Positions 1 through 64,000 of a stretch of DNA of 64,000 bases are shown piece by piece. This DNA comes from Halichondria panicea (taxonomy: Eukaryota; Porifera; Demospongiae; Suberitida; Halichondriidae). Under the pieces are notes generated by a model. The model was not told the origin of the DNA. It made no database searches and saw only the letters and a list, made by a program, of their open reading frames with translations. How positions within the stretch are numbered: the first letter of the stretch is position 1; each line of letters starts with the position of its first letter. The DNA lies in assembly GCF_963675165.1 (NCBI RefSeq), contig NC_087389.1, forward strand, positions 4,090,830 through 4,154,829, read 5' to 3'. The position numbers and the translations under genes are program-made.

Positions 1-1752
1 TTTGATCTAGTATGTTATATATACAATCGGTTTTAGGATGAGGCTACAGCAAATTTAGCAAAGAAATAGTACTGTAGAGTTTAAAGGTTATAGACTTACT
101 ATAATAATGGTACTTCTTCATCTCTATCTATATAGACTTGTATACATGGTACATGCATGCAGATAACGAACATACATTGCTCACGTTGTCATTGGAAGCA
201 CTATATATAGCTGTGATGGTGAGTCCACTATGGGCACATGATAGTCCACTATGTCACTGCACGAGGTTCTACATGAAGGTACACGGAGGTATTAAAGAAG
301 GCCATTATAGTTATCAAGTAAGATTTGACCAACTTGAAGAGAAACGAAGAAACAGAGTAACAGTTCAACCATGTGCATGTGCACTCACCCAGCACGTGGG
401 GGTGACAACATCAAATATAAATTTAAGCACGCAGAGATGAAATTTTTGAACCATTATACCTCGAGGCCTATATAGCCGCACGAGGGATATACAGTAAAGC
501 TGAATGTGCATGCATGTGTATATATAATAATTATGTCTGTCTGTCTCTGTGTGTATTCTAGCCTCGACCCCAGGCCGATCCGTCTCCAATTGAATGCTAG
601 GCGACCTAGCGTTCAATATTGCTCAACGGTTGCAATGCAACAAAAGCTAACAGCATTTTATAGGCTTCTAGCCACATCATCCTGTTGGATTTTGATTCAT
701 GCATGGATTTGCAAACTAAAGCTTCTTTTTCGAGTTATGGCTATAATTTGACTTACAGTGAACGCTGCATGTTCTAGAAAGAAACTAGAATGTTTCGTAG
801 CATCTGTATATAATCATCTCATTCTGTTCGCACAAAATTTCTAAGCGCTAGCTGTTGGTTAGCTACGAGATCATGACAGGAAACTTGTAGATGCTGAAAT
901 TTAGTTCTACGGATATGAAGCTATATCCAAAGCTGTATGACAGGGATTATATGGCATTGGATCTGAATACACACTACACATATGCATGCACATGCACATG
1001 CATATGAACGAACAGACAGACCGACCGACTATACTAACACCCAGTAAAAAGCTTCCGATAGACTTTTTTCACTACTGCGTGTAACAATTAACAACATGCA
1101 AACTACTCAAGTAGATCTAGCTCCATAATTTACTAATGCATAATGTTTAAATGAAAAAATTTACTTACAAGGGTTCCTGAATAGTATATATCATGTAGAT
1201 TGTCACTCTCCAGTTCATGGTGCTCCTCCAGGGATAGACAATGTGTACAAAAATTCTACATGCTATATAGTCTACATGCGCATGTATTCCTTTATCTATG
1301 ATTAAACTATTAAATCTTTTTACAGGCCTGGCTAGTCTATAAATTGCTAATGAAAGTCCGTGAAACATGTTGTTAAGCCTTAGTTATTATGCTCAGACAG
1401 CTATATACAGGTGGGGAAATTTCAGATTACAAATACAGTCTGTCATGTGTCTATATCAGTAGAGTCTATATACTCTATACTGCACGAGACTTCAGCATAT
1501 TCTTTGCCATGAAAAAGTCGTTATGCAAAACTTATCTTTACCAAAAATGGACAGTGATGCCTATTCCCTTGGACACCTATTATGCTAATGAGCATCATTT
1601 ATCAGGGCCTACCAAAAGTACAATGAGTGCGATTGATGAGTATAATTTTATTCAAAATTTCAATGGGGTAATAAAAACTATGAGTTCACAATAATCACAA
1701 GAACAGATATATTGCATTCTAGTGCCAACAATAACAAAAATAAAGTTCAAGT
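1..1752. other. Intergenic, no gene recognised
   Basis: I see no convincing exon here on either strand. Open frames are short, start in AT-rich sequence and lack splice-site context. The stretch holds an interspersed repeat at about 650-900, a fragment beginning TAGCCTCGACCCCAGGC near 560 that resembles the ends of other repeats in the window, and the 3' flank of the VWA gene whose stop is at 1755..1753. Confidence 0.5.
650..900. repeat. Diverged interspersed repeat, relative at 28.8-29.0 kb
   Basis: The stretch starting TATAGGCTTCTAG, continuing through GGATTTGCAAA, AAAGCTTC and CGAGTTATG, and ending near GCGCTAGCTGTTGGT, reappears in the same order at about 28800-29020. By eye identity is roughly two thirds. 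It is non-coding and probably an old transposon fragment. Confidence 0.5.
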
Positions 1753-4700
1753 TTACCACTTGGCCTTTGACCTCATAGCCATCTTAGAGGAGGTCTGGTA
1801 GTAACTGGTATCATCCACAAAATTTGACCTCTGCACAGAGTGAGCTTGGGCCCTGTATGATGGGAGGAGTTATAATCACATGCTCGTCGCTATGTATACT
1901 GAATCAGAGGAGGTTGGCCACGCGTCATCAATCATGTGAAGTTATGGCTAGCTTTGCTAAGCTTGTAACACCTGACTAGCTGTGTCCATTGTCTGGTTTG
2001 ACCAAGACTATATAGGGTAGAGTATAGTTCAGCGATACTGTATGTAGCTTGCACTGTACTGGCTGGCAAGAATGTAGTAAACACTGTATGCACTGATAAC
2101 TCGCCAGAATAGAGGGGATCGGGTTGGTTAATGAAAGCTATAATTATGTTCAAAGTAGCCAGAGAGATACATAAATGTTGCCTTCAGTCTCCAATGACCG
2201 TGCAAGATAGAAAATTTACATAGAATCCTTGTCAATTTCTGTGCCAGCTTAGCAAAAAAAGTGGTGCACATGATCGTGTCCAACCTCCTCTGATACTGAA
2301 GTGCATGCACATGAATTCCATGTCAACTATAGAGACATGATTATAAGTGTACATATGCATGCTACACTGTAGACACAATAAACCACTGTGGAATTTCACA
2401 CAGGAATGTATAAACAAACAAACTATAGTAAACTCGTGTATAATTTAGACTCATGCAGGCAACAAAAACCAACGTACTTGCTATGCATGTATAGTTTCCC
2501 ATGGCCGTGGTACTCATCTCTCGAGCGCATCGACTCCAGACTCTGTTTCAAGTCACTGATGAGTGCCTATATATAGTTGAAATTAAAGCTATTAAATTAG
2601 CCAGGTAGCAAAGGCTACTTGAAGCCAGATAAATGCATGCACTAGCTGTGTGTACAGTATGTAGTGCTTACAATCTCTAATAAACGTCATACTTTATTCA
2701 ATTGAACACACACAAAAACACGGCAATTTAAACTTTTTCATCACGTGCTATAAGTGCTAAACGTACTATTATAATAATATTACTCTGTACCTTGCAGAAA
2801 TCTTGTTGAGCAGAAGCAGACTCTTCCAATCGCTTAATAGCGTCCTTCAAAATAGTTCTAGCCTCTTCCAGCTTGCCTGCATACACAGAGAGAAATATAA
2901 TTGCATGAACTAATTAATTATAGCACTGAGCTTTAATAGATAGGCAATGGTTCAACGCTTGAAGACAAGGCACTATACAGTGGCGGATCGAGGGGAGTTT
3001 CAATGAAATCCCTTTTGGTTAATGTCTAAGAGATCTGATCAACAATTAATTTTAGCCAACTAACCGAACTATGTACCCTTTCCTATTTCCTGGATTCGCC
3101 ACTGCATTTAGTTTACGGTATTATTGGATGCACAGCACAAATGGTCCCTATACCTACATTATAATACTAAAACAACTCACCTTGATCAGCAAGTGGTTCG
3201 GCTTTCTTCAGAGCACTAGTTGCAATGATTCTGTTCCTCTGCACATCCACAGATTCCTTTGCTGGGCCCTGAGCACCGTCTGAGAGAGAGAGAGAGAGAG
3301 CGCACAATATGAATATATACTCAGCTTTAGTGAATATTCCCTCACCTTTCCTGTCTATGTTGAGGTCAAAAGTGACAGTGTCAAGGGCTGAAGTGATGAC
3401 ATTGAAGTAGGAGAGAGTAGCCTTTATGACCAGGTCTTGTTGGGGACTGGGCATAGTCGGCAGTTTTAGCTCCATCACAATATCTCTCTCCTCCTCCGAC
3501 TGAAGGTCTCCCATGGCAATGTCACAGGTTTTGTCAGGAGTCGTCCAATTGATGGCTCTGTTAGCGTGTACCTCGGCCACACTGTTGCCTCCCTGTAGCT
3601 CCAGCTTGAGAGAGAGGTTCTGACCCACCACACTCAGTAGACCCCCCAGGCAGTCAGCAAATGACTCAGGAATCTAGGGAAACAGTTGTAAATTTTCTGC
3701 AATAGACATCATACATGTATGAGCGTCGTACAATGACAAAAAGTCACCACCTTTTCGTTAGAGTCAATGTAATAGTAGACTCCGCCCCCCTGGGTGGAGA
3801 CGGCCTCCAGCAGAGTGGCATCGTGGTCAGACCCAAACCCAAACGTGTAGATGGTGCCCTCAAACTGCAGATACGCAAATTAACAGAGCACACACATTAT
3901 TGCCACTTTCATTGAGAACTTTCAGTCTTAAGAACCTTTATAGTTTTTTTTGCGATGGTTTTGTAATTAATTGAACTTTAAACCATAATGTATGTATTGC
4001 GCACGGGCTTACTTTAGGGCCCGATGGCTTCGGTTTTGGCTCAGACTCGTCTACTTCCATGGCTTCTTCTTCATCATTTACATCCAACTTAGGCATGCTC
4101 AGCGGGGCTTGTTGCTGCATTTGTGGAGCTTGTTGCTGCTGAGGGGGTGGACCTGGTTGCTGCAGAGGGGGTGGGGTTGGTTGAGCTGAGGACGATTGAT
4201 TTCCAAACAGCCGTCCAAAGAAACCAGGTCGAGTTTGTCGTACATTTTGCACTCTCTGTTGTTGTTGACGACGAGGAGGATTTGAGACTGGTGAGTATGT
4301 TTCCACAGCTCCCTGTCCCTCCTCCTGGAATTTCTTGATTACATTGAGAATATTGGCCATGCCTGTGATGCCCTCGTTTGCCAAACCATCTGTTAGTAGG
4401 AGCACAGACTGGACTTTAGCCTTCTCATCGTCACCACTCGTCAGAGCTACCTGCTCCATTCCTGTGAATGAGGTGAGTGCACAATTGAAAGCTAAATTTA
4501 GAGTATTACATTATACAAATGAGACAATGCTAATCACAGACTGATAATTCTTGGTTTATGGGATATGTCGTACGAGAAAAGAAGTTATTAGATTAAAAAT
4601 CACACACACAAACTACTTTAACATGTTTTGGCCCACATAACTAGCCTTTTAGTAGTCCTCCGCAGAGGTTGGTGCAGGAGCCCTCTTTGATCGACTCAAC

Positions 4701-5302
4701 AAAAGCCTTAGCCCTGTCTTTATTGGGTGTGTCCATCTTCATGAGGGAAAAGTTGAGAGTCACACCAGAGTCATAAGTAACCAGTGACATCCGGTCACAG
4801 TCCTTCACTGTGCATATGCGTGTTGTGGAGAATGTCGGTGACAATTAAGTGTTGTGGTTAAATTTAAGGGGGAGGGGCTGGTACATGTACAAGCTAGCTA
4901 GGTAGTACAAGGTAGCTATTTAATTTATCTGCAGCTAGAGAGGTATAAGCATGCAAAGTAGAATTCCACAATAACCTGATAGGGCTATAAATATGACAAG
5001 CTATCACTACATGACTCCCCAAGCCAGGGCTGTATTCCTCGAAGCCACTTACATTGATCAATGACAAACAACAGTGTTTTCCTGACCAACTTGATCTTCT
5101 CTCCACCCATAGAGCCACTCTTGTCAATGACAGCCACAATGTCCACTGAGGCTCGAGAGGTCGGCTCGTGAAAAGGAGCTTTGAAGGAGGTGACAGCCCA
5201 ACATGTCTGCTCAGTCAGAGGGTAGCTCACGTACTCTGTAGAGCATTCAAGGGTGATCTGATCAGAGCCAGTCAATACTGCATCTGTTCTTTCTTCAGCC
5301 AT
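1753..5302 (-). CDS. VWA-domain protein (nine exons, 558 aa)
   Basis: Exons: 5302-5053, 4807-4646, 4461-4013, 3864-3751, 3673-3346, 3279-3181, 2876-2791, 2566-2478, 1852-1753. Phases agree throughout. The N-terminal third is a von Willebrand A fold with a metal-site motif DKSGS (about residues 66-70) and a second metal loop LLLTDG. A Gln/Pro-rich and acidic insert, from about FFGRLF to PKPSGPK, interrupts the VWA fold before the strand TIYTFGFGSDHD. After the VWA come a beta-rich region and a C-terminal helical tail (LEEARTILKDAIKRLEESA) ending in SKAKW. There is no signal peptide, so it is probably intracellular. The layout resembles VWA proteins of plants and protists with a VWA followed by a helical C-terminus; the function is unknown to me. 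The intron after exon 2 appears to use a GC donor. The start is the Met of MAEERTDAVL, because upstream codons in that frame look non-coding. Confidence 0.8.
2978..3104. mobile_element. hAT-like MITE, 127 bp, in VWA gene intron 6
   Basis: The ends are inverted: CAGTGGCGGATCGAGG on the left and CCTGGATTCGCCACTG on the right. The CAGTGGCG terminus is typical of hAT-type non-autonomous elements. I could not find a clean 8-bp target duplication. A relative lies at 52975-53228. Confidence 0.6.
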
Positions 5303-5523
5303 AGTCTCAAATTGATTGCTAGCTAGCTTGTACAATCATATAAAAAGCAACTGCGGCTTTTATAGGTACCTAGATCTACCATTACGTGGTTCTAAAAATA
5401 GCTCATGTTGCTAAAAATGTAACTTGACATCACATCATTGAAATGACTAAGCTTTTGACAAATTGAAAATTGTTCTTAGATCACACAAAGCAAATGGGAG
5501 TGATTTGGTAGTCCATGGTCGTA

Positions 5524-7162
5524 CTACTTTTGACTGTGTTTCTTGGACTTCTTTTTCACCTGCACGGGTTAGCAAGTGTCCTTTCAGCTACTTAGAGGTA
5601 CATGTACTAGACATTAAGCTTTCAACTCATACACAGGTGAGGTACGTATTTGTATACACAGGTGAGGTATTTGTATACATTAAGCTTTCAACTCATACAC
5701 AGGTGAGGTATGTATACACGTACACATGTTTTAGAGGGTAATTAATACTCTAGCTGTACGAATACGACAAATTAAACACTAACCTTCTGATTCATGACAT
5801 TGACTGATACCTCTTGCACTGCTGGCTTTCCTGAATTAGTGCAAACAGATAAATTCGTCTACCATAATTATTTCAACAGGTGTCCATACTTATACAATGC
5901 TATGGGAGAATGCCTACACTTAACTTGCACACAGTTGAGAGGTTATAATAGTGACTTAGTGCCAGGGGGAATTTGACAAATACAACAGTAGTCAAAAAAC
6001 AAAAACAAGAGTAGGTACTGTAATATTTGCGAGAGAAAAACCTTGAGCCAAATCGCAGAACATTTGAATAAAGATCTTGTTTTTCTTTCCCACAATTATA
6101 GGTACATTATAAGTAGTGACGTAATACGTATAAAATTATTGTTCGACATTGTACAACGGACAGTGCAAAGATTATTATTGCTTGCTTACTGTGTCCAAAT
6201 GGCTTCCACCTTTGTTTGAGGCCTGAGGGCGTCTGCACCTTGAGTTCACTCTCCTCTCTTGCCGGTGGCAACTCAATAGCCGGTACTTCCACCAGCTGTT
6301 GGAGACTTAGACATTTGCACACAGGGGGACCTGGAGGGGGAGGGGCTAGTGTGGTTAAGGTGTGCAGTCACTGTAAAGTTAAATATAACAGAAGGTTGAA
6401 ACTGAAGTGAAACCTCCTCCAAACAATTCTAGTAAGATTCTCCCAAAATGCAGCAAGGCATCGAAAGTGCTGAAGTCACAAAAAATAACCAAGACTCTGC
6501 TAAGATTCTTTCTCTATAATAAACAGTATTGTTATCACGAATGGACACACTAGATTTTAATCTAAGTTCGCAATAATTGTAGCTCGTTGCACATAAACTT
6601 TAAGTTTATACACATTGACACGGTTTGGCGCAATTAATAATTATGGGAGCGTGAATATTCCTTCTGGGCCACTAACATTTATTCATAGCTCATGTCACAT
6701 GATCGTATTGTAACACACAGAGAAATACACAATGAAGTGGTGTGTGGCTATCTCCCTGCTACTGATTGCCAAGAGTGCGTCACTATCGGCTGAAGTGTGT
6801 CAACTGGACGGACAGTGGTATGACCCTAACTACTCTACAAGGAACGCACAGGTAAAGAAGATTGCTAATAAAAGAGTGTGCGTTCAGAGATTTGTGGGTT
6901 TAATTTGGAGGATAAAAATCTTTCCCTGCTTATAACTATAACTAACATAATTATATACCGTATACTATTCAAAGTTATCTAGTGCATGTGTGTGAGTGTG
7001 GGAGGAGACTACGGGGAGACTGTATCATGTGAGGAGGTATACAAAATGTAGATCACCGTAGTTTGGGCACTGATTAGAGTGGTTTTTTATGTAACTAGCA
7101 AATAGTTAACACATGCATGCACATGGTTACTAGCTATATAGATCAATACACATACAGTTGTT

Positions 7163-7215
<53 letters not shown>

Positions 7216-10200
7216 ATGCATGCAGTTTATCTTCAAGTTTGACAAGGGGCTCCTCTTTTCCGTGACCCCCAACCTACAATGGACGACCGGCAGTGTCATC
7301 TTTGCCCAGCCCTCCATTACAGCCACCCTTGACGACGGGGAGATCATTAAGGGCACACTCAACCAAACATCCTGCTCCTCAATTGCTTGGTCTACTCCGG
7401 TAGCAACTTGGACCAAAATACCAACACTTAAACAGGTGCACGTTGTTTTTATGAATCACCTTGACGTGGGATACGATGGAATACCAAAAACTGGATTTAT
7501 CAATAACGTATTAAACACCTATTTTCAAGAGTATTTTCCCAGAGCAATTCGACTTGGAACTGAAATGAAAGAAAAAGACCCTGATCATGGCTTTATTTAC
7601 ACCACACATCCATGGCTACTCGATATGTATTTAAATTGCCCAACCAACTTCATTCTGAATGACGTCAAACTATATTGCCCTACAAGTGAGGAAATAAAGG
7701 CAATGGAAACAGCTATACACAGTGGACTAGTAACATGGCATGCAGGACCAATGAACATGCAGATGGAGCTCATGAACAAGTACGTTCTTAAGGCTTCAAT
7801 GCAACTAGCCAAGCAACTGGATGAGAAATACGGGCACACTAGCACTGTGTTGAGTCAGCGAGATGTGCCCGGAATGACAGCTGCTGCAATACCGACACTT
7901 GTCAACGATTGTGGGGTTAAAGGAGTCACAGTTGGCGTTAACCCTGGCAGCTCTCCACCAGCCGTTCCAAAGATATTCCAGTGGAAGTCACATGAGGACA
8001 GTACAGAGAGTGTGATAGCCATGTGGCACCCAGGGGGGTACCTACTAATCCAGGCCCATCCCTTTCTAATGCCGGTGGGATATCGATTACTGACAGTACG
8101 CTCGCAGAAGCTGACGGACAAGCACTCGTGTTTGCCTTCCGTACAGACAATAGCGGTCCACCTCTTTCCTTGGATGAGATACACACGGCTTACGATATAC
8201 TAGAGAGGCAATTTGAAGGTGCTAAAATATCTGCTTCAACTTTGGACAATTTTGTAAGCTCTGTAACTAAAGAGTCTCTAGAAACTGTAGTGGGTGAAAT
8301 TGGAGACACTTGGATTCAAGGTATTGCTTCAGACCCACGCAAGATGGCTTTGTATCGCTATGGTGCCAGAGCGTTACAGCTGTGTATGGAAAACAGAGAG
8401 TGCGTGTTGGACTCGGAAACCATAGAGTATTTACGGTTCTTGGTGAAACTACCTGAGCACACATGGGGACTACCTAGCGTCTATGATACTGGAAACTGGA
8501 CTAATAGCAATTTTGAAAAGTATAGAAACGAAACAAATTTTAGAAACGGTGAGGCTTCCTGGTCAGAACAGAGAGTGTACTTCAACACAACCATGGAGCT
8601 AAGTAGTAAGGCACAGAATACGAAGTACCACATGAACCTCGAGTTGCTATTAGGGCAGGAAACTTTACGGCCGTATCCGAAAGTGCTAGATAAGTATGAT
8701 TTGATTGAAATAAACAAAGCGATCAGTCTAACAATTGCTGGAATAAATGGTAGCATCACATTTGGTATAGACGGTAGTATTGCATCTCTAATTGTACAAG
8801 ACAACTCAGGCAAAATCTACACCCTTGCTGACAAAGATCATACAATCGGAACTTTTACTTATCACACGTACAACCAGTCTGACTATGACTTTGTTAATGC
8901 TGGGTACGGTTACTATGGAAATGCCGGGTATAACAAGCCTAATGTAACAGACAGTGCACGTCCAAAGAGTACCATTAATCACATAGCAATGACCGAATTG
9001 TACCAATCCTTAGACAGTCTTGAATTCTGCGCAAAGTTAGTACCCACTGAAGAACTGACAGAATATTATGGTGCACCAGTTATTATTTGGAACTGTGTAG
9101 CTATCTCTCCCCCCAGTGATCCAAATGGGAACGCTTTTCCTCTGAAACTAGTGTTCAAGGTATCAATGCTTGGAAAGACAGCCACTAGGTTACCAGAAGC
9201 AACAATGTATTCATTCACCCCTACACCGCAGGGAACCAAACAATGGAGTCATCAACTATTCAAAGTTGAGGCTTATACTGGTAACAGTAAAGTACCAACT
9301 GGAGGTATAACACTAGATTCTGTTGTGAAAAACGGATCGTTTTACCAGCACGCTGTGGAAGAGTTGTACTTAATTAATGAAGACGATAAATTTGTTTTCA
9401 AGGCTAAATCGATCGAAGTCCCCCTGGTATGTCCAATATTTGATTCCACCACGGGATTTACGACACCCAACCCTCTGCCTATTTTATCGAGGCCTGAGCA
9501 AACTGCTATGCTAAGGGGCTTTGCATTCAATATTCATAACAATGTTTGGAATACAAACTACCCACTATGGTACCCTTTCGACAGCACAGATGAAAACTTT
9601 CGAGCAAACTTTGAGGTACAATGGGATAAGGAATAGCATAAATATTACTGTACACAGGTTAGCACACTGACTTTATTGTTCGGTAGTTATCTACTTACTA
9701 TAGTCATGATAATTATGATACGCAAGCCCTCAAACTTAACTAGCAGAACTCTCCAAACATATAATCAATCAAAAGGTTATATATCGTATGCAATAGGATA
9801 GTCAGTCACACATCTTTGTTCTAAGTATTCTAACATTGTCCCTAAGGCCAGGGCTGTGAATTAAGAAGTGTACTACATACCTCAGCATTGTACTATTGAA
9901 AGCACCCATCCACACAATAATTATATACTATAATACTGAGTAACTTACGCACCAGCCTTTAATCGCCCAGGTTTTTGTGATGGCACTAGCACACACGTCT
10001 ATAAGAAGTAAAAAATATTATCAGTGTTTCCCCTACACAGTAAATAACAAGGAACACTCCCTCCTCTATTTGACTAGCCTTATTTTAGGAATCTGTACGA
10101 GTGCGTGTACAATGTTGAATATGGGGAAAGTGGGCTGTACAGATTCTGCCACTGCATGTGTTTGAGGACATTGAGAAGCTGGGTTTCAAACAATGGCAAG

Positions 10201-12939
10201 AAGTTATATTACATGTACATGTACATCTACTGCCCCCCAGGCCATATAGTTTGGCTACCCTTTTGAACTTTACACGGGGAAACAGCCATTGTATGATTAT
10301 AATCAGAGAACATAGTTAATGTTGTACCTGTGTGTCTCCTCCTTGAGTAATTATTTCATACTTTCTTTTCCTGGATACCTACATACAGTGTGATACGAGC
10401 ATAAAATATAGCAATTTTAAAGCAATGAAAACGTTATGCGATTTTTTATTTAATGCGTTTAACCCTTTCCCGGCTTTAATTAAAACAAAATAATACAGAA
10501 TAAATACATGTTTTTCTTTAAAAATCCATATCTTATGAACCATACATTGAAATCACTCGTAACTATTTCCTACAGGTAGCCCAGACCCCGGGGGTACCAT
10601 GACATCATCATCGTTACCTAGCAACTGACCACCCCCAACTAATTAGCTATTGTTTACAAACATTCACAATTATGTACATAAACAATATTATACAAAGGCA
10701 CAAAGTGACTATAGACACTAAGTAAGTGTTCTCAATGTTCTCACGGTGACATAGTTCGATCAGGATCTGCCGAAACTTCTCTGCGAGGTCGTATCAGCAG
10801 ACGCTCTTTTCCCGGGAAACGTTCTTCACCTACACACACGTTTACAAGTTCAATGGTGGCTCATGATATCCACTGCTGTACTAACTAGCCTAAGCAAACC
10901 TATACTGAAGCTATCCTGAAGCTATCAGAATACAGTATGTTGTACAAATGCTACTCTAGACTTACCAGATCCAGAAACTTGGTCCAGCTCCTTCAGGCTC
11001 CTCAGGCTCTTTATTTTTTAGCTTGAGGTAGCTTCCTACCTAGCTACGATCCCAGTCACTGTCCTCTCACTCTACAAGGCCATAAGCATCGATATTCTCA
11101 CTGTCTAGCAGCTCTAGAACCCCACTGAGGTTGTACTACAAAGATCTTGAAGTCATCATCAAACGGTCACTTTTCTTTCGACCGTACTGCACTAAGCATA
11201 CCTCGAAGCAAGATGTTGAAAATACCATGTGAAAGAGCAGCTCAATGCGCATGTGCTGGTACCTACAGCGTGCGCATAGCTCCAACACAGCCTGCACAGC
11301 AAATTTTTGAAAAATCTCGGTCCGCTGGACGACATATGTCGTCCAAAGCCGGGAAAGGGTTAATATAATTATGTTTTTGATTAAAATGCTGCAATTCAAT
11401 GGGGATTGTCTAGAGGCGTTGAATAAAAGTCAATAATTCATTGTGCGATACAAATTTAAGCGACATGGTATCCGCTTGCATAGTTAGTATCATGCATGTA
11501 TTTCTACATAGCACTAAGGTACTAGACTGGCGGCGACAGCCCCTCGTGTACCGCGAGGGACTGGCAAACTGTCTATCAGTCACTCGTCTCAGCTGCAACG
11601 AGCATTGCAGCCTATCAGATTGCTCAACGTCATATTAGCCCTGTAATTGTAACCGCACTTACACTTCAGGGGATTCAGTGCATTCCATAGTAGCTGAATC
11701 TCATAGCAAAATTTAACCACATTATCTATAACGATATTCATGTTTAGTAGTGTCATACGATCTATTACACTTCCGCTGAGACGAGTGACTGATAGGCAGT
11801 TTGCCAGTCGCTCGCGCTACACGCTCGGGCGGCTGTCACCGCCAGTCTACTAAGGTACCTTGGTGTTGTCACCGGTTTCTATCTTCAAGGTTGACGTCTT
11901 ATTGGGATCAAGACAAACCTGTTTGCCATTCAGTTGATAAATATCCACCTACAGAGATTACAAAATAATTGAAACACCGACTCTGACTTTGTACACAGTA
12001 ATACAATGTATGTTAACAGCAAAGATTGACAATACGAATTTGGTGAACCAGAGTGATACTCGGGTAACTCATATGCCTAAAGCATAGCATTTTGAGTAGC
12101 CAGCAGCTATTTGTACTAATTTTAATACTCCATAAAACAGACCCCATTAGGGAACAGGCTCAGCCTTTTAGTCTTCGTTGGGAGGTTTTGATTGCCATCC
12201 ACATGTATGCTCTATGAGTCAACAGTGAATCTTGAATCTTTGCTAACTGTTTCTCCTCTACATGTAGTACATGCAAGCTTTTAAAGGCTGTAGGGGTGAG
12301 CTACACCTAGTTTTTTACACTGTGCAAATTAACGTACATCGAATTTCAGCAATAATTTTGGCTGATTCAGGACGTGTGGTTGTCTGTTCTGGGAGGTTCT
12401 TTTAAGATTGCTGGTAGGCGTACCGAGTTAGACTATGATAGTAGTTTCTATCCGAACGTGATTTTTGGCCGTTTTATAAGTGGGTGGTTGCTTTTCAGAG
12501 GTGGTCGTTAATGGAGAATTCCTTTTAATCTCTTTGACAGCTAGTGCTACACTGTACTGACATCATGATCACCCGGCTATAACTGACTATATATCGGTCA
12601 AGGGCATACCACACACAGAGTATATATAGCTAGAGCCAGTACTAGAGCTAAATATAACATCAGCTGAATAAACCTTTCCTCGGTTTAGCAGGCATTATTC
12701 CTCCCACAAACCAACAACGCCTACAGAGGTGTTCTTCATCCCCACATGACTGTGCCAGTACTGTGTACATGACATACAAGTACACATACACTGGATGGTA
12801 GCTGCAAGAGCACCAGCTCCCTCCCACTCCACTCCTCCTCCTCCTCCACAGAGAGAGTGCTCCTCACAGCTTCCTTCAGTGGTCCTTGGCCTGCTAATGA
12901 CTTGCGTTTCTTTGCTTTAGGGGTTTCTTGACTAGCCAT
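5524..12939 (-). CDS. POLR1G: RNA polymerase I subunit PAF49/RPA34-like (six exons, 174 aa)
   Basis: Exons: 12939-12790, 11948-11859, 9998-9953, 6345-6190, 5830-5784, 5559-5524. All phases agree. The product starts MASQETPKAKKRK, then has an acidic stretch and ELVLLQLPSS. Next come NGKQVCLD, TCVLVPSQKPGRLKAG, VCKCLSLQQLVEVP and GLKQRWKPFG, and it ends in a basic tail KKKSKKHSQK. This order matches the PAF49 (CD3EAP) N-terminal dimerisation region (ELWLIQAP, NGRHVPL, TLLAPSTEAGG, PPGLRPRFCAFGG), which pairs with the PAF53-type subunit. The long Lys-rich tail of mammals is nearly absent. Exon 3 could instead end at 9949, and exon 4 has a second acceptor giving a start at 6331; the phase-consistent choice is listed. 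Intron 3 (9952-6346) contains a whole opposite-strand gene. Intron 2 (11858-9999) contains two transposon remnants. Exons 1-2 and 4-6 are linked by homology order and phase, not by transcripts. Confidence 0.65.
6732..9636 (+). CDS. DUF5054-type glycosidase-like secreted protein (three exons, 823 aa)
   Basis: Exons: 6732-6851, 7226-8037, 8097-9636. The start MKWCVAISLLLIAKSASLSA is a signal peptide, so the product is secreted or lysosomal. The motif HLDVGY (His118, Asp120) corresponds to the HxDxG metal/nucleophile-region signature at the start of alpha-mannosidase-like (GH38-type) barrels, and RDVPGMT, MWHPGG and TDNSGPP fit the DUF5054 family as I know it. Length fits an intact enzyme; the substrate is unknown. 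Exons 2 and 3 lie in different frames. I join them through a 59-nt GT-AG intron (8038-8096, acceptor ACTGACAG). A 1-nt indel in the G6 run at 8033-8038 is the alternative. The gene lies inside intron 3 of the POLR1G-like gene on the other strand. Confidence 0.8.
7164..7213 (+). repeat. (AC)25 microsatellite next to a splice acceptor
   Basis: About 25 uninterrupted AC dinucleotides end 12 bases before the acceptor CAG of exon 2 of the DUF5054-type gene (exon begins 7226). The usual pyrimidine tract is replaced by the CA tract. Confidence 0.9.
10463..11359. mobile_element. piggyBac-like relic, 897 bp, TTAA-flanked
   Basis: Perfect 15-bp terminal inverted repeats CCCTTTCCCGGCTTT / AAAGCCGGGAAAGGG are directly flanked by TTAA (10459-10462 and 11360-11363), the target duplication of piggyBac-type elements. 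The minus-strand interior has short coding-like pieces, for example an acidic segment reading EDSDWDRS between stops, and a spliceable piece ending SADPDRTMSP near 10750. No full transposase remains. The element sits in intron 2 of the POLR1G-like gene. Superfamily assignment rests on ends and target site; that the interior is a transposase remnant is inference. Confidence 0.8.
11523..11849. mobile_element. Mutator-like MITE, 327 bp, 9-bp target duplication
   Basis: Inverted terminal repeats of about 75-80 bp start TAGACTGGCGGCGACAGC and end GCTGTCACCGCCAGTCTA. They are flanked by the 9-bp direct repeat CTAAGGTAC at 11514-11522 and 11850-11858. Long TIRs plus a 9-bp duplication are the hallmark of Mutator-like elements. 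The right-hand duplication is, on the minus strand, GTACCTTAG, exactly the first nine bases of intron 2 of the POLR1G-like gene. Confidence 0.75.
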
Positions 12940-13058
12940 ACTGCACTGAGTCCAGCACATATATAAAGCACCACGTGGTTTCAATCGGTAAAGATCAACA
13001 AAGAAACTTAAAAGGTCATCTTTAGTTGCTGCATGCTGTGGACAGGACATGACATGAC
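12940..13058. promoter_or_regulatory. Probable bidirectional promoter, POLR1G-like / BHMT
   Basis: Only 119 bp separate the divergent start codons at 12939 (minus) and 13059 (plus). The stretch contains ATATATAAAG near 12960 and the repeated GGACATGACATGACATGG near 13043. The two genes must share or overlap promoter sequence; no specific factor site is claimed. Confidence 0.5.
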
Positions 13059-15075
13059 ATGGAGCAAAGCGTAATGGAGCCTGATGCAAAGAAGAGCAGA
13101 AATGGTAAAATACAAAACAGAATCCGTTTTGCTTTTTATAGATCTGCCGTTATTATAAATCTACTGCATGAAATCTATAATATTTTGCTGGTGCCAGAAA
13201 AACCATCCAAATCTGGTTCTAACCATTGCGTTCTGTCTGGCATGGCAAGGATCTACAGTATAGGTATTTTGCGAAGCGCCTCAAAAATCGCTATAAATTA
13301 ATGCTCGCAAAACATTCTGGTATGCGTGTAGGTCTATGTCCAATTGGTCAATTCAACGTATTCGCTCAAACAATTATGGCAAGACATTTTAACTAGCTAT
13401 GATAATGTTCAGGTGAGTGGTCCTAGGTAGGCTATAGTTATTTAATAGGTTATCGCAATAGTTATATGATCGTTTAGACACTCCAATATGCCTCATTATT
13501 CCGCCTTTTAACATGCATATATGTAGGCTGAGGCTGAGATGGCTGCATTGAGGGGGTTGAGCCCCCCACACCCCTGGGCGTAGTTTCGTGCCTCTAGGAT
13601 CTGACAGATTCATTAATAGGCATTTGTGCTGCTATAATTCCAATGACTTTTGAGCTAAAATTGCATCAGAATCGATCTAAGGCCCTTAAATATCCAATTT
13701 TTCAGGGAGAGCATGCCCTGGACCCCCCTAGTTTGGCGTGCACTGAAGCATACGCTGCGGGGGCTTTGCCCATTTTCATTTTCCCAATTCCCCTCCTGCC
13801 AAAATCCTGGGTGCAGCCCTGGCCGCTTTAGTTAAAGTTTCGATATTCTGCACATAATTCTCTTCTCAGTCAAGTCTCTGGAGGAGAGACTGGCCAATGG
13901 AGAGAACATTCTCTGTGCAGAAGGTTACGTGCTGGCCCTGACCAGAATGGGGTATGTGGCATCAGGGGTATGGGTACCGGAGTTCTTGGTGGACCGTCCC
14001 GAGATACTCAGGAACCTCCACGTACAATTTGCAGACGCTGGCTCGGATGTGATCGAGGCCTACCAGGTCTGTAAACCCAGTCAGAAGCTTAGTGCATGTG
14101 TATAAGTAGTCTACAGTATACTGTGAATGCTTAGATTGTGAATGGCCAATTGCAATCCACTGCATGACCAAAGGCTATCGTTGTTTTGTGTATAGCATCC
14201 AGAAATGTCTCTTTCTCCTATTCCAGTATTTCATTGATCGTAAAAATCTAACCATGGTTGGCAAAGAAGATCGTGTGGAGGAGTACAACCGAGTGGCTTT
14301 GAGAATTGCCCGTGAGGTGGCCCAGGAAAGAGGGCTTCTGTTTGCGGGTGGAGTGGGAAATACCAACATTTTTTCTGATAAGACAATTGCTGACCCAGAA
14401 ACTGAAATCCGTTTGATTCATGAGCAGCAAGTTCGCTGGGCTAAAGAGGAAGGTGTCGATTACGTAATTGCTGAGACAATGAGCAATTATGAAGAAGCAA
14501 GAATTGCTCTTGAAGTCATCAAATCGTTTGACCTCCCTGCTGTCATCACTCTAAGTCCAATGGGGTGCAATAAAGACGGCATTGCTACAACTGTGGATGA
14601 TGTCCCGATAGCCACTGCCTGTCAGCGTTTACTGGAGCTTGGCGCTACTCTTGTAGGCAGCAACTGTTATAGAGGTCCCTCCACAATGATCAACATTATT
14701 GAAGACATTGTCAAAGTTGTACCCCCTGAAAAAGTGTGTGCACTACCTCTTGGATACCGTACGACCAAGGAGCAACCGACATGGTATGATTTAAAAGATC
14801 CTCTTTTCCCTGAGAATTTCCCCTTTACCGACGGTTTGAATCCATTCCTGGTCACCGAGAAAGAAATTGTCATATTCACGAAGCGTTGTATGGAGCTGGG
14901 CGTGAAGTACATGGGAATATGTTGTGGAAATATGGGAAGTCTCACGAGAGCCATGGCAACCACGATGGGGAAGGAGCCGTTTTTGAGCGCCTATCATGAT
15001 ATGGAGAAGCTATCCAAAGTGATGAAACACAAGAATGAACTTAGGAGTAAGAGATTGAAGGAGTATTCTAATTAA
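13059..15075 (+). CDS. BHMT: Betaine-homocysteine S-methyltransferase (three exons, 363 aa)
   Basis: Exons: 13059-13104, 13870-14066, 14227-15075. The product transfers a methyl group from betaine to homocysteine, giving methionine and dimethylglycine, in the cytosol. It is a (beta/alpha)8 zinc enzyme. Family signatures visible are an N-terminal ERLANGENILCAEGY and FADAGSDVIEAYQ, the first zinc Cys in VGSNC (Cys228), and the CC pair in GICCGN (Cys313, Cys314). The spacing is close to that in vertebrate BHMT. It ends soon after LRSKRLKEYSN, so the extended C-terminal oligomerisation arm of vertebrate BHMT (about 406 aa) is largely missing. That makes it a shorter BHMT or a close relative in the homocysteine methyltransferase family. 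Intron 1 (13105-13869) holds nothing recognised. Confidence 0.85.
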
Positions 15076-15565
15076 TAAGCAGCCTAAGAAACTTTTTTCT
15101 ATGTATAATTTATTTTTATGGGGAGTAACTTCACCATGAGCTTCTTGTTAATTGTGTAGGGCTACATAACATGTTTCCCTAAATAGTTGTATGCATGGCG
15201 ATTAGCTAATTCTAAGCTGTTACAGTCTTAGATTCAGTGACTGTTGTTGCTGTGGATGCCTTTTACGCTCATTGTTCACATTTAGGTGGAACGTTTGAGT
15301 TGATTTCGCATGCCCAATTATAGGAATTTAACTCTATTAAAACTGTTCCAGAGAATTCCTTTTCAATGATTCTCACATTTGAGTGTTCCATGGATGCATA
15401 GTTGACAATATAGTTATGGAATAATAATGGTGTTCTGTATTATTGTGCTCAATATCGAAATGGTATTGTCCTAGCTAGACTAAGTAGACTGGTCTACTCA
15501 GATTGTTTTGACCTTGTTTGCATCATCTTACTGAGAAGATCTTTACCACACATTGCTTGCATGCC
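15076..15565. other. Intergenic between BHMT and FBXO3
   Basis: Contains the BHMT 3' flank and FBXO3 upstream sequence. I see no additional gene, repeat or recognisable element. Confidence 0.5.
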
Positions 15566-18500
15566 ATGGCTGAAGCCAGCTCTTTCCTGACCCTCACCTG
15601 GGACCTTCATGACCTCATCTTCTCCTATCTCACTCCTCAGGACCTGTGCAGGTATGAAGGTGCATGGTTGCCCTAATAATTACATCAATATTGAACCAGT
15701 GGTTAATATAAGGGAATGACTCCCTCGCTACAATATCAATGTTTAGTGTATGGCCACTTTTTGCTCAGCATACGCTAATGTTACTAAGATGTATATACAG
15801 CTAATACAACTTGAGCCCGAGGGCAAGAGTTGTATTAGCAGTACATCACGAGGGCATGACATTAGATCTAATAGAGATAACCTTATTGCTGATTCGATTA
15901 CCGTAAAGCGGGTAATTTTCGTGGGGTAAAATATTCGTTATTTTCGTGGGCAGGCTAACCTCCACGAAATGTTATCGTAGGCATGGCTTATCTGAACGTA
16001 GGAATGTCGTTCAGCCACGAGACTAAACGAAATTTTTACTCACGAAAACTACCGTTTCTCGAGTTGAACGAATTTTTTACCCCACGAAACTTACCCGCTA
16101 TACGGTAATAGTATGGCTAAGAGTGCTATTAATCCCTTATTGCACGAGTAGCCATACTATTGATTGTTAATTGTTTGTGATGCAGATTAGGGGGAGTGTG
16201 TCAATATTGGAGGAGCTCAGTCACACAGTGCAATCAGTTGTGGAAGCGTCACTGTAGGAAGGTGTGGTTTCAACACGAGTGAGTCTATTATAATTATTAC
16301 TAGGTACGTATACACACACGCATGATTAGCCTCGCACAGAGTTGTATTAAGTACAATTTTAGGAGAAAGAAGGAGAGTAGACTTGCTAGAGAGTATAGAG
16401 AATGAGATTTGGATATGATTATAAAATAACAAATACATATTGATTAAACTCCTGCATGGGTGTTTATTTCATATCAAAGTCTGTAAAGGGCGTTTATGCT
16501 TATTCGAACAGGCGTTTATTGTTTTGTCTACTCCACACTCTTGCACAGCAGCAGTTATTATGCTCTTTTTGGCTGCTGCCACAGCTCTCAGCTTAAATCT
16601 TAAGTCGTAGGAGTGGTGTTTAGGGCTTGGCAAATTTTATGCTAGCATAATTTTAGGGAGACTTCTAGCAACAAGCATATTAAGGCACTTAATTTGACCT
16701 TCAGACCTGTAAGCACTAGCCACTATATAAGCAGGCATGGAAGAGTATTTTCTCTTTCAGCACAGAGGATTATAATCTATTCACTTTTTCTGTAATACTA
16801 CCTCCTTGGTCCCGGGCCGATTTTTTTTTTGAAGTTGAAAATACTACAACGAGGCTACGTACCTTATGTAGTGCTATCAATACAACTACAAATGAATAAT
16901 GGGTACAACAAACTGGAATAATAGGCTGACTTTTTGAAAAGAATAATAGGCAAAATAAAAAGCGTAATTTGCCAAGGCCTAGTGGTGTTTCTCCCTCTGT
17001 GTTGGTATCTCTCTATCTGCCATCATAAATAATATCTATTATTCTATGCTGCCATGCTTGTAACTGGTTCCACGTGCTAGTTCAGCTCCATCCACAGTGC
17101 CACGCCTCATGCATGGGCGATTATTTAAGATGGGGCGTTTATTGACAAAGACAGAGCTTTTACCATGGGCGTTTAAATACGGTATACATTTTTTGGTTAG
17201 AATCAGTCTCTCAAGAACTCTGCTATCTCTTTCTAAGGCTTTGTTCATACATGTATGAGACTCTTATACGGCTACAGCCTAAGCTAGCTCTTCCAGCTAG
17301 TACGTAACTTTTATTCTCTGCATAATTATGCCAATAGTAGATCAGTTTGGAGGTAAAAAAGATTAACCGAATGTAACCACACCCAATTCCGTGTTCCTGA
17401 AGCGTGACGTACATTCCTGAGCGTGACATACATACATACATATACAGAGATATGATGCAGTATTAGTTGCCTCGCGCTAAGGCGCTCGGCAATTATTAAT
17501 TTTCGCTGTACATTGTACATGTATATATATTGTATATGTTTTTTGATTAAACTTCCCCCTCCCATATCTCCCTTTTTCTCTTCCCCCAGACTGCCCTCTG
17601 ATTGTGACAGTTGGTACCAGTCATGGCTGAGAATGGCGAGGGAGTACGGTCGCTATATAAACTGCTACGCTGATGTAAAGAGGGCGTGGTGTAGGATTGA
17701 GGAGTTTTTGTTAGCTCACAAGATTGTTATAAATGTAGAACTCACTGGTAAGTGTGTACAGAGCTTATCTCTGTTTTTCTTTGTAGTGATGAAGTTCGAA
17801 ACAAGTAAATACATTACATCAACAGTATATAAGAAGAGAAGAGTGTCGAACTACCGATACCTCTACACAAAACATTGTGCACAATTTAATTACTCGCACG
17901 TGATAAGTATTGCTACCTTAACTATGTTAACTGTGACGTTTGTAGGGGTGTGGTAATTGATTAATGACATCTGATTCTAGCTATAGTCGTTCGTGTTCAG
18001 CTGCTCACTACACACTGATAGGCGCACAAAATTCATCTAATAGAGACAATAGTCAGTTGATCCTCTTCACTTGCACTGTTAATAACTGTTAACAAATTCT
18101 GTGCATTGCGTAATGGATGCACAAGCTTGCGCAAACGTCATCAATTGCGAGTTGCTCCACGTGCAATTGACTGGATGTCATGTTACCTTTTTGTGTAGAG
18201 CTATCAGTATAGCTCTTCTCTTCTTATATACTCTTGATTATCAGTATAGCTCTTCTCTTCTTATATACTCTTGATTATACTATAATGGTAGGTTTTCATT
18301 TGTGTACAAACCATGTATATACGTATACCAAGCTCGGAGAACATGCACTGTTGTACATAATTATGATCAGATCCAATTTATACATGAGAGACCAATCTTC
18401 TGACCTCATTTGAGTACGGGCAGTATACGTAGATATCTTAAACAATTGTTTCTAGCTATTTTTCACTGGTTAGTATGTACACAGAGCTTGTCACTCAAGA

Positions 18501-21500
18501 TTGTTACGTGACAACATGACTTCTCTGGTTTGCAGAGAAACGTACTGAGGATGAAATAACAAAGGCAGAGCAGGAGTTGGGGTGAGGAGATGCCTTAAAT
18601 TTCCATTTTCCACCTGTTCCCTTTTATCTGCATTATTATATCAAGCACGTAGAAAGTTTATGTCATGTTTTAATCCTCCCACACCCTCCCTTCCTGCAGA
18701 CTGACGTTCCCTGATGACCTGAGGCTATCCATGCGTTTCCATGACGGCCTCTCCTCTTTCCTGGGTGTGCTGGAGTTCTACTATTTCCAATCCATTCTCA
18801 CGCTGCACTCGCTAAGTGACCTGGTGTGTACTAGCTTGACCCATTAGGCCTTTTCTTTGTGTGTTTAGATATCTTCTGTCAGTCCGATAACAACACTTTG
18901 AGTGCCAACTTGTTTATACCGATAGTCTAAGAGCAGAGGTAAAAAATATTTGTCTGAATGTGTATGGGCGATCATACCACACAGTTGTCCTTATTACCAT
19001 TGTATTTAGGTTGAGTTACATCGGTCTGCGACGGAGGAGTCCTTCTATTGCCCCTCCCACGGGAACACTCAGTATCTGCAGATTGTGTCCGGGTGGCCAA
19101 ACAAGAACACAGCTGCTGGGTTGTTACTAGCCCTCCATGAGTGTAAGGAAACGCCCCCTGGTCATGTGATCTGGATGTCCACTGTCGTAAGTTGGTATGT
19201 GTGATTCAAAGTTATAGAGGATTGAAGCAAAACATGGTTTTATTGATCGTGTATATGGTAGTGTATACATGTAGGAAAGAAATGGAATCTTAAGTGATCT
19301 ATGTTTAAATTTCTCTAATGCACATAATTATTAGTCTAAGAGCTTCTGAAACAATCCTAGGAATACAGTGTGATACTTCTGCACATGTACATGTCAAGTA
19401 GTACATGTACCACACACCATGCATTCAGGGTTGGACGGAGGAGCCGCTCTTCAACGACCAAACAATAAACCACAGTGGAGTGCTCAAAAACTGCTCAGTG
19501 GGACTCATCGGAAAATGTTAGCGTTAATTTAGTGTTTGCTTAGTTGTTAAGTACTCGTTACATAATTACTACAGTACATAGGCCAGGCCTCACTTAGACA
19601 AGGTCATGGTTGTAATGCTCGGGCACACTATAATAGGACTAGACTACAATTATTGTCAAATCTAATTTTGCTATTGGAAGAAGGCCTTCTCAAAGTGTAG
19701 TATAATTACTATCTGTAAGTTTATAGCGAGCATTCTGTTTGGTGAATGAGGAAAATGTTTTTATTTTGGCGATCTTGCTTTGCTTCACATTCATTGATTA
19801 CGTGAGGCATGCACAGCTCCTATAGATCATTGGTAAGTTATCATGTAACTTGGTGATCCTCACCTACATTCACCAAATCACTCAACTTTCCCACTGTACA
19901 GCATAATTATACTTTTGAGTAGAGACATGATGAAGATCATTGAATAAAGCAATTCCATGCAGCCATGCTGTTCAAAGATTGGCTGCTTGACTGTGCACAA
20001 AAGCTGCCCTGCTATCCCATAATGCCTGACAAGAGACAAGCGTTCATCATGAGGTGAGTCATGTAACCCCTGCAAGGTATGGTGTGGGGGGTTTGGTTGC
20101 TGGATAATGAAGCTCGATTTACTAAATTACGTGCCCAATTCAAATGCTGTGGAGTGTCTGTCAGTATGCTGACTGCATATTTGAGACCTTATCTCACTGT
20201 ATATCTTCTATGAAAACTGTTTGTCATTAATTAATTGAGCTGTCATAGGTTTGTTTACGTAGCTCCGAAACAAGGCACAGTTTCTAGATGCACGTATTAT
20301 TGAAGCTTTGTCACTCCCTACGCACACTCCAGGTTCTATCGTGATCCCAGCGAAGTTGCTACCACAGGACACTTTACCATCCGAGTGGGTACCGCCCTGG
20401 ATCCATCCATGGGTACCATGTACCAAACCAATACCTCAGATTCCATTCCCATTCTGCCCCTACCCATTATCCCGTTACTGACCACTGGAGGGAGCTACGC
20501 CTACTGGATAGAGTGAGTGAGAGTGTGTGTAATGTGTGTCAGAAGTGATTAGAGCCAGGAGTGCACTCCTGTTGGAGCGTAGCAGCTATTCCCTATTGAA
20601 ATAGATAGCGTTCACTCTGTGAAATGCTTAGGTTATACCATATTACTAGAATATTTTGCAGGTGAAACCTTTGTGAATGAGCCAAATTAGCAAAAAAATG
20701 ACTCTTTGCTATCTAACTATTGCGTTCTGGCAAGGATCATGTGTATTTTATTCTTGATAAACCCTCACAAAAGTTTGCATAGTGTGATGGTCACAAAGCA
20801 TTCTAGTAATACGGTATGTTGTAGAGAGCAACCAAGTACAATTAGGTGGCAAGTTTTTGAATATGTGAAAGAGGCAGCTGGTTTCACTATGTGTGATCAT
20901 AGATTGAAGAGTTACAACTCTTCTTTTAACGCTTCAATCTATGATGTGATGTGTTGTTTATCGTATGCAGGATCAAGATGCATGACGACGCTCCCAAAGA
21001 CGGTGAGTTGCTACTTATAGTGACATATACATATCTTCTCAATGGTTAAAATAATATTTATAGTCTGATAGCAGCTTCGTCCATTGTCCATTGTGTGCCC
21101 TCAAATATGCTGAGCTATATACTATAAAAGTCTCAACCAATCAACAGGTTCATTTTTAGTATCAATGTACGTAAGCAAGTTTATAGTTTGCCTTGCTTAA
21201 GAATAACATACTATCCTTCTACACACGTTATCGTTGCCATGTTTCATTGCAGAGAGGTGTCAGCTTGTGAGCCGTCGCTGGGTTATCCGCTACGCTAGTG
21301 GGGAGGTGGAGTCTGTGGATGGGCCGGGGGTAATTGGAGAGACCCCTGTGTTTACCCCCGGGCACATACACCAGTATGCCAGCTGTACACGATTCATAAA
21401 TGAGGACTACTGCACCATGGAGGGTCACTACACCATGCGCTACTTGAATAAAGGTTTGTTTATAATACCTACATTGTAACATGTTTAATAGCACAATCCT

Positions 21501-22112
21501 CTCGATGCACGTACGCTCGAGACTGTAATAGCATTTAATAGCACAATCCTCTTGATGCACGTATGCTTAAGACTGTAATAGCAAAAATGCTCCCCACTCT
21601 AAGGCTGTAATAACATTTAATAGCACAATCCTCTCAATTTACACTCTAAGATTATATGCTATTACAGTCTTGAGCGTACGTGCATCGAGAGGATTGTGCT
21701 ATTACAGTCTCGAGCGTACGTGCGTCGAGAGGATTGTGCTATTAAGTGTTATTACAGTTTCGAGCGTACGTGCGTCGAGAGGATTGTGCTATTAAGTGTT
21801 ATTACAGTCTGGAGCGTACGTGCATCGAGAGGATTGTGCTATTAAGTGTTATTACAGTCTGGAGCGTACGTGCATCGAGAGGATTGTGCTATTAAGTGTT
21901 ATTACAGTCTGGAGCGTACGTGCATCGAGAGGATTGTGCTATTAAATGTTATTGCCATGAGGATACATTAACGCTCAGCAGTCACGCACACAACTCATTC
22001 ACAGCTACTCATTCATCACTGACCCACCCACACACATGTATACACAGATGGAATGTTTGACGTTCAAGTACCCCGATTTCACATGCCCAAGCCGGACATC
22101 AAGTGGCTCTAA
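15566..22112 (+). CDS. FBXO3: F-box only protein 3 (12 exons, 446 aa)
   Basis: Exons: 15566-15651, 16186-16278, 17590-17747, 18536-18581, 18700-18823, 19010-19186, 19429-19516, 19963-20053, 20333-20512, 20971-21002, 21253-21453, 22048-22112. All phases agree. It is a substrate receptor of an SCF ubiquitin ligase. The F-box is at the N-terminus (WDLHDLIFSYLTPQDLCR through WKRHC). A central SMI1/KNR4-like (SUKH) region follows (LTFPDDLRLSMRFHDGL). The C-terminal ApaG/DUF525 domain shows ATTGHFTIRV, SRRWVIRYASGEVESVDGPGVIGE, the line from FTPGHIHQYASCT to EGHYTMRYL, and FDVQVPRFHM. The order matches human FBXO3, but the acidic C-terminal tail of vertebrates is absent; the protein stops at PKPDIKWL. 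Introns carry several MITE-type repeats (15899-16107, 17824-18273) and an inverted tandem array (21486-21955). The acceptor of exon 2 lies inside a dispersed repeat. Confidence 0.9.
15899..16107. mobile_element. TACCGTA-family MITE, 209 bp, FBXO3 intron 1
   Basis: Terminal inverted repeats TACCGTAAAGCGGGTAATTT... and ...CTTACCCGCTATACGGTA extend into TTTCGTGGGGTAAAA on both sides. Related copies lie at 23914-24112 and 29369-29597, so this is a repeated family. Confidence 0.75.
17824..18273. repeat. Inverted-repeat element with duplicated end, FBXO3 intron 3
   Basis: The left end has TATATAAGAAGAGAAGAG at about 17827. The right end has the complement CTCTTCTCTTCTTATATACTCTTG, present twice in tandem (about 18202-18237 and 18238-18273, 37-bp period). 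The end resembles that of the hairpin element at 37693-38031, suggesting one family. Confidence 0.6.
21486..21955. repeat. Inverted 50-bp tandem array, FBXO3 intron 11
   Basis: From about 21653 to 21955 a 50-bp unit (GCGTACGTGCATCGAGAGG, then ATTGTGCTATTAAGTG, then TTATTACAGTCTGGA) repeats at least five times with few changes. From about 21486 to 21640 two to three units of the same sequence lie in the opposite orientation. The whole array could fold into long hairpins. It is non-coding. Confidence 0.9.
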
Positions 22113-22418
22113 ATGTAGCTCCTCTATACACTGGACACACTCTCTACCTTCTGCAAGTAATTAGTGCTACATGTATAGTTGCACTCCAATGCCACTGTAC
22201 GTATTTTCATGGAGACTAATGCTCTGCTATTTTCATAATCAATTTTGTGTGTACTCATGCCATGTACCTATAAATTCCAGCTTTCTCTTCGAAACAGTTA
22301 AAAATGATAAGGCCATGCATGCAATTTGCTTAATATAATTTAGATTGGTTATTATGGTGGTTGATAATAATTATACGCACGAACAAAAACGATTAAACAC
22401 GTACTTATTCTATACACG
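22113..22418. other. Convergent 3' flanks of FBXO3 and TIMMDC1
   Basis: 306 bp between two stop codons on opposite strands. I see no feature in it beyond AT-rich sequence. Confidence 0.5.
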
Positions 22419-25400
22419 CTACGTCTTGTCACAGGACTGACTACTATTGTTGTCCAACCTACTACTGTCCCCAGTGCTGCTGCTGTTGCTAGGGTCCAGC
22501 TTGTAGTAGCCCTGTATACCACTGGAGGGCTCATCAGCCATGTCTTGAATGAGAGCAGAGGTGGCACCCAGTTTATGGTCCCTGCATGAAAAGGGACGTC
22601 CAAAGTTTTCTCGGTGAATGAAAGTCAATTTAAATGATGTGCCTATTAACTTTCGTAATAAGAGTTCCTACAGTATAATTATATAGGAGGTAGTTTTTAG
22701 TACAGTACTAAGTTGAGATGTCAGCAAACCAAAGCTATATGGCTACAACCAAGCTCAAAACGCAGTGGGTGCATGTATAATATATAAGGCAGTAAAAGCT
22801 TGTTTGAGCGGCCAGAACTTGAATTAGCTAGTCTAACCAATGATAATTATGATATCTGGCTTCTCAGCATGGCAACAACAATTCAAGCAGGTCAATAAGA
22901 ATCAATAGTACCAAATTTCAAACGATAACCCACACGCACCATTTGTCCCTGTATTTCCTCCGAGCCTCAAGTTTCCTCTGTCTCTGTTTGTCTCTCTCCA
23001 CTCCACTCATCAACATTCGCTCAACCCCTGTCATCGCCATGCCAACCGGAACACTACATTTAATATAGGGAGATGTTTCATCAACATAATCATTTACACA
23101 CAGTACATTGTAATGTATAGTAGTTGCAGAACGTGCGCATGTAATCAAAGAGATGGTTCAGGATCCAAAAAAAGTAGATGAGAAATATTTTTCCGGCCAG
23201 TTACCAGTGCATGGTGGAAATGCACAGATTATCGAAATAAACGCATGAACAGTAAAGCGTACCTTATCAACGTCCCCAGCACAGTACCCCCTATGAAGGG
23301 TTTGAGTCCTCGGGCCACCCTGAACACACCTCCAGTGAGAGCTGAAAGTATGGGTAAGTACGTTAGAGGGGGATCCAAATAAAGCTTTGTCAGTTCTATA
23401 ATATAGTGAAGTTGAAGCTGCTATACAGTACTACATGAGAGGACGAACAAGGATCACATGACATGTACAACCTCCAGCGGAGATGTAGTTGAGAGAGTCT
23501 TGTTTGTCTCTATACTCTGACAGGAGGAGGGTCGTACCACTGCAGGGGTCAAAGGTTGTAGAATAAAGGTTATTAAATAGAGACATATAGACTTACATAA
23601 CATACATTCTTTCATACTACACAATTTATATTTATTGCTATTCCCGCCATAATTATAGTAGTTTTGGACCGTACTTATTGTGACCCTCAATCTTAGGCAA
23701 TTAATTTTCTGGCCTCTAAAAGTAGCGACAACTGCGTTGACAATTGTTTTTTATATGTCGCGTCCTAAACAGAGGTCCACCTAGCCTCGATTCCAGGCGG
23801 CTAGAAGCAATGTAATTTAAGCGGCATGTAAAAGGATAGTAAATAACCTGACCTACATGTACCTCCAATTAGATGCAACCTTCTAAATATGCGACAACAG
23901 GACTTCAACATATAAAGCGAATACAGTATTTTCGTGGGGCAAAATATTCGTGGTTTTCGTGTATGACTACAAATATTTTACCCACGAATGAAGCGACCTT
24001 GCTTACCTTTACCTGCAGTAGTGCAAGCTCCAACCCCAAAAAATATTACCCACAAATGTCTGAATCACGAATATTTTGTCCCTCAAAAATTACTCGCTAT
24101 ATACAGTAACTATGGTAGTGAACTACAAGTCGCAGACAGTATGTCGTGCCAAACATCGGCATGTACATTACAGCATGCACCCTTCTCACCTGAACAGACC
24201 AGCAAAGAGTCCCACCCTCCAGCTCCAGTGAGAGCCTTTGCGCATAAACCCCAACAAAGACGCAGCGTGGAGCTGACGCTATGAGAGGGGAAAAGTTAGT
24301 GTATATACCGTTAACAATCATTGCCTGGATATGTGGCAATGACTATGATTAAGTTTTACTGTAGCATTCAGCGTAGAAAGTTAGCTCTTACTGTATACGT
24401 AAGATTTCAAACTAACTTCAAAGGAGGATGTTTAACCAAAAACCACCTCTAGATTCAAATGCATGCATAAGTATACATTATAATTCTACCACATACTGAT
24501 TATAAACTATACACACTCTAAAGGCCCTCACGTGCACTTCACTGCTAGCTGACACATGTATAAATCTACGATTGTACATTAAGTACCCCTCCTCTTCCAC
24601 CCCTACACACATAATAATTAATACATGCACATGCCACACTAGGCACCTGACTGACCCAGAGGAGGTACGACAGGCGCGGTGCAGCTCAGGCAATTAGCCT
24701 TTGATTGACAATAATTATCCGCCCACGTCGTACGTTTTTGCTGAGAGTAATCAGAGGCTAATTACTTGAGCTGCACCGCGCCTGTCGGACCTCCTCTGTG
24801 ACTGACCTGAGCTTGCATGACAGAAGTGAACTTGGAGGCGTGGTTGTGAGTGATGAACTTGTCTCCAGAGTGACGAGCTCCTATCATCCCACCAAATAGG
24901 AACCCGGCAACAGACGCTATGAATATAGTTAGGGACAACTCCTTCAGCTCAGGGGCTAAGTCATCACCAGGTCTGCACAAGCATGCACGTGGAGACAAAA
25001 CAGTCACAGTAAAGGAGATACGACAAATTTAGGTAATTTATGGCAAGTTTTACAGAGATTATATATAGTTAAAAATCTCATCTGCATGGATGATGTGATA
25101 CATGTAAGACTACATCTGTATACAAATGTCTTAGTTTCTTGCAAAGACGCAGGAAAATTAGTTGCGAAACTCAATCTTAAACTATGAATTTTTACACAAA
25201 ACTCCTTCGCAACATCCCAGTGCAAATGGAGACAAAGTTTTTTTAGAGCAATACATCTGTGTACACTAAATTAACCAACGATTTTCTTGCTACAGGAAAC
25301 AGATCAATTCATACAACTCCCACGCAATCTGTATACTATATACAGAGACTTTAAAGCGTAATCAGGAAACAGTATAATAGTTACTGAATAGAGACACAGA

Positions 25401-28400
25401 AAAAAAGATGAAGTTCCAGCTACTAATGATTTTCTCTCTCCTTGGTCTGGGGTCAGCCTGGAACCAACCCAGCACCTGCTACGTGAGACAATCTATTTGC
25501 TCGAGCGACTCGGAGATCAGAGGGATAAGAGAAACTTTGGTGTCCATACAAGAAACACTGAAGAGCTCTTTGACATCAATTAGTGCTTCACTGCAACAAC
25601 TGGGTAAGAATAAACATTTTCAATAATTAACACATAACCTTTTATTTTTAGCAGCTCAAGACACAACTACTAACCCTCCAACAGAATCAGCTACAACTAC
25701 CGACCCTCCAACAGAACCAGCCACAACAACCGACCCTCCAACAGAACCAGCTACAACTACCGACCCTCCAACAGAACCAGCCACAACAACCGACCCTCCA
25801 ACAGAACCAGCTACAACTACCGACCCTCCAACAGAACCAGCTACAACTACCGACCCTCCAACAGAACCAGCTACAACTACCGACCCTCCAACAGAACCAG
25901 CTACAACTACTGAGATGTATCTCTCAATTGGAACATTTGAATATCCAGCTATCTCTTGCAATGACATCCCTCAAGACAGACCATCTGGAGAATATTGGAT
26001 TGCGACTAACACTACTAGCTTTCCTATTCAGGTCTACTGTGACATGAATCGAACAAGCTGTAGCTGCAACACTGCAGGAGGATGGATGAGGGTAGCCAAC
26101 CTTGACATGACTGACCCCAACCAAAACTGCCCAAATGGATTCATACTGGTGAACAGAACAACACCACCACTGCGTACTTGTGGCAGACCTGGACCAATTG
26201 GATGTGCGTCTACTACCTATCCAACTTATGGAGTGGAGTACTCTCGAGTTTGTGGGAGAGTGATTGGCTATCAAGACAGAATACCCAATGGTTTTATACC
26301 GTATATAAAATATAATTCTCTTCTTGACGATATTTATGTTGATGGTGTGAGTTTAACCCACGGACAGGCACCACGTCAGCACATCTGGACATTTGTTAAT
26401 GCAGTCGATGAATCTCGCGGAGGTAACCATGTGTGTTTCTGCACAAGACCTGATCTCACTTACACTGGAGTTGTACCCCCCTATGTCGGTCAAGACTACT
26501 TCTGTGAAACTGGTAGCCGACAAAAAGCTACTGGTCTCTTCTACGCTGATGATCCACTCTGGGACGGTCAGGGATGTGCAAGTGGCAGTACTTGCTGTGA
26601 GTTCAATAACCCACCGTGGTTCTGCAAGCAACTCCCTCAGCCGACTACAGACGATATTGAGATCAGGCTCTGTGGCGATCAGGACACTGGAAATGAAGAC
26701 TCGCCTCTGGAGCTAGTGGATATCTACATTCGCTGATTTATATATGTATTAACATTAAACGTTAAGCATTAAAAAATAATAGTTGCCTGATTTACTTTAG
26801 TGGTGCATTCACTGACATTTAGATGTAGATAATTTTAGTGTGTGCATGCATGAATATTTAAATACATGTACAGTTTTATTTGTCAATCAGTGATTTTCAA
26901 TTTCATTATTAAGGCGTTACAGCACATAATATTATTTGACATCAGATAGATTTTACAAATGCACTATAGGTACATCAATCAAAAAGTGGCAGAATTTCAA
27001 TGTTTGTTGCATATATATATATATATACTGCATGACTGTGTAAATGAAAGCACCACGTGCTGGCTGATGCCTCGGTCGATGTGCCAAACATTAACTATTG
27101 CTACTAATACACACACGTCATATTGATTGATATCATGATGAACATTAATTTTTGCATGCATGCGTTAACCTCTAGCATGCAGTAACTATAACCATGCTAA
27201 AACTCCTCTTCTCCAGCTTCTAAAGTTGGGCTGGGCACATCCCAGCCTATCAACCTCTAGTGTTCATCATTTGAAACCACATTAGTTGAAAATTTGTCCA
27301 AGTTTGAGTTTCAAGACGATCCTTGGTGAGTTTTTATATGCCTAGAAACAGAATTAAATAATCTTTAGCCTAAAAGAAAGTATAATAGTGTTCCATTAGT
27401 GATTGCAATGAGCCACAATTAATGTTGTTGATTGAAAAACGTGTGTTGCTGCTTTCAAGTATCAACTACGCTAATTGATTATGTGTTTATTTGTACGTAC
27501 CTCTATATATGCAGAGGTGAAGAGAATCTAATTCCACAATTTTTAGTTATAGGCCAAGCATAGGAATAGGTTCATCGTAATGCCTTATTTCTATGACCTG
27601 AATGCACTCTTGTAAGAAGTTACACCTAGCTCAATGTAGTAGGTAAACGTTGAACATGTCGACTGTTTAATGTATGCAGATATGCCTTGAAGACCCAAAT
27701 TCCAACATCACCAGGCAGATGCAAGAAATAAACAACTTCAGAAAGATTATGGGATCCCTATATAAGTTAAAAAGTCATAAAAGAACGTGAGAAGATGAAG
27801 AAAGTTTTTTTCGTAGTTTTTCATACAACGTTCATTCAATTCAGTTTCAAAAATTTCATAAATATCACAACGAGTGCTGCAAGCTGCGCTGTGCTAATGC
27901 CTCTCGCCATTCCTCAAAAGCATTAGAGTGAACTTTACATCAACATTAATGGGTGAATCAAAATTTGCATATGAATTTCACACAAAGAAAGTGAATAACT
28001 GACTTGTGTACATGCATCTATTGTATGTGGTATCATTGTAGTGTTTTGTGGCCTACCAGGACCTCAAGAAAGATGAAAATTGATTCTGCCATGTCTGGAT
28101 TGTCTCACACGTGGGGATGAGTGCGCATGCGCATTAGATCCACAAAAATAAGGGGTGCGTCTATAAGCGGTAGCTACTAAATAACGTAGCTGCTCTTTTT
28201 TGACTCTTGTAGCTAATAAAAAGCTAGCGCTTTAATGCAAGACTAACTCATAAGTTGAATAGAAACTTTGTGCGAACAAATGATGCTACGAAAGATTCTG
28301 AAGAGACTGCAACAGCCTTCAATGTGAGTCAAACTTTCCGTAACTCGAGAAAGTTCCCTGTTCAAGAAAACTCCCTGTTAGGCTTACAATGCTCAGTTAT

Positions 28401-29798
28401 ATAGTACAGCCTCCTTTATTTTAGCTGAGAAAGTAATTTAATTTTGGGCTACTTCCATATAATTTTGGCCTCGCCTCGTCTCATTTGTAAAATAAATATA
28501 CAAAAAAAAGGTCCTCACTTTTTCCTCACCACTGCACGCGCATTATCACTCACAACATTGACGACCATTACCAGGAAATGATCATGCAATTTTCAACTGT
28601 GACGACCATTACCTACCCAGCCTGACCGCTTGCTACGGTATACGGCCTTGAGAATAATTATGCCTCGGTGCGCATGCGCAAGCGAGGTATACGGTAGTGT
28701 GTTTGTGTGTCTGTGTGTGTATGTGTGTCTGTGTGTGTATGTGTGTGTAGACTGTTTGAGCTGCTCGGATCAATGAAGTGCAAGTAAGAGTTTAATTCTA
28801 TAGGCTTCTAGTCATGTTTTCTTGGCTTGGTATTTGTGGATTTGCAAAATAAAGCTTCATTCTCGAGTTATGCCTAGTTTTGCTTACTTGGAATGCCATT
28901 GCAGCCTTTTCAGAAGAGTCCATAGCAAAACTTGTTCACCGAGTGTTGCTACTCTACTTAGTAGTTAGCTCTGCACTAAAACGCTAGCTATTGGTAGCTT
29001 CAAGAGTGAGAAGAGAGCTGCAAGGCTCTGCTGACTTGCAGCCATTAATTTTAGACTTGAACTTTTGGCATCGATCGTTTTTAGCAACAATCATCATCGA
29101 TCATTACCCACTCTTCGAGTTTCCCTGTGATTCTGGATTCTGATGCAGCAAAATTAAAAATGTTCATTATGATAATTATAATCAATGTGTGTATAAAAGC
29201 TAGCTATTAGTAGCTTTATGATGTAGCTTTGGCACCTCTCCGAGGCATCAGCACCCGAGGTGATTTCATTACAATAAGCACACTGTATACAATCAGTTCA
29301 AGTGTGAACATTAAATTGTTATTTTGAGGCAGTGCAGTTGATTATTACCAGGAGTGTACTCCTGGCAGTACCGTATAGTGCGGAATTTTCGAGGGGTTTA
29401 ATTTTCGCGGATTTTGTGGGTTAGCAATCCTACACGAAAATTAAGTCCACAAAATTGTTCTTTAATTATCTGCTATGCAAAGATTTAAAGGCGTGGCTTC
29501 TGGTAAGAGGTCATTCCGCGAACATTGTGCAACGAAATGCTTTTAGAGGCCATTCCACGAAATATAAGTGCCTCGAAAATTTCGCGCTACACAGTATTTC
29601 ATTGTTCAATCAATGAACAATGAACAGACACGGATATTTCAGTGCCCTCTGTGTTGAGTTGGAGAGGAGACACAAGAGAACAGGTCTAGTACATGCATGT
29701 AGTCCATACATTTAGGCTTACAAGAGTGCCTTGATCCTGTCCAATCCTGTCTCATCAGGTGACCCAGGCTGTGTTTCTTTCTTCTTTCCATCAGCCAT
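22419..29798 (-). CDS. TIMMDC1: Complex I assembly factor TIMMDC1 (seven exons, 251 aa)
   Basis: Exons: 29798-29722, 24972-24807, 24278-24190, 23539-23472, 23341-23263, 23053-22940, 22581-22419. Phases agree. It is an inner mitochondrial membrane protein that helps build the membrane arm of NADH dehydrogenase. The Tim17/22/23-type membrane region is recognisable: FIASVAGFLFGGMIGARHS, then GSHWSWRVGLFAGLF, YRDKQDSLNYISAG, ALTGGVFRVARGLKPFIGG and VPVGMAMTGVERM. It ends in a basic helical segment (DKQRQRKLEARRKYRDKW), in the same order as human TIMMDC1. The Ser/Asn-rich tail is unlike vertebrates. Exon 1 (MADGKKKETQ to LDRIKAL) is distant but fits by phase and by similarity to the WDRLREL region. 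Intron 1 holds the fibrinogen-like gene on the other strand. A hAT-like MITE abuts the donor of exon 2. Confidence 0.85.
23914..24112. mobile_element. TACCGTA-family MITE copy, TIMMDC1 intron 3
   Basis: The left end runs AGCGAATACAGTATTTTCGTGG and then GGCAAAATATTCGTG. The right end carries the diverged complement (CACGAATATTTTGTCCCTC, then AAAAATTACTCGCTATATACAGTA). It belongs with 15899-16107 and 29369-29597 but is more decayed. Confidence 0.55.
24657..24798. mobile_element. hAT-like MITE, 142 bp, 8-bp target duplication, at TIMMDC1 donor
   Basis: Inverted ends CAGAGGAGGTACGACAGGCG and CGCCTGTCGGACCTCCTCTG. The direct repeat TGACTGAC lies at 24648-24655 and 24799-24806, with one extra base on the left. 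An 8-bp duplication and a CAGAG terminus fit hAT. Read on the minus strand, the right duplication is GTCAGTCA, exactly the first eight bases of TIMMDC1 intron 2. A second copy is at 61659-61789. Confidence 0.75.
25408..26736 (+). CDS. Secreted fibrinogen-like protein with Thr/Pro repeat stalk (two exons, about 425 aa)
   Basis: Exons: 25408-25603 and 25655-26736 (or from 25652). A signal peptide (MKFQLLMIFSLLGLGSAW) is followed by a short heptad-like region (IRETLVSIQETLKSSLTSISASL). A stalk of about eight 10-residue TTTDPPTEPA repeats, probably O-glycosylated, comes next. The Cys-rich C-terminal domain has FPIQVYCDMN, GGWMRVANLDM, RVCGRVIGYQ and DGVSLTHG. The YCDM...GGWMRV core resembles the start of fibrinogen C-terminal domains, and the rest fits the secreted family I associate with sponges and cnidarians. 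Likely roles are extracellular adhesion or recognition, which is inference. The acceptor is a tandem TAGCAG, so isoforms differing by one Ala are possible. The gene lies within TIMMDC1 intron 1 on the opposite strand. Confidence 0.8.
25663..25911 (+). repeat. 30-bp coding tandem repeat (mucin-like stalk)
   Basis: About eight copies of ACAACTACCGACCCTCCAAC followed by AGAACCAGCT encode TTTDPPTEPA. Copies differ mainly at third positions, so the array expanded recently. Its minus strand is also open, which is a by-product of the repeat. Confidence 0.95.
28650..29275. repeat. Interspersed repeat block with TG-rich tract
   Basis: Starts with the palindromic GCCTCGGTGCGCATGCGCAA, followed by GCGAGGTATACGG. 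A TGTGTG-rich tract comes next, then the segment shared with 650-900. It closes with CCGAGGCATCAGCACCCGAGG. A similar head (CCGAGGCGCGCG, GGGTATAGTAGTCG, then a TTTG-rich tract) occurs at about 31392-31470 in an NPRL2 intron. Confidence 0.45.
29369..29597. mobile_element. TACCGTA-family MITE copy, 229 bp
   Basis: The left end is TACCGTATAGTGCGGAATTT followed by TCGAGGGG. The right end is CCTCGAAAATTTCGCGCTAC followed by ACAGTA, an imperfect inverted repeat of the same family as 15899-16107. Confidence 0.7.
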
Positions 29799-30063
29799 GA
29801 TGACTTCTCAATCTCACAGCTAGATCAAATCAGATCAAAGAGGGGCGTGTCCGTGACCTCCATCAACCACGTGGAGTAGTACCAGAGCAGAGCTAGAGGT
29901 ATCTACCAGAGTACTCTGAGATATAGTTGACTGTACGTGTACATGGTAGATCTAGACCAGCTAGACTAGACAGGCCGGTTTAACTTCTTTCTTGTTTGTT
30001 GGATGGGCTCCATTATTCCTCTTTGCTGTTTTCTGTGATCCAAGTGAGTGATCTGTTGCTGGG
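29799..30063. promoter_or_regulatory. Probable bidirectional promoter, TIMMDC1 / NPRL2
   Basis: 265 bp separate the divergent start codons at 29798 (minus) and 30064 (plus). No other gene fits between them. I do not identify specific factor sites. Confidence 0.5.
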
Positions 30064-33000
30064 ATGAACTTCTCAGATGAGGTGAAGTGTGTCTTCTTCA
30101 GCGAGTTTCATCACATTGCTGGACCCAAGATCACTTGTCAGGTAGGTTCTATTAAATACTAAACAACTGACTAGACACAACAAGCGTTAAACATTATACC
30201 TCGCATTTATATACCGGTATAGACATTTTAATTTGAATGTGTATTTACCGTATTAAATTGTTATAGAGCTGTAGATCTATAGACTAATTTACAGTACCAA
30301 CATAATATTGCTCCAACTCAGACTAAACACAATTTTTTTAGGCAGGGTCGGGCGTGTACTAGTTATGCTATATATTATAGAAGCGCCAGCGGTTGCTGTA
30401 ATTAATTTTTTACCAATTAAGTCGCCTTTACTTTTGGCCTAAAACATATTATGTGCATGCATTGATGCATACATGTAATATAACTGTCTACATGCAAAAT
30501 CAAACCGTAGATCCACCTGCGTACTAAGAGATTGTACTAGACACTAGTCTACACTAACTGTAGCGCGTAAGCGCCACCATAATTTAAGCACTAGCTTGGA
30601 TTGAACGATATTTTTGCGGTTCTAAAAGTGTGCCACTAATTATATTACATACTGTATTTGTAACACTGTTAGTTGACTGTTCCTATGAGTGACTCAATAT
30701 CAAATAGTTCATTTTCCACCCACCCAGGTTCCCACTGACTTCCCTCTAAGAGACGCCTTTGATGAAGTCCATGATCTGATAATCACCAAGCCACAGCTTT
30801 ACGACAGACTCATATCAGTGTGAGCTATAATAGCCAGTTAACGTTAGTGCTGTTGTAACACATTGCGCTGTGCGTAATTATGAGCTCAAATTTTTTGAGT
30901 CTTCATTAATTATAGACTGAGTAACTTGAGTAACTTTTATCACTTTCAATTTCATTTTGTTAGCTATTGCTGTTAAGGAAATGTTTTAAATATCCAACTT
31001 GTCTTCTTTCCAGAGATGTTGCCGGGTATCGAGTGGTGGGCTGCCCTAAGTGCATTGATGATAAGAAGTACAAAAGAAATGCATTCATATTCAATTTTGT
31101 GTTCGTTTTTGACTCCTCCACTGACCACACCCCCTATGAGCCGCTCATACAGAAGATTGGAGAAGCCTTCAGAACGTATGAGGTAATAATCATAATTATA
31201 GTGAATTTTTGTGGAGAATGTTCGCTGATTCAGGGTGTGGCTGGGAGGTATTGCATGCCTCAGGCACAAGTGCATCAAACCAAAAATTTGTTGGTACTGG
31301 AGTGACTTTATGCCCCCGCCCCCTTTAATAGCTATGGATACCGGCAGTGATTAAGATCATCAATTGATTAGGTCATGAAGCGATATATTGAATCGTGCAT
31401 AATTACCCGAGGCGCGCGTGGGCGGCCACGGGTATAGTAGTCGTTTGGTTTGTCTGTTTGTTTGTCTGTTTGTAATTTCAGGGCCTGCTCACCTGGCTGC
31501 CACAGCACTGCGTTTATAGCATGGATAGCTGGATAGCCTTCACACGATAAGTTATTAGTTTTAACAATAGTAGATTTCGATGTTAGAGCTTTGTTGTCGA
31601 ATAAAAGCGAGCATAAACTAAAAAGCTTGAACTTGCACGATGGCAGCTAGCTACCTAATTACACGCGGCCTTTATTCTCGAGGTATCCTCCGTATTTACA
31701 GCTGAAGTGGTCCCGTACCAAAAACAGTGGAAAAGGGTCACTACAATAGAAAGCTAGAATTGTGACTTGTTTGTTGCTCTGTTAGCTGACTCCAGGATCC
31801 AAGGAGTCATATCATTCTTCTCTGAGACTCCAGGCATCTTTGCTGTGATCCTAGTCCACTGGGCATGCCTCATTACGACTAAAACTCTGTTCTCACTGCA
31901 TGCCTCTAGTCTGGTTTAGTTTTATTGCTCCTGAGTTGCTGTGCTAGACAGTTCAGTCATACACCACTACATGCATTGCATTATATCACTCTTCTGGTTT
32001 CTTAATCATGTCACCAGCCGGCCGAGGGTTTGCACTTCAGTGCTCTAGTTTATACATAATAAATAGTGGAGTATAGTCACTTGAAAAGTCGTTCAAACAA
32101 GTTGCCTTATATTGCCATTTTTCACTGTCCCACTTTGCACTCTCTGTATAAAGTCTTATATAATGTTGTGCTAACTATTGTCCTGCATGCATGCATGCAC
32201 AGCTGGAAAGCTCCTTCCTGTCTGAGGACACACCACAGAAGGTGGCCAAACTCTCACACATCCTCACCACCATCAGAGACAGACTCAACACATGTGGATT
32301 CTGCACCATCAACATTGGTGAGTCAATAATGTGTTTATGAAACTTATTTCTGCATGCATGACCAATTTCAATATTGTTTACTACATGATTGTTTACTGCA
32401 TGGTTTGGATTCTTAGTGAAGTACATAATTAACGACTGCTCTCATGTTCTGATTTAGCCCATTTGCACTCTTGCAGCTAATGTTTTAGTGCAGAGCTAAC
32501 TACTACTAATTAAAGGCCAATAATTATATTGACTATATACTATACTAATGAAGTCATTTTCATGCTGGTTCTAAACATTCTAGCTTTATACGTTCTAACT
32601 CTATAGACATACATATATACTATAGATCGACTACCCTGTTCAGTTTGTATCGTGTCCGGAGGCATATTCTTTAGTACCGCAGTCGATCTTCATCAATTTT
32701 GATAAATAGCTTGTCTGCATGGCTCGATATCCCCCTGTTCATCTGTAAAATTATGGCAAGCCCAGTTTAAAATCATAATTAGACTTACATTTTTTGGAGA
32801 GAGGTAGACTGTCATCGTTTTTCCATAGATGCAAATACACAATGTACATAATTATTATTATTATTTTTGCATGTGCAGATGCGACCAATGATCTCCATCT
32901 GAAGATTGTGCCCTTGCTTCAAGAGCCACCCACTGTACTCAGCTATCACGTTCCTATCTTCACGTGTACTAGGGAAGACATTACTAACGTATCATGGGAC

Positions 33001-36000
33001 CTAACGATTGAACAGGTGAGGGAGAGTCATATTTTAGAGAGGGCAGCTTAAAGGTAGCAATTCCTTTTCAAATTAATAATCAAACACCTGATTATATTAT
33101 TTATTTTTGTCAAAGCAAGCAATTGCCAATCACAATTCCGGAATATGTTTTTTATCCATGCAGTGACGCTCATGATTTCTTTTGCTTTTCTGTATTCTCC
33201 AGATACTACCATATGTGAATGGGTTCAACCATATCCAAAAGATAGCTATGGAGTCTGACGTTAACATTGACATTGTCATGATATGTGTGCAGCATCTTAT
33301 GTAAGTTATAATGTTCAAAATGTTGCGTGTACATTAAAATAGTTAATTCACCGTAAATGGACTTATAATAATCACTCTGTCGTGTTTTTGTCTTTTGCAG
33401 TGTGTACAAATTTGTCAAGTTAATCAGCATTTTTCAGGTTGGCTCAATTTCTAATACGTGCATGCATGTATATACACACATAGTTTTTGTTCTACTCCGT
33501 AATCGTATTATATGCTGTATTATGCGCTTGAATCATACCTATATACTGACTATCTCTCTTACTGTCTACTTCTTTGCAGTACTCAAATATGTACGTGTGT
33601 CTGCCCAAGGTAAAGACACTACTCACTAATACTAACCTGCAGAGTGAGTGCCTTGACTATGTGGCCATGGAAGGTTAGTACCAACAACTGCTGTATAGTG
33701 CCACATTTTCAAGGTGCATGCATAATACGGTTATTTGAATGTGTCTGTCCTCCTCTGAGGTTAGACACGTGTCATAACCGCAGTGGACCGAGGCTTGTGG
33801 GATGTAATCATTATCAATAAAATTGCCCGACTGCATTGGGATTCCCACGCGTCAGTGCACTCCAGTTTGTTTTATAAAAGCAATGCAAGCTAATAGGGTG
33901 GTATAGGTGGTGCTTCATAGGTTGAATCGGTCTGCATCCTGGGTATCAATATCATTAACCACATCCTGGGTTCATGATATTCATTATTACCCAGGCATGT
34001 ACTGTATTTACAACAATAGTACAATCCTTTAATATCATGCACAATGAGCAATAACTCGCTGCACATGCGCACACTGAATACGATTGTTTTCTTGTACATT
34101 GTATTATAGCTTATGCAACGGCACAATACGTACCCTTAAGTTGATCAATGCGTTCAACACATTATCTGTATCACCATCCACACCCTCACACAGGCTCCAC
34201 CCCCAAAGCATCTGATGTGTTCAGACTGTTTTGTAGTTTGGAGGCGGGGCTCACAGTTCGCGACCTTTGTAACAGAAACGATCTCAGTGCAATGGGAATC
34301 AATGAAAGGTGCATTATTGCACTCAGCGATTTACTTATTGGTATTTACTGCGCATTGTCAGCATTTTTACGTAATGGAGTTATTTATTGAGTCGCCTACC
34401 TCATGATTCGATCATGTACTCATGTACGGTTTGACAAAGTTAACGTATATATATATACATGACTGTAGATATTGCCTGAGCAGGAATAGGATGACTGTGT
34501 TGTACCCCAAGTGATAGACTATAATAAACAATTTTGCATTCATCTGCTTGGCTTCATCAAAGCATACTGTTTAACCACCCCCGGCCCCCCATCTCACTCC
34601 AGGATGCTGGTTCAGTTCGGTCTGATGAGAGATTTGATTCGTCGACTACAGAAGTACCCGGTGCTCGGTCCCACGGTGGACATTGAGGAGGCCCCTCCCC
34701 TTCCAGAGCTACAACCACTCACAGAGTACGTCCACTTGATCCTATACTTTTTGAATATGGGGTGTCCCAGAGCATTGTCATCGGGGTGTAATTGGAAATA
34801 CAATATCTGCATTCACATACATGTAATGTGTGTACGATAAGTGTTTGAATTGGTTATTAATTTTAATGGTGTCTGTGACAGGTTTGCTAATCTGATTGCA
34901 TGCCTGTTTGAGAGTTAACCAGAGTTTCATTAACAGTGTCCTAAGAAGAAAGACATTAATCTATAGACTCAGTGTACATCCCCTCTTTTGTAGGTAATCT
35001 TCCTTTGTCATTGTGTCATGGTGTGTGACTGTCACATTTTCTTGCAGTGCTTCTGTACATTTACAATCAGCTGTTAATGTTCTACTACTTCTCAATAATA
35101 AATTTTTTTGTCGTTCAAAATGTAGACCATTTCCACATTCGATTTGGTGCTGTAATTAGAACAACGTTTCTTTTGTTGGCTTTACCTATGCATGATTTAA
35201 TAAACTTGAGTTGTCAGTTCTTTAACAATTACCCTGGCTATAAGATTTATAATTATAGAACGGGTTTTTGAAAGTCAATTAACATTCTCATGGATTACAT
35301 TTCGATCACGATAATCTGTCTGTGTTAAATCTAGCCACGGAAATAGCCAATTCAGAGGAGGCGGGACGTGTGTCATCAGTCACATGGCAATGGAATGTGT
35401 GGCATATAATGTTTATGTTAGGCTCTTGACCTTTAACCTTTCCTTACATTTCAGTGTAGCTAAGGTGCCTGTGGTAGATCTACTGTTGTGCTCTCTAGCA
35501 AGCTCACATCACCTTCTAGTAATCTCGAATATTGTAAACTGTTATGGAAGACGGTAGGTAACCAACCTGAGTTAACCTCCCTAGACTGCTCTCCGTAGTA
35601 GCTTATATACAGTAAAAACCACTAGGTTTGATGGTGAATTTCAAGCTATTGAGCCGGGATCCCACTGGGATCGCTGGTCCACAAGTTAGTACTATCCTTT
35701 CACTACGTGATAGCTAAATTTTAGAGAAAATTTACCGTGGGATCGCTACTGTTTTGGCTGCTTGAAGATTTTCACTTTTCATGCACAAATCCTTGGATTG
35801 TTAATTATTGAAGCACACGTGATGCGTGTCCTACCTCCTCTGTAGCCAATTTGTGCTGTAAGCTATAGCCTTAACACCGTACGTTCTTGACTGTTGGGGG
35901 CATCCATTTAAAATTTTTGAAGCCCACAAATTAGCTGTAGGGGAAAACTTTTACTCGATCATGCACCCATCCCAACTGACAGATACTTGGATGGTTCCCA

Positions 36001-36208
36001 CTGTTTTGATGAGATCTGCTGTGATTGTGGTACGTCAAACAATCATGTGTATATATATATATACGTACATTCTCTATGTGAGCGCTTTTAGTAGCGTTTT
36101 TTATAATTATAGTGCTCAATTATGTCCATCTGTTGTGTAGGTATTTCCGGACAAGACCTAGAAAACATTTTAGACTCGTCATCAAATGTACTCATTTGCT
36201 GGAAGTGA
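30064..36208 (+). CDS. NPRL2: GATOR1 subunit NPRL2 (12 exons, 390 aa)
   Basis: Exons: 30064-30141, 30728-30819, 31014-31182, 32203-32317, 32879-33015, 33203-33300, 33401-33437, 33580-33673, 34194-34308, 34603-34725, 35983-36029, 36141-36208. Phases agree, and the length is close to human (380 aa). NPRL2 with NPRL3 and DEPDC5 forms GATOR1, the Rag GTPase-activating complex that restrains TORC1 at the lysosome when amino acids are low. Matches run the full length: [88 protein letters not shown], and the terminal ICWK. It is a longin plus DENN-type fold. Introns hold dispersed repeats (for example about 31392-31470) and short GAGGAGG-type fragments near 33760 and 35355. Confidence 0.93.
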
Positions 36209-37692
36209 ATTAGGCACAAAATTGTTTGTTTTAATGTTTCAGTGTTTTTGTGCAGTAATTAAATAAAATTAAAAAATTTTAATTATGTTGTAATTGGGCT
36301 CGTAATTAGTGCGTTCATGTTGTTCATAGTTGTTCATAGTTCACTAGACTTTTTAAGTTGTATTTTCACAGGTATTAATTTTTATTTGCAAATGAGAGTA
36401 AAATCACAAACATTTGTATTCGCATATAATGGAAATGCAACTCACAATTACTATGAATAACACTGAACTTAATACCAGCAAAATGAGTCAAATAGCAAAA
36501 AATTTACCTGTAAAATATCTCACCTAATAGTATTTTGAGAGATAATAATAATAATCGTATTAGCGACTGGAAACTGGAGAGTGTAAAGCCCTGTATCACA
36601 TTCGGTTCAGTAATTGGATGTTGTCATTGACAAAGTGCAATTGTCTGTATTGTTTTTGAATAACGGCCGCTGTCGAAAATGTTAATAAAAACTGCAGAGA
36701 ACTTCATCATTCACGATTATTAGATCCCACTTGTGTGTGTTTAGCAGGGAATTATGAGCCATAATCTCATAGTTTCCCAGGGAATTATAAGCTTGAGGGT
36801 ATAAAGTACACGTATAATTTTTGAATGTACAGAAATGATAATAAAGCTGTAGCTGCATGATAATTAGCTATGGCTGTTCAGTTTTTTCACTACCAGTTTC
36901 TATAGCGTTTGCTGGGTTGATGGTAGGGTTCACCAGTATCTTTTCTTGTCCGCCAGTCTACGAGGAACACTAAGAGCCAATGATTTTAACTGTTCTGGGT
37001 CCATTGTCACAAGCATGAAAGCATATCTTCAACTAAGTAGCATTTGTCAACTTCGTCCTCCTGACTTCTGTTTCTAACAGCCATGTTTCAAAATAGGTAG
37101 ACTCCCGGGAACAATATAGTGCACTGTAGCATTGTTGCAAGCTGTTCCTTGCTAGCTAGCGTACAGATCAGAACAGTTTACTGAGAAGCTTGAGCTGGGG
37201 TGGGGCTTGAGTGCAGAGAAAAGAGGAGGCTGGGCTCAATTGTTGCAGAGTGCTTCCTGCACAAGGTGGCATACTTAGTCTATTGATTGTTAATCGTTTG
37301 TGATGCAGTATTTTTAGCTGCAGTTTTAGTAAAAAAATTTAGCCACGGCCGTTATTCGAACGTGCGGTCGTCAAGGCAGTAATTGTAATGACGACGTGCA
37401 ATTACTGATACGCGATTAATCACTGTACGAATCACAGTGAATAATAGGACAACATGCGATTAGGGATATTAATAGCACTCATAACAAGCACTGGCAATAT
37501 AGCATCTGGTTATGAATGTCAACATTTCCGTCATGAATATCGTTATCTTACAATCTGCACTCAGCTACGCCTCATGCAATTAAAGTGATAATAAATCAGA
37601 GGTTGCTCTTGTATTAAGGCCGCCCTCAAATAGTAGCCTCCCTACAGACCATCTTCAGTGGCTGCAGTGGCTTCTATAATAATAATAATTAT

Positions 37693-38031
37693 CAAGAGTA
37701 TAAAAAATGATAGAGAAGAGAGTATCGAACGTAGGCATACTGTACATCAGATGTATGCGGAGAGTAACGTGACTTCCTGTATCTGTCACAAGCTTGGAAT
37801 TTGCACACTGACCAATCCAAGCGTGGGTGATGTAATCTATCAACCCATCCAAGTGTGGGTGATGTAATCTACTTTCTTGATAGATTACACCACCCACACT
37901 TGGATTGGTCAGTGTGCAAATTCCAGCTTGTGACAGATACAGGAAGTCACGTTACTCTCCGCATACATCTGATGTACAGTATGCCTACGTTCGATACTCT
38001 CTCTCTCTATCATATACTCCATATACTCTTG
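37693..38031. mobile_element. Near-palindromic hairpin MITE, 339 bp
   Basis: Ends CAAGAGTATA and TATACTCTTG. Arms of about 150 bp are nearly perfect complements: left arm CGAACGTAGGCATACTGTAC and onward to TGGGTGATGTAATCTATC; right arm GATAGATTACACCACCCAC and onward to GTATGCCTACGTTCG. An inner duplication of the CCAAG(C/T)GTGGGTGATGTAATCTA segment lies between the arms. The arms are so alike that insertion must be recent or conversion active. Confidence 0.85.
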
Positions 38032-38315
38032 TTATTATGCAAGCGTAATTAATTTGGCGTTTTTTAATTGGCCAATTTTAAGCTCTGAAAATGTTATAGG
38101 ATATTAGCGACTTATTTTCTTAATTAAATGCCACGATTTCAAGGGATTGTATATACAGGTCTCGAATCAATCTGCTGTGCAATATGGTAACCATTCGTAT
38201 AATAGTTAGTATCACGTATTTCTATAGCACTATATATACGGTTTATAAGTTTTTCATAAGTTTTTTGCTGGCAGATATACAGATTTCATGGTGACACTTC
38301 ATAATTATAGAAGTA

Positions 38316-38736
38316 CAGTAGACTCTCGCTAATCTGGCCCTATGATCTATGGCTACCTCAATATACTGGTCATTTCGTTTGGCATGCACTGATTTCTAGC
38401 TAGATGTGTACTGCACAAAACTCACCCTGAAATGCGGCCACTCTGCTATTCCGTATACTGGTCAGTTCTGGCTGCCCCAAACCAGTTAGGCTTTTAATGT
38501 AATTTTTACACGTTTACTGATATGACACTTTGGGTGTAGTTTGTCGGATAAAATTGGTAAATAAACAGCATAATGATTTATTATCCCCAAGACAGAACTG
38601 CAAAATTAGTCATCATTATAATTTATTTGAGGTATAGGGTCACTTTTTAGCCGCGACTATTTTCTGAAATGCAGCCACCTCTCACTATTCTGCACTGTCC
38701 CAAGCGTAACCCGTCACCGGATTAACGAGAGTACTG
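38316..38736. mobile_element. pogo/Tigger-like MITE, 421 bp
   Basis: Ends CAGTAGACTCTCGCTAATC and CGGATTAACGAGAGTACTG, flanked by TA on both sides. This terminus (CAGTAGACTCTCG) is typical of pogo/Tigger-type Tc1-mariner non-autonomous elements. A sister copy is at 45875-46301. Confidence 0.8.
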
Positions 38737-40033
38737 TATAAGCTTATTTTACCACACGCAGCCTTGAGTACACATACAGCAAATTTTGCAAAGCAATCAA
38801 CCATCATAAAATTCACAAAATTAAAGGCCCTTGACCACAATCTACTACCGGGCCTAATAAATAAATTTTCATCAGCTTGGGCGTGGGAACGAGGCTAAAT
38901 TGCAACATGCCAGAATTGGCAAGCGAGAAACTATAGTGATAACCTTAACCTTACCTTGATCACTACTCGAGTTGAGAAGTAATTAACTGTAACAGTGACA
39001 CAAACTACGTGATCAAAATTTCGCATTACATAGTAATTAATTAATTGGGCGTGTTATCAGTGCATGACTTTTCTGTGTGCAGTGTCATGTATCAGGTATC
39101 TTGTTAATATGAATACCAACAAGTGGGGAACATTAATTTCATCACACATAATTATGAGTATGCACAGTATACAAAATTTAGTCCCCCGTAAGTACGTAAG
39201 TCCTCTGTAAGTATCATTACAAAGGATGACTCAAATTTCACCTAAGCTAGTTAGTCCATACTGATTGTCAACATTATATATATAGCTATAGCTATTTTGT
39301 TTACGAAGTAGATGTGAAGACATAGTTGCCTTGGCAGTTAGAGAGCTTTCCAGCTGCATGCGTGGCTGCTCTGGCTTCTGTGTCATGCTGCAGTTAGACA
39401 GCTGCATGTAGGATCACATGATATCGTGCAGCTGTCAACATGTTATCTGTTATCTGATTATAGAACAAGTTTTATTGTGTAAATTGTCGATTCGACATTC
39501 CCCTCTCTTTACAGATCTCTCTAGTTAGACCACATGATGGGAATATTGAAAATGCTGTATGTAACTGCGTCATGGTTGAGCCAGTGATACAAGGTTTCCC
39601 ATGTATACTGGCCTTGTCAGTACGCATGTGGCTTCAGAAATACAATGATTAATAGAGTGATCTCTATTAGCTTATACGTGTGGCCATCTGTTGTTTGCCT
39701 TAAGTACTATATAATGGTGTGATGAATTCTAGTAAGTCAATAATTACCATGCAAAATTAATGTCATTAGCTATAGATCTGTATATACTTGTTGAAAGTAA
39801 TCATCAACTTGTTTTCAGTGTTGTTCTTATGTTGCAGACCACACCAAATGATTGCATACTATAATAGTGACATAATAGAATAACAGTGATCAATGTCGAA
39901 GTTATGGTCTGGCTTCCCCTATATATGGAGACAAAGCCACACAAGATAGACTAAATATATGCAAGTTCAGCAGCTTGGTAGTATCTCTAGTACACGTACA
40001 GTTTTCCCTGCTGTTAAATTGTGTATAGTTACA

Positions 40034-43000
40034 ATGGACAGGAGACTGATGTTGTGTGTAGCTTTAGTCCTGCTAGTGCTGAAAGTTGTGGATACACCTG
40101 CACGCAGAACTGGCAGAAGCAGCAATAAATACACCGTCTGTTCTGATCAGTTCCGTCCACTTGAATCTGTGAAAAATGGTACAATGTGTGAGAACTGCGA
40201 TGATGCTGTACCAATCTCACTCTGTAATTGTTCAAATGTTTACACTGGATCTACATGGACTTGTACTTATGAAAACTTCTCTCGGATTATTCAAGAAGGT
40301 CATTGTAAACATACTAATGAATTAACAATACAAAAATCAACTGTTTTATCCCATGAGTTTGTTTTCCCAGTGAATGATAGCTATAAGCCTGAATGCTTAG
40401 GTAGTTTCATAAGCACAAATATGGCAATTTTCCTGCTCGCCATTGTTGGGCTGTTACTTGTTGCATTGTTTATTTTACTAGACGTTAGAATCTCTAATGG
40501 CAGACTAAATGGTCTCATCTTCTACGCTGCTACCATTCATTTGAATCAGGATGCGTTTTTCCCGCATGAAAAAAGAGGTTTGCTCTCTTTATTCTTGTCT
40601 TGGTTGAATCTAGATCTAGGTTTTAGTGTTTGTGCATTTGATGGAATGAGCTCTACAAACAAGCTATGGCTGCAATTTGTATTCCCTTTGTATATTATGC
40701 TGGTGGTGGTAGTTGTTTCATTTGCGTTTCAGTACTCGATTGTAATATTCAACTGGCAACTATCTGTGGCAGTTCTTCCCAATAGTGTCACTCTTTTTCT
40801 CCTTGCATACTTGAAAGTTCTTCGAGTATCCGTATTTGTCATTTCCTTCATCTTTGCACCAGGATCAGAAAAACTAGTACGGATCCATGACATCAATGTG
40901 GACTACTTTGCATTTGAGCACCGTATGATATTATTTGCCTCAGTATTTTTCTTATTAGTTATTGCGATTCCTTACACTTTCATTTTGATAACCTCTAGAT
41001 TTCTGTTTAAATTAGGTTTGTTTGATGAATCTAAATCAGGATTGATTTTAAATCTGATTCTTGATATGTACACTGGAAGGCTAAAGCCAAGCACGCAGTT
41101 TTGGTTTGGAATTATTTTACTTTTCTATTCTTTTCAGATTGCCATTTATGATTTCACTGGAGGTGATGTAATCCTTAATCTTGTTGTCGCCATACTACAG
41201 GCTTGTGTGCTTCTATTAATTAGCCTTCTATTGAATGGTGCGTATTTAAAAAATCTGACGAACAAAATGGAACAACTCTTTTTTCTAAACCTGATCGCAG
41301 TATCTGCACTAGCACTACTAATGCAGCATAAACAAAGTACTGTCTATGAATATTGCACATACATACTCATGTTTTATTCTGTGACCATCCTTTCTGTCAC
41401 TATTGCTGAGCGTTGGGTGACAAATTACTTTCCAAATTTTGTGCTGTCTCCAAATGAAGAACCTATTGCCCCTACAGAAGAGACTACCGACAATATTAAC
41501 AATCCCTCCATGCAGACAACTTGGCCAGATAGTATGCCAGATGAGACCTATGATAGCAAAATTGAACCTAGATCAGACTTTCGTGAACCCTTATTGGATG
41601 ACACTGTACTTACGACAAATTCCACCGTCTCCATTAATCATATTAACAATGTTCCTCGCAATAAAACTGTGACATCTTCCGAATTGGTTTTCAAAAGAGG
41701 AAAACTTTGTGGAGAAGCTGATCTCATTCTTAATCAAGATTTTATCCATCAGAGAACAGAGGAAGATGAATATGGTGTTAACACTTTATGTATTCAATAT
41801 AGCAGTACTACCCCACAAACTTACTCGAGGTCACCTAGTTCCTCAAACCAACCAGTGAACAGTGATGTGGACTCGACTGTACCGAAGATAATGCCAACCA
41901 TTGAAGGTGATCAGAGGTCAGTAATGAACACAGATAATGTAGAACGTAAGTCTAAGGAACCAATGTCACCGGACTCCTCTGTCCAGCCCTACTGCGCTGG
42001 CAAGGACGAAGCAACAAAGACCAAGCTGCGCATGCATTCCCGGTTGTCTTTTCCATACCATTCGTTACGCAAGTATCGAAAAAGATCTTATCAAAGGCTA
42101 TCCTACGGAAGTAATGGCAGGAAAAAATCTGTTAATCTCAATCCAGGTAAGTAATTGGCTCACTTAATTAATGGTATTGTATTCGTTTCTATATAGGGTC
42201 ACTGGTTTTGGCTAGTTGTATTCCATCATCTTTGCTGACGTCTACTGTGATGGAAGTGACCAACACTGGAAAGAAATTCTCTTACCAAGGCATCTTAGTC
42301 GATATTCCATCAGGTGCCATTAGTAAGGGCCTAAAAATTCAAATCGAAGTCGGAATTCTAGCACACGGCCCTTTTAACTATCCTAAACTCATGACCCGTG
42401 TTTCACCAGTTTTATGGTTTTGCTGCAGACAGTTTGTTTGTTTCAATAAAAGCGTGAAAATTGTTCTTCCCCACTGCCTTAAGAAAGTCACAACTGTTGG
42501 CAATAAGAGTCTGGGCTTGAGCTTTATGAAAGCAAATTATTTCTATGATCATGATTTAGCTGGTTCGTCGTCATTCAATTTCAGACCGCTCGACTATACA
42601 GAAAGCATACTAGATTTATCTGAGATGAAAGGAAGTTTGCAAACCACAGATCAAGGTTGTTTCTTTTGTTTAACGGCTAACCAATCGTCACCATTGCTCG
42701 TGAAGAAAACCGAATACTGCCTGACTAGAGTTTGCCCTAAGCAGTTGACTTCGAATTCTAAAGTATACTTTTGTGTGTCATACTTTCTAAAGTCCTGCTT
42801 GGAGGTTTGTAGTGCATGTGTGCGTGTGTGAGGTTTTGTGTGTGTGTGTAGCTATGGGTAAAACGCATAATATTTGTCTTGCTTGTGCTATAATTATAAT
42901 ATACCAAGAGCTCATATACACGATGTTTTCCAAATTTCAGGACATTGAAAAGCAGTTCCCTTCAAGAGACTTTGAGCGATTGCCAACTCCTTTTCAATTT

Positions 43001-44139
43001 GTTAACGAGCCTTCTGTTGACCCAAACGTCACGATACAAGTATCTTCAACCGAAAACTGTTTTGCAACTGTTGAGACCACAAGCGAGGTATTATATACAG
43101 TACATGTGCTTGTTTTTGTTGAATGATAACTTATAAGGCATTGTTTCTCCTTAATTGGAGGTTCCATTCTCAAGTATGTCCTCTCAAACTTAGTCTTAAA
43201 AACAGGCCCCTCTCCGAGACAAAAAGTCCATGCACTTTGCTAGTACAAAAACAAATCAAAATCTTTTCCTTTTCAGATAACAGCTCAGGAAGCTCATTTT
43301 TCCAACGATGATGACCCCTCACATCAGCTGAAAAAGGAATGCGGAGCATACCCGCCACGTTTCCAGCTGAGAGTTTGCGAATTACATCCTAAAGATGTAG
43401 GTGCTCCTGGACCAGCAACAGCCTGCGTATCTTTCCGAGGGATTGTGCCGCCTATTGATTCTACCTTGGTGTTACCACATAATACACAACAATGTGGGTG
43501 ACTGTGCACCTGAATATATATATATGGCTAGTTGATATTTACTTCTTTTGCAGGCCCTGTTTCTGTTAAAGCTCATGAAAGTATAAATTTTGCCTCAGGT
43601 AATACATTGCATCCACATGCAACCATAATTATGTATCTTTCACATACAACCATCAAAATTGTGTCATGCACGTAGGTACGAAGTATCGTGACTGGTTGGA
43701 AAGAAGCTCGGAGTATGTACCATCATCTATTCCAAGAAATTCTTACTATTACCAGCTATTGCAAGAGATACAAGAGTCAGAAGACCTGAAAGGTGAATTA
43801 TTTATTTTGTTTTTTCAAGCTGATTATATAACTGTAGGGCTTCACCACGATCCGTACTGGATGGATTTGGAAATGGTTATGCCTAAAGTTGCCACAAAAT
43901 GGAGAGAGATTGGGACACTTTTAATCAATGAAAACGCCCTGGCAATAATCGACGAAGACTATCGTCATGAGTCGTGTACGGAAAAGATAAGAAAAGTTCT
44001 GAAAGAATGGAGAGTTTGTGGCGATTTGCCTTATCACTGGTCATCTCTCATCAGAGTTCTTCAAACAGACATTGTTAGCGAGACTAATTTAGCACTTCAA
44101 CTGTCAAAAGTATATTGTATTGAACTTCCCTACCAGTAA
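40034..44139 (+). CDS. Multi-pass membrane protein with ZU5-like and Death domains (six exons, 1197 aa)
   Basis: Exons: 40034-42146, 42197-42804, 42941-43087, 43277-43493, 43554-43598, 43676-44139. Phases agree. A signal peptide (MDRRLMLCVALVLLVLKVV) is followed by a Cys-rich ectodomain (about residues 30-125). About eight hydrophobic spans (about 130-485) come next, starting MAIFLLAIVGLLLVALFILL and including the motif LSWLNLDLGFSVCAFDGM, which I associate with a multi-membrane family expanded in sponges and cnidarians. A Ser/Thr-rich cytoplasmic segment leads to a ZU5-like beta domain (about 720-860; YQGILVDIPSGAISKGLKI, HGPFNYPKLMTRVSPVLWFC). A Death-type helical domain closes the protein (about 1095-1190; KVATKWREIGTLLINENALA, CTEKIRKVLKEW). 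ZU5 plus Death recalls UNC5 and PIDD. A receptor or channel coupled to Death-domain signalling is inference. A start at 39959 is possible but would bury the signal peptide. Confidence 0.75.
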
Positions 44140-44247
44140 CACCTTTAATTTTAATTTTTATATATTGAAAACCATTAGTTTTGTTGTGAGTACTGTAGCA
44201 TCTTACATATACCGCGGCTTCCAGCTGAATCCAATCATGTGTGGGTG

Positions 44248-45291
44248 TAGCCTTGATCCCAGGCCGAGTTTTCGCTTTTATAACGGTTAGGCAAACAACT
44301 AGGCAGTTGTCTGCGCATGCGTCAGTCATTTGTCAGATTCTGACAAATGGATATTCTCGTTCACTTTTGTGACATCTATATTCATGTACTAGAAGTCAGT
44401 TCCCGTTTTATCATTATTGGAATGGTTCCTAGCTGAAGCTTCTCTCTTCTCTGAAGCTTAGAAAACATTATTCTGAAGACTAAACAACAAGGGAAGAGGT
44501 ATAAAGCTTTGTTAAGGTCAGATATTTTGGTGTGGGCCCTATGCTATCAAGTTTTGTTCATGTTTGGTATTAAAGATCTAGGTAGACTATAGTATCATCA
44601 TTAATATGGTGGATCAAGTAAAGAGTGTGAGCTAGAGAACTTGGTGCTGCCATCATCAGCTCGTCGACAATGACACTATAACCTGTTTAATACGAGAAAT
44701 TTAATATGTATAGATCTACACATATTTTGAATGTCTACTTCTCTGTACAGGAGCAATGGCTACTATCCAGCTATCCCAACATTGTTCCTCTTGGCTAACT
44801 AACGGACGAGACTGGACAGTTTGAGGTAAGGGTTTAACCGTGTTTGGTTTCTTTAATATTGTCCTATACTTACAGGACTGGAGTATGACCTGCTCGTTCG
44901 AGCGTTGCTGGGTAGCTCAGAGGCATCAAGAGAATCTACGTTTTCTCAAGCAAAGTTTAACTGAGTTACGAGTTGGGGCCTAGAATCAGAGAAGTCCAGC
45001 AGCCTGCTAAATCATTGAAACGTCACATCTTGAAGTTGCCCTGGGTCACTGTAATCGTGCTGCAGCATAACTGGTAACTCCCCAGGCCCTTGTGAAGCAG
45101 CTCCCTATGTGCATCTTTTGTGTACTCCCTCTGTGCATTTTCTGTGTACAAATTTCGATTATTGATTTATTAAATATTTTTGCCGACCACAAATACGATG
45201 AAAATTTGACGCATGCGCAGACAACTAGTACCAGGCCTAGTTGTTCGCCAAACCTTTATAAAAGCGAAAACTCGGCCTGGGATAGAGGCTA
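44248..45291. mobile_element. Mutator-like non-autonomous element, 1,044 bp, 9-bp target duplication
   Basis: Inverted ends: TAGCCTTGATCCCAGGCCGA followed by GTTTTCGCTTTTATAA on the left, and TTATAAAAGCGAAAACTCGG followed by CCTGGGATAGAGGCTA on the right. Homology extends about 80 bp inward to GCGCATGCGTC. The 9-bp direct repeat GTGTGGGTG flanks it at 44239-44247 and 45292-45300. No transposase frame is visible inside. Fragments of the same end occur near 560 and 57825. Confidence 0.8.
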
Positions 45292-45874
45292 GTGTGGGTG
45301 TTGATTCATTAGAGGTGGAGCTCGTTTAAAGTTGCTACCCGAAACAGGAACTAGCACCTTTTGCAGGAGAAGGTAATAACAAAGAGATACAGTACACTGA
45401 GACTTGAAGACCTGCGCTGCAGCAAATCCACACAAGGTTCACATAATATATTATTGCTTTCAGGATTCAGGATTAGATTGAGCTTGATGAGGCACTATAT
45501 ATATACAGTAAAGACATAACATAATTAACATTACCACATTAATTTTTACTCTCTTCAGGAGTGTTGTCAAGGGGAAGAAATTATTTGAGAGGTGAGCCGC
45601 CATTATGCACGGTTTGTTATCGATGTTGCAATTGGTTAAGCCGTTTTGCATAGGAAAGTATAATGTAAATTTTAGCACCATCCTTTTATAGGGATGATTG
45701 TACTACTTGCACTGAGTGTTGTGTGGTGCTATGTGATACTGCTCCATTGCATGCTCTATATATGCCATGTGATTAATACAGTGTCATTCGTGTTCATAGG
45801 GCGATTAATAATATTATGGGATACACTGCTTCTTGAGTTAACAATGGCATTGCAATAGTACTAGCATAAGTATA

Positions 45875-46301
45875 CAGTAGACTCTCGCTATTCCGGCTCT
45901 CTGAAGTATGGCCACCTCGATATACCGGCCATTTGGCTTGGCACAGAATGCTAGCTATATGTTTACTGCACAAACTCACCCTGAAGTACGGCCACTCACT
46001 ATTCCGTTTACCGGCCAGTGCTGGCTGTCCCAAACAAGGTTTCAATGTAATTTTATACGTATATTACGGCCGGATATGACGTTTTGGGTGTGGTTTAGCA
46101 AATAAAATTGGATTACACTTAAATAGAGAACAGAATGATTCATTATCCTACATTATCCTCGAGACAAGAACCGCAAAAGTAGTCATTAGATTCAAGGTAA
46201 GGTCGTTTTTAAGCCGCGGCTATTTCCTGAGCTGCAGCCACCTCGCTATTCCAGCCAAGCTGCATGGTCCCAAGGGTGACCGGATTAACGAGAGTCTACT
46301 G
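45875..46301. mobile_element. pogo/Tigger-like MITE, 427 bp
   Basis: Ends CAGTAGACTCTCGCTATTCC and CGGATTAACGAGAGTCTACTG with flanking TA. It aligns along most of its length with 38316-38736 (for example GGCCACCTCGATATACCGGCC and the TTGGGTGTGG segment). Confidence 0.85.
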
Positions 46302-46573
46302 TATACTATATTTTGCGGCTGAATAACTTTGCAACTGAGCCAAATCAGCAGAAAATTTGACCGTTTTTGCAGATCTAACTATATATATTGCGTCTTAGGC
46401 ATTGTGTGTCATTCCAGTATACCAGTTAGGTTTGTGCGATTTGCAAAGTGATCAACACTCACAAAATTTGCATGATGCTCGCTAGTAATTATTATATGGT
46501 ATAATTATAGCACTGTCCTATTATATAAGCTCAAGTACTGTTAGGTATACAGGCACATGTATATAGCTTATAT

Positions 46574-47112
46574 AAACTGGATTATTAGCGCTTACTTGAT
46601 TATAAGCGTATCTTTAATTTAAGCGCATGCTCAACTGCAGGCTTTTATACTCGAATTGAAGCGCTTTTCCATTTATGCGAAGGTTATTAGTGTAATTTTA
46701 GAATTGATTCAGCTTGTACAGTGCATGATAGCTATATATAGCTGGTGATATCCATCTGTAAGGACTCTCTGGGCATGCTGTTACCTTGTCTGATCATGCT
46801 GAGAGAATGTGAGACATGGATGAGGTTCTTTTATTCCAAGTTCCTGGTCAATATGATAAAATAAATATGAATTTAAATGATTATTTGATGTAAATGAACT
46901 GTAAAATGAACTGTAACATAATAGATCCAGTTAGGGTTGCCTGCTTGCCTTGCTTGCTCACTTTCTAGCCAGCTTGTGAGTCAGCCCTCATCACGGAGAC
47001 ATCTGGTTGCTGGGTGGGGCTCAAAATGACTGCATTATAGGCGCATTCTCGAATATAAGCGTATAAAGCTCTGCTATTGACCCTAAAAGCGCATGCGCTA
47101 ATAATCCAGTTT
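46574..47112. mobile_element. Inverted-repeat element, 539 bp, upstream of the first KY-type gene
   Basis: Terminal inverted repeats AAACTGGATTATTAGCGC and GCGCTAATAATCCAGTTT. Subterminal AAGCGTAT / ATAAGCGTAT motifs recur at both ends. It ends 89 bp before the ATG of the next gene, so it may lie in that gene's promoter or its untranslated first exon/intron. Superfamily not assigned. Confidence 0.65.
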
Positions 47113-47201
47113 CTACGATAGTTAACAGCATAGATGTAATATTTAACACATGGCTTTAATGTGGGAGAAACTTATTAAAGCCTCTCATTTCTCTTTACAG
47201 A

Positions 47202-50200
47202 ATGGGCACGTGCTCATCAAAAAATAGCACTGATGTTGTGCATGCCGTTGTCTCAGTTCAGGCAAGAAAATCATTTTCCAATAAATCTGTGAAAAAAGCC
47301 GATTCATCCTCAATCGCATTCCCCACACCCCCACCTACCCAACAAGTTCCTGATCATCTTGTGGAAAAATCGGACTCATCCTCGAGGACACCCCCGCCTA
47401 CCCAAAAAGTTCTTGATCATCTTGTGGAAAAATCAGACTCATCCTCGAGGGCATCCCCCACACCCCCGCCTATCCAACAATTTCCTGATCATCCTGTAAA
47501 AAAATCAGTCTCATTCTTGAGCGCATCCCCCACACCCCCTACCCAAAAAGTTCCTGATCAACATGTGGAAAAACTTGATTTGTCTGCAAACGCATCTCCC
47601 ACAACTTTACCTACCCCCTACAACCAGATTCTCAAAGCCAATGAAGACTCTAGTTTGAAAAGAGCGCTGTCTCTACCTGTAGTTAGCAGCCGCCAGCTTG
47701 TTTGCTCAGACAATAAAAAGCCGGCTGAACACGTTTTCTCTAAGGAGGACAGTGACATTACACATTCGTATGATGGCAAACTCAGTCCCTTGGTAGTTGA
47801 TCCCGACCCTATAGAAAACAATCCAAATCATTCGGAGGAAGCTTGTCAGGAGCTAGTATCCGCGCTTGTATCTATTGACGAAGAAGCGAGAGAAAAAGTA
47901 CAAACAATTCTTACGAATTGGGAAGAGTCGGAAATCATGTCGACCATCAACGATCATGCTCAAAGTGCCTCAAACCAAACAATTGATGGTGACCTTTCCA
48001 AGTTAGCGTTGTACTTAACAGATGATCTCGGCTATTCAGATCTCGCGAAAGCGTTCGCCATTTACATTTGGATATGCACCAACATTTCAATAAACAAGAG
48101 TATTCGTACGAAGTATGAGACGAAGTACACCGATCATGAATCGTATATCGAAGCCCAACATGTTTTGAAATACGAAAGTTCAAACTATGTCGGGTATTCA
48201 ATTCTCTTTGTTGAATTGGCCAAATTGGCTGGGATTAGAGCCAAGGTGATCAGAGGGGAGATATCTCATGTACCCACTCCAGCGCTACCAGCCGATGAAG
48301 CGAGGAAGTCTACAGCTATTGCTCATACTTGGAATGCGGTGAGTGAAAAGCATATGTGAAGTAGTAGTAGTAATGAATGATACTGTATAATTATACACAC
48401 GTGTAGCCATGCAATGCAAAGAATTGTATTGTTGTTGTTGTTGGATTATCTCCCTTCGTGCATAATTACATTTCTACATATGCACTAAGTGATGTAGGAC
48501 CTTATACATGTACTATGTAAGTAATGTACTAAAAAGTCTGCACAATACTTGCAAACTTCACAGATTACCTAATGGTAAAAACTTTCCGCGTTGGTAGGAG
48601 CATAATTATTTATTAATCCCCTGCAAGTCGAAAACAGTTTATACAAATTGTTTGCCGATTACATAACCTCCACATCTGAGGCAAGGCCTTATATAGTTCT
48701 GCTTGATAACGGTATTTTCACAACATAATCTTCTAAAGATCCATTCTTCACATTTGCATGGATGGGCTCCATGCATGTGGTATGACTTATATGCCAATGT
48801 GCTAAATCTTCTTTGGTTTTGCTCGCTTCTATTCAATGAACAAAATCTGCCACAATAAACAAAACTTGTTATGTAGTTATTGCACTATCGATTCTGTAAA
48901 CTCACCACTTAGGCATCCAGGTGAGCAGACTTATGTAGAATCACACAGACAAACAGACACACTGACCGGCTACTATAACCAGCAGCGCAATTACAGTTTG
49001 CAGTTGCCACGGTTGCATGCATGACTATACTCGAAAAATACAACTGTCGCGGATGGTCTGATATATGGTTTTACTCTTTGTGCAGGTAAAATTGGATGAA
49101 GTCTGGTTCCCTGTCGACTGTACCTTCGGAGCAAACTATTTTGACAAATCGATGGAGGCCAGGTACAACTACATTCGTCACTTTTTTGCCGCCACCCCCT
49201 CCACTTTCATCCTCACCCATTGGCCAAATAAGAAGAAGTGGCAGCTGCTTGAAACTCCTGTCGAACGAGAAGCGCTCGACCCGCTAGTTATTCTCCCCTC
49301 GTGTGCAGCTGGTAGAGGAATACGTCCTCTAACTTGGAGACGATCAATCATAGTAAGCGACGAAAATCAGCACTCAACTGTCGTCAAATTAACAGCCCAT
49401 CCGTCACTGAGAATAGGAGTCAAGCTGCAATACATGAATATGAAAACCTTTAACTATGAGGAGGTCACGAGCAAAAACCTCATCTGTGTTCAGCGGGACG
49501 AAGACGCAGTGTGCATCCGTGCAGCACTTCCTTTTAAGGGGTCATACTCACTACTTCTCACAGTAAATAGGGAAAAAAGGAGAGGATCTCGAGTTCCACA
49601 AGTGTTTCTTTCTTACAACATATGTGTAACTCATATGAGCAAACCATTACAGCAAATCGGCTACCCCAAGGTTTACCAAATGGCTGCATCAGCATACAAT
49701 TTCCAACTACTTTTCTGGAACCAGTCCTCTCATGATTATATTTGTGAGAGTGATTCAGAGCAGCTGAATTTGGCATTCAAGGCAAAGAGAAAAATGACTT
49801 GTTTGCACTTTCTTGTCCCTGGGAAAACTCAACAAACCAGGCCAAAGGATCACAGCGTTGTGTACTACTACAATACCATGGTTGTTACAGAAACAGATGG
49901 TGCTGGCAGTGACCAGGGCCTGCACATGCTCAAAGTGATATTCCCTGCGGAAGGGTGGTGGACCATCTGCTTGAATGGAACGAAAGGCAACCCAAACTTT
50001 CAATCACTAGCCCCCTATGTTACACTGCTGAGCTATCAGGTGTACGCTCATCGAGGAGACTCAACCTCCACCTTCCCCTACATCATTTCACCACAGGTGT
50101 CTGTCTGCTACTTCGATCCGATATCAAGTGTCTCTGAGTCTATTGATATTCCGTTCACAACCACAAAGCCATTGGAATTCCAAGCGTACCTTATGGAAAA

Positions 50201-51623
50201 TATTCCAAATGCTCCTGAGTTGGAGTCCTATGTTCAGATCAAACAAGCTGAGCTCTCCTCAAACCAGTACAGACTCACAGCCATGTTCCCGAAACCTGGC
50301 CAATGGCATGTTCATGTGTTTGCTTGTCCAGAGGAAGATGACGAAGATAACGAGACCGTCCGTGGTTTGTTTTCTCTTCTTGTGAATGTTGAAACGCCTA
50401 TGCAAGGTGCTGTGTCAGTGGCTCTCAGTTTAACAATTGCAGAAAAGATTCAACTCTACTTTCCAAACAAAGGTTACATCAGTTTCCCTGATATCGGCAA
50501 GCCATTGACAATTGACTTTGAATGTGATAAAAACACATCTTTCCAGCATCGAGTGTTTCCAGAAGATCAAGACGAAAAAACTTCAAAAGAGTACAATGGC
50601 CTGTCGCTCTTTACGCACTGTACGTACCTCACTCCACTCAACCGACCAGGTCTTCCCTCAAGCTTTCGTCCGATTCTACTGTCACGACGATCAATAACCC
50701 AACCAGTACTGCCTACTCACCTGTGTGAAATCATCTCTTATCAATTGCATGCCTCCTTTCCTTGGCCCGGAAAATGGACTGTGAAGGTCTTTGCTCAAGC
50801 TCCTGGAAGTTCTGATTACTCACTAGCATTTCACGTTACTATGAAAGTAACCAAGCCCTCGAGAGGAATTTGTTATCCCTTTATCTATGAGGAATTTATT
50901 CAGCTTGGCATTCGCATACCAATAGAATCTATCTGCTACAATCCAATCTGTAGTGAATCAACACAATTTGAGCTCCCTTTCATTGCCCCAGATGATCTCC
51001 AATATACCTGGAATATTGAAGTTGCCGGTAGTGATAGCTGCTATAAGAAACAAGGCTTTGTCTATATATCCGGGAACGCCCTTGCCGGACCTCCAAACAA
51101 CCACTTTCAACTGTCGTTTTCAACCCCTGGCATCTGGAGAGCAGTACTCTTTGCCAAAAAATCTACTCCAGAAGACAGCATACCTGAGGAAGACAGCTAC
51201 AAACCTGTGCTTGAGATTTCCCTTTTGGTCAACACTGTCGACAAAGATGTAGCTTTTCCTGAGATTTACCCAGCCTTCAAAAAATATGGCCTAAGCATTG
51301 CAAAAATGAATATTCCTTTTCTCTCTCGTGTGCAAAATAGTGTACAAAACACTTCTACTACAGTGATAGTTTCGCTGTTCAGTTTGGGTCCGGGTAATGT
51401 GCAATTTTATTGTCGCGTCAAGTGTGCTGAGAAGACCGAAGAAGAAAATCGGTTGTTGTTGCTGCGTAGTCAGATGTTGGAGGACACATATTCTGGGCTT
51501 AATGAAATTCGTGTCGATATATCTGAACCTGGAACATACAAGATACAGCTCGGGGCAAAGTGGAGGGATTGCAAGGAATATAAGTATGAACCTGTGCTCA
51601 CTCATATCGTTAGCAGTATCTGA
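47202..51623 (+). CDS. KY-type transglutaminase-like protein, catalytic Cys lost (1224 aa)
   Basis: Exons: 47202-48338 and 49086-51623. An acceptor (CTCTTTACAG) lies one base before the ATG, so a 5' untranslated intron is likely. The N-terminus MGTCSS fits N-myristoylation at Gly2 plus palmitoylation at Cys4, suggesting membrane attachment. Residues 29-136 are five diverged 21-24-residue repeats rich in Ser and Pro. A transglutaminase-like core follows (about 285-400): AKAFAIYIWICTNIS, then VGYSILFVELAKLAGI, HTWNAV and PVDCTFGAN. The catalytic Cys position, next to VGYS, is Tyr329 (TAT); His and Asp are present. The rest is about five beta-sandwich modules ending in motifs such as FPAEGWWTICL, FPKPGQWHVHVF, FPWPGKWTVKVF and FSTPGIWRAVLF, as in KY/hillarin-type proteins. 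I infer a cytoskeletal scaffold without peptidase activity. Its paralogue at 62539 keeps Cys. Confidence 0.8.
47287..47610 (+). repeat. Coding tandem repeat, five diverged 63-72-nt units
   Basis: Units run GTGGAAAAATCGGACTCATC (VEKSDSSS), then CCCCCGCCTACCCAA (PPPTQ), then GTTCCTGATCATCTT (VPDHL). Length differences between units are multiples of three, so the frame is kept. It forms the disordered N-terminal region of the first KY-type protein and is absent from the second. Confidence 0.9.
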
Positions 51624-52339
51624 GGAACTACACTTTTTTTTTTAGATAGCGACGTATAGGATAGTGTATTGTATTGATTTTCTCTACCAGTAGTACCCTC
51701 GTTCATTTGCATTGTAATTTTAGACTACTTTTGATCATTAACCAATGCGTGGGTGTTGATTTATTTGGAGGTGGAGCTCGTTGCTGCCAGAGAACGGGAA
51801 CCTAATTTGCGGATGGGGGACTGGCCATCACTTGTGGATTGATTTGGGTAGATCGAATTTAAGAACAAAAAATGCAACTGTTGCATGTGTTGCACCTGTT
51901 GCAGCCAAGGAAGGGCGGCTGATTTATACTATGGGCGTGGTTTCCAGTCTAGCAACACTGCACTAGCTGTACTGTGCAGCAGGCAAATCCAACCCGTATG
52001 CAAAGGCGCTATATATAGCAGCTCGGAGTTTAATACTAACCTAGATTCCTTGCTCTAGACTAGTTAATAATAGAAAGTCAATCTGGCTAGCTATCCCACT
52101 AAAATGTGAATCGGATCCTGTGCTCTATGTCAGTATCAGTATCAGAGTTCTCTGCCGGTAATAATGTTTACCATGCAGATAAAGAGTGACTGAACGACGG
52201 TGACAACGGATTATAATAATTATAATGCCACAAATCAAACATAATTATTATGCATGTAATTATGACCATAACTGGGTAAATAGATAATAATAGTATACCG
52301 TACAGATAGTTTTGGCATTATTCGAAAGTTTGGCATTAT
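51624..52339. other. Intergenic 3' of the first KY-type gene
   Basis: No gene seen. At 51741-51800 the sequence CCAATGCGTGGGTGTTGATT, continuing through GGAGGTGGAGCTCGTT, matches the two flanks of the Mutator-like element at 44248-45291. It therefore looks like an ancient duplicate of that locus without the insertion. The end of this stretch is the 3' flank of the minus-strand P-loop/PHD gene. Confidence 0.5.
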
Positions 52340-55300
52340 TCAGTTAATCACGGATAACTTTCCAGCTGGTGGATGACAGCTTGGACATATCCAAACTTGG
52401 CTCTCGAAAGGCAGCTCCTTCAAACCTACACAGGTGTAGTGATACCATCGCCAGCATGAGTCAGCCTCACACCCGACCCACATGCGTTTTCCCTTCTTCG
52501 TAAATTTCCCTCCACATTGCTGGCAGTGTTTCTCGTCTTCTGTATATATACAGTAGCACAAAATATTAATGGGCATGGTGACGTGTGCATGAATAAAATG
52601 TTGCTGTTGAGAAAACAAATTACTGTGTGCATGCATGTGTGCATGATTTTTACTTTCACGCTTGAAAGCAGAGGTACGTTTGCAAAAGCCATTTTTTAGA
52701 TGCTGCTGTCTTGACCAAACCACATGATGGGTGGAGTTGGCTGAAAAAACGCTCTATGAAAAAACGCTCTATGAAAAATGCACCTCTCTACAAAATGCAT
52801 CTCTCTACAAAATTCACCTCTCTAAAAAACGCATCTCTCTACAAAATTCACCTCTCTAAAAAACGCACCTCTGTACAAAACGTCTCTCTGAAAAATGTAC
52901 CTCTCCAAAAATTGCACCACCTATTTTTTAAAACGCACCTCTAATAAAAAGCAGCACCAAAACGCACTAATGCACAGTGGCGTAGCCAGGATTTTGGGAA
53001 GGGCAGGGCTCAAATCAGTTGAGCAGGGCATCACTTTTGCTCAGCAGTCAGCATGCGAATTAGATGGCCCTGCCCACATTTCCATTCAATGACATCCGGC
53101 ATTCTAGTAACTATACGCATGCAGTACAGTGCAGAATACATGGACAGATCACAGCTGAGTAGGAGTTGATAAAGCACAAAGGGGGGGGGGGCTCTAGCCC
53201 CTCAGCCCCCCCTCTGCCTACGCCACTGATGCATGCTGGTGTATAATCATGCATGCATCCTCACATAATTTATATGGACTATGCCGGAAAAGTTACCTGG
53301 TATTTTCTTGAGTTTGATGACCGAGTCAACCACTTCAATAGCTGTGATCTGTTGTTCTGCATGCATAATTTATAATAATGCATTCAAGTTCAACATTGAC
53401 ATACTATAATTATTATAGTCCGGTCACCCTATAATGTACATAATGTATGCATGTATGTACATGTATTATTATAATAATTATAGGGACAAGTACAGTGTCG
53501 CATGCAGTTTGGCCGCAATAGCAAGGTGGCTGCTTTAACAGCCTGCCACATGCCAATTAATTCGTGCCTAGCGAAACAAAAGGTATAATTATATAGAGAG
53601 GTGACCGTAATTCAAAGAGCTGAGAGTCTATACCGAATAGCGCAAAACACATTCTACAAAACGTCCACAAAATGGAACCTCCATTAAAAAATTATTGCTG
53701 TTATTTTGCACAATCGTGAAAACCTATAATTTATATAGATGCATGCATGTATAATTATAGCTGGTCCCGGCCGACCTATCTCACTTACCAGGGGAGACTT
53801 TTTGCTGCAATTCAAGCATTGGGGGATCCTGATGTGCCCCTTGAGTAATGGATGAAATGGAGGTCTTTTTATCTGCATCATGACGACTGCCCTCAAAATG
53901 TTTTTGTAGCTTTCTCGGTTTAATCTTGTGGCAGATTGGAGAAAATGATTGCTTGAGAGCAGCCACAGAATGTTTGTTAATTGGAGTGCTAGTAAAAACT
54001 CCTCTTGGTGTTGGCAGAGCTCTCTCTTTTCTCTTCTTTTGAGGATTAAGTAGTGAGGAATGCTCAATAACGTCGGACCGTGTAGTAAACTCAACTTCAT
54101 CATTGTCCGATGTAATTGGTGTAATCTGTTGAGAGGTGTGTAATTCTGCCTCAGAACTTGAAGGTGATCCATTCAAAGAAAGTGAGAGGTGTGGTCTCGT
54201 GCATCGCTTCTTCTTGGGAGACCTACACAACTTGGCAGGAGAATACAATTTTTTCTTCAATGTAACTGCAGCTGTTTGCCTCACATTCCTGCTCTGGTGA
54301 GCCTCATGTGCAGGAGTTTGTTGAGAGGAGGATGCAGGAATTTGTTGAGAGGAGGATGCAGGAGTTTGTTTCAGTTCAGAGGAGGCTATATTATATATAT
54401 AAATGATGACTGCCATAAATTAATTATTTTGAACATACGGCTTTTAGGGGCGGGGGGGATATTGCCTCATTAATTGAATAAAGAGTTATAGCATTTTCCT
54501 ACATAACCCAATAATTAATTTACCTTTCTCTAGTTTTGCTACTGTGTCGTTGCTGAGAGACGATTTTTGTATCACAAAACTCCGCACGTACACGTTGTTG
54601 GGTGACTGTCTTCCTTTTATTCCCGTCTGCACGTAGGGAAGGTTCACTCCAGGTTTGAGGAATAGCTGTGGAACACTTGGTTTGATACTGCCCCTGAACA
54701 AATTCGTAAGAGCACTCTTAAATGAGGATGACAGGGACTTTCCCATAGATTCATTGTGCTTCCTCAACTGCCCAATGTTGATTGCAAACTGATGAGAGCT
54801 TATATTTCGTACGAAAGTCAACACCTGCATGCATGCAATGCATATACATATAAATTGCATATAATAATTAGTATAAAACTGTTTACAGTATACTCTTGCA
54901 TGTTATATATAGTTGTTGTTAACTCACAGTGCTGGAAGGCTGCTGTGCAACTGATGAACACAGAACACGCTGGATGTCTTCTTTTGTTAAGTCTACTTGG
55001 GCCTCCATAGGTTCCAGCTGATACTTGGTAATGATTGGAACCATTGTGTTTTCGAAGTACTTCCATATCATTTCTTCAGCCTCAGGTTTCAGGACGTTTG
55101 CAACAGACAGTATCTGCATGTATTATTATTATTATAGCAAACCAACTATATACACTGTGTATTGTGGGGGTCTATATATATATACATGAATTATAAGCTT
55201 ATATAATTATATACGCATTTTCACCTTGAAAGTTGCTCCAAGCAACCAAGAGTAAGAAACGAGAAGGCGATGACAGGTGTTATCTGGCATTAGATGCTCA

Positions 55301-57046
55301 ACACGGGTAACAATGTGTTTGAAAAAGTTGTCTGCCTCTGGTGATTTGAAGAATTTCCCCATAGATATTACAACACCTACAGCTTTCCCAGCTTCCTTTG
55401 CCATGATTCGTTTCAACTTTCTGTCAGCATCAACATGTCTTGCTGCTTCAATATGTCCACTTTCCTCAAAAGGAACGAGAACAGCCCTAGTGATGTATCT
55501 ATATAATTATAATTAAGACCTCGTATTATTATAGCCGAAATGTTTGAGGCACTTAAATGTCCTTTACCTATATATATATATATGAAAACTGGGAAAATCA
55601 TAATACCTTGGATCCATGCTTGATAAAGCTTGCAGGCAGGTAGTATTCATTGATGTGAGAAACGTAGTTTTCGGGGCATCAAAAGAAGTAGTAGTGGCTC
55701 TGGTACCTCTATCAAAATGAAAGAGCAGCTTCTCCGATACTTCAGATGGATGAGACGGGTCATCAATAATCATGCCCAATGATGTGAGACTGCCAAACTT
55801 GATAGCTTTAACATCTGTGATAGATTTCACCTTGCTGACAGTATCCATTCCAACCAGGGATAAAGCTGCTTCAGCACTCCGTGTTTTGCCTAGCGAGACG
55901 TTCCCAACAGCAATAGCAGCTGGCACTTGAATTCCAATATCCTGCAGGAGAGAATAGTGGACTGCAAGGACTTCTGCTCCGATCATGAGAGTGGCTGCTG
56001 GAATGTTATGTTGGTACACATTCTCCAAAGCTTCCAACAATGAATGGAATTGTGATGGATCAAGAGATGCCGGGACAGTCGATGCCTCTTTTGAGGTAGG
56101 AAGACTATGTTTATGTAGTACACTGTCTGAAACGTAGTCCCCGAGCCAAATGAAGGGACTAGTTTTTGGATCTACTAGATCCCCATCGGCATTCATGTGC
56201 ACTTGACCGTTGAACACCCAAAGTTCAGAATGTGGTTGCAGACCTACAATCGTTGCCACTTGCTTCGTGTAATGGTGTGGATCTTCAGACTCCGACTTGA
56301 GGCAATAGAAATCCTCCAGCTTTTTCATGAGGTAAGCCTCGAGCTGTATATATAATTATGAGCTAATATTAATTATATAGATTGATAGCTTAATCAATAG
56401 CTACCATATATATAGATAAAATCCCTCTAAAAAATCCTGCCAAATCATCAGCAAGACGTTACAATCTTATAACCTTTGTGGTAAGGATCGTGATGTATAC
56501 ATAACGCAATCTCATAATGTTATCGCAAAATCGCAAAAATTATCATGCATGCTTATATTTTAATATCGGGATTTGCATGCATGTGTGTAATATATAGTTA
56601 TACTTACATTGTACATCAAGACACCTAAATATATATCTTTACCTGTGTGTTTGATGCATGAGTGGTGATTGAAGGATTGTGCACAGAAAATCTTAGTGAG
56701 TCAATGAGAGATCGTCTGCCACCTTTGGTCCAATCATTGGGAAAATATCCTTCTCTATAATAATTATTATAGTGTAATGATGAATATGCTCTATCTATAA
56801 ATGTGGATGGTGACATCTATTATCAGTAACAACGTACCCGAGAGTAGTTCCATCACTGAAGGTGACTGTGCATATATATCCAGACAACGGTCCATCCTCA
56901 TTCTGCACTTCATACGAAAGGTCAATCTTGAAGTTACTCAATGCCTTGAACGATGAGTCCTTGTACACACCAAATCTGTTATTTTTTTCAAAGATATCAA
57001 TGAAATAGTCAACAGTTTGACTTTCACTGTCTGATTCAGAATCCAT
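52340..57046 (-). CDS. DUF927-like P-loop ATPase with C-terminal PHD finger (nine exons, 891 aa)
   Basis: Exons: 57046-56838, 56754-56643, 56343-55607, 55498-55225, 55113-54928, 54824-54524, 54385-53789, 53356-53297, 52539-52340. Phases agree. A Ser/Asp-rich start (MDSESDSESQ) leads to a beta-rich region (GYICTVTFSDGTTLG, EGYFPNDWTKGGRRSLIDSL) and VFNGQVHMNADGDLV. The ATPase core has Walker A GNVSLGKT (about residues 254-261) and a Walker B-like GMIIDD (about 302), followed by ATTTSFDAPKTTFLTSMN. This order resembles bacterial and phage DUF927 ATPases (helicase-like); that link is inference from pattern. A charged, disordered segment follows (about 600-800; Lys/Pro-rich, a local SSSQQTPA repeat). 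The C-terminus is a PHD finger: CQQC, CEADSC, HYTC and CPSC with the Trp of VWICPSC, predicting histone-tail binding. It is head to head with the KDZ-type gene at 57351. Confidence 0.75.
52744..52950. repeat. Degenerate short tandem repeat in an intron of the P-loop/PHD gene
   Basis: About ten imperfect copies of AAAACGCACCTCTCTAC (17-22 bp, variants AAATGCATCTCTCTAC, AAATTCACCTCTCTA) run in the last intron of the minus-strand gene. It is non-coding. Confidence 0.8.
52975..53228. mobile_element. hAT-like MITE, 254 bp
   Basis: Ends CAGTGGCGTAGCCAGGATTT and CCTCTGCCTACGCCACTG, the well-known CAGTGGCGTAG-type hAT terminus, with a G9-10 run inside near 53180. The flanks share ATGCA but not a full 8-bp repeat. 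It is inserted in the last intron of the P-loop/PHD gene. Confidence 0.8.
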
Positions 57047-57350
57047 GGTGGGCCCTATATATCAAGAACTTGATGAAAATTAACTTGGCTTGCTAAACAG
57101 AGTAGACTTGCAGAGGGATTGGCTCGGATTTACAATGTCCTAATAGGTCTAAGTAAGTCTCTATATATATGCCTGCCACATGTTATGGAGGAGCTGCTAC
57201 AGTGATCTCTATAGTGATTTCTAGCTGCCATGTGCACAAAGTGTAATAAACTTTCTGCACTGCACCCTGTCGACCTTGACTGTACTGTATGTAGAGTGAT
57301 GATCCACTAGTCTGTGCATGTATAGATACACTATACATATTGATTCTGAA
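57047..57350. promoter_or_regulatory. Shared divergent promoter of the P-loop/PHD and KDZ-type genes
   Basis: 304 bp lie between start codons at 57046 (minus) and 57351 (plus). The region carries CTATATATAT near 57160 and TATAGATACACTATACATA near 57320. The close head-to-head layout implies joint expression. Confidence 0.5.
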
Positions 57351-60198
57351 ATGGCTGCCAGTAAGCGTCCCAGGTATGACCCAAGTGTTGCAGAAGCCAC
57401 TGCTAAAGCGAAGGTGTCCCAGGCAAAACAAATGGAGAGTCTTACCACTGAGATTGTTCCAGCTATTGTCACTGCTGCCAAACAGTTACTCGGTAAAGGA
57501 AGTAAAGTGTCCACCGAAACGTTTCGGTTGGCACCTAAAGTTGCACAGATACTTCTTGTTGCTGACATCGGACTCCAGAAGTGCATGCAACTGATGTATG
57601 TTACGAAGAAGGTGCCTGTGAATGTGCCTAACAGGACTAAGGTTGTGTGTTCACTGATGGATCCTAACTACTGCATCCATGAAGACAGATGCAGAGTGTA
57701 CATAGACATCATTGAAACTTGTGTGGATGCACCTGTGTTTGACAACACACATACTAGTGACAGCACTCTGAACCACATTCCCAGGTATGTTATAGGGATT
57801 GCGTGCATGCATGTTTATAATTAGCCCGTTCCCAGGCCGAGTTTTCATATCAAATTGGCATCGCACTACTATATAATTATGGCAATGAGTTGTTTCCACC
57901 GGTACAACTTTAATTTGCCGGTTTTAAATTTCCAAAATAATTATATTTAGTTATAATTATTGTATACTCATGTATGCATGCTGACCCAAATCCAAATATG
58001 TATGTGCAGGTTTCTCACTCCTCCCGTTAATAGCTGCATTAATGACAGCTGTCGTATAAGTGGGCATGCAGACTCACTCATAAGTCATCACGACTCAACA
58101 GTTGTCACCGTATATTCTCTATCTGGTCCTGAAATTGGTGTCAAGCATGCACTAAAATGTCGAAATTGCAACTACATATATCACTATTCAGCGTATGGTC
58201 GGAAAACAAGTATCGGTGAAAAGTTGTACAATCAACCTAGAGATTTGGTTGAGGTTTCGGATGTGATCTATTGCGAGAGGGAATTGTACGAACTTTTCTG
58301 CAGCTTGAGGTATATAAGTTATATAATTTATGTGTATATTATAAGAATAACCACACACAGCTTACATTGCTGGGTATCTTTTTCGGGATTCAGCGAATCA
58401 TACACAGAATTCTCAATGAAATCGTGTAAGCAACAAATGTATATGCAAGCTTGGATGAAAAACAGAAAAGGTATATTTATACTATACTTTATAGTCTTGT
58501 CTGCTGCATGTATGATCTGCTGCCTGCTGTGTATTTTTATTACAAAATGCATATTATGATGTTTTCATATACTGCATGTTCATTGAATTTATATATAGGT
58601 TCACCTCATGAATTGACACGCAAAGCAGTGTCACAAATGTTCTACAATGGAGAGCTTGAGGATGAAGCAAGAAATGGGCACCTCCGTCCTGATGAAATGA
58701 TAGTCCACTTGAACAGTGACAAGCTGGAATACATGCAATACATTGTCGAAAAGCAATGCAGCAGTATGTACCAGCATGTCCCTAGAAAAGGGTGCATTGA
58801 ACGAGGTATGCATGCATAAGAAAATGTTGTTCAATTGACCAGTTGCATAATTATAACAGGTTGTGGCAAGTGTTGGTCCATTGATGGCAACTGGAAACTT
58901 TGTTTCCCTCACTGCATGTTTCCTGTCTTGTGTAAAGTTCCTAGTATGCCACTGCTGAACTTTCCAAGTGTATGCGTTAAGCAGCCCAGAGCAAACAGTG
59001 CTTTCTGCATTGAACATCACTCGAAAGCGGAATCGCTCAGCTATCCAACAGATGTGAGAGGCTTCCTTGGTTACTGTGGAGCGAAGAAATCAGCTGGTAT
59101 ATATATAGATTGAAGTCCTATATTATATATATATGCACGTGCTCTATTTATTATGCCCGGCATGCATGCAACTTGTATGTATTTATAGACTGTGCAGTGA
59201 TTCTTCCCAATGAAAATCCGGTACTCACTGATGTCATGGATTCAGTGTCTGTTCAGCAAGAAAATGAGCACATACAGGAAACCATGGAAGTCATCTCTGC
59301 CGCTTGCACAGAGGAATCTGACAGTCTATTGAAATCTCAAGGTTTGTTATGTGCATGCATTGATATGCATGTATATATAATACTCTTATTAACTCCATAT
59401 TTGCAGGAGTACAAGACTTTGCTCGAGAGTTCCCTTCTGTTGCTGTAAGCATCTCTAGTTGTGAAGAAGACAAGAGTGTGATTCAGTGCAGAAAAGATCT
59501 AGGGGAGCGAAAAAAGATTCAGCTGTGGAGTAGAGGACATGTATTTCTTGTGCGCCCCTGCGGACATATTGAGTTTTGGAGAACAATCTATCGGTAAGTT
59601 CATGCTGCATTGCATAATTATATAATTATACGCATGCTGTTGTGCTTGATGTTATAAATGCATGCAGGTCTGAATCACCCTCTCAAGTATTCTTGATTGT
59701 GATTGTCTGGCTCTATCAGACTCTGAAGGACGTACCTCCAGACAAATGGGGAGAGATTATACTTGCTTATGACAATATGTGCCAGCTTGATAGTCTCCGT
59801 GCAGCAAAACAACCCCTTGCACTGCCAAAACCATATGACCTAATGTGGCAGAAAATCACCAAGGTATATATAATATATATAATTATCATGACATAATTAC
59901 ATACATGCATGCATGCATGCAGGTTATTGATGATTTGCACATTAAAAATCATGTACGAACAGACTGTCAGACAACTTACCATCCTTCCAAGGTTCGAGAA
60001 TTGAACCCTCTACTTAACCTCATGACAGCAGAGCAAACATTTGCTTGGATTTCCAGATACAAGCGTATTCTGTGTAGCATGAACAAACTTCATCATCAGT
60101 TTTTCTTACACAGAATTGTATACAGGAGAAACAGATATACTGAGTGGTGCATTGACACTGGTAGAAAGGTTCTTCTCCCTGTGAACGTTTCTAAGTAG
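57351..60198 (+). CDS. CxC5/CxC6-KDZ transposase-like protein (nine exons, 688 aa)
   Basis: Exons: 57351-57784, 58010-58309, 58394-58470, 58599-58805, 58860-59096, 59189-59341, 59407-59593, 59668-59863, 59923-60198. Phases agree. The N-terminal part has a Cys cluster (LKCRNCNYIYHYSAYG, after VNSCINDSC) followed by AYGRKTSIGEKLY. This resembles the CxC5/CxC6 clusters associated with KDZ (Kyakuja-Dileera-Zisupton) transposases. A second Cys/His-rich segment follows (GCGKCWSIDGNWKLCFPHC, then FCIEHH, then GFLGYCG). The C-terminal part has FLVRPCGHIEFW, LAYDNMCQLDSL, VIDDLHIKNH and MTAEQTFAWISRYKRI, which recall the second Asp, the His and the Glu-bearing helix of an RNase H-type transposase. I cannot place the first catalytic Asp with confidence. 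It is either an active element protein or a domesticated one. Confidence 0.65.
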
Positions 60199-60709
60199 AT
60201 ATAATAATTATTGCACACGGTAATTAATGCCGGATATAATAATAAATGCAAGCAGTGATAATTATTATTGATGATGTTGACACCACAGTAAAAAATGCGT
60301 GCATGCATGACTGAAAGGATGCATGCATGCATGCATGGTATAGCTATATATATACATATCTAATTATGTGTATGACTATAATTATATAAATGAGATATAA
60401 TTATATAAATGAGATATAATTATATAGCATGCATGCATGCATGTATATTAAATAGCTATAATTATATATAATTATAATTATAGTCTCCACATGCATGCAG
60501 TCAGTATTATAGTTCAGAGGGTCCTCCACAGCTTCTATATACATGTACGTATATATATGCCGTCATGCATGCATGTTCTCTCGCAGCACAACCAACTCTC
60601 TGCAGTGCATGCATGCATGGGAAAGAAATTATTAACATAACTTGTAATTCAGTATAATGCAACATAATTATTATAATTATGCAACAGAACGTATACATAC
60701 AGTGCAACA

Positions 60710-61640
60710 TGCAGATGCAACAGATGCAACGGTGCAACAGATGCAACAGGTGCAATTAACGGTGCAACAGGTGCAACGGTGCAACAGATGCAACGGTGCT
60801 ACAGATGCAACCGTGGAACAGATGCAACAGATGCAACAGATGCAACGGTGCAACAGATGCAACAGATGCAACAGATGCAACGATGCAACAGATGCAACGG
60901 TGCAACAGATGCAACGGTGCAACAGATACAGCAGGTGCAACGGTGCAACAGATGCAACAGATGCAACGGTGCAACAGGTGCAACGGTGCAACAGGTGCAA
61001 CGGTGCAACAGATGCAACGGTGCTACAGATGCAACCGTGGAACAGATGCAACAGATGCAACAGATGCAACGGTGCAACAGATGCAACAGATGCAACAGAT
61101 GCAACGATGCAACAGATGCAACGGTGCAACAGATGCAACGGTGCAACAGATGCAACGGTGAAACAGATGCAACGGTGCAACAGATGCAGCGGTGCAACAG
61201 ATGCAACAGATGCAACGGTGCAACAGGTGCAACGGTGCAACAGATGCAACGGTGCTACAGATGCAACCGTGGAACAGATGCAACAGATGCAATGGTGCAA
61301 CAGATGCAACAGATGCAACAGATGCAACGATGCAACGATGCAACAGATGCAACGGTGCAACAGATACAGCAGGTGCAACGGTGCAACAGATGCAACAGAT
61401 GCAACAGATGCAACGGTGCAACAGATACAGCAGGTGCAACGGTGCAACAGATGCAACAGATGCAACGGTGCAACGGTGCAACAGATGCAACGGTGCAACA
61501 GATGCAACGGTGAAACAGATGCAACGGTGCAACAGATGCAGCGGTGCAACAGATGCAACAGATGCAACGGTGCAACAGATGCAACAGATGCAACGATGCA
61601 ACAGATCTCACGTGCAACAGATGCAACGGTGCATGCAATG
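60710..61640. repeat. Minisatellite of 8-9-bp units, about 0.93 kb
   Basis: The array mixes TGCAACAGA (9 bp) and TGCAACGG (8 bp), with variants TGCAACAGG, TGCTACAGA, TGGAACAGA and ATACAGCAGG. Higher-order blocks recur, for example CGGTGCTACAGATGCAACCG at three places (about 60789, 61018, 61249). Stop codons are rare in several frames on both strands, so long open frames of Gln/Met/Arg/Cys/Asn type appear; these are not genes. Confidence 0.97.
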
Positions 61641-61658
61641 CAAGTGATCATGCGTGGA

Positions 61659-61789
61659 CAGAGGAGGCGCGGTGCAGCTCAGGCAATTAGTAAACAATAA
61701 TAATATTATCCGCCCACGTCGTATGTTTTTGCTGAGAGTAATCAAAGGCTAATTACTTGAGCTGCACCGCGCTTGTCGGACCTCCTCTG
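61659..61789. mobile_element. hAT-like MITE copy, 131 bp
   Basis: Inverted ends CAGAGGAGGCGCGGTGCAGC and GCTGCACCGCGCTTGTCGGA followed by CCTCCTCTG, with direct repeats ATGCGTGG at 61650-61657 and 61790-61797. It is the same family as 24657-24798, including the single extra base between the left duplication and the element. Confidence 0.8.
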
Positions 61790-62538
61790 ATGCGTGGGCT
61801 TAGGCTAAGTCTTAGCCTCGATTCCCGAACGGCTATACGCTCTAAGTAATCGAGGCTACTTAAGTACCTCGATTACCAGGCCGCACTAGCTAGTGGGATG
61901 GATAGCCTCGAATCCTTGATTATACAGCCACAGTAATGGCGATCCCATGCAACGTGCTACTGTTGCATTTATGTGCGTACATAATTCGTGTGCCCATATC
62001 ACGCCATATCTACTGGCCATGCCAGTGAAGGAATTCTAGTGTAGCATTTAATACACTTGCACAATTCATTTCTTATTCTCTGAGGTGCACTGAAGTCTGC
62101 TATCTGAAGTCTGCTATCTGCTATCTGCTATCGATACGTGACAACGCTTTCAAAGCTCGCAGGATTCATATAGCCCTAGGTGAGTGCATACCAATGATAT
62201 CTATGCATTGGTGCAATGTCGGACTGAAAGTATAGCTAGTTAGAGAGTGTCACTGTGTTTATGAGCTGTACCAGCTCTAAATCTAGCTATATAGATGATG
62301 GTGATGTGATATAGATATATATGTGATATCTAGCATGCATTGTTTATAATAAGTTTATCTATAAAATAATTATTAATTAAGGCTTAGCTTTGTTTCATTT
62401 TGCTTTGATTTTGTTAGCTCTCTGGTAACTATGGATAAGGTGTATAATTGATCCAACCAAGACTGCATGGGCACGGATTTTTTGATTTGATGTGCACAGC
62501 ATGTGAAAACCTCTGTATAATAATATCTTTCCTGCAGA

Positions 62539-64000
62539 ATGGGTACGTGTGTATCAACAGAGAATGTTGTGCACCCCTCTACTGAAAATGAAATCATCTC
62601 GAATATAGAAGCACCTGTGCTAGAAGAAGACTCGTTCTCATCTCGCCCACCTTCCCAGGTCTCTCGCATTTTTTGCACTCAGAATCGAGAATCCCTACTT
62701 CCGGCAGTAGATCACCTCGTTGTGGTCGATATAGAGAACCTCGATGAAGATCGACTTGATATTACGGAAGTACCTGTGATAGAACTAGACTCATCCTTTT
62801 GTCACCCACCTTCCCAGCACTCTCAGCAGCTTAGAGAACCTATAATTCCATCAGAAGATCACCTCGATACCGGACCTATACAAGATGATGTGAATCATTT
62901 AGAAGCAACTTGCCAGGAGACTGCACCCATGCTTGTATCTATCCACAAAGAAGAGAGAGATGAAATACAAGCAATTCTTTTGGAGTGGGAAAGTGAGGGA
63001 CGACTTCGATCCATCATAAACTATACTCGACATGCCCTGTCAAGAGAAATTCTTGAGAGCCTCACCACATTAGCTAATTACCTAACGGAGAGCACTGCAA
63101 GTTATCTAGAAGATCTTGCAGATAAGAGTCCACACTACTCAGTACTTGCAAAAGCTTTTGCCATTTATGCTTGGATATGCTACGAAAGCATGCCTTTTGA
63201 CACTGAGCTTTGGGAACAGTACCTTTATGAAAAAAAACTGTTCACCGTATCCGAATATTTTGAGGGGATGACAGCCAAAGATGCTTTTACTGCAAAAAAA
63301 GCCGTCTGTGTCGGGTATTCTGTTCTCTTTGCTGAATTGGCCACATTGGCTGGGATTAGAGCCGAGGTGATCACAGGGGAGATATCTCATGTTCCCAATC
63401 CAGCGCTATCTGCCGATGAAGCGAGAACCTCTACAGCTGTTTCTCATACTTGGAATGTGGTGAGTGAGAAACTACAATTAGTGTTAAAATATACAACTCT
63501 GGTAAAACTATTCAACATGTAATGTAAAATCTGTAGTCTAGAGTAGTCTAGGGGTGGGACAGCTTACTTAGAGAACAAATAGTTGGAGAGATGTCAGAGA
63601 TTTGACCTAAGTTTACTACTGATAGAGAATGAGTGTATGTGAACCAGCATCATTGTGATCCTAAAAGCATTGGTACATAATTATGGTATATCAATTGCTG
63701 CATCACTCAGTACAATTGTACATGTACATGCAGGTACAGTCAACAAGGCTGGTGACACCCCATGCATGCACTACTAGCTAAATTATCAGTTGTCTGAATT
63801 TAATTATTAATTGATGTGTTGTTCATTTAATAGGTATGCATGCATATATTATATCCTCTGCATGATCTGCATGGTTAAAATGTACTATGGTTGTTTGTTA
63901 AGATGCAATTTTTCTTTGTGCAGTTCGATGTGGAAGGCGTCTGGGTCCCCGTCGACTGTACCTTTGGAGCAAACTATCGTGACAAATCGATGAAGTTCCA
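62539..64000 (+). CDS. KY-type transglutaminase-like protein, catalytic Cys kept (partial, window end)
   Basis: Exons: 62539-63459 (307 codons) and 63924 to beyond 64000. An acceptor CTGCAG lies one base before the ATG, as in the paralogue at 47202. The N-terminus MGTCVS fits myristoylation and palmitoylation. The N-terminal 120 residues are acidic and Ser/Pro-rich but lack the tandem repeats of the paralogue. The core has AKAFAIYAWICYES, then VCVGYSVLFAELATLAGI with catalytic Cys257 (TGT), HTWNVV and PVDCTFGANYRDKSM. The Cys, His and Asp of the transglutaminase-like triad are all present, so it may be active. The KY-type beta modules should follow beyond the window. Confidence 0.8.

Follow-up and report, generated by a model that had tools for sequence, protein, structure and literature searches.

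A two-gene DNA transposon of the sponge Halichondria panicea encoding a predicted KDZ-type transposase and an ATPase fused to a PHD finger

Why should a transposase-like gene lie head to head with a gene that joins an ATPase to a PHD finger, and do the two belong to one mobile unit? The question is raised by a divergent gene pair in a 64,000-nucleotide stretch of Halichondria panicea DNA (contig NC_087389.1, positions 4,090,830 to 4,154,829), referred to here as the window and numbered from its first letter. Two multi-exon genes with starts 304 bp apart had been recognized in a preliminary description, and both are present.

52340–57046, minus strand: gene A, ATPase with PHD finger; 9 exons, 891 aa; open spliced frame with GT-AG introns
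57046–56838, 56754–56643, 56343–55607, 55498–55225, 55113–54928, 54824–54524, 54385–53789, 53356–53297 and 52539–52340, minus strand: exons of gene A
57047–57350, no strand: spacer of 304 bp between the divergent start codons of genes A and B; presumed shared promoter region
57351–60198, plus strand: gene B, predicted CxC5/KDZ-type transposase; 9 exons, 688 aa; open spliced frame
57351–57784, 58010–58309, 58394–58470, 58599–58805, 58860–59096, 59189–59341, 59407–59593, 59668–59863 and 59923–60198, plus strand: exons of gene B

All 16 introns of the two genes are GT-AG, both reading frames are intact, and the catalytic motifs are retained. The pair makes up the coding part of a complete, mobile DNA transposon, whose ends were set by comparison of copies; deletion derivatives were decisive.

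51829–62012, no strand: complete two-gene DNA transposon, 10,184 bp, with ends 5'-CACTTGTGGATTG...CACGCCATATCTA-3'; based on derivatives with the same ends and an empty site
51821–51828, no strand: left copy of the 8-bp target-site duplication (TSD), CTGGCCAT, identical to 62013–62020
62013–62020, no strand: right copy of the TSD, CTGGCCAT
51873–51903, minus strand: left subterminal TGCAAC-type motifs, in opposite orientation to the array on the right; from a repeat search within the window
60712–61633, plus strand: tandem array of TGCAACAG/TGCAACGG units; from TRF and a motif count

Six deletion derivatives on other contigs (C1, C2, C6 twice, C9, and C17) have both ends at the exact bases of the window element, and five of them retain a perfect 8-bp TSD. 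Together with the window element, which carries the perfect duplication CTGGCCAT, the family shows perfect TSDs at 6 of 7 loci. By chance, such a duplication would be expected at a rate of ~1.5e-5 per locus, so the element is not a chance pattern. For one deletion derivative, we also found the empty site, in L075.

A single copy was fully intact among the four compared, and the C1 copies are decayed, with a common stop and frameshifts, as might suit a domesticated host gene pair that merely resembles a transposon. Against such a pair stand the exact ends, the perfect 8-bp TSDs that flank the window copy and five of the derivatives, the empty site, and divergent families with the same layout; the TSDs refute domestication as the sole explanation, and we consider it scarcely credible. 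Because of the stop and frameshifts in the C1 copies, dN/dS between them and the window copy is uninformative. A left border at 52229, first given by C1 copies A, B, and C, was rejected, as those copies are truncated and segmentally duplicated.

The interval originally delimited, 52340–60198, covers the coding part of this longer element. The absence of terminal repeats reported with it holds insofar as no terminal inverted repeats (TIRs) were found at the ends of element 51829–62012; nonetheless, the element has its perfect TSD and subterminal inverted TGCAAC motifs, with a TGCAAC-type motif ~44 bp from either end. TGCAAC occurs 92 times between 60680 and 61640, and the C9 derivative contains an array comparable with that of the window. 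Three points add to the preliminary description: where the element begins and ends, that the TGCAAC array belongs to it, and that the ATPase family also pairs with MULE transposases, as described below.

In gene B, the following exons are relevant.

58010–58309, plus strand: CxC5 cysteine cluster (aa 145–244); Pfam PF18718, 1.1e-10
58860–59096, plus strand: exon with the first putative catalytic Asp (DGNW), conserved in the sub-2 and sub-3 paralogues
59668–60198, plus strand: exons with the second Asp (YDNMC), HxxxH...C, and Glu (AEQTF) of the putative KDZ-type core; 47–50% identity in paralogues

The Cys clusters seen earlier in gene B were thus matched by the CxC5 model (42.1 bits against a cut-off of 26.9), and the Asp, Asp, and Glu motifs follow the KDZ order. 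The KDZ core model PF18758 gave no Pfam match in gene B, sub-2, or sub-3. A comparison by hhalign with a canonical KDZ transposase of the same genome gave a weak match (E=0.001, probability 21%), in which the YDxxC, HxxxH, and Glu motifs were collinear; the MULE control scored E=0.46. On these motifs, gene B is predicted to be a CxC5-type KDZ transposase.

The element shares with KDZ (Kyakuja-Dileera-Zisupton) transposons the CxC5 cluster, the order of the catalytic motifs, an 8-bp TSD, a 5'-CA start, and the lack of a TIR. Dileera elements have TSDs of 8 bp and Kyakuja elements of 7 bp, the latter with CA..TG ends and no TIR (PMC12730594). The window element differs in its right terminus, which is TA and not TG, in its large TGCAAC array, in a core unrecognized by PF18758, and in a second gene that encodes an ATPase-PHD protein instead of TET/JBP.

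We then turn to this second gene, of which two parts are relevant.

55225–56343, minus strand: ATPase core, gene A exons 3 and 4; Walker A GNVSLGKT, Walker B IIDDP, sensor-1 Asn, and an arginine after the sensor
52340–52539, minus strand: PHD finger exon; from Pfam PHD and PDB PHD fingers

The ATPase motifs are invariant or conserved across eight sponge paralogues and largely kept in the helicase module of a Gloeothece primase-polymerase (prim-pol), where the Walker A Lys is retained and the glycine is not canonical. Profile-profile comparison of the ATPase core by hhalign with the helicase module of prim-pols from cyanobacterial plasmids gave a probability of 99.3% over 374 columns (E=1e-20). 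The A1 profile scored 76.9 bits to Gloeothece and 57.7 to Nostoc, and the plasmid proteins of both are collinear with the entire ATPase core, DDP box included. By tblastn, the family matched the prim-pol helicase module at 1e-6; a phage primase-helicase matched at 9e-6. As judged from these alignments, the ATPase is homologous to the Prim-Pol-associated helicase module across the entire ATPase module, including Walker A, Walker B, and sensor 1.

The proposed P-loop order and DUF927-like character are borne out in that DUF927 (PF06048) ranked first among the Pfam models in 4 of 8 paralogues, at best with 1.8e-4, but the matches fall below the curated cut-off of 22.6 bits: 15.6 for the MULE-linked ATPase and 16.4 for C15. 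No paralogue exceeded it wherever bits were given, and gene A itself had no match to this Pfam model. PDB searches, one with an individual ATPase and one with the profile of the paralogues, returned nothing significant, and a scan of the Gloeothece module against prokaryote and virus collections gave no confirmed relative; the alignment of the paralogues contained no segment of sufficient conservation for such a scan. On sequence grounds, the gene A ATPase belongs with the DUF927-type/prim-pol-associated helicases, at the level of this broad group; neither Pfam nor the PDB nor its fold places it with confidence. For DUF927 proteins and their relatives, a role as replication helicases of mobile elements has been predicted, and for one of them it was shown biochemically (PMC5862659). 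An AlphaFold model of ATPase exon 3 alone had a mean pLDDT of 33 and was discarded.

Prim-Pol/DUF927-type helicases are found in plasmids, phages, and genomic islands and share the whole collinear ATPase core; gene A differs in lacking a primase domain, in being a spliced eukaryotic gene, in its PHD finger, and in its DDE transposase partner. The prokaryotic relatives carry a fused Prim-Pol or toprim primase domain, as would be expected if transposition were replicative and the helicase unwound the strand-transfer intermediate or started copying, in line with the replication role of its relatives in plasmids and phages. Dispersed deletion derivatives and near-identical copies are also compatible with copying. 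However, a Pfam scan of the element found no primase or polymerase domain, and clean 8-bp TSDs are equally expected from cut-and-paste, making a replicative route very unlikely.

At the C terminus of gene A, the PHD finger noted previously was confirmed, with a Pfam match (1.8e-4) slightly below its cut-off and a best PDB match to the TAF3 PHD finger (3e-8), together with a KDM7 homologue, ING1/3/4, BPTF, and KDM5. The zinc ligands and the aromatic residue in the WYH motif are present, and the nearest domains are known H3K4me3 readers. By these similarities, the finger is of the H3K4me3-reader class, with predicted binding. Such a reader could serve a counter-silencing factor that opens or remodels the element's own chromatin for expression, a role comparable with that of TET/JBP in fungal KDZ elements; in fungi, DNA-modification cargo is common to KDZ and other transposon superfamilies (PMC12730594). 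The TET/JBP-carrying transposons likewise have one epigenetics-related accessory gene common to several superfamilies, although theirs is a dioxygenase and not an ATPase, and their hosts are fungi and not an animal. Pfam scans of gene A and its paralogues revealed no SNF2-type remodeller domain, and the ATPase relatives are replication helicases, which renders a counter-silencing role improbable.

The gene pair is not confined to this locus. All eight CxC5 loci above cut-off in the genome have an ATPase relative at most 6 kb away, in divergent orientation at six. The same ATPase family lies divergent to MULE transposases at eight loci, comprising seven near-identical copies and one distant family. 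The MULE families concerned are sub-4 and C12, the sub-4 partner matching MULE PF10551 at 4.7e-11 (43.4 bits against a cut-off of 27.6). These same-genome transposons share the ATPase family and the divergent transcription with the window element; they differ in an unrelated transposase superfamily and in the PHD finger, which was not found in the MULE-linked ATPase sequence examined. Fusion of a PHD finger to the ATPase was found only in the window element's family; chromatin docking therefore cannot be the conserved function of the ATPase. A detectable ATPase is missing at 5 of 7 sub-3 KDZ loci, and many KDZ and MULE loci of the genome are without one, indicating that it is not needed for KDZ or MULE transposition generally. 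Its divergent position beside both marks it as an accessory gene common to two transposon superfamilies. We found no published description of the pairing in the openly accessible papers searched.

Together, these data support the earlier proposal of a two-gene mobile system that pairs a KDZ-like transposase with a PHD-finger ATPase of DUF927-like type, which withstood the refutations named beforehand: the ATPase groups with DUF927-type/prim-pol-associated helicases and not with an unrelated NTPase family, the two genes co-occur at other loci and in other families, and multi-copy relatives with common ends and TSDs exist.

Mu, Tn7, and IS21 are bacterial DDE transposons that use AAA+ partners (MuB, TnsC, and IstB), and the present element resembles them in joining a DDE transposase to a partner ATPase. 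IS21 is cited in PMC10045372. By analogy, gene A could be a target selector that assembles on chromatin as a ring or filament with ATP bound, with the PHD finger picking nucleosomes and the transposase recruited without unwinding. The PHD-ATPase fusion is the layout expected of a targeting factor, and pairing with unrelated DDE transposases suits a shared helper. We nevertheless judge target selection unlikely: none of the paralogues matched a TniB, IstB, or TnsC-type family in Pfam, the relatives by sequence are primase-helicases, and the examined sequence of the MULE-linked ATPase contains no PHD finger. The bacterial ATPases belong to other families and have no histone reader. AcademH has a helicase of another superfamily and an Academ transposase. 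Like the present element, it is a eukaryotic DNA transposon in which a helicase accompanies the transposase (cited in PMC10045372).

The best explanation, which we hold with slightly better than even confidence, is a KDZ-type cut-and-paste transposon with a DDE transposase and an accessory, helicase-derived ATPase docked by its PHD finger. Gene B would act as the DDE transposase, generating the 8-bp target duplications, with the TGCAAC motifs close to either end as the presumed binding sites of its CxC5 cluster. Gene A would be an accessory ATPase that descends from the helicase part of primase-helicases of prokaryotic plasmids and phages. It is most likely a ring-shaped DNA translocase or helicase that acts on the transposon-transposase complex, either to open the ends or to clear the product of strand transfer. 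In the window element's family, the PHD finger may dock gene A on H3K4me3 nucleosomes and so bias insertion to open, active chromatin.

More tentatively, and less likely than not, a captured prokaryotic replication helicase may have become an obligatory, exchangeable partner of KDZ and MULE transposons, fused in one lineage to an H3K4me3 reader, giving an animal an ATP-driven, chromatin-guided arrangement of Mu/Tn7-like logic. The prevailing view is that a transposase suffices for most eukaryotic cut-and-paste transposons. The exact ends, two intact genes, and non-autonomous copies make the questions of helper and targeting testable, and the PHD-fused ATPase provides a direct test case for histone-guided insertion. 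A plasmid/phage-type helicase beside two unrelated transposases suggests that animal transposons may have ATP-dependent helpers, moving as modules.

The pair consists of two multi-exon genes that diverge from start codons 304 bp apart, as the preliminary description had read them; both reading frames are uninterrupted, and 16 of 16 introns are GT-AG. In window positions, the genes are as follows.

57046 to 52340, minus strand: gene A, ATPase with a PHD finger, nine exons, 891 aa
57351 to 60198, plus strand: gene B, putative CxC5/KDZ-type transposase, nine exons, 688 aa

The last intron of gene A contains 15-, 17-, and 34-bp tandem repeats (52742-52918), a region that varies between copies.

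The two genes are the content of a transposon whose borders are placed to the base. It spans 10,184 bp, from 51829 to 62012, with CTGGCCAT at its left and right flanks alike. A KY-like gene, with a large exon at 49062-51623 (Ig-like_KY, 3.6e-27), has its stop codon 198 bp before the insertion point. Copies were sought across the 131-Mb genome holding the window, which corresponds to C13:4090830-4154829 (contigs are designated C1, C2, and so on). A deletion derivative on C9, inserted within a gene of another transposon, is missing the equivalent of 54426-59934 and 60063-60715 and with it exons 1-6 of the ATPase and exons 1-8 of the transposase. Its termini correspond to window 51829 and 62012, with TCTACACA at both flanks. 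The empty site is provided by an uninterrupted C7 copy (L075) of this derivative's host transposon, which has a single TCTACACA. Searches with both element ends recovered five additional derivatives (C17, C6 twice, C2, and C1) with identical breakpoints, and a perfect 8-bp target-site duplication (TSD) was present at 6 of the 7 loci (window plus derivatives), the exception being the C1 derivative.

Three further near-identical copies on C1 (97–99% DNA identity) suggested a left border at 52229, which we rejected, as the derivatives break at 51829. The C1 border is misleading because these copies are truncated and lie within segmental duplications beside another KDZ-ATPase pair. These duplications (C1 15.6-17.2 Mb; loci L011/L005, L006/L012, and L007) contain two distinct KDZ-ATPase pairs arranged in tandem with matching orientation; the copies of the window's own family (sub-1) are decayed.

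The element has no terminal inverted repeat (TIR), in agreement with the earlier failure to find terminal repeats, although the ends are now set by the derivatives and 8-bp TSDs. Inverted TGCAAC motifs lie ~44 bp inside each end, and the right end holds a 92-unit TGCAAC array. Nested in the right end is a partly palindromic, MITE-like repeat of ~125 bp (61665-61789) with >30 other genomic copies. At more diverged loci, the left termini CACTTATGGATTGATTTGGG, each after CGTTGCACCTC, possibly represent another subfamily (L100, C5:4108735; L101, C16:3413245). An isolated stretch with 95% identity to ATPase exon 6 (L055, C8:4621524-4621835) is a possible fragment or further derivative.

Neither gene of the window copy is disrupted. 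A stop at ATPase codon 205 is common to the C1 copies; their transposase gene is frameshifted by indels in copies A and C and mostly missing from copy B. The derivatives encode neither protein whole and therefore must have been moved in trans.

Gene B matched Pfam CxC5 above the cut-off (1.1e-10). Its paralogues (47–50% identity) keep DG.W, YDNMC, H...H...C, and GEQTF/AEQTF, motifs that follow the Asp, Asp, Glu order of KDZ transposases. The earlier CxC/KDZ-type assignment holds for the CxC5 domain and motif order, but the Pfam KDZ model matched neither gene B nor its paralogues, though it matched many other KDZ loci in the genome. Profile-profile alignment of the gene B group with canonical KDZ proteins of the same genome was collinear, though the score was low (E=0.001, probability 21%; MULE control, E=0.46). 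The element's 8-bp TSD, CA start, and lack of a TIR are comparable to features of KDZ transposons in PMC12730594. Based on these three features and the CxC5 domain, we call gene B a probable divergent CxC5-bearing KDZ transposase, with a weak alignment to the canonical KDZ core.

The core alignment of eight same-genome ATPase paralogues contains Walker A, Walker B (mostly DDP), and a sensor-1 Asn, followed by arginines where the region is covered. DUF927, the family originally proposed, was the commonest Pfam match (4 of 8, best 1.8e-4), but fell below the cut-off wherever bits were given. In tblastn searches, the ATPase matched a primase-polymerase of a Gloeothece plasmid (1e-6) and, inside a replication cluster, a toprim-type protein of a Vibrio phage (9e-6). 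The paralogue profile scored 76.9 bits against the Gloeothece helicase half and 57.7 against its Nostoc relative, and hhalign aligned it with this prokaryotic helicase module at 99.3% probability across 374 columns (residues 30-447 of the gene A protein). In mobile-element primases, DUF927 and its relatives stand in for known helicases, one being a proven helicase (PMC5862659). From these matches, the alignment, and this precedent, we conclude that the gene A ATPase is a prokaryotic mobile-element helicase module taken up by a eukaryote. A single-sequence structure model was discarded (pLDDT 33).

The predicted C-terminal PHD finger was recovered slightly below the Pfam cut-off (1.8e-4), and its nearest PDB matches were TAF3 (3e-8), then a KDM7 homologue, ING3, ING1, and BPTF. 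TAF3, ING, and BPTF fingers read H3K4me3. Among the ATPase loci whose DNA was examined, the finger is confined to the window's family, indicating that what the families have in common is the core of the ATPase, to which the finger was added.

The KDZ-ATPase pairing recurs too regularly to be accidental, which bears out the proposed two-gene mobile system repeated elsewhere in the genome. An ATPase relative lies ≤6 kb away at all eight CxC5 loci above the cut-off, divergent at six (window; C8; C3; C1 at 8.8, 15.67, and 16.95 Mb) and downstream in tandem at two (C1 at 9.05 Mb; C7), certain C1 loci being mutual duplicates and hence non-independent. With weak CxC5 matches included, 13 of 19 have a nearby ATPase relative; the remaining six are weak. 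Genes of sub-3, a diverged KDZ paralogue family, have a tandem downstream ATPase relative at L021 (C7:4.144 Mb) and L036 (C1:9.049 Mb); no ATPase was seen at five other sub-3 loci.

ATPases with 31% identity to gene A occur in seven copies (99–100% DNA identity; C2, C7, C8, C9, and C10), each divergent to a MULE transposase (7/7; PF10551, 4.7e-11). A distant C12 ATPase is likewise divergent to a MULE transposase. This locus (L078) is the only one with an identified partner among four with more ATPase paralogues bearing a strict Walker A and DDP box; the partners at L079 (C1:5.24 Mb), L080 (C10:4.196 Mb), and L081 (C1:4.68 Mb) may be other transposases. In the C9 MULE-ATPase transposon, an integrase-like open frame lies immediately past the ATPase, and the C9 sub-1 derivative described above interrupts this transposon as a clean nested insertion (L073 1-212 with L074).

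Within one eukaryotic genome, our comparisons establish the mobile unit and its two genes, together with the ancestry and recurrent pairing of those genes. Mechanistically, the gene B protein would probably bind the TGCAAC sites and cut, and gene A would probably be an ATP-driven DNA motor acting on the transposon complex, with its PHD finger probably docking it at H3K4me3 nucleosomes. The main rival makes gene A a target selector in the style of MuB/TnsC, but Pfam scans of the ATPase paralogues gave no match to such families.

KDZ transposons, MULEs, and mobile-element helicases have all been described before, and AcademH, cited in PMC10045372, carries a helicase. We found no description of the ATPase-PHD/KDZ/MULE combination in the open-access literature searched, Repbase and subscription literature lying outside that search. 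In fungi, TET/JBP accessory genes are shared across transposon superfamilies (PMC12730594). The occurrence of the sponge ATPase beside both CxC5/KDZ and MULE transposases reveals an accessory gene family common to two unrelated transposase superfamilies.
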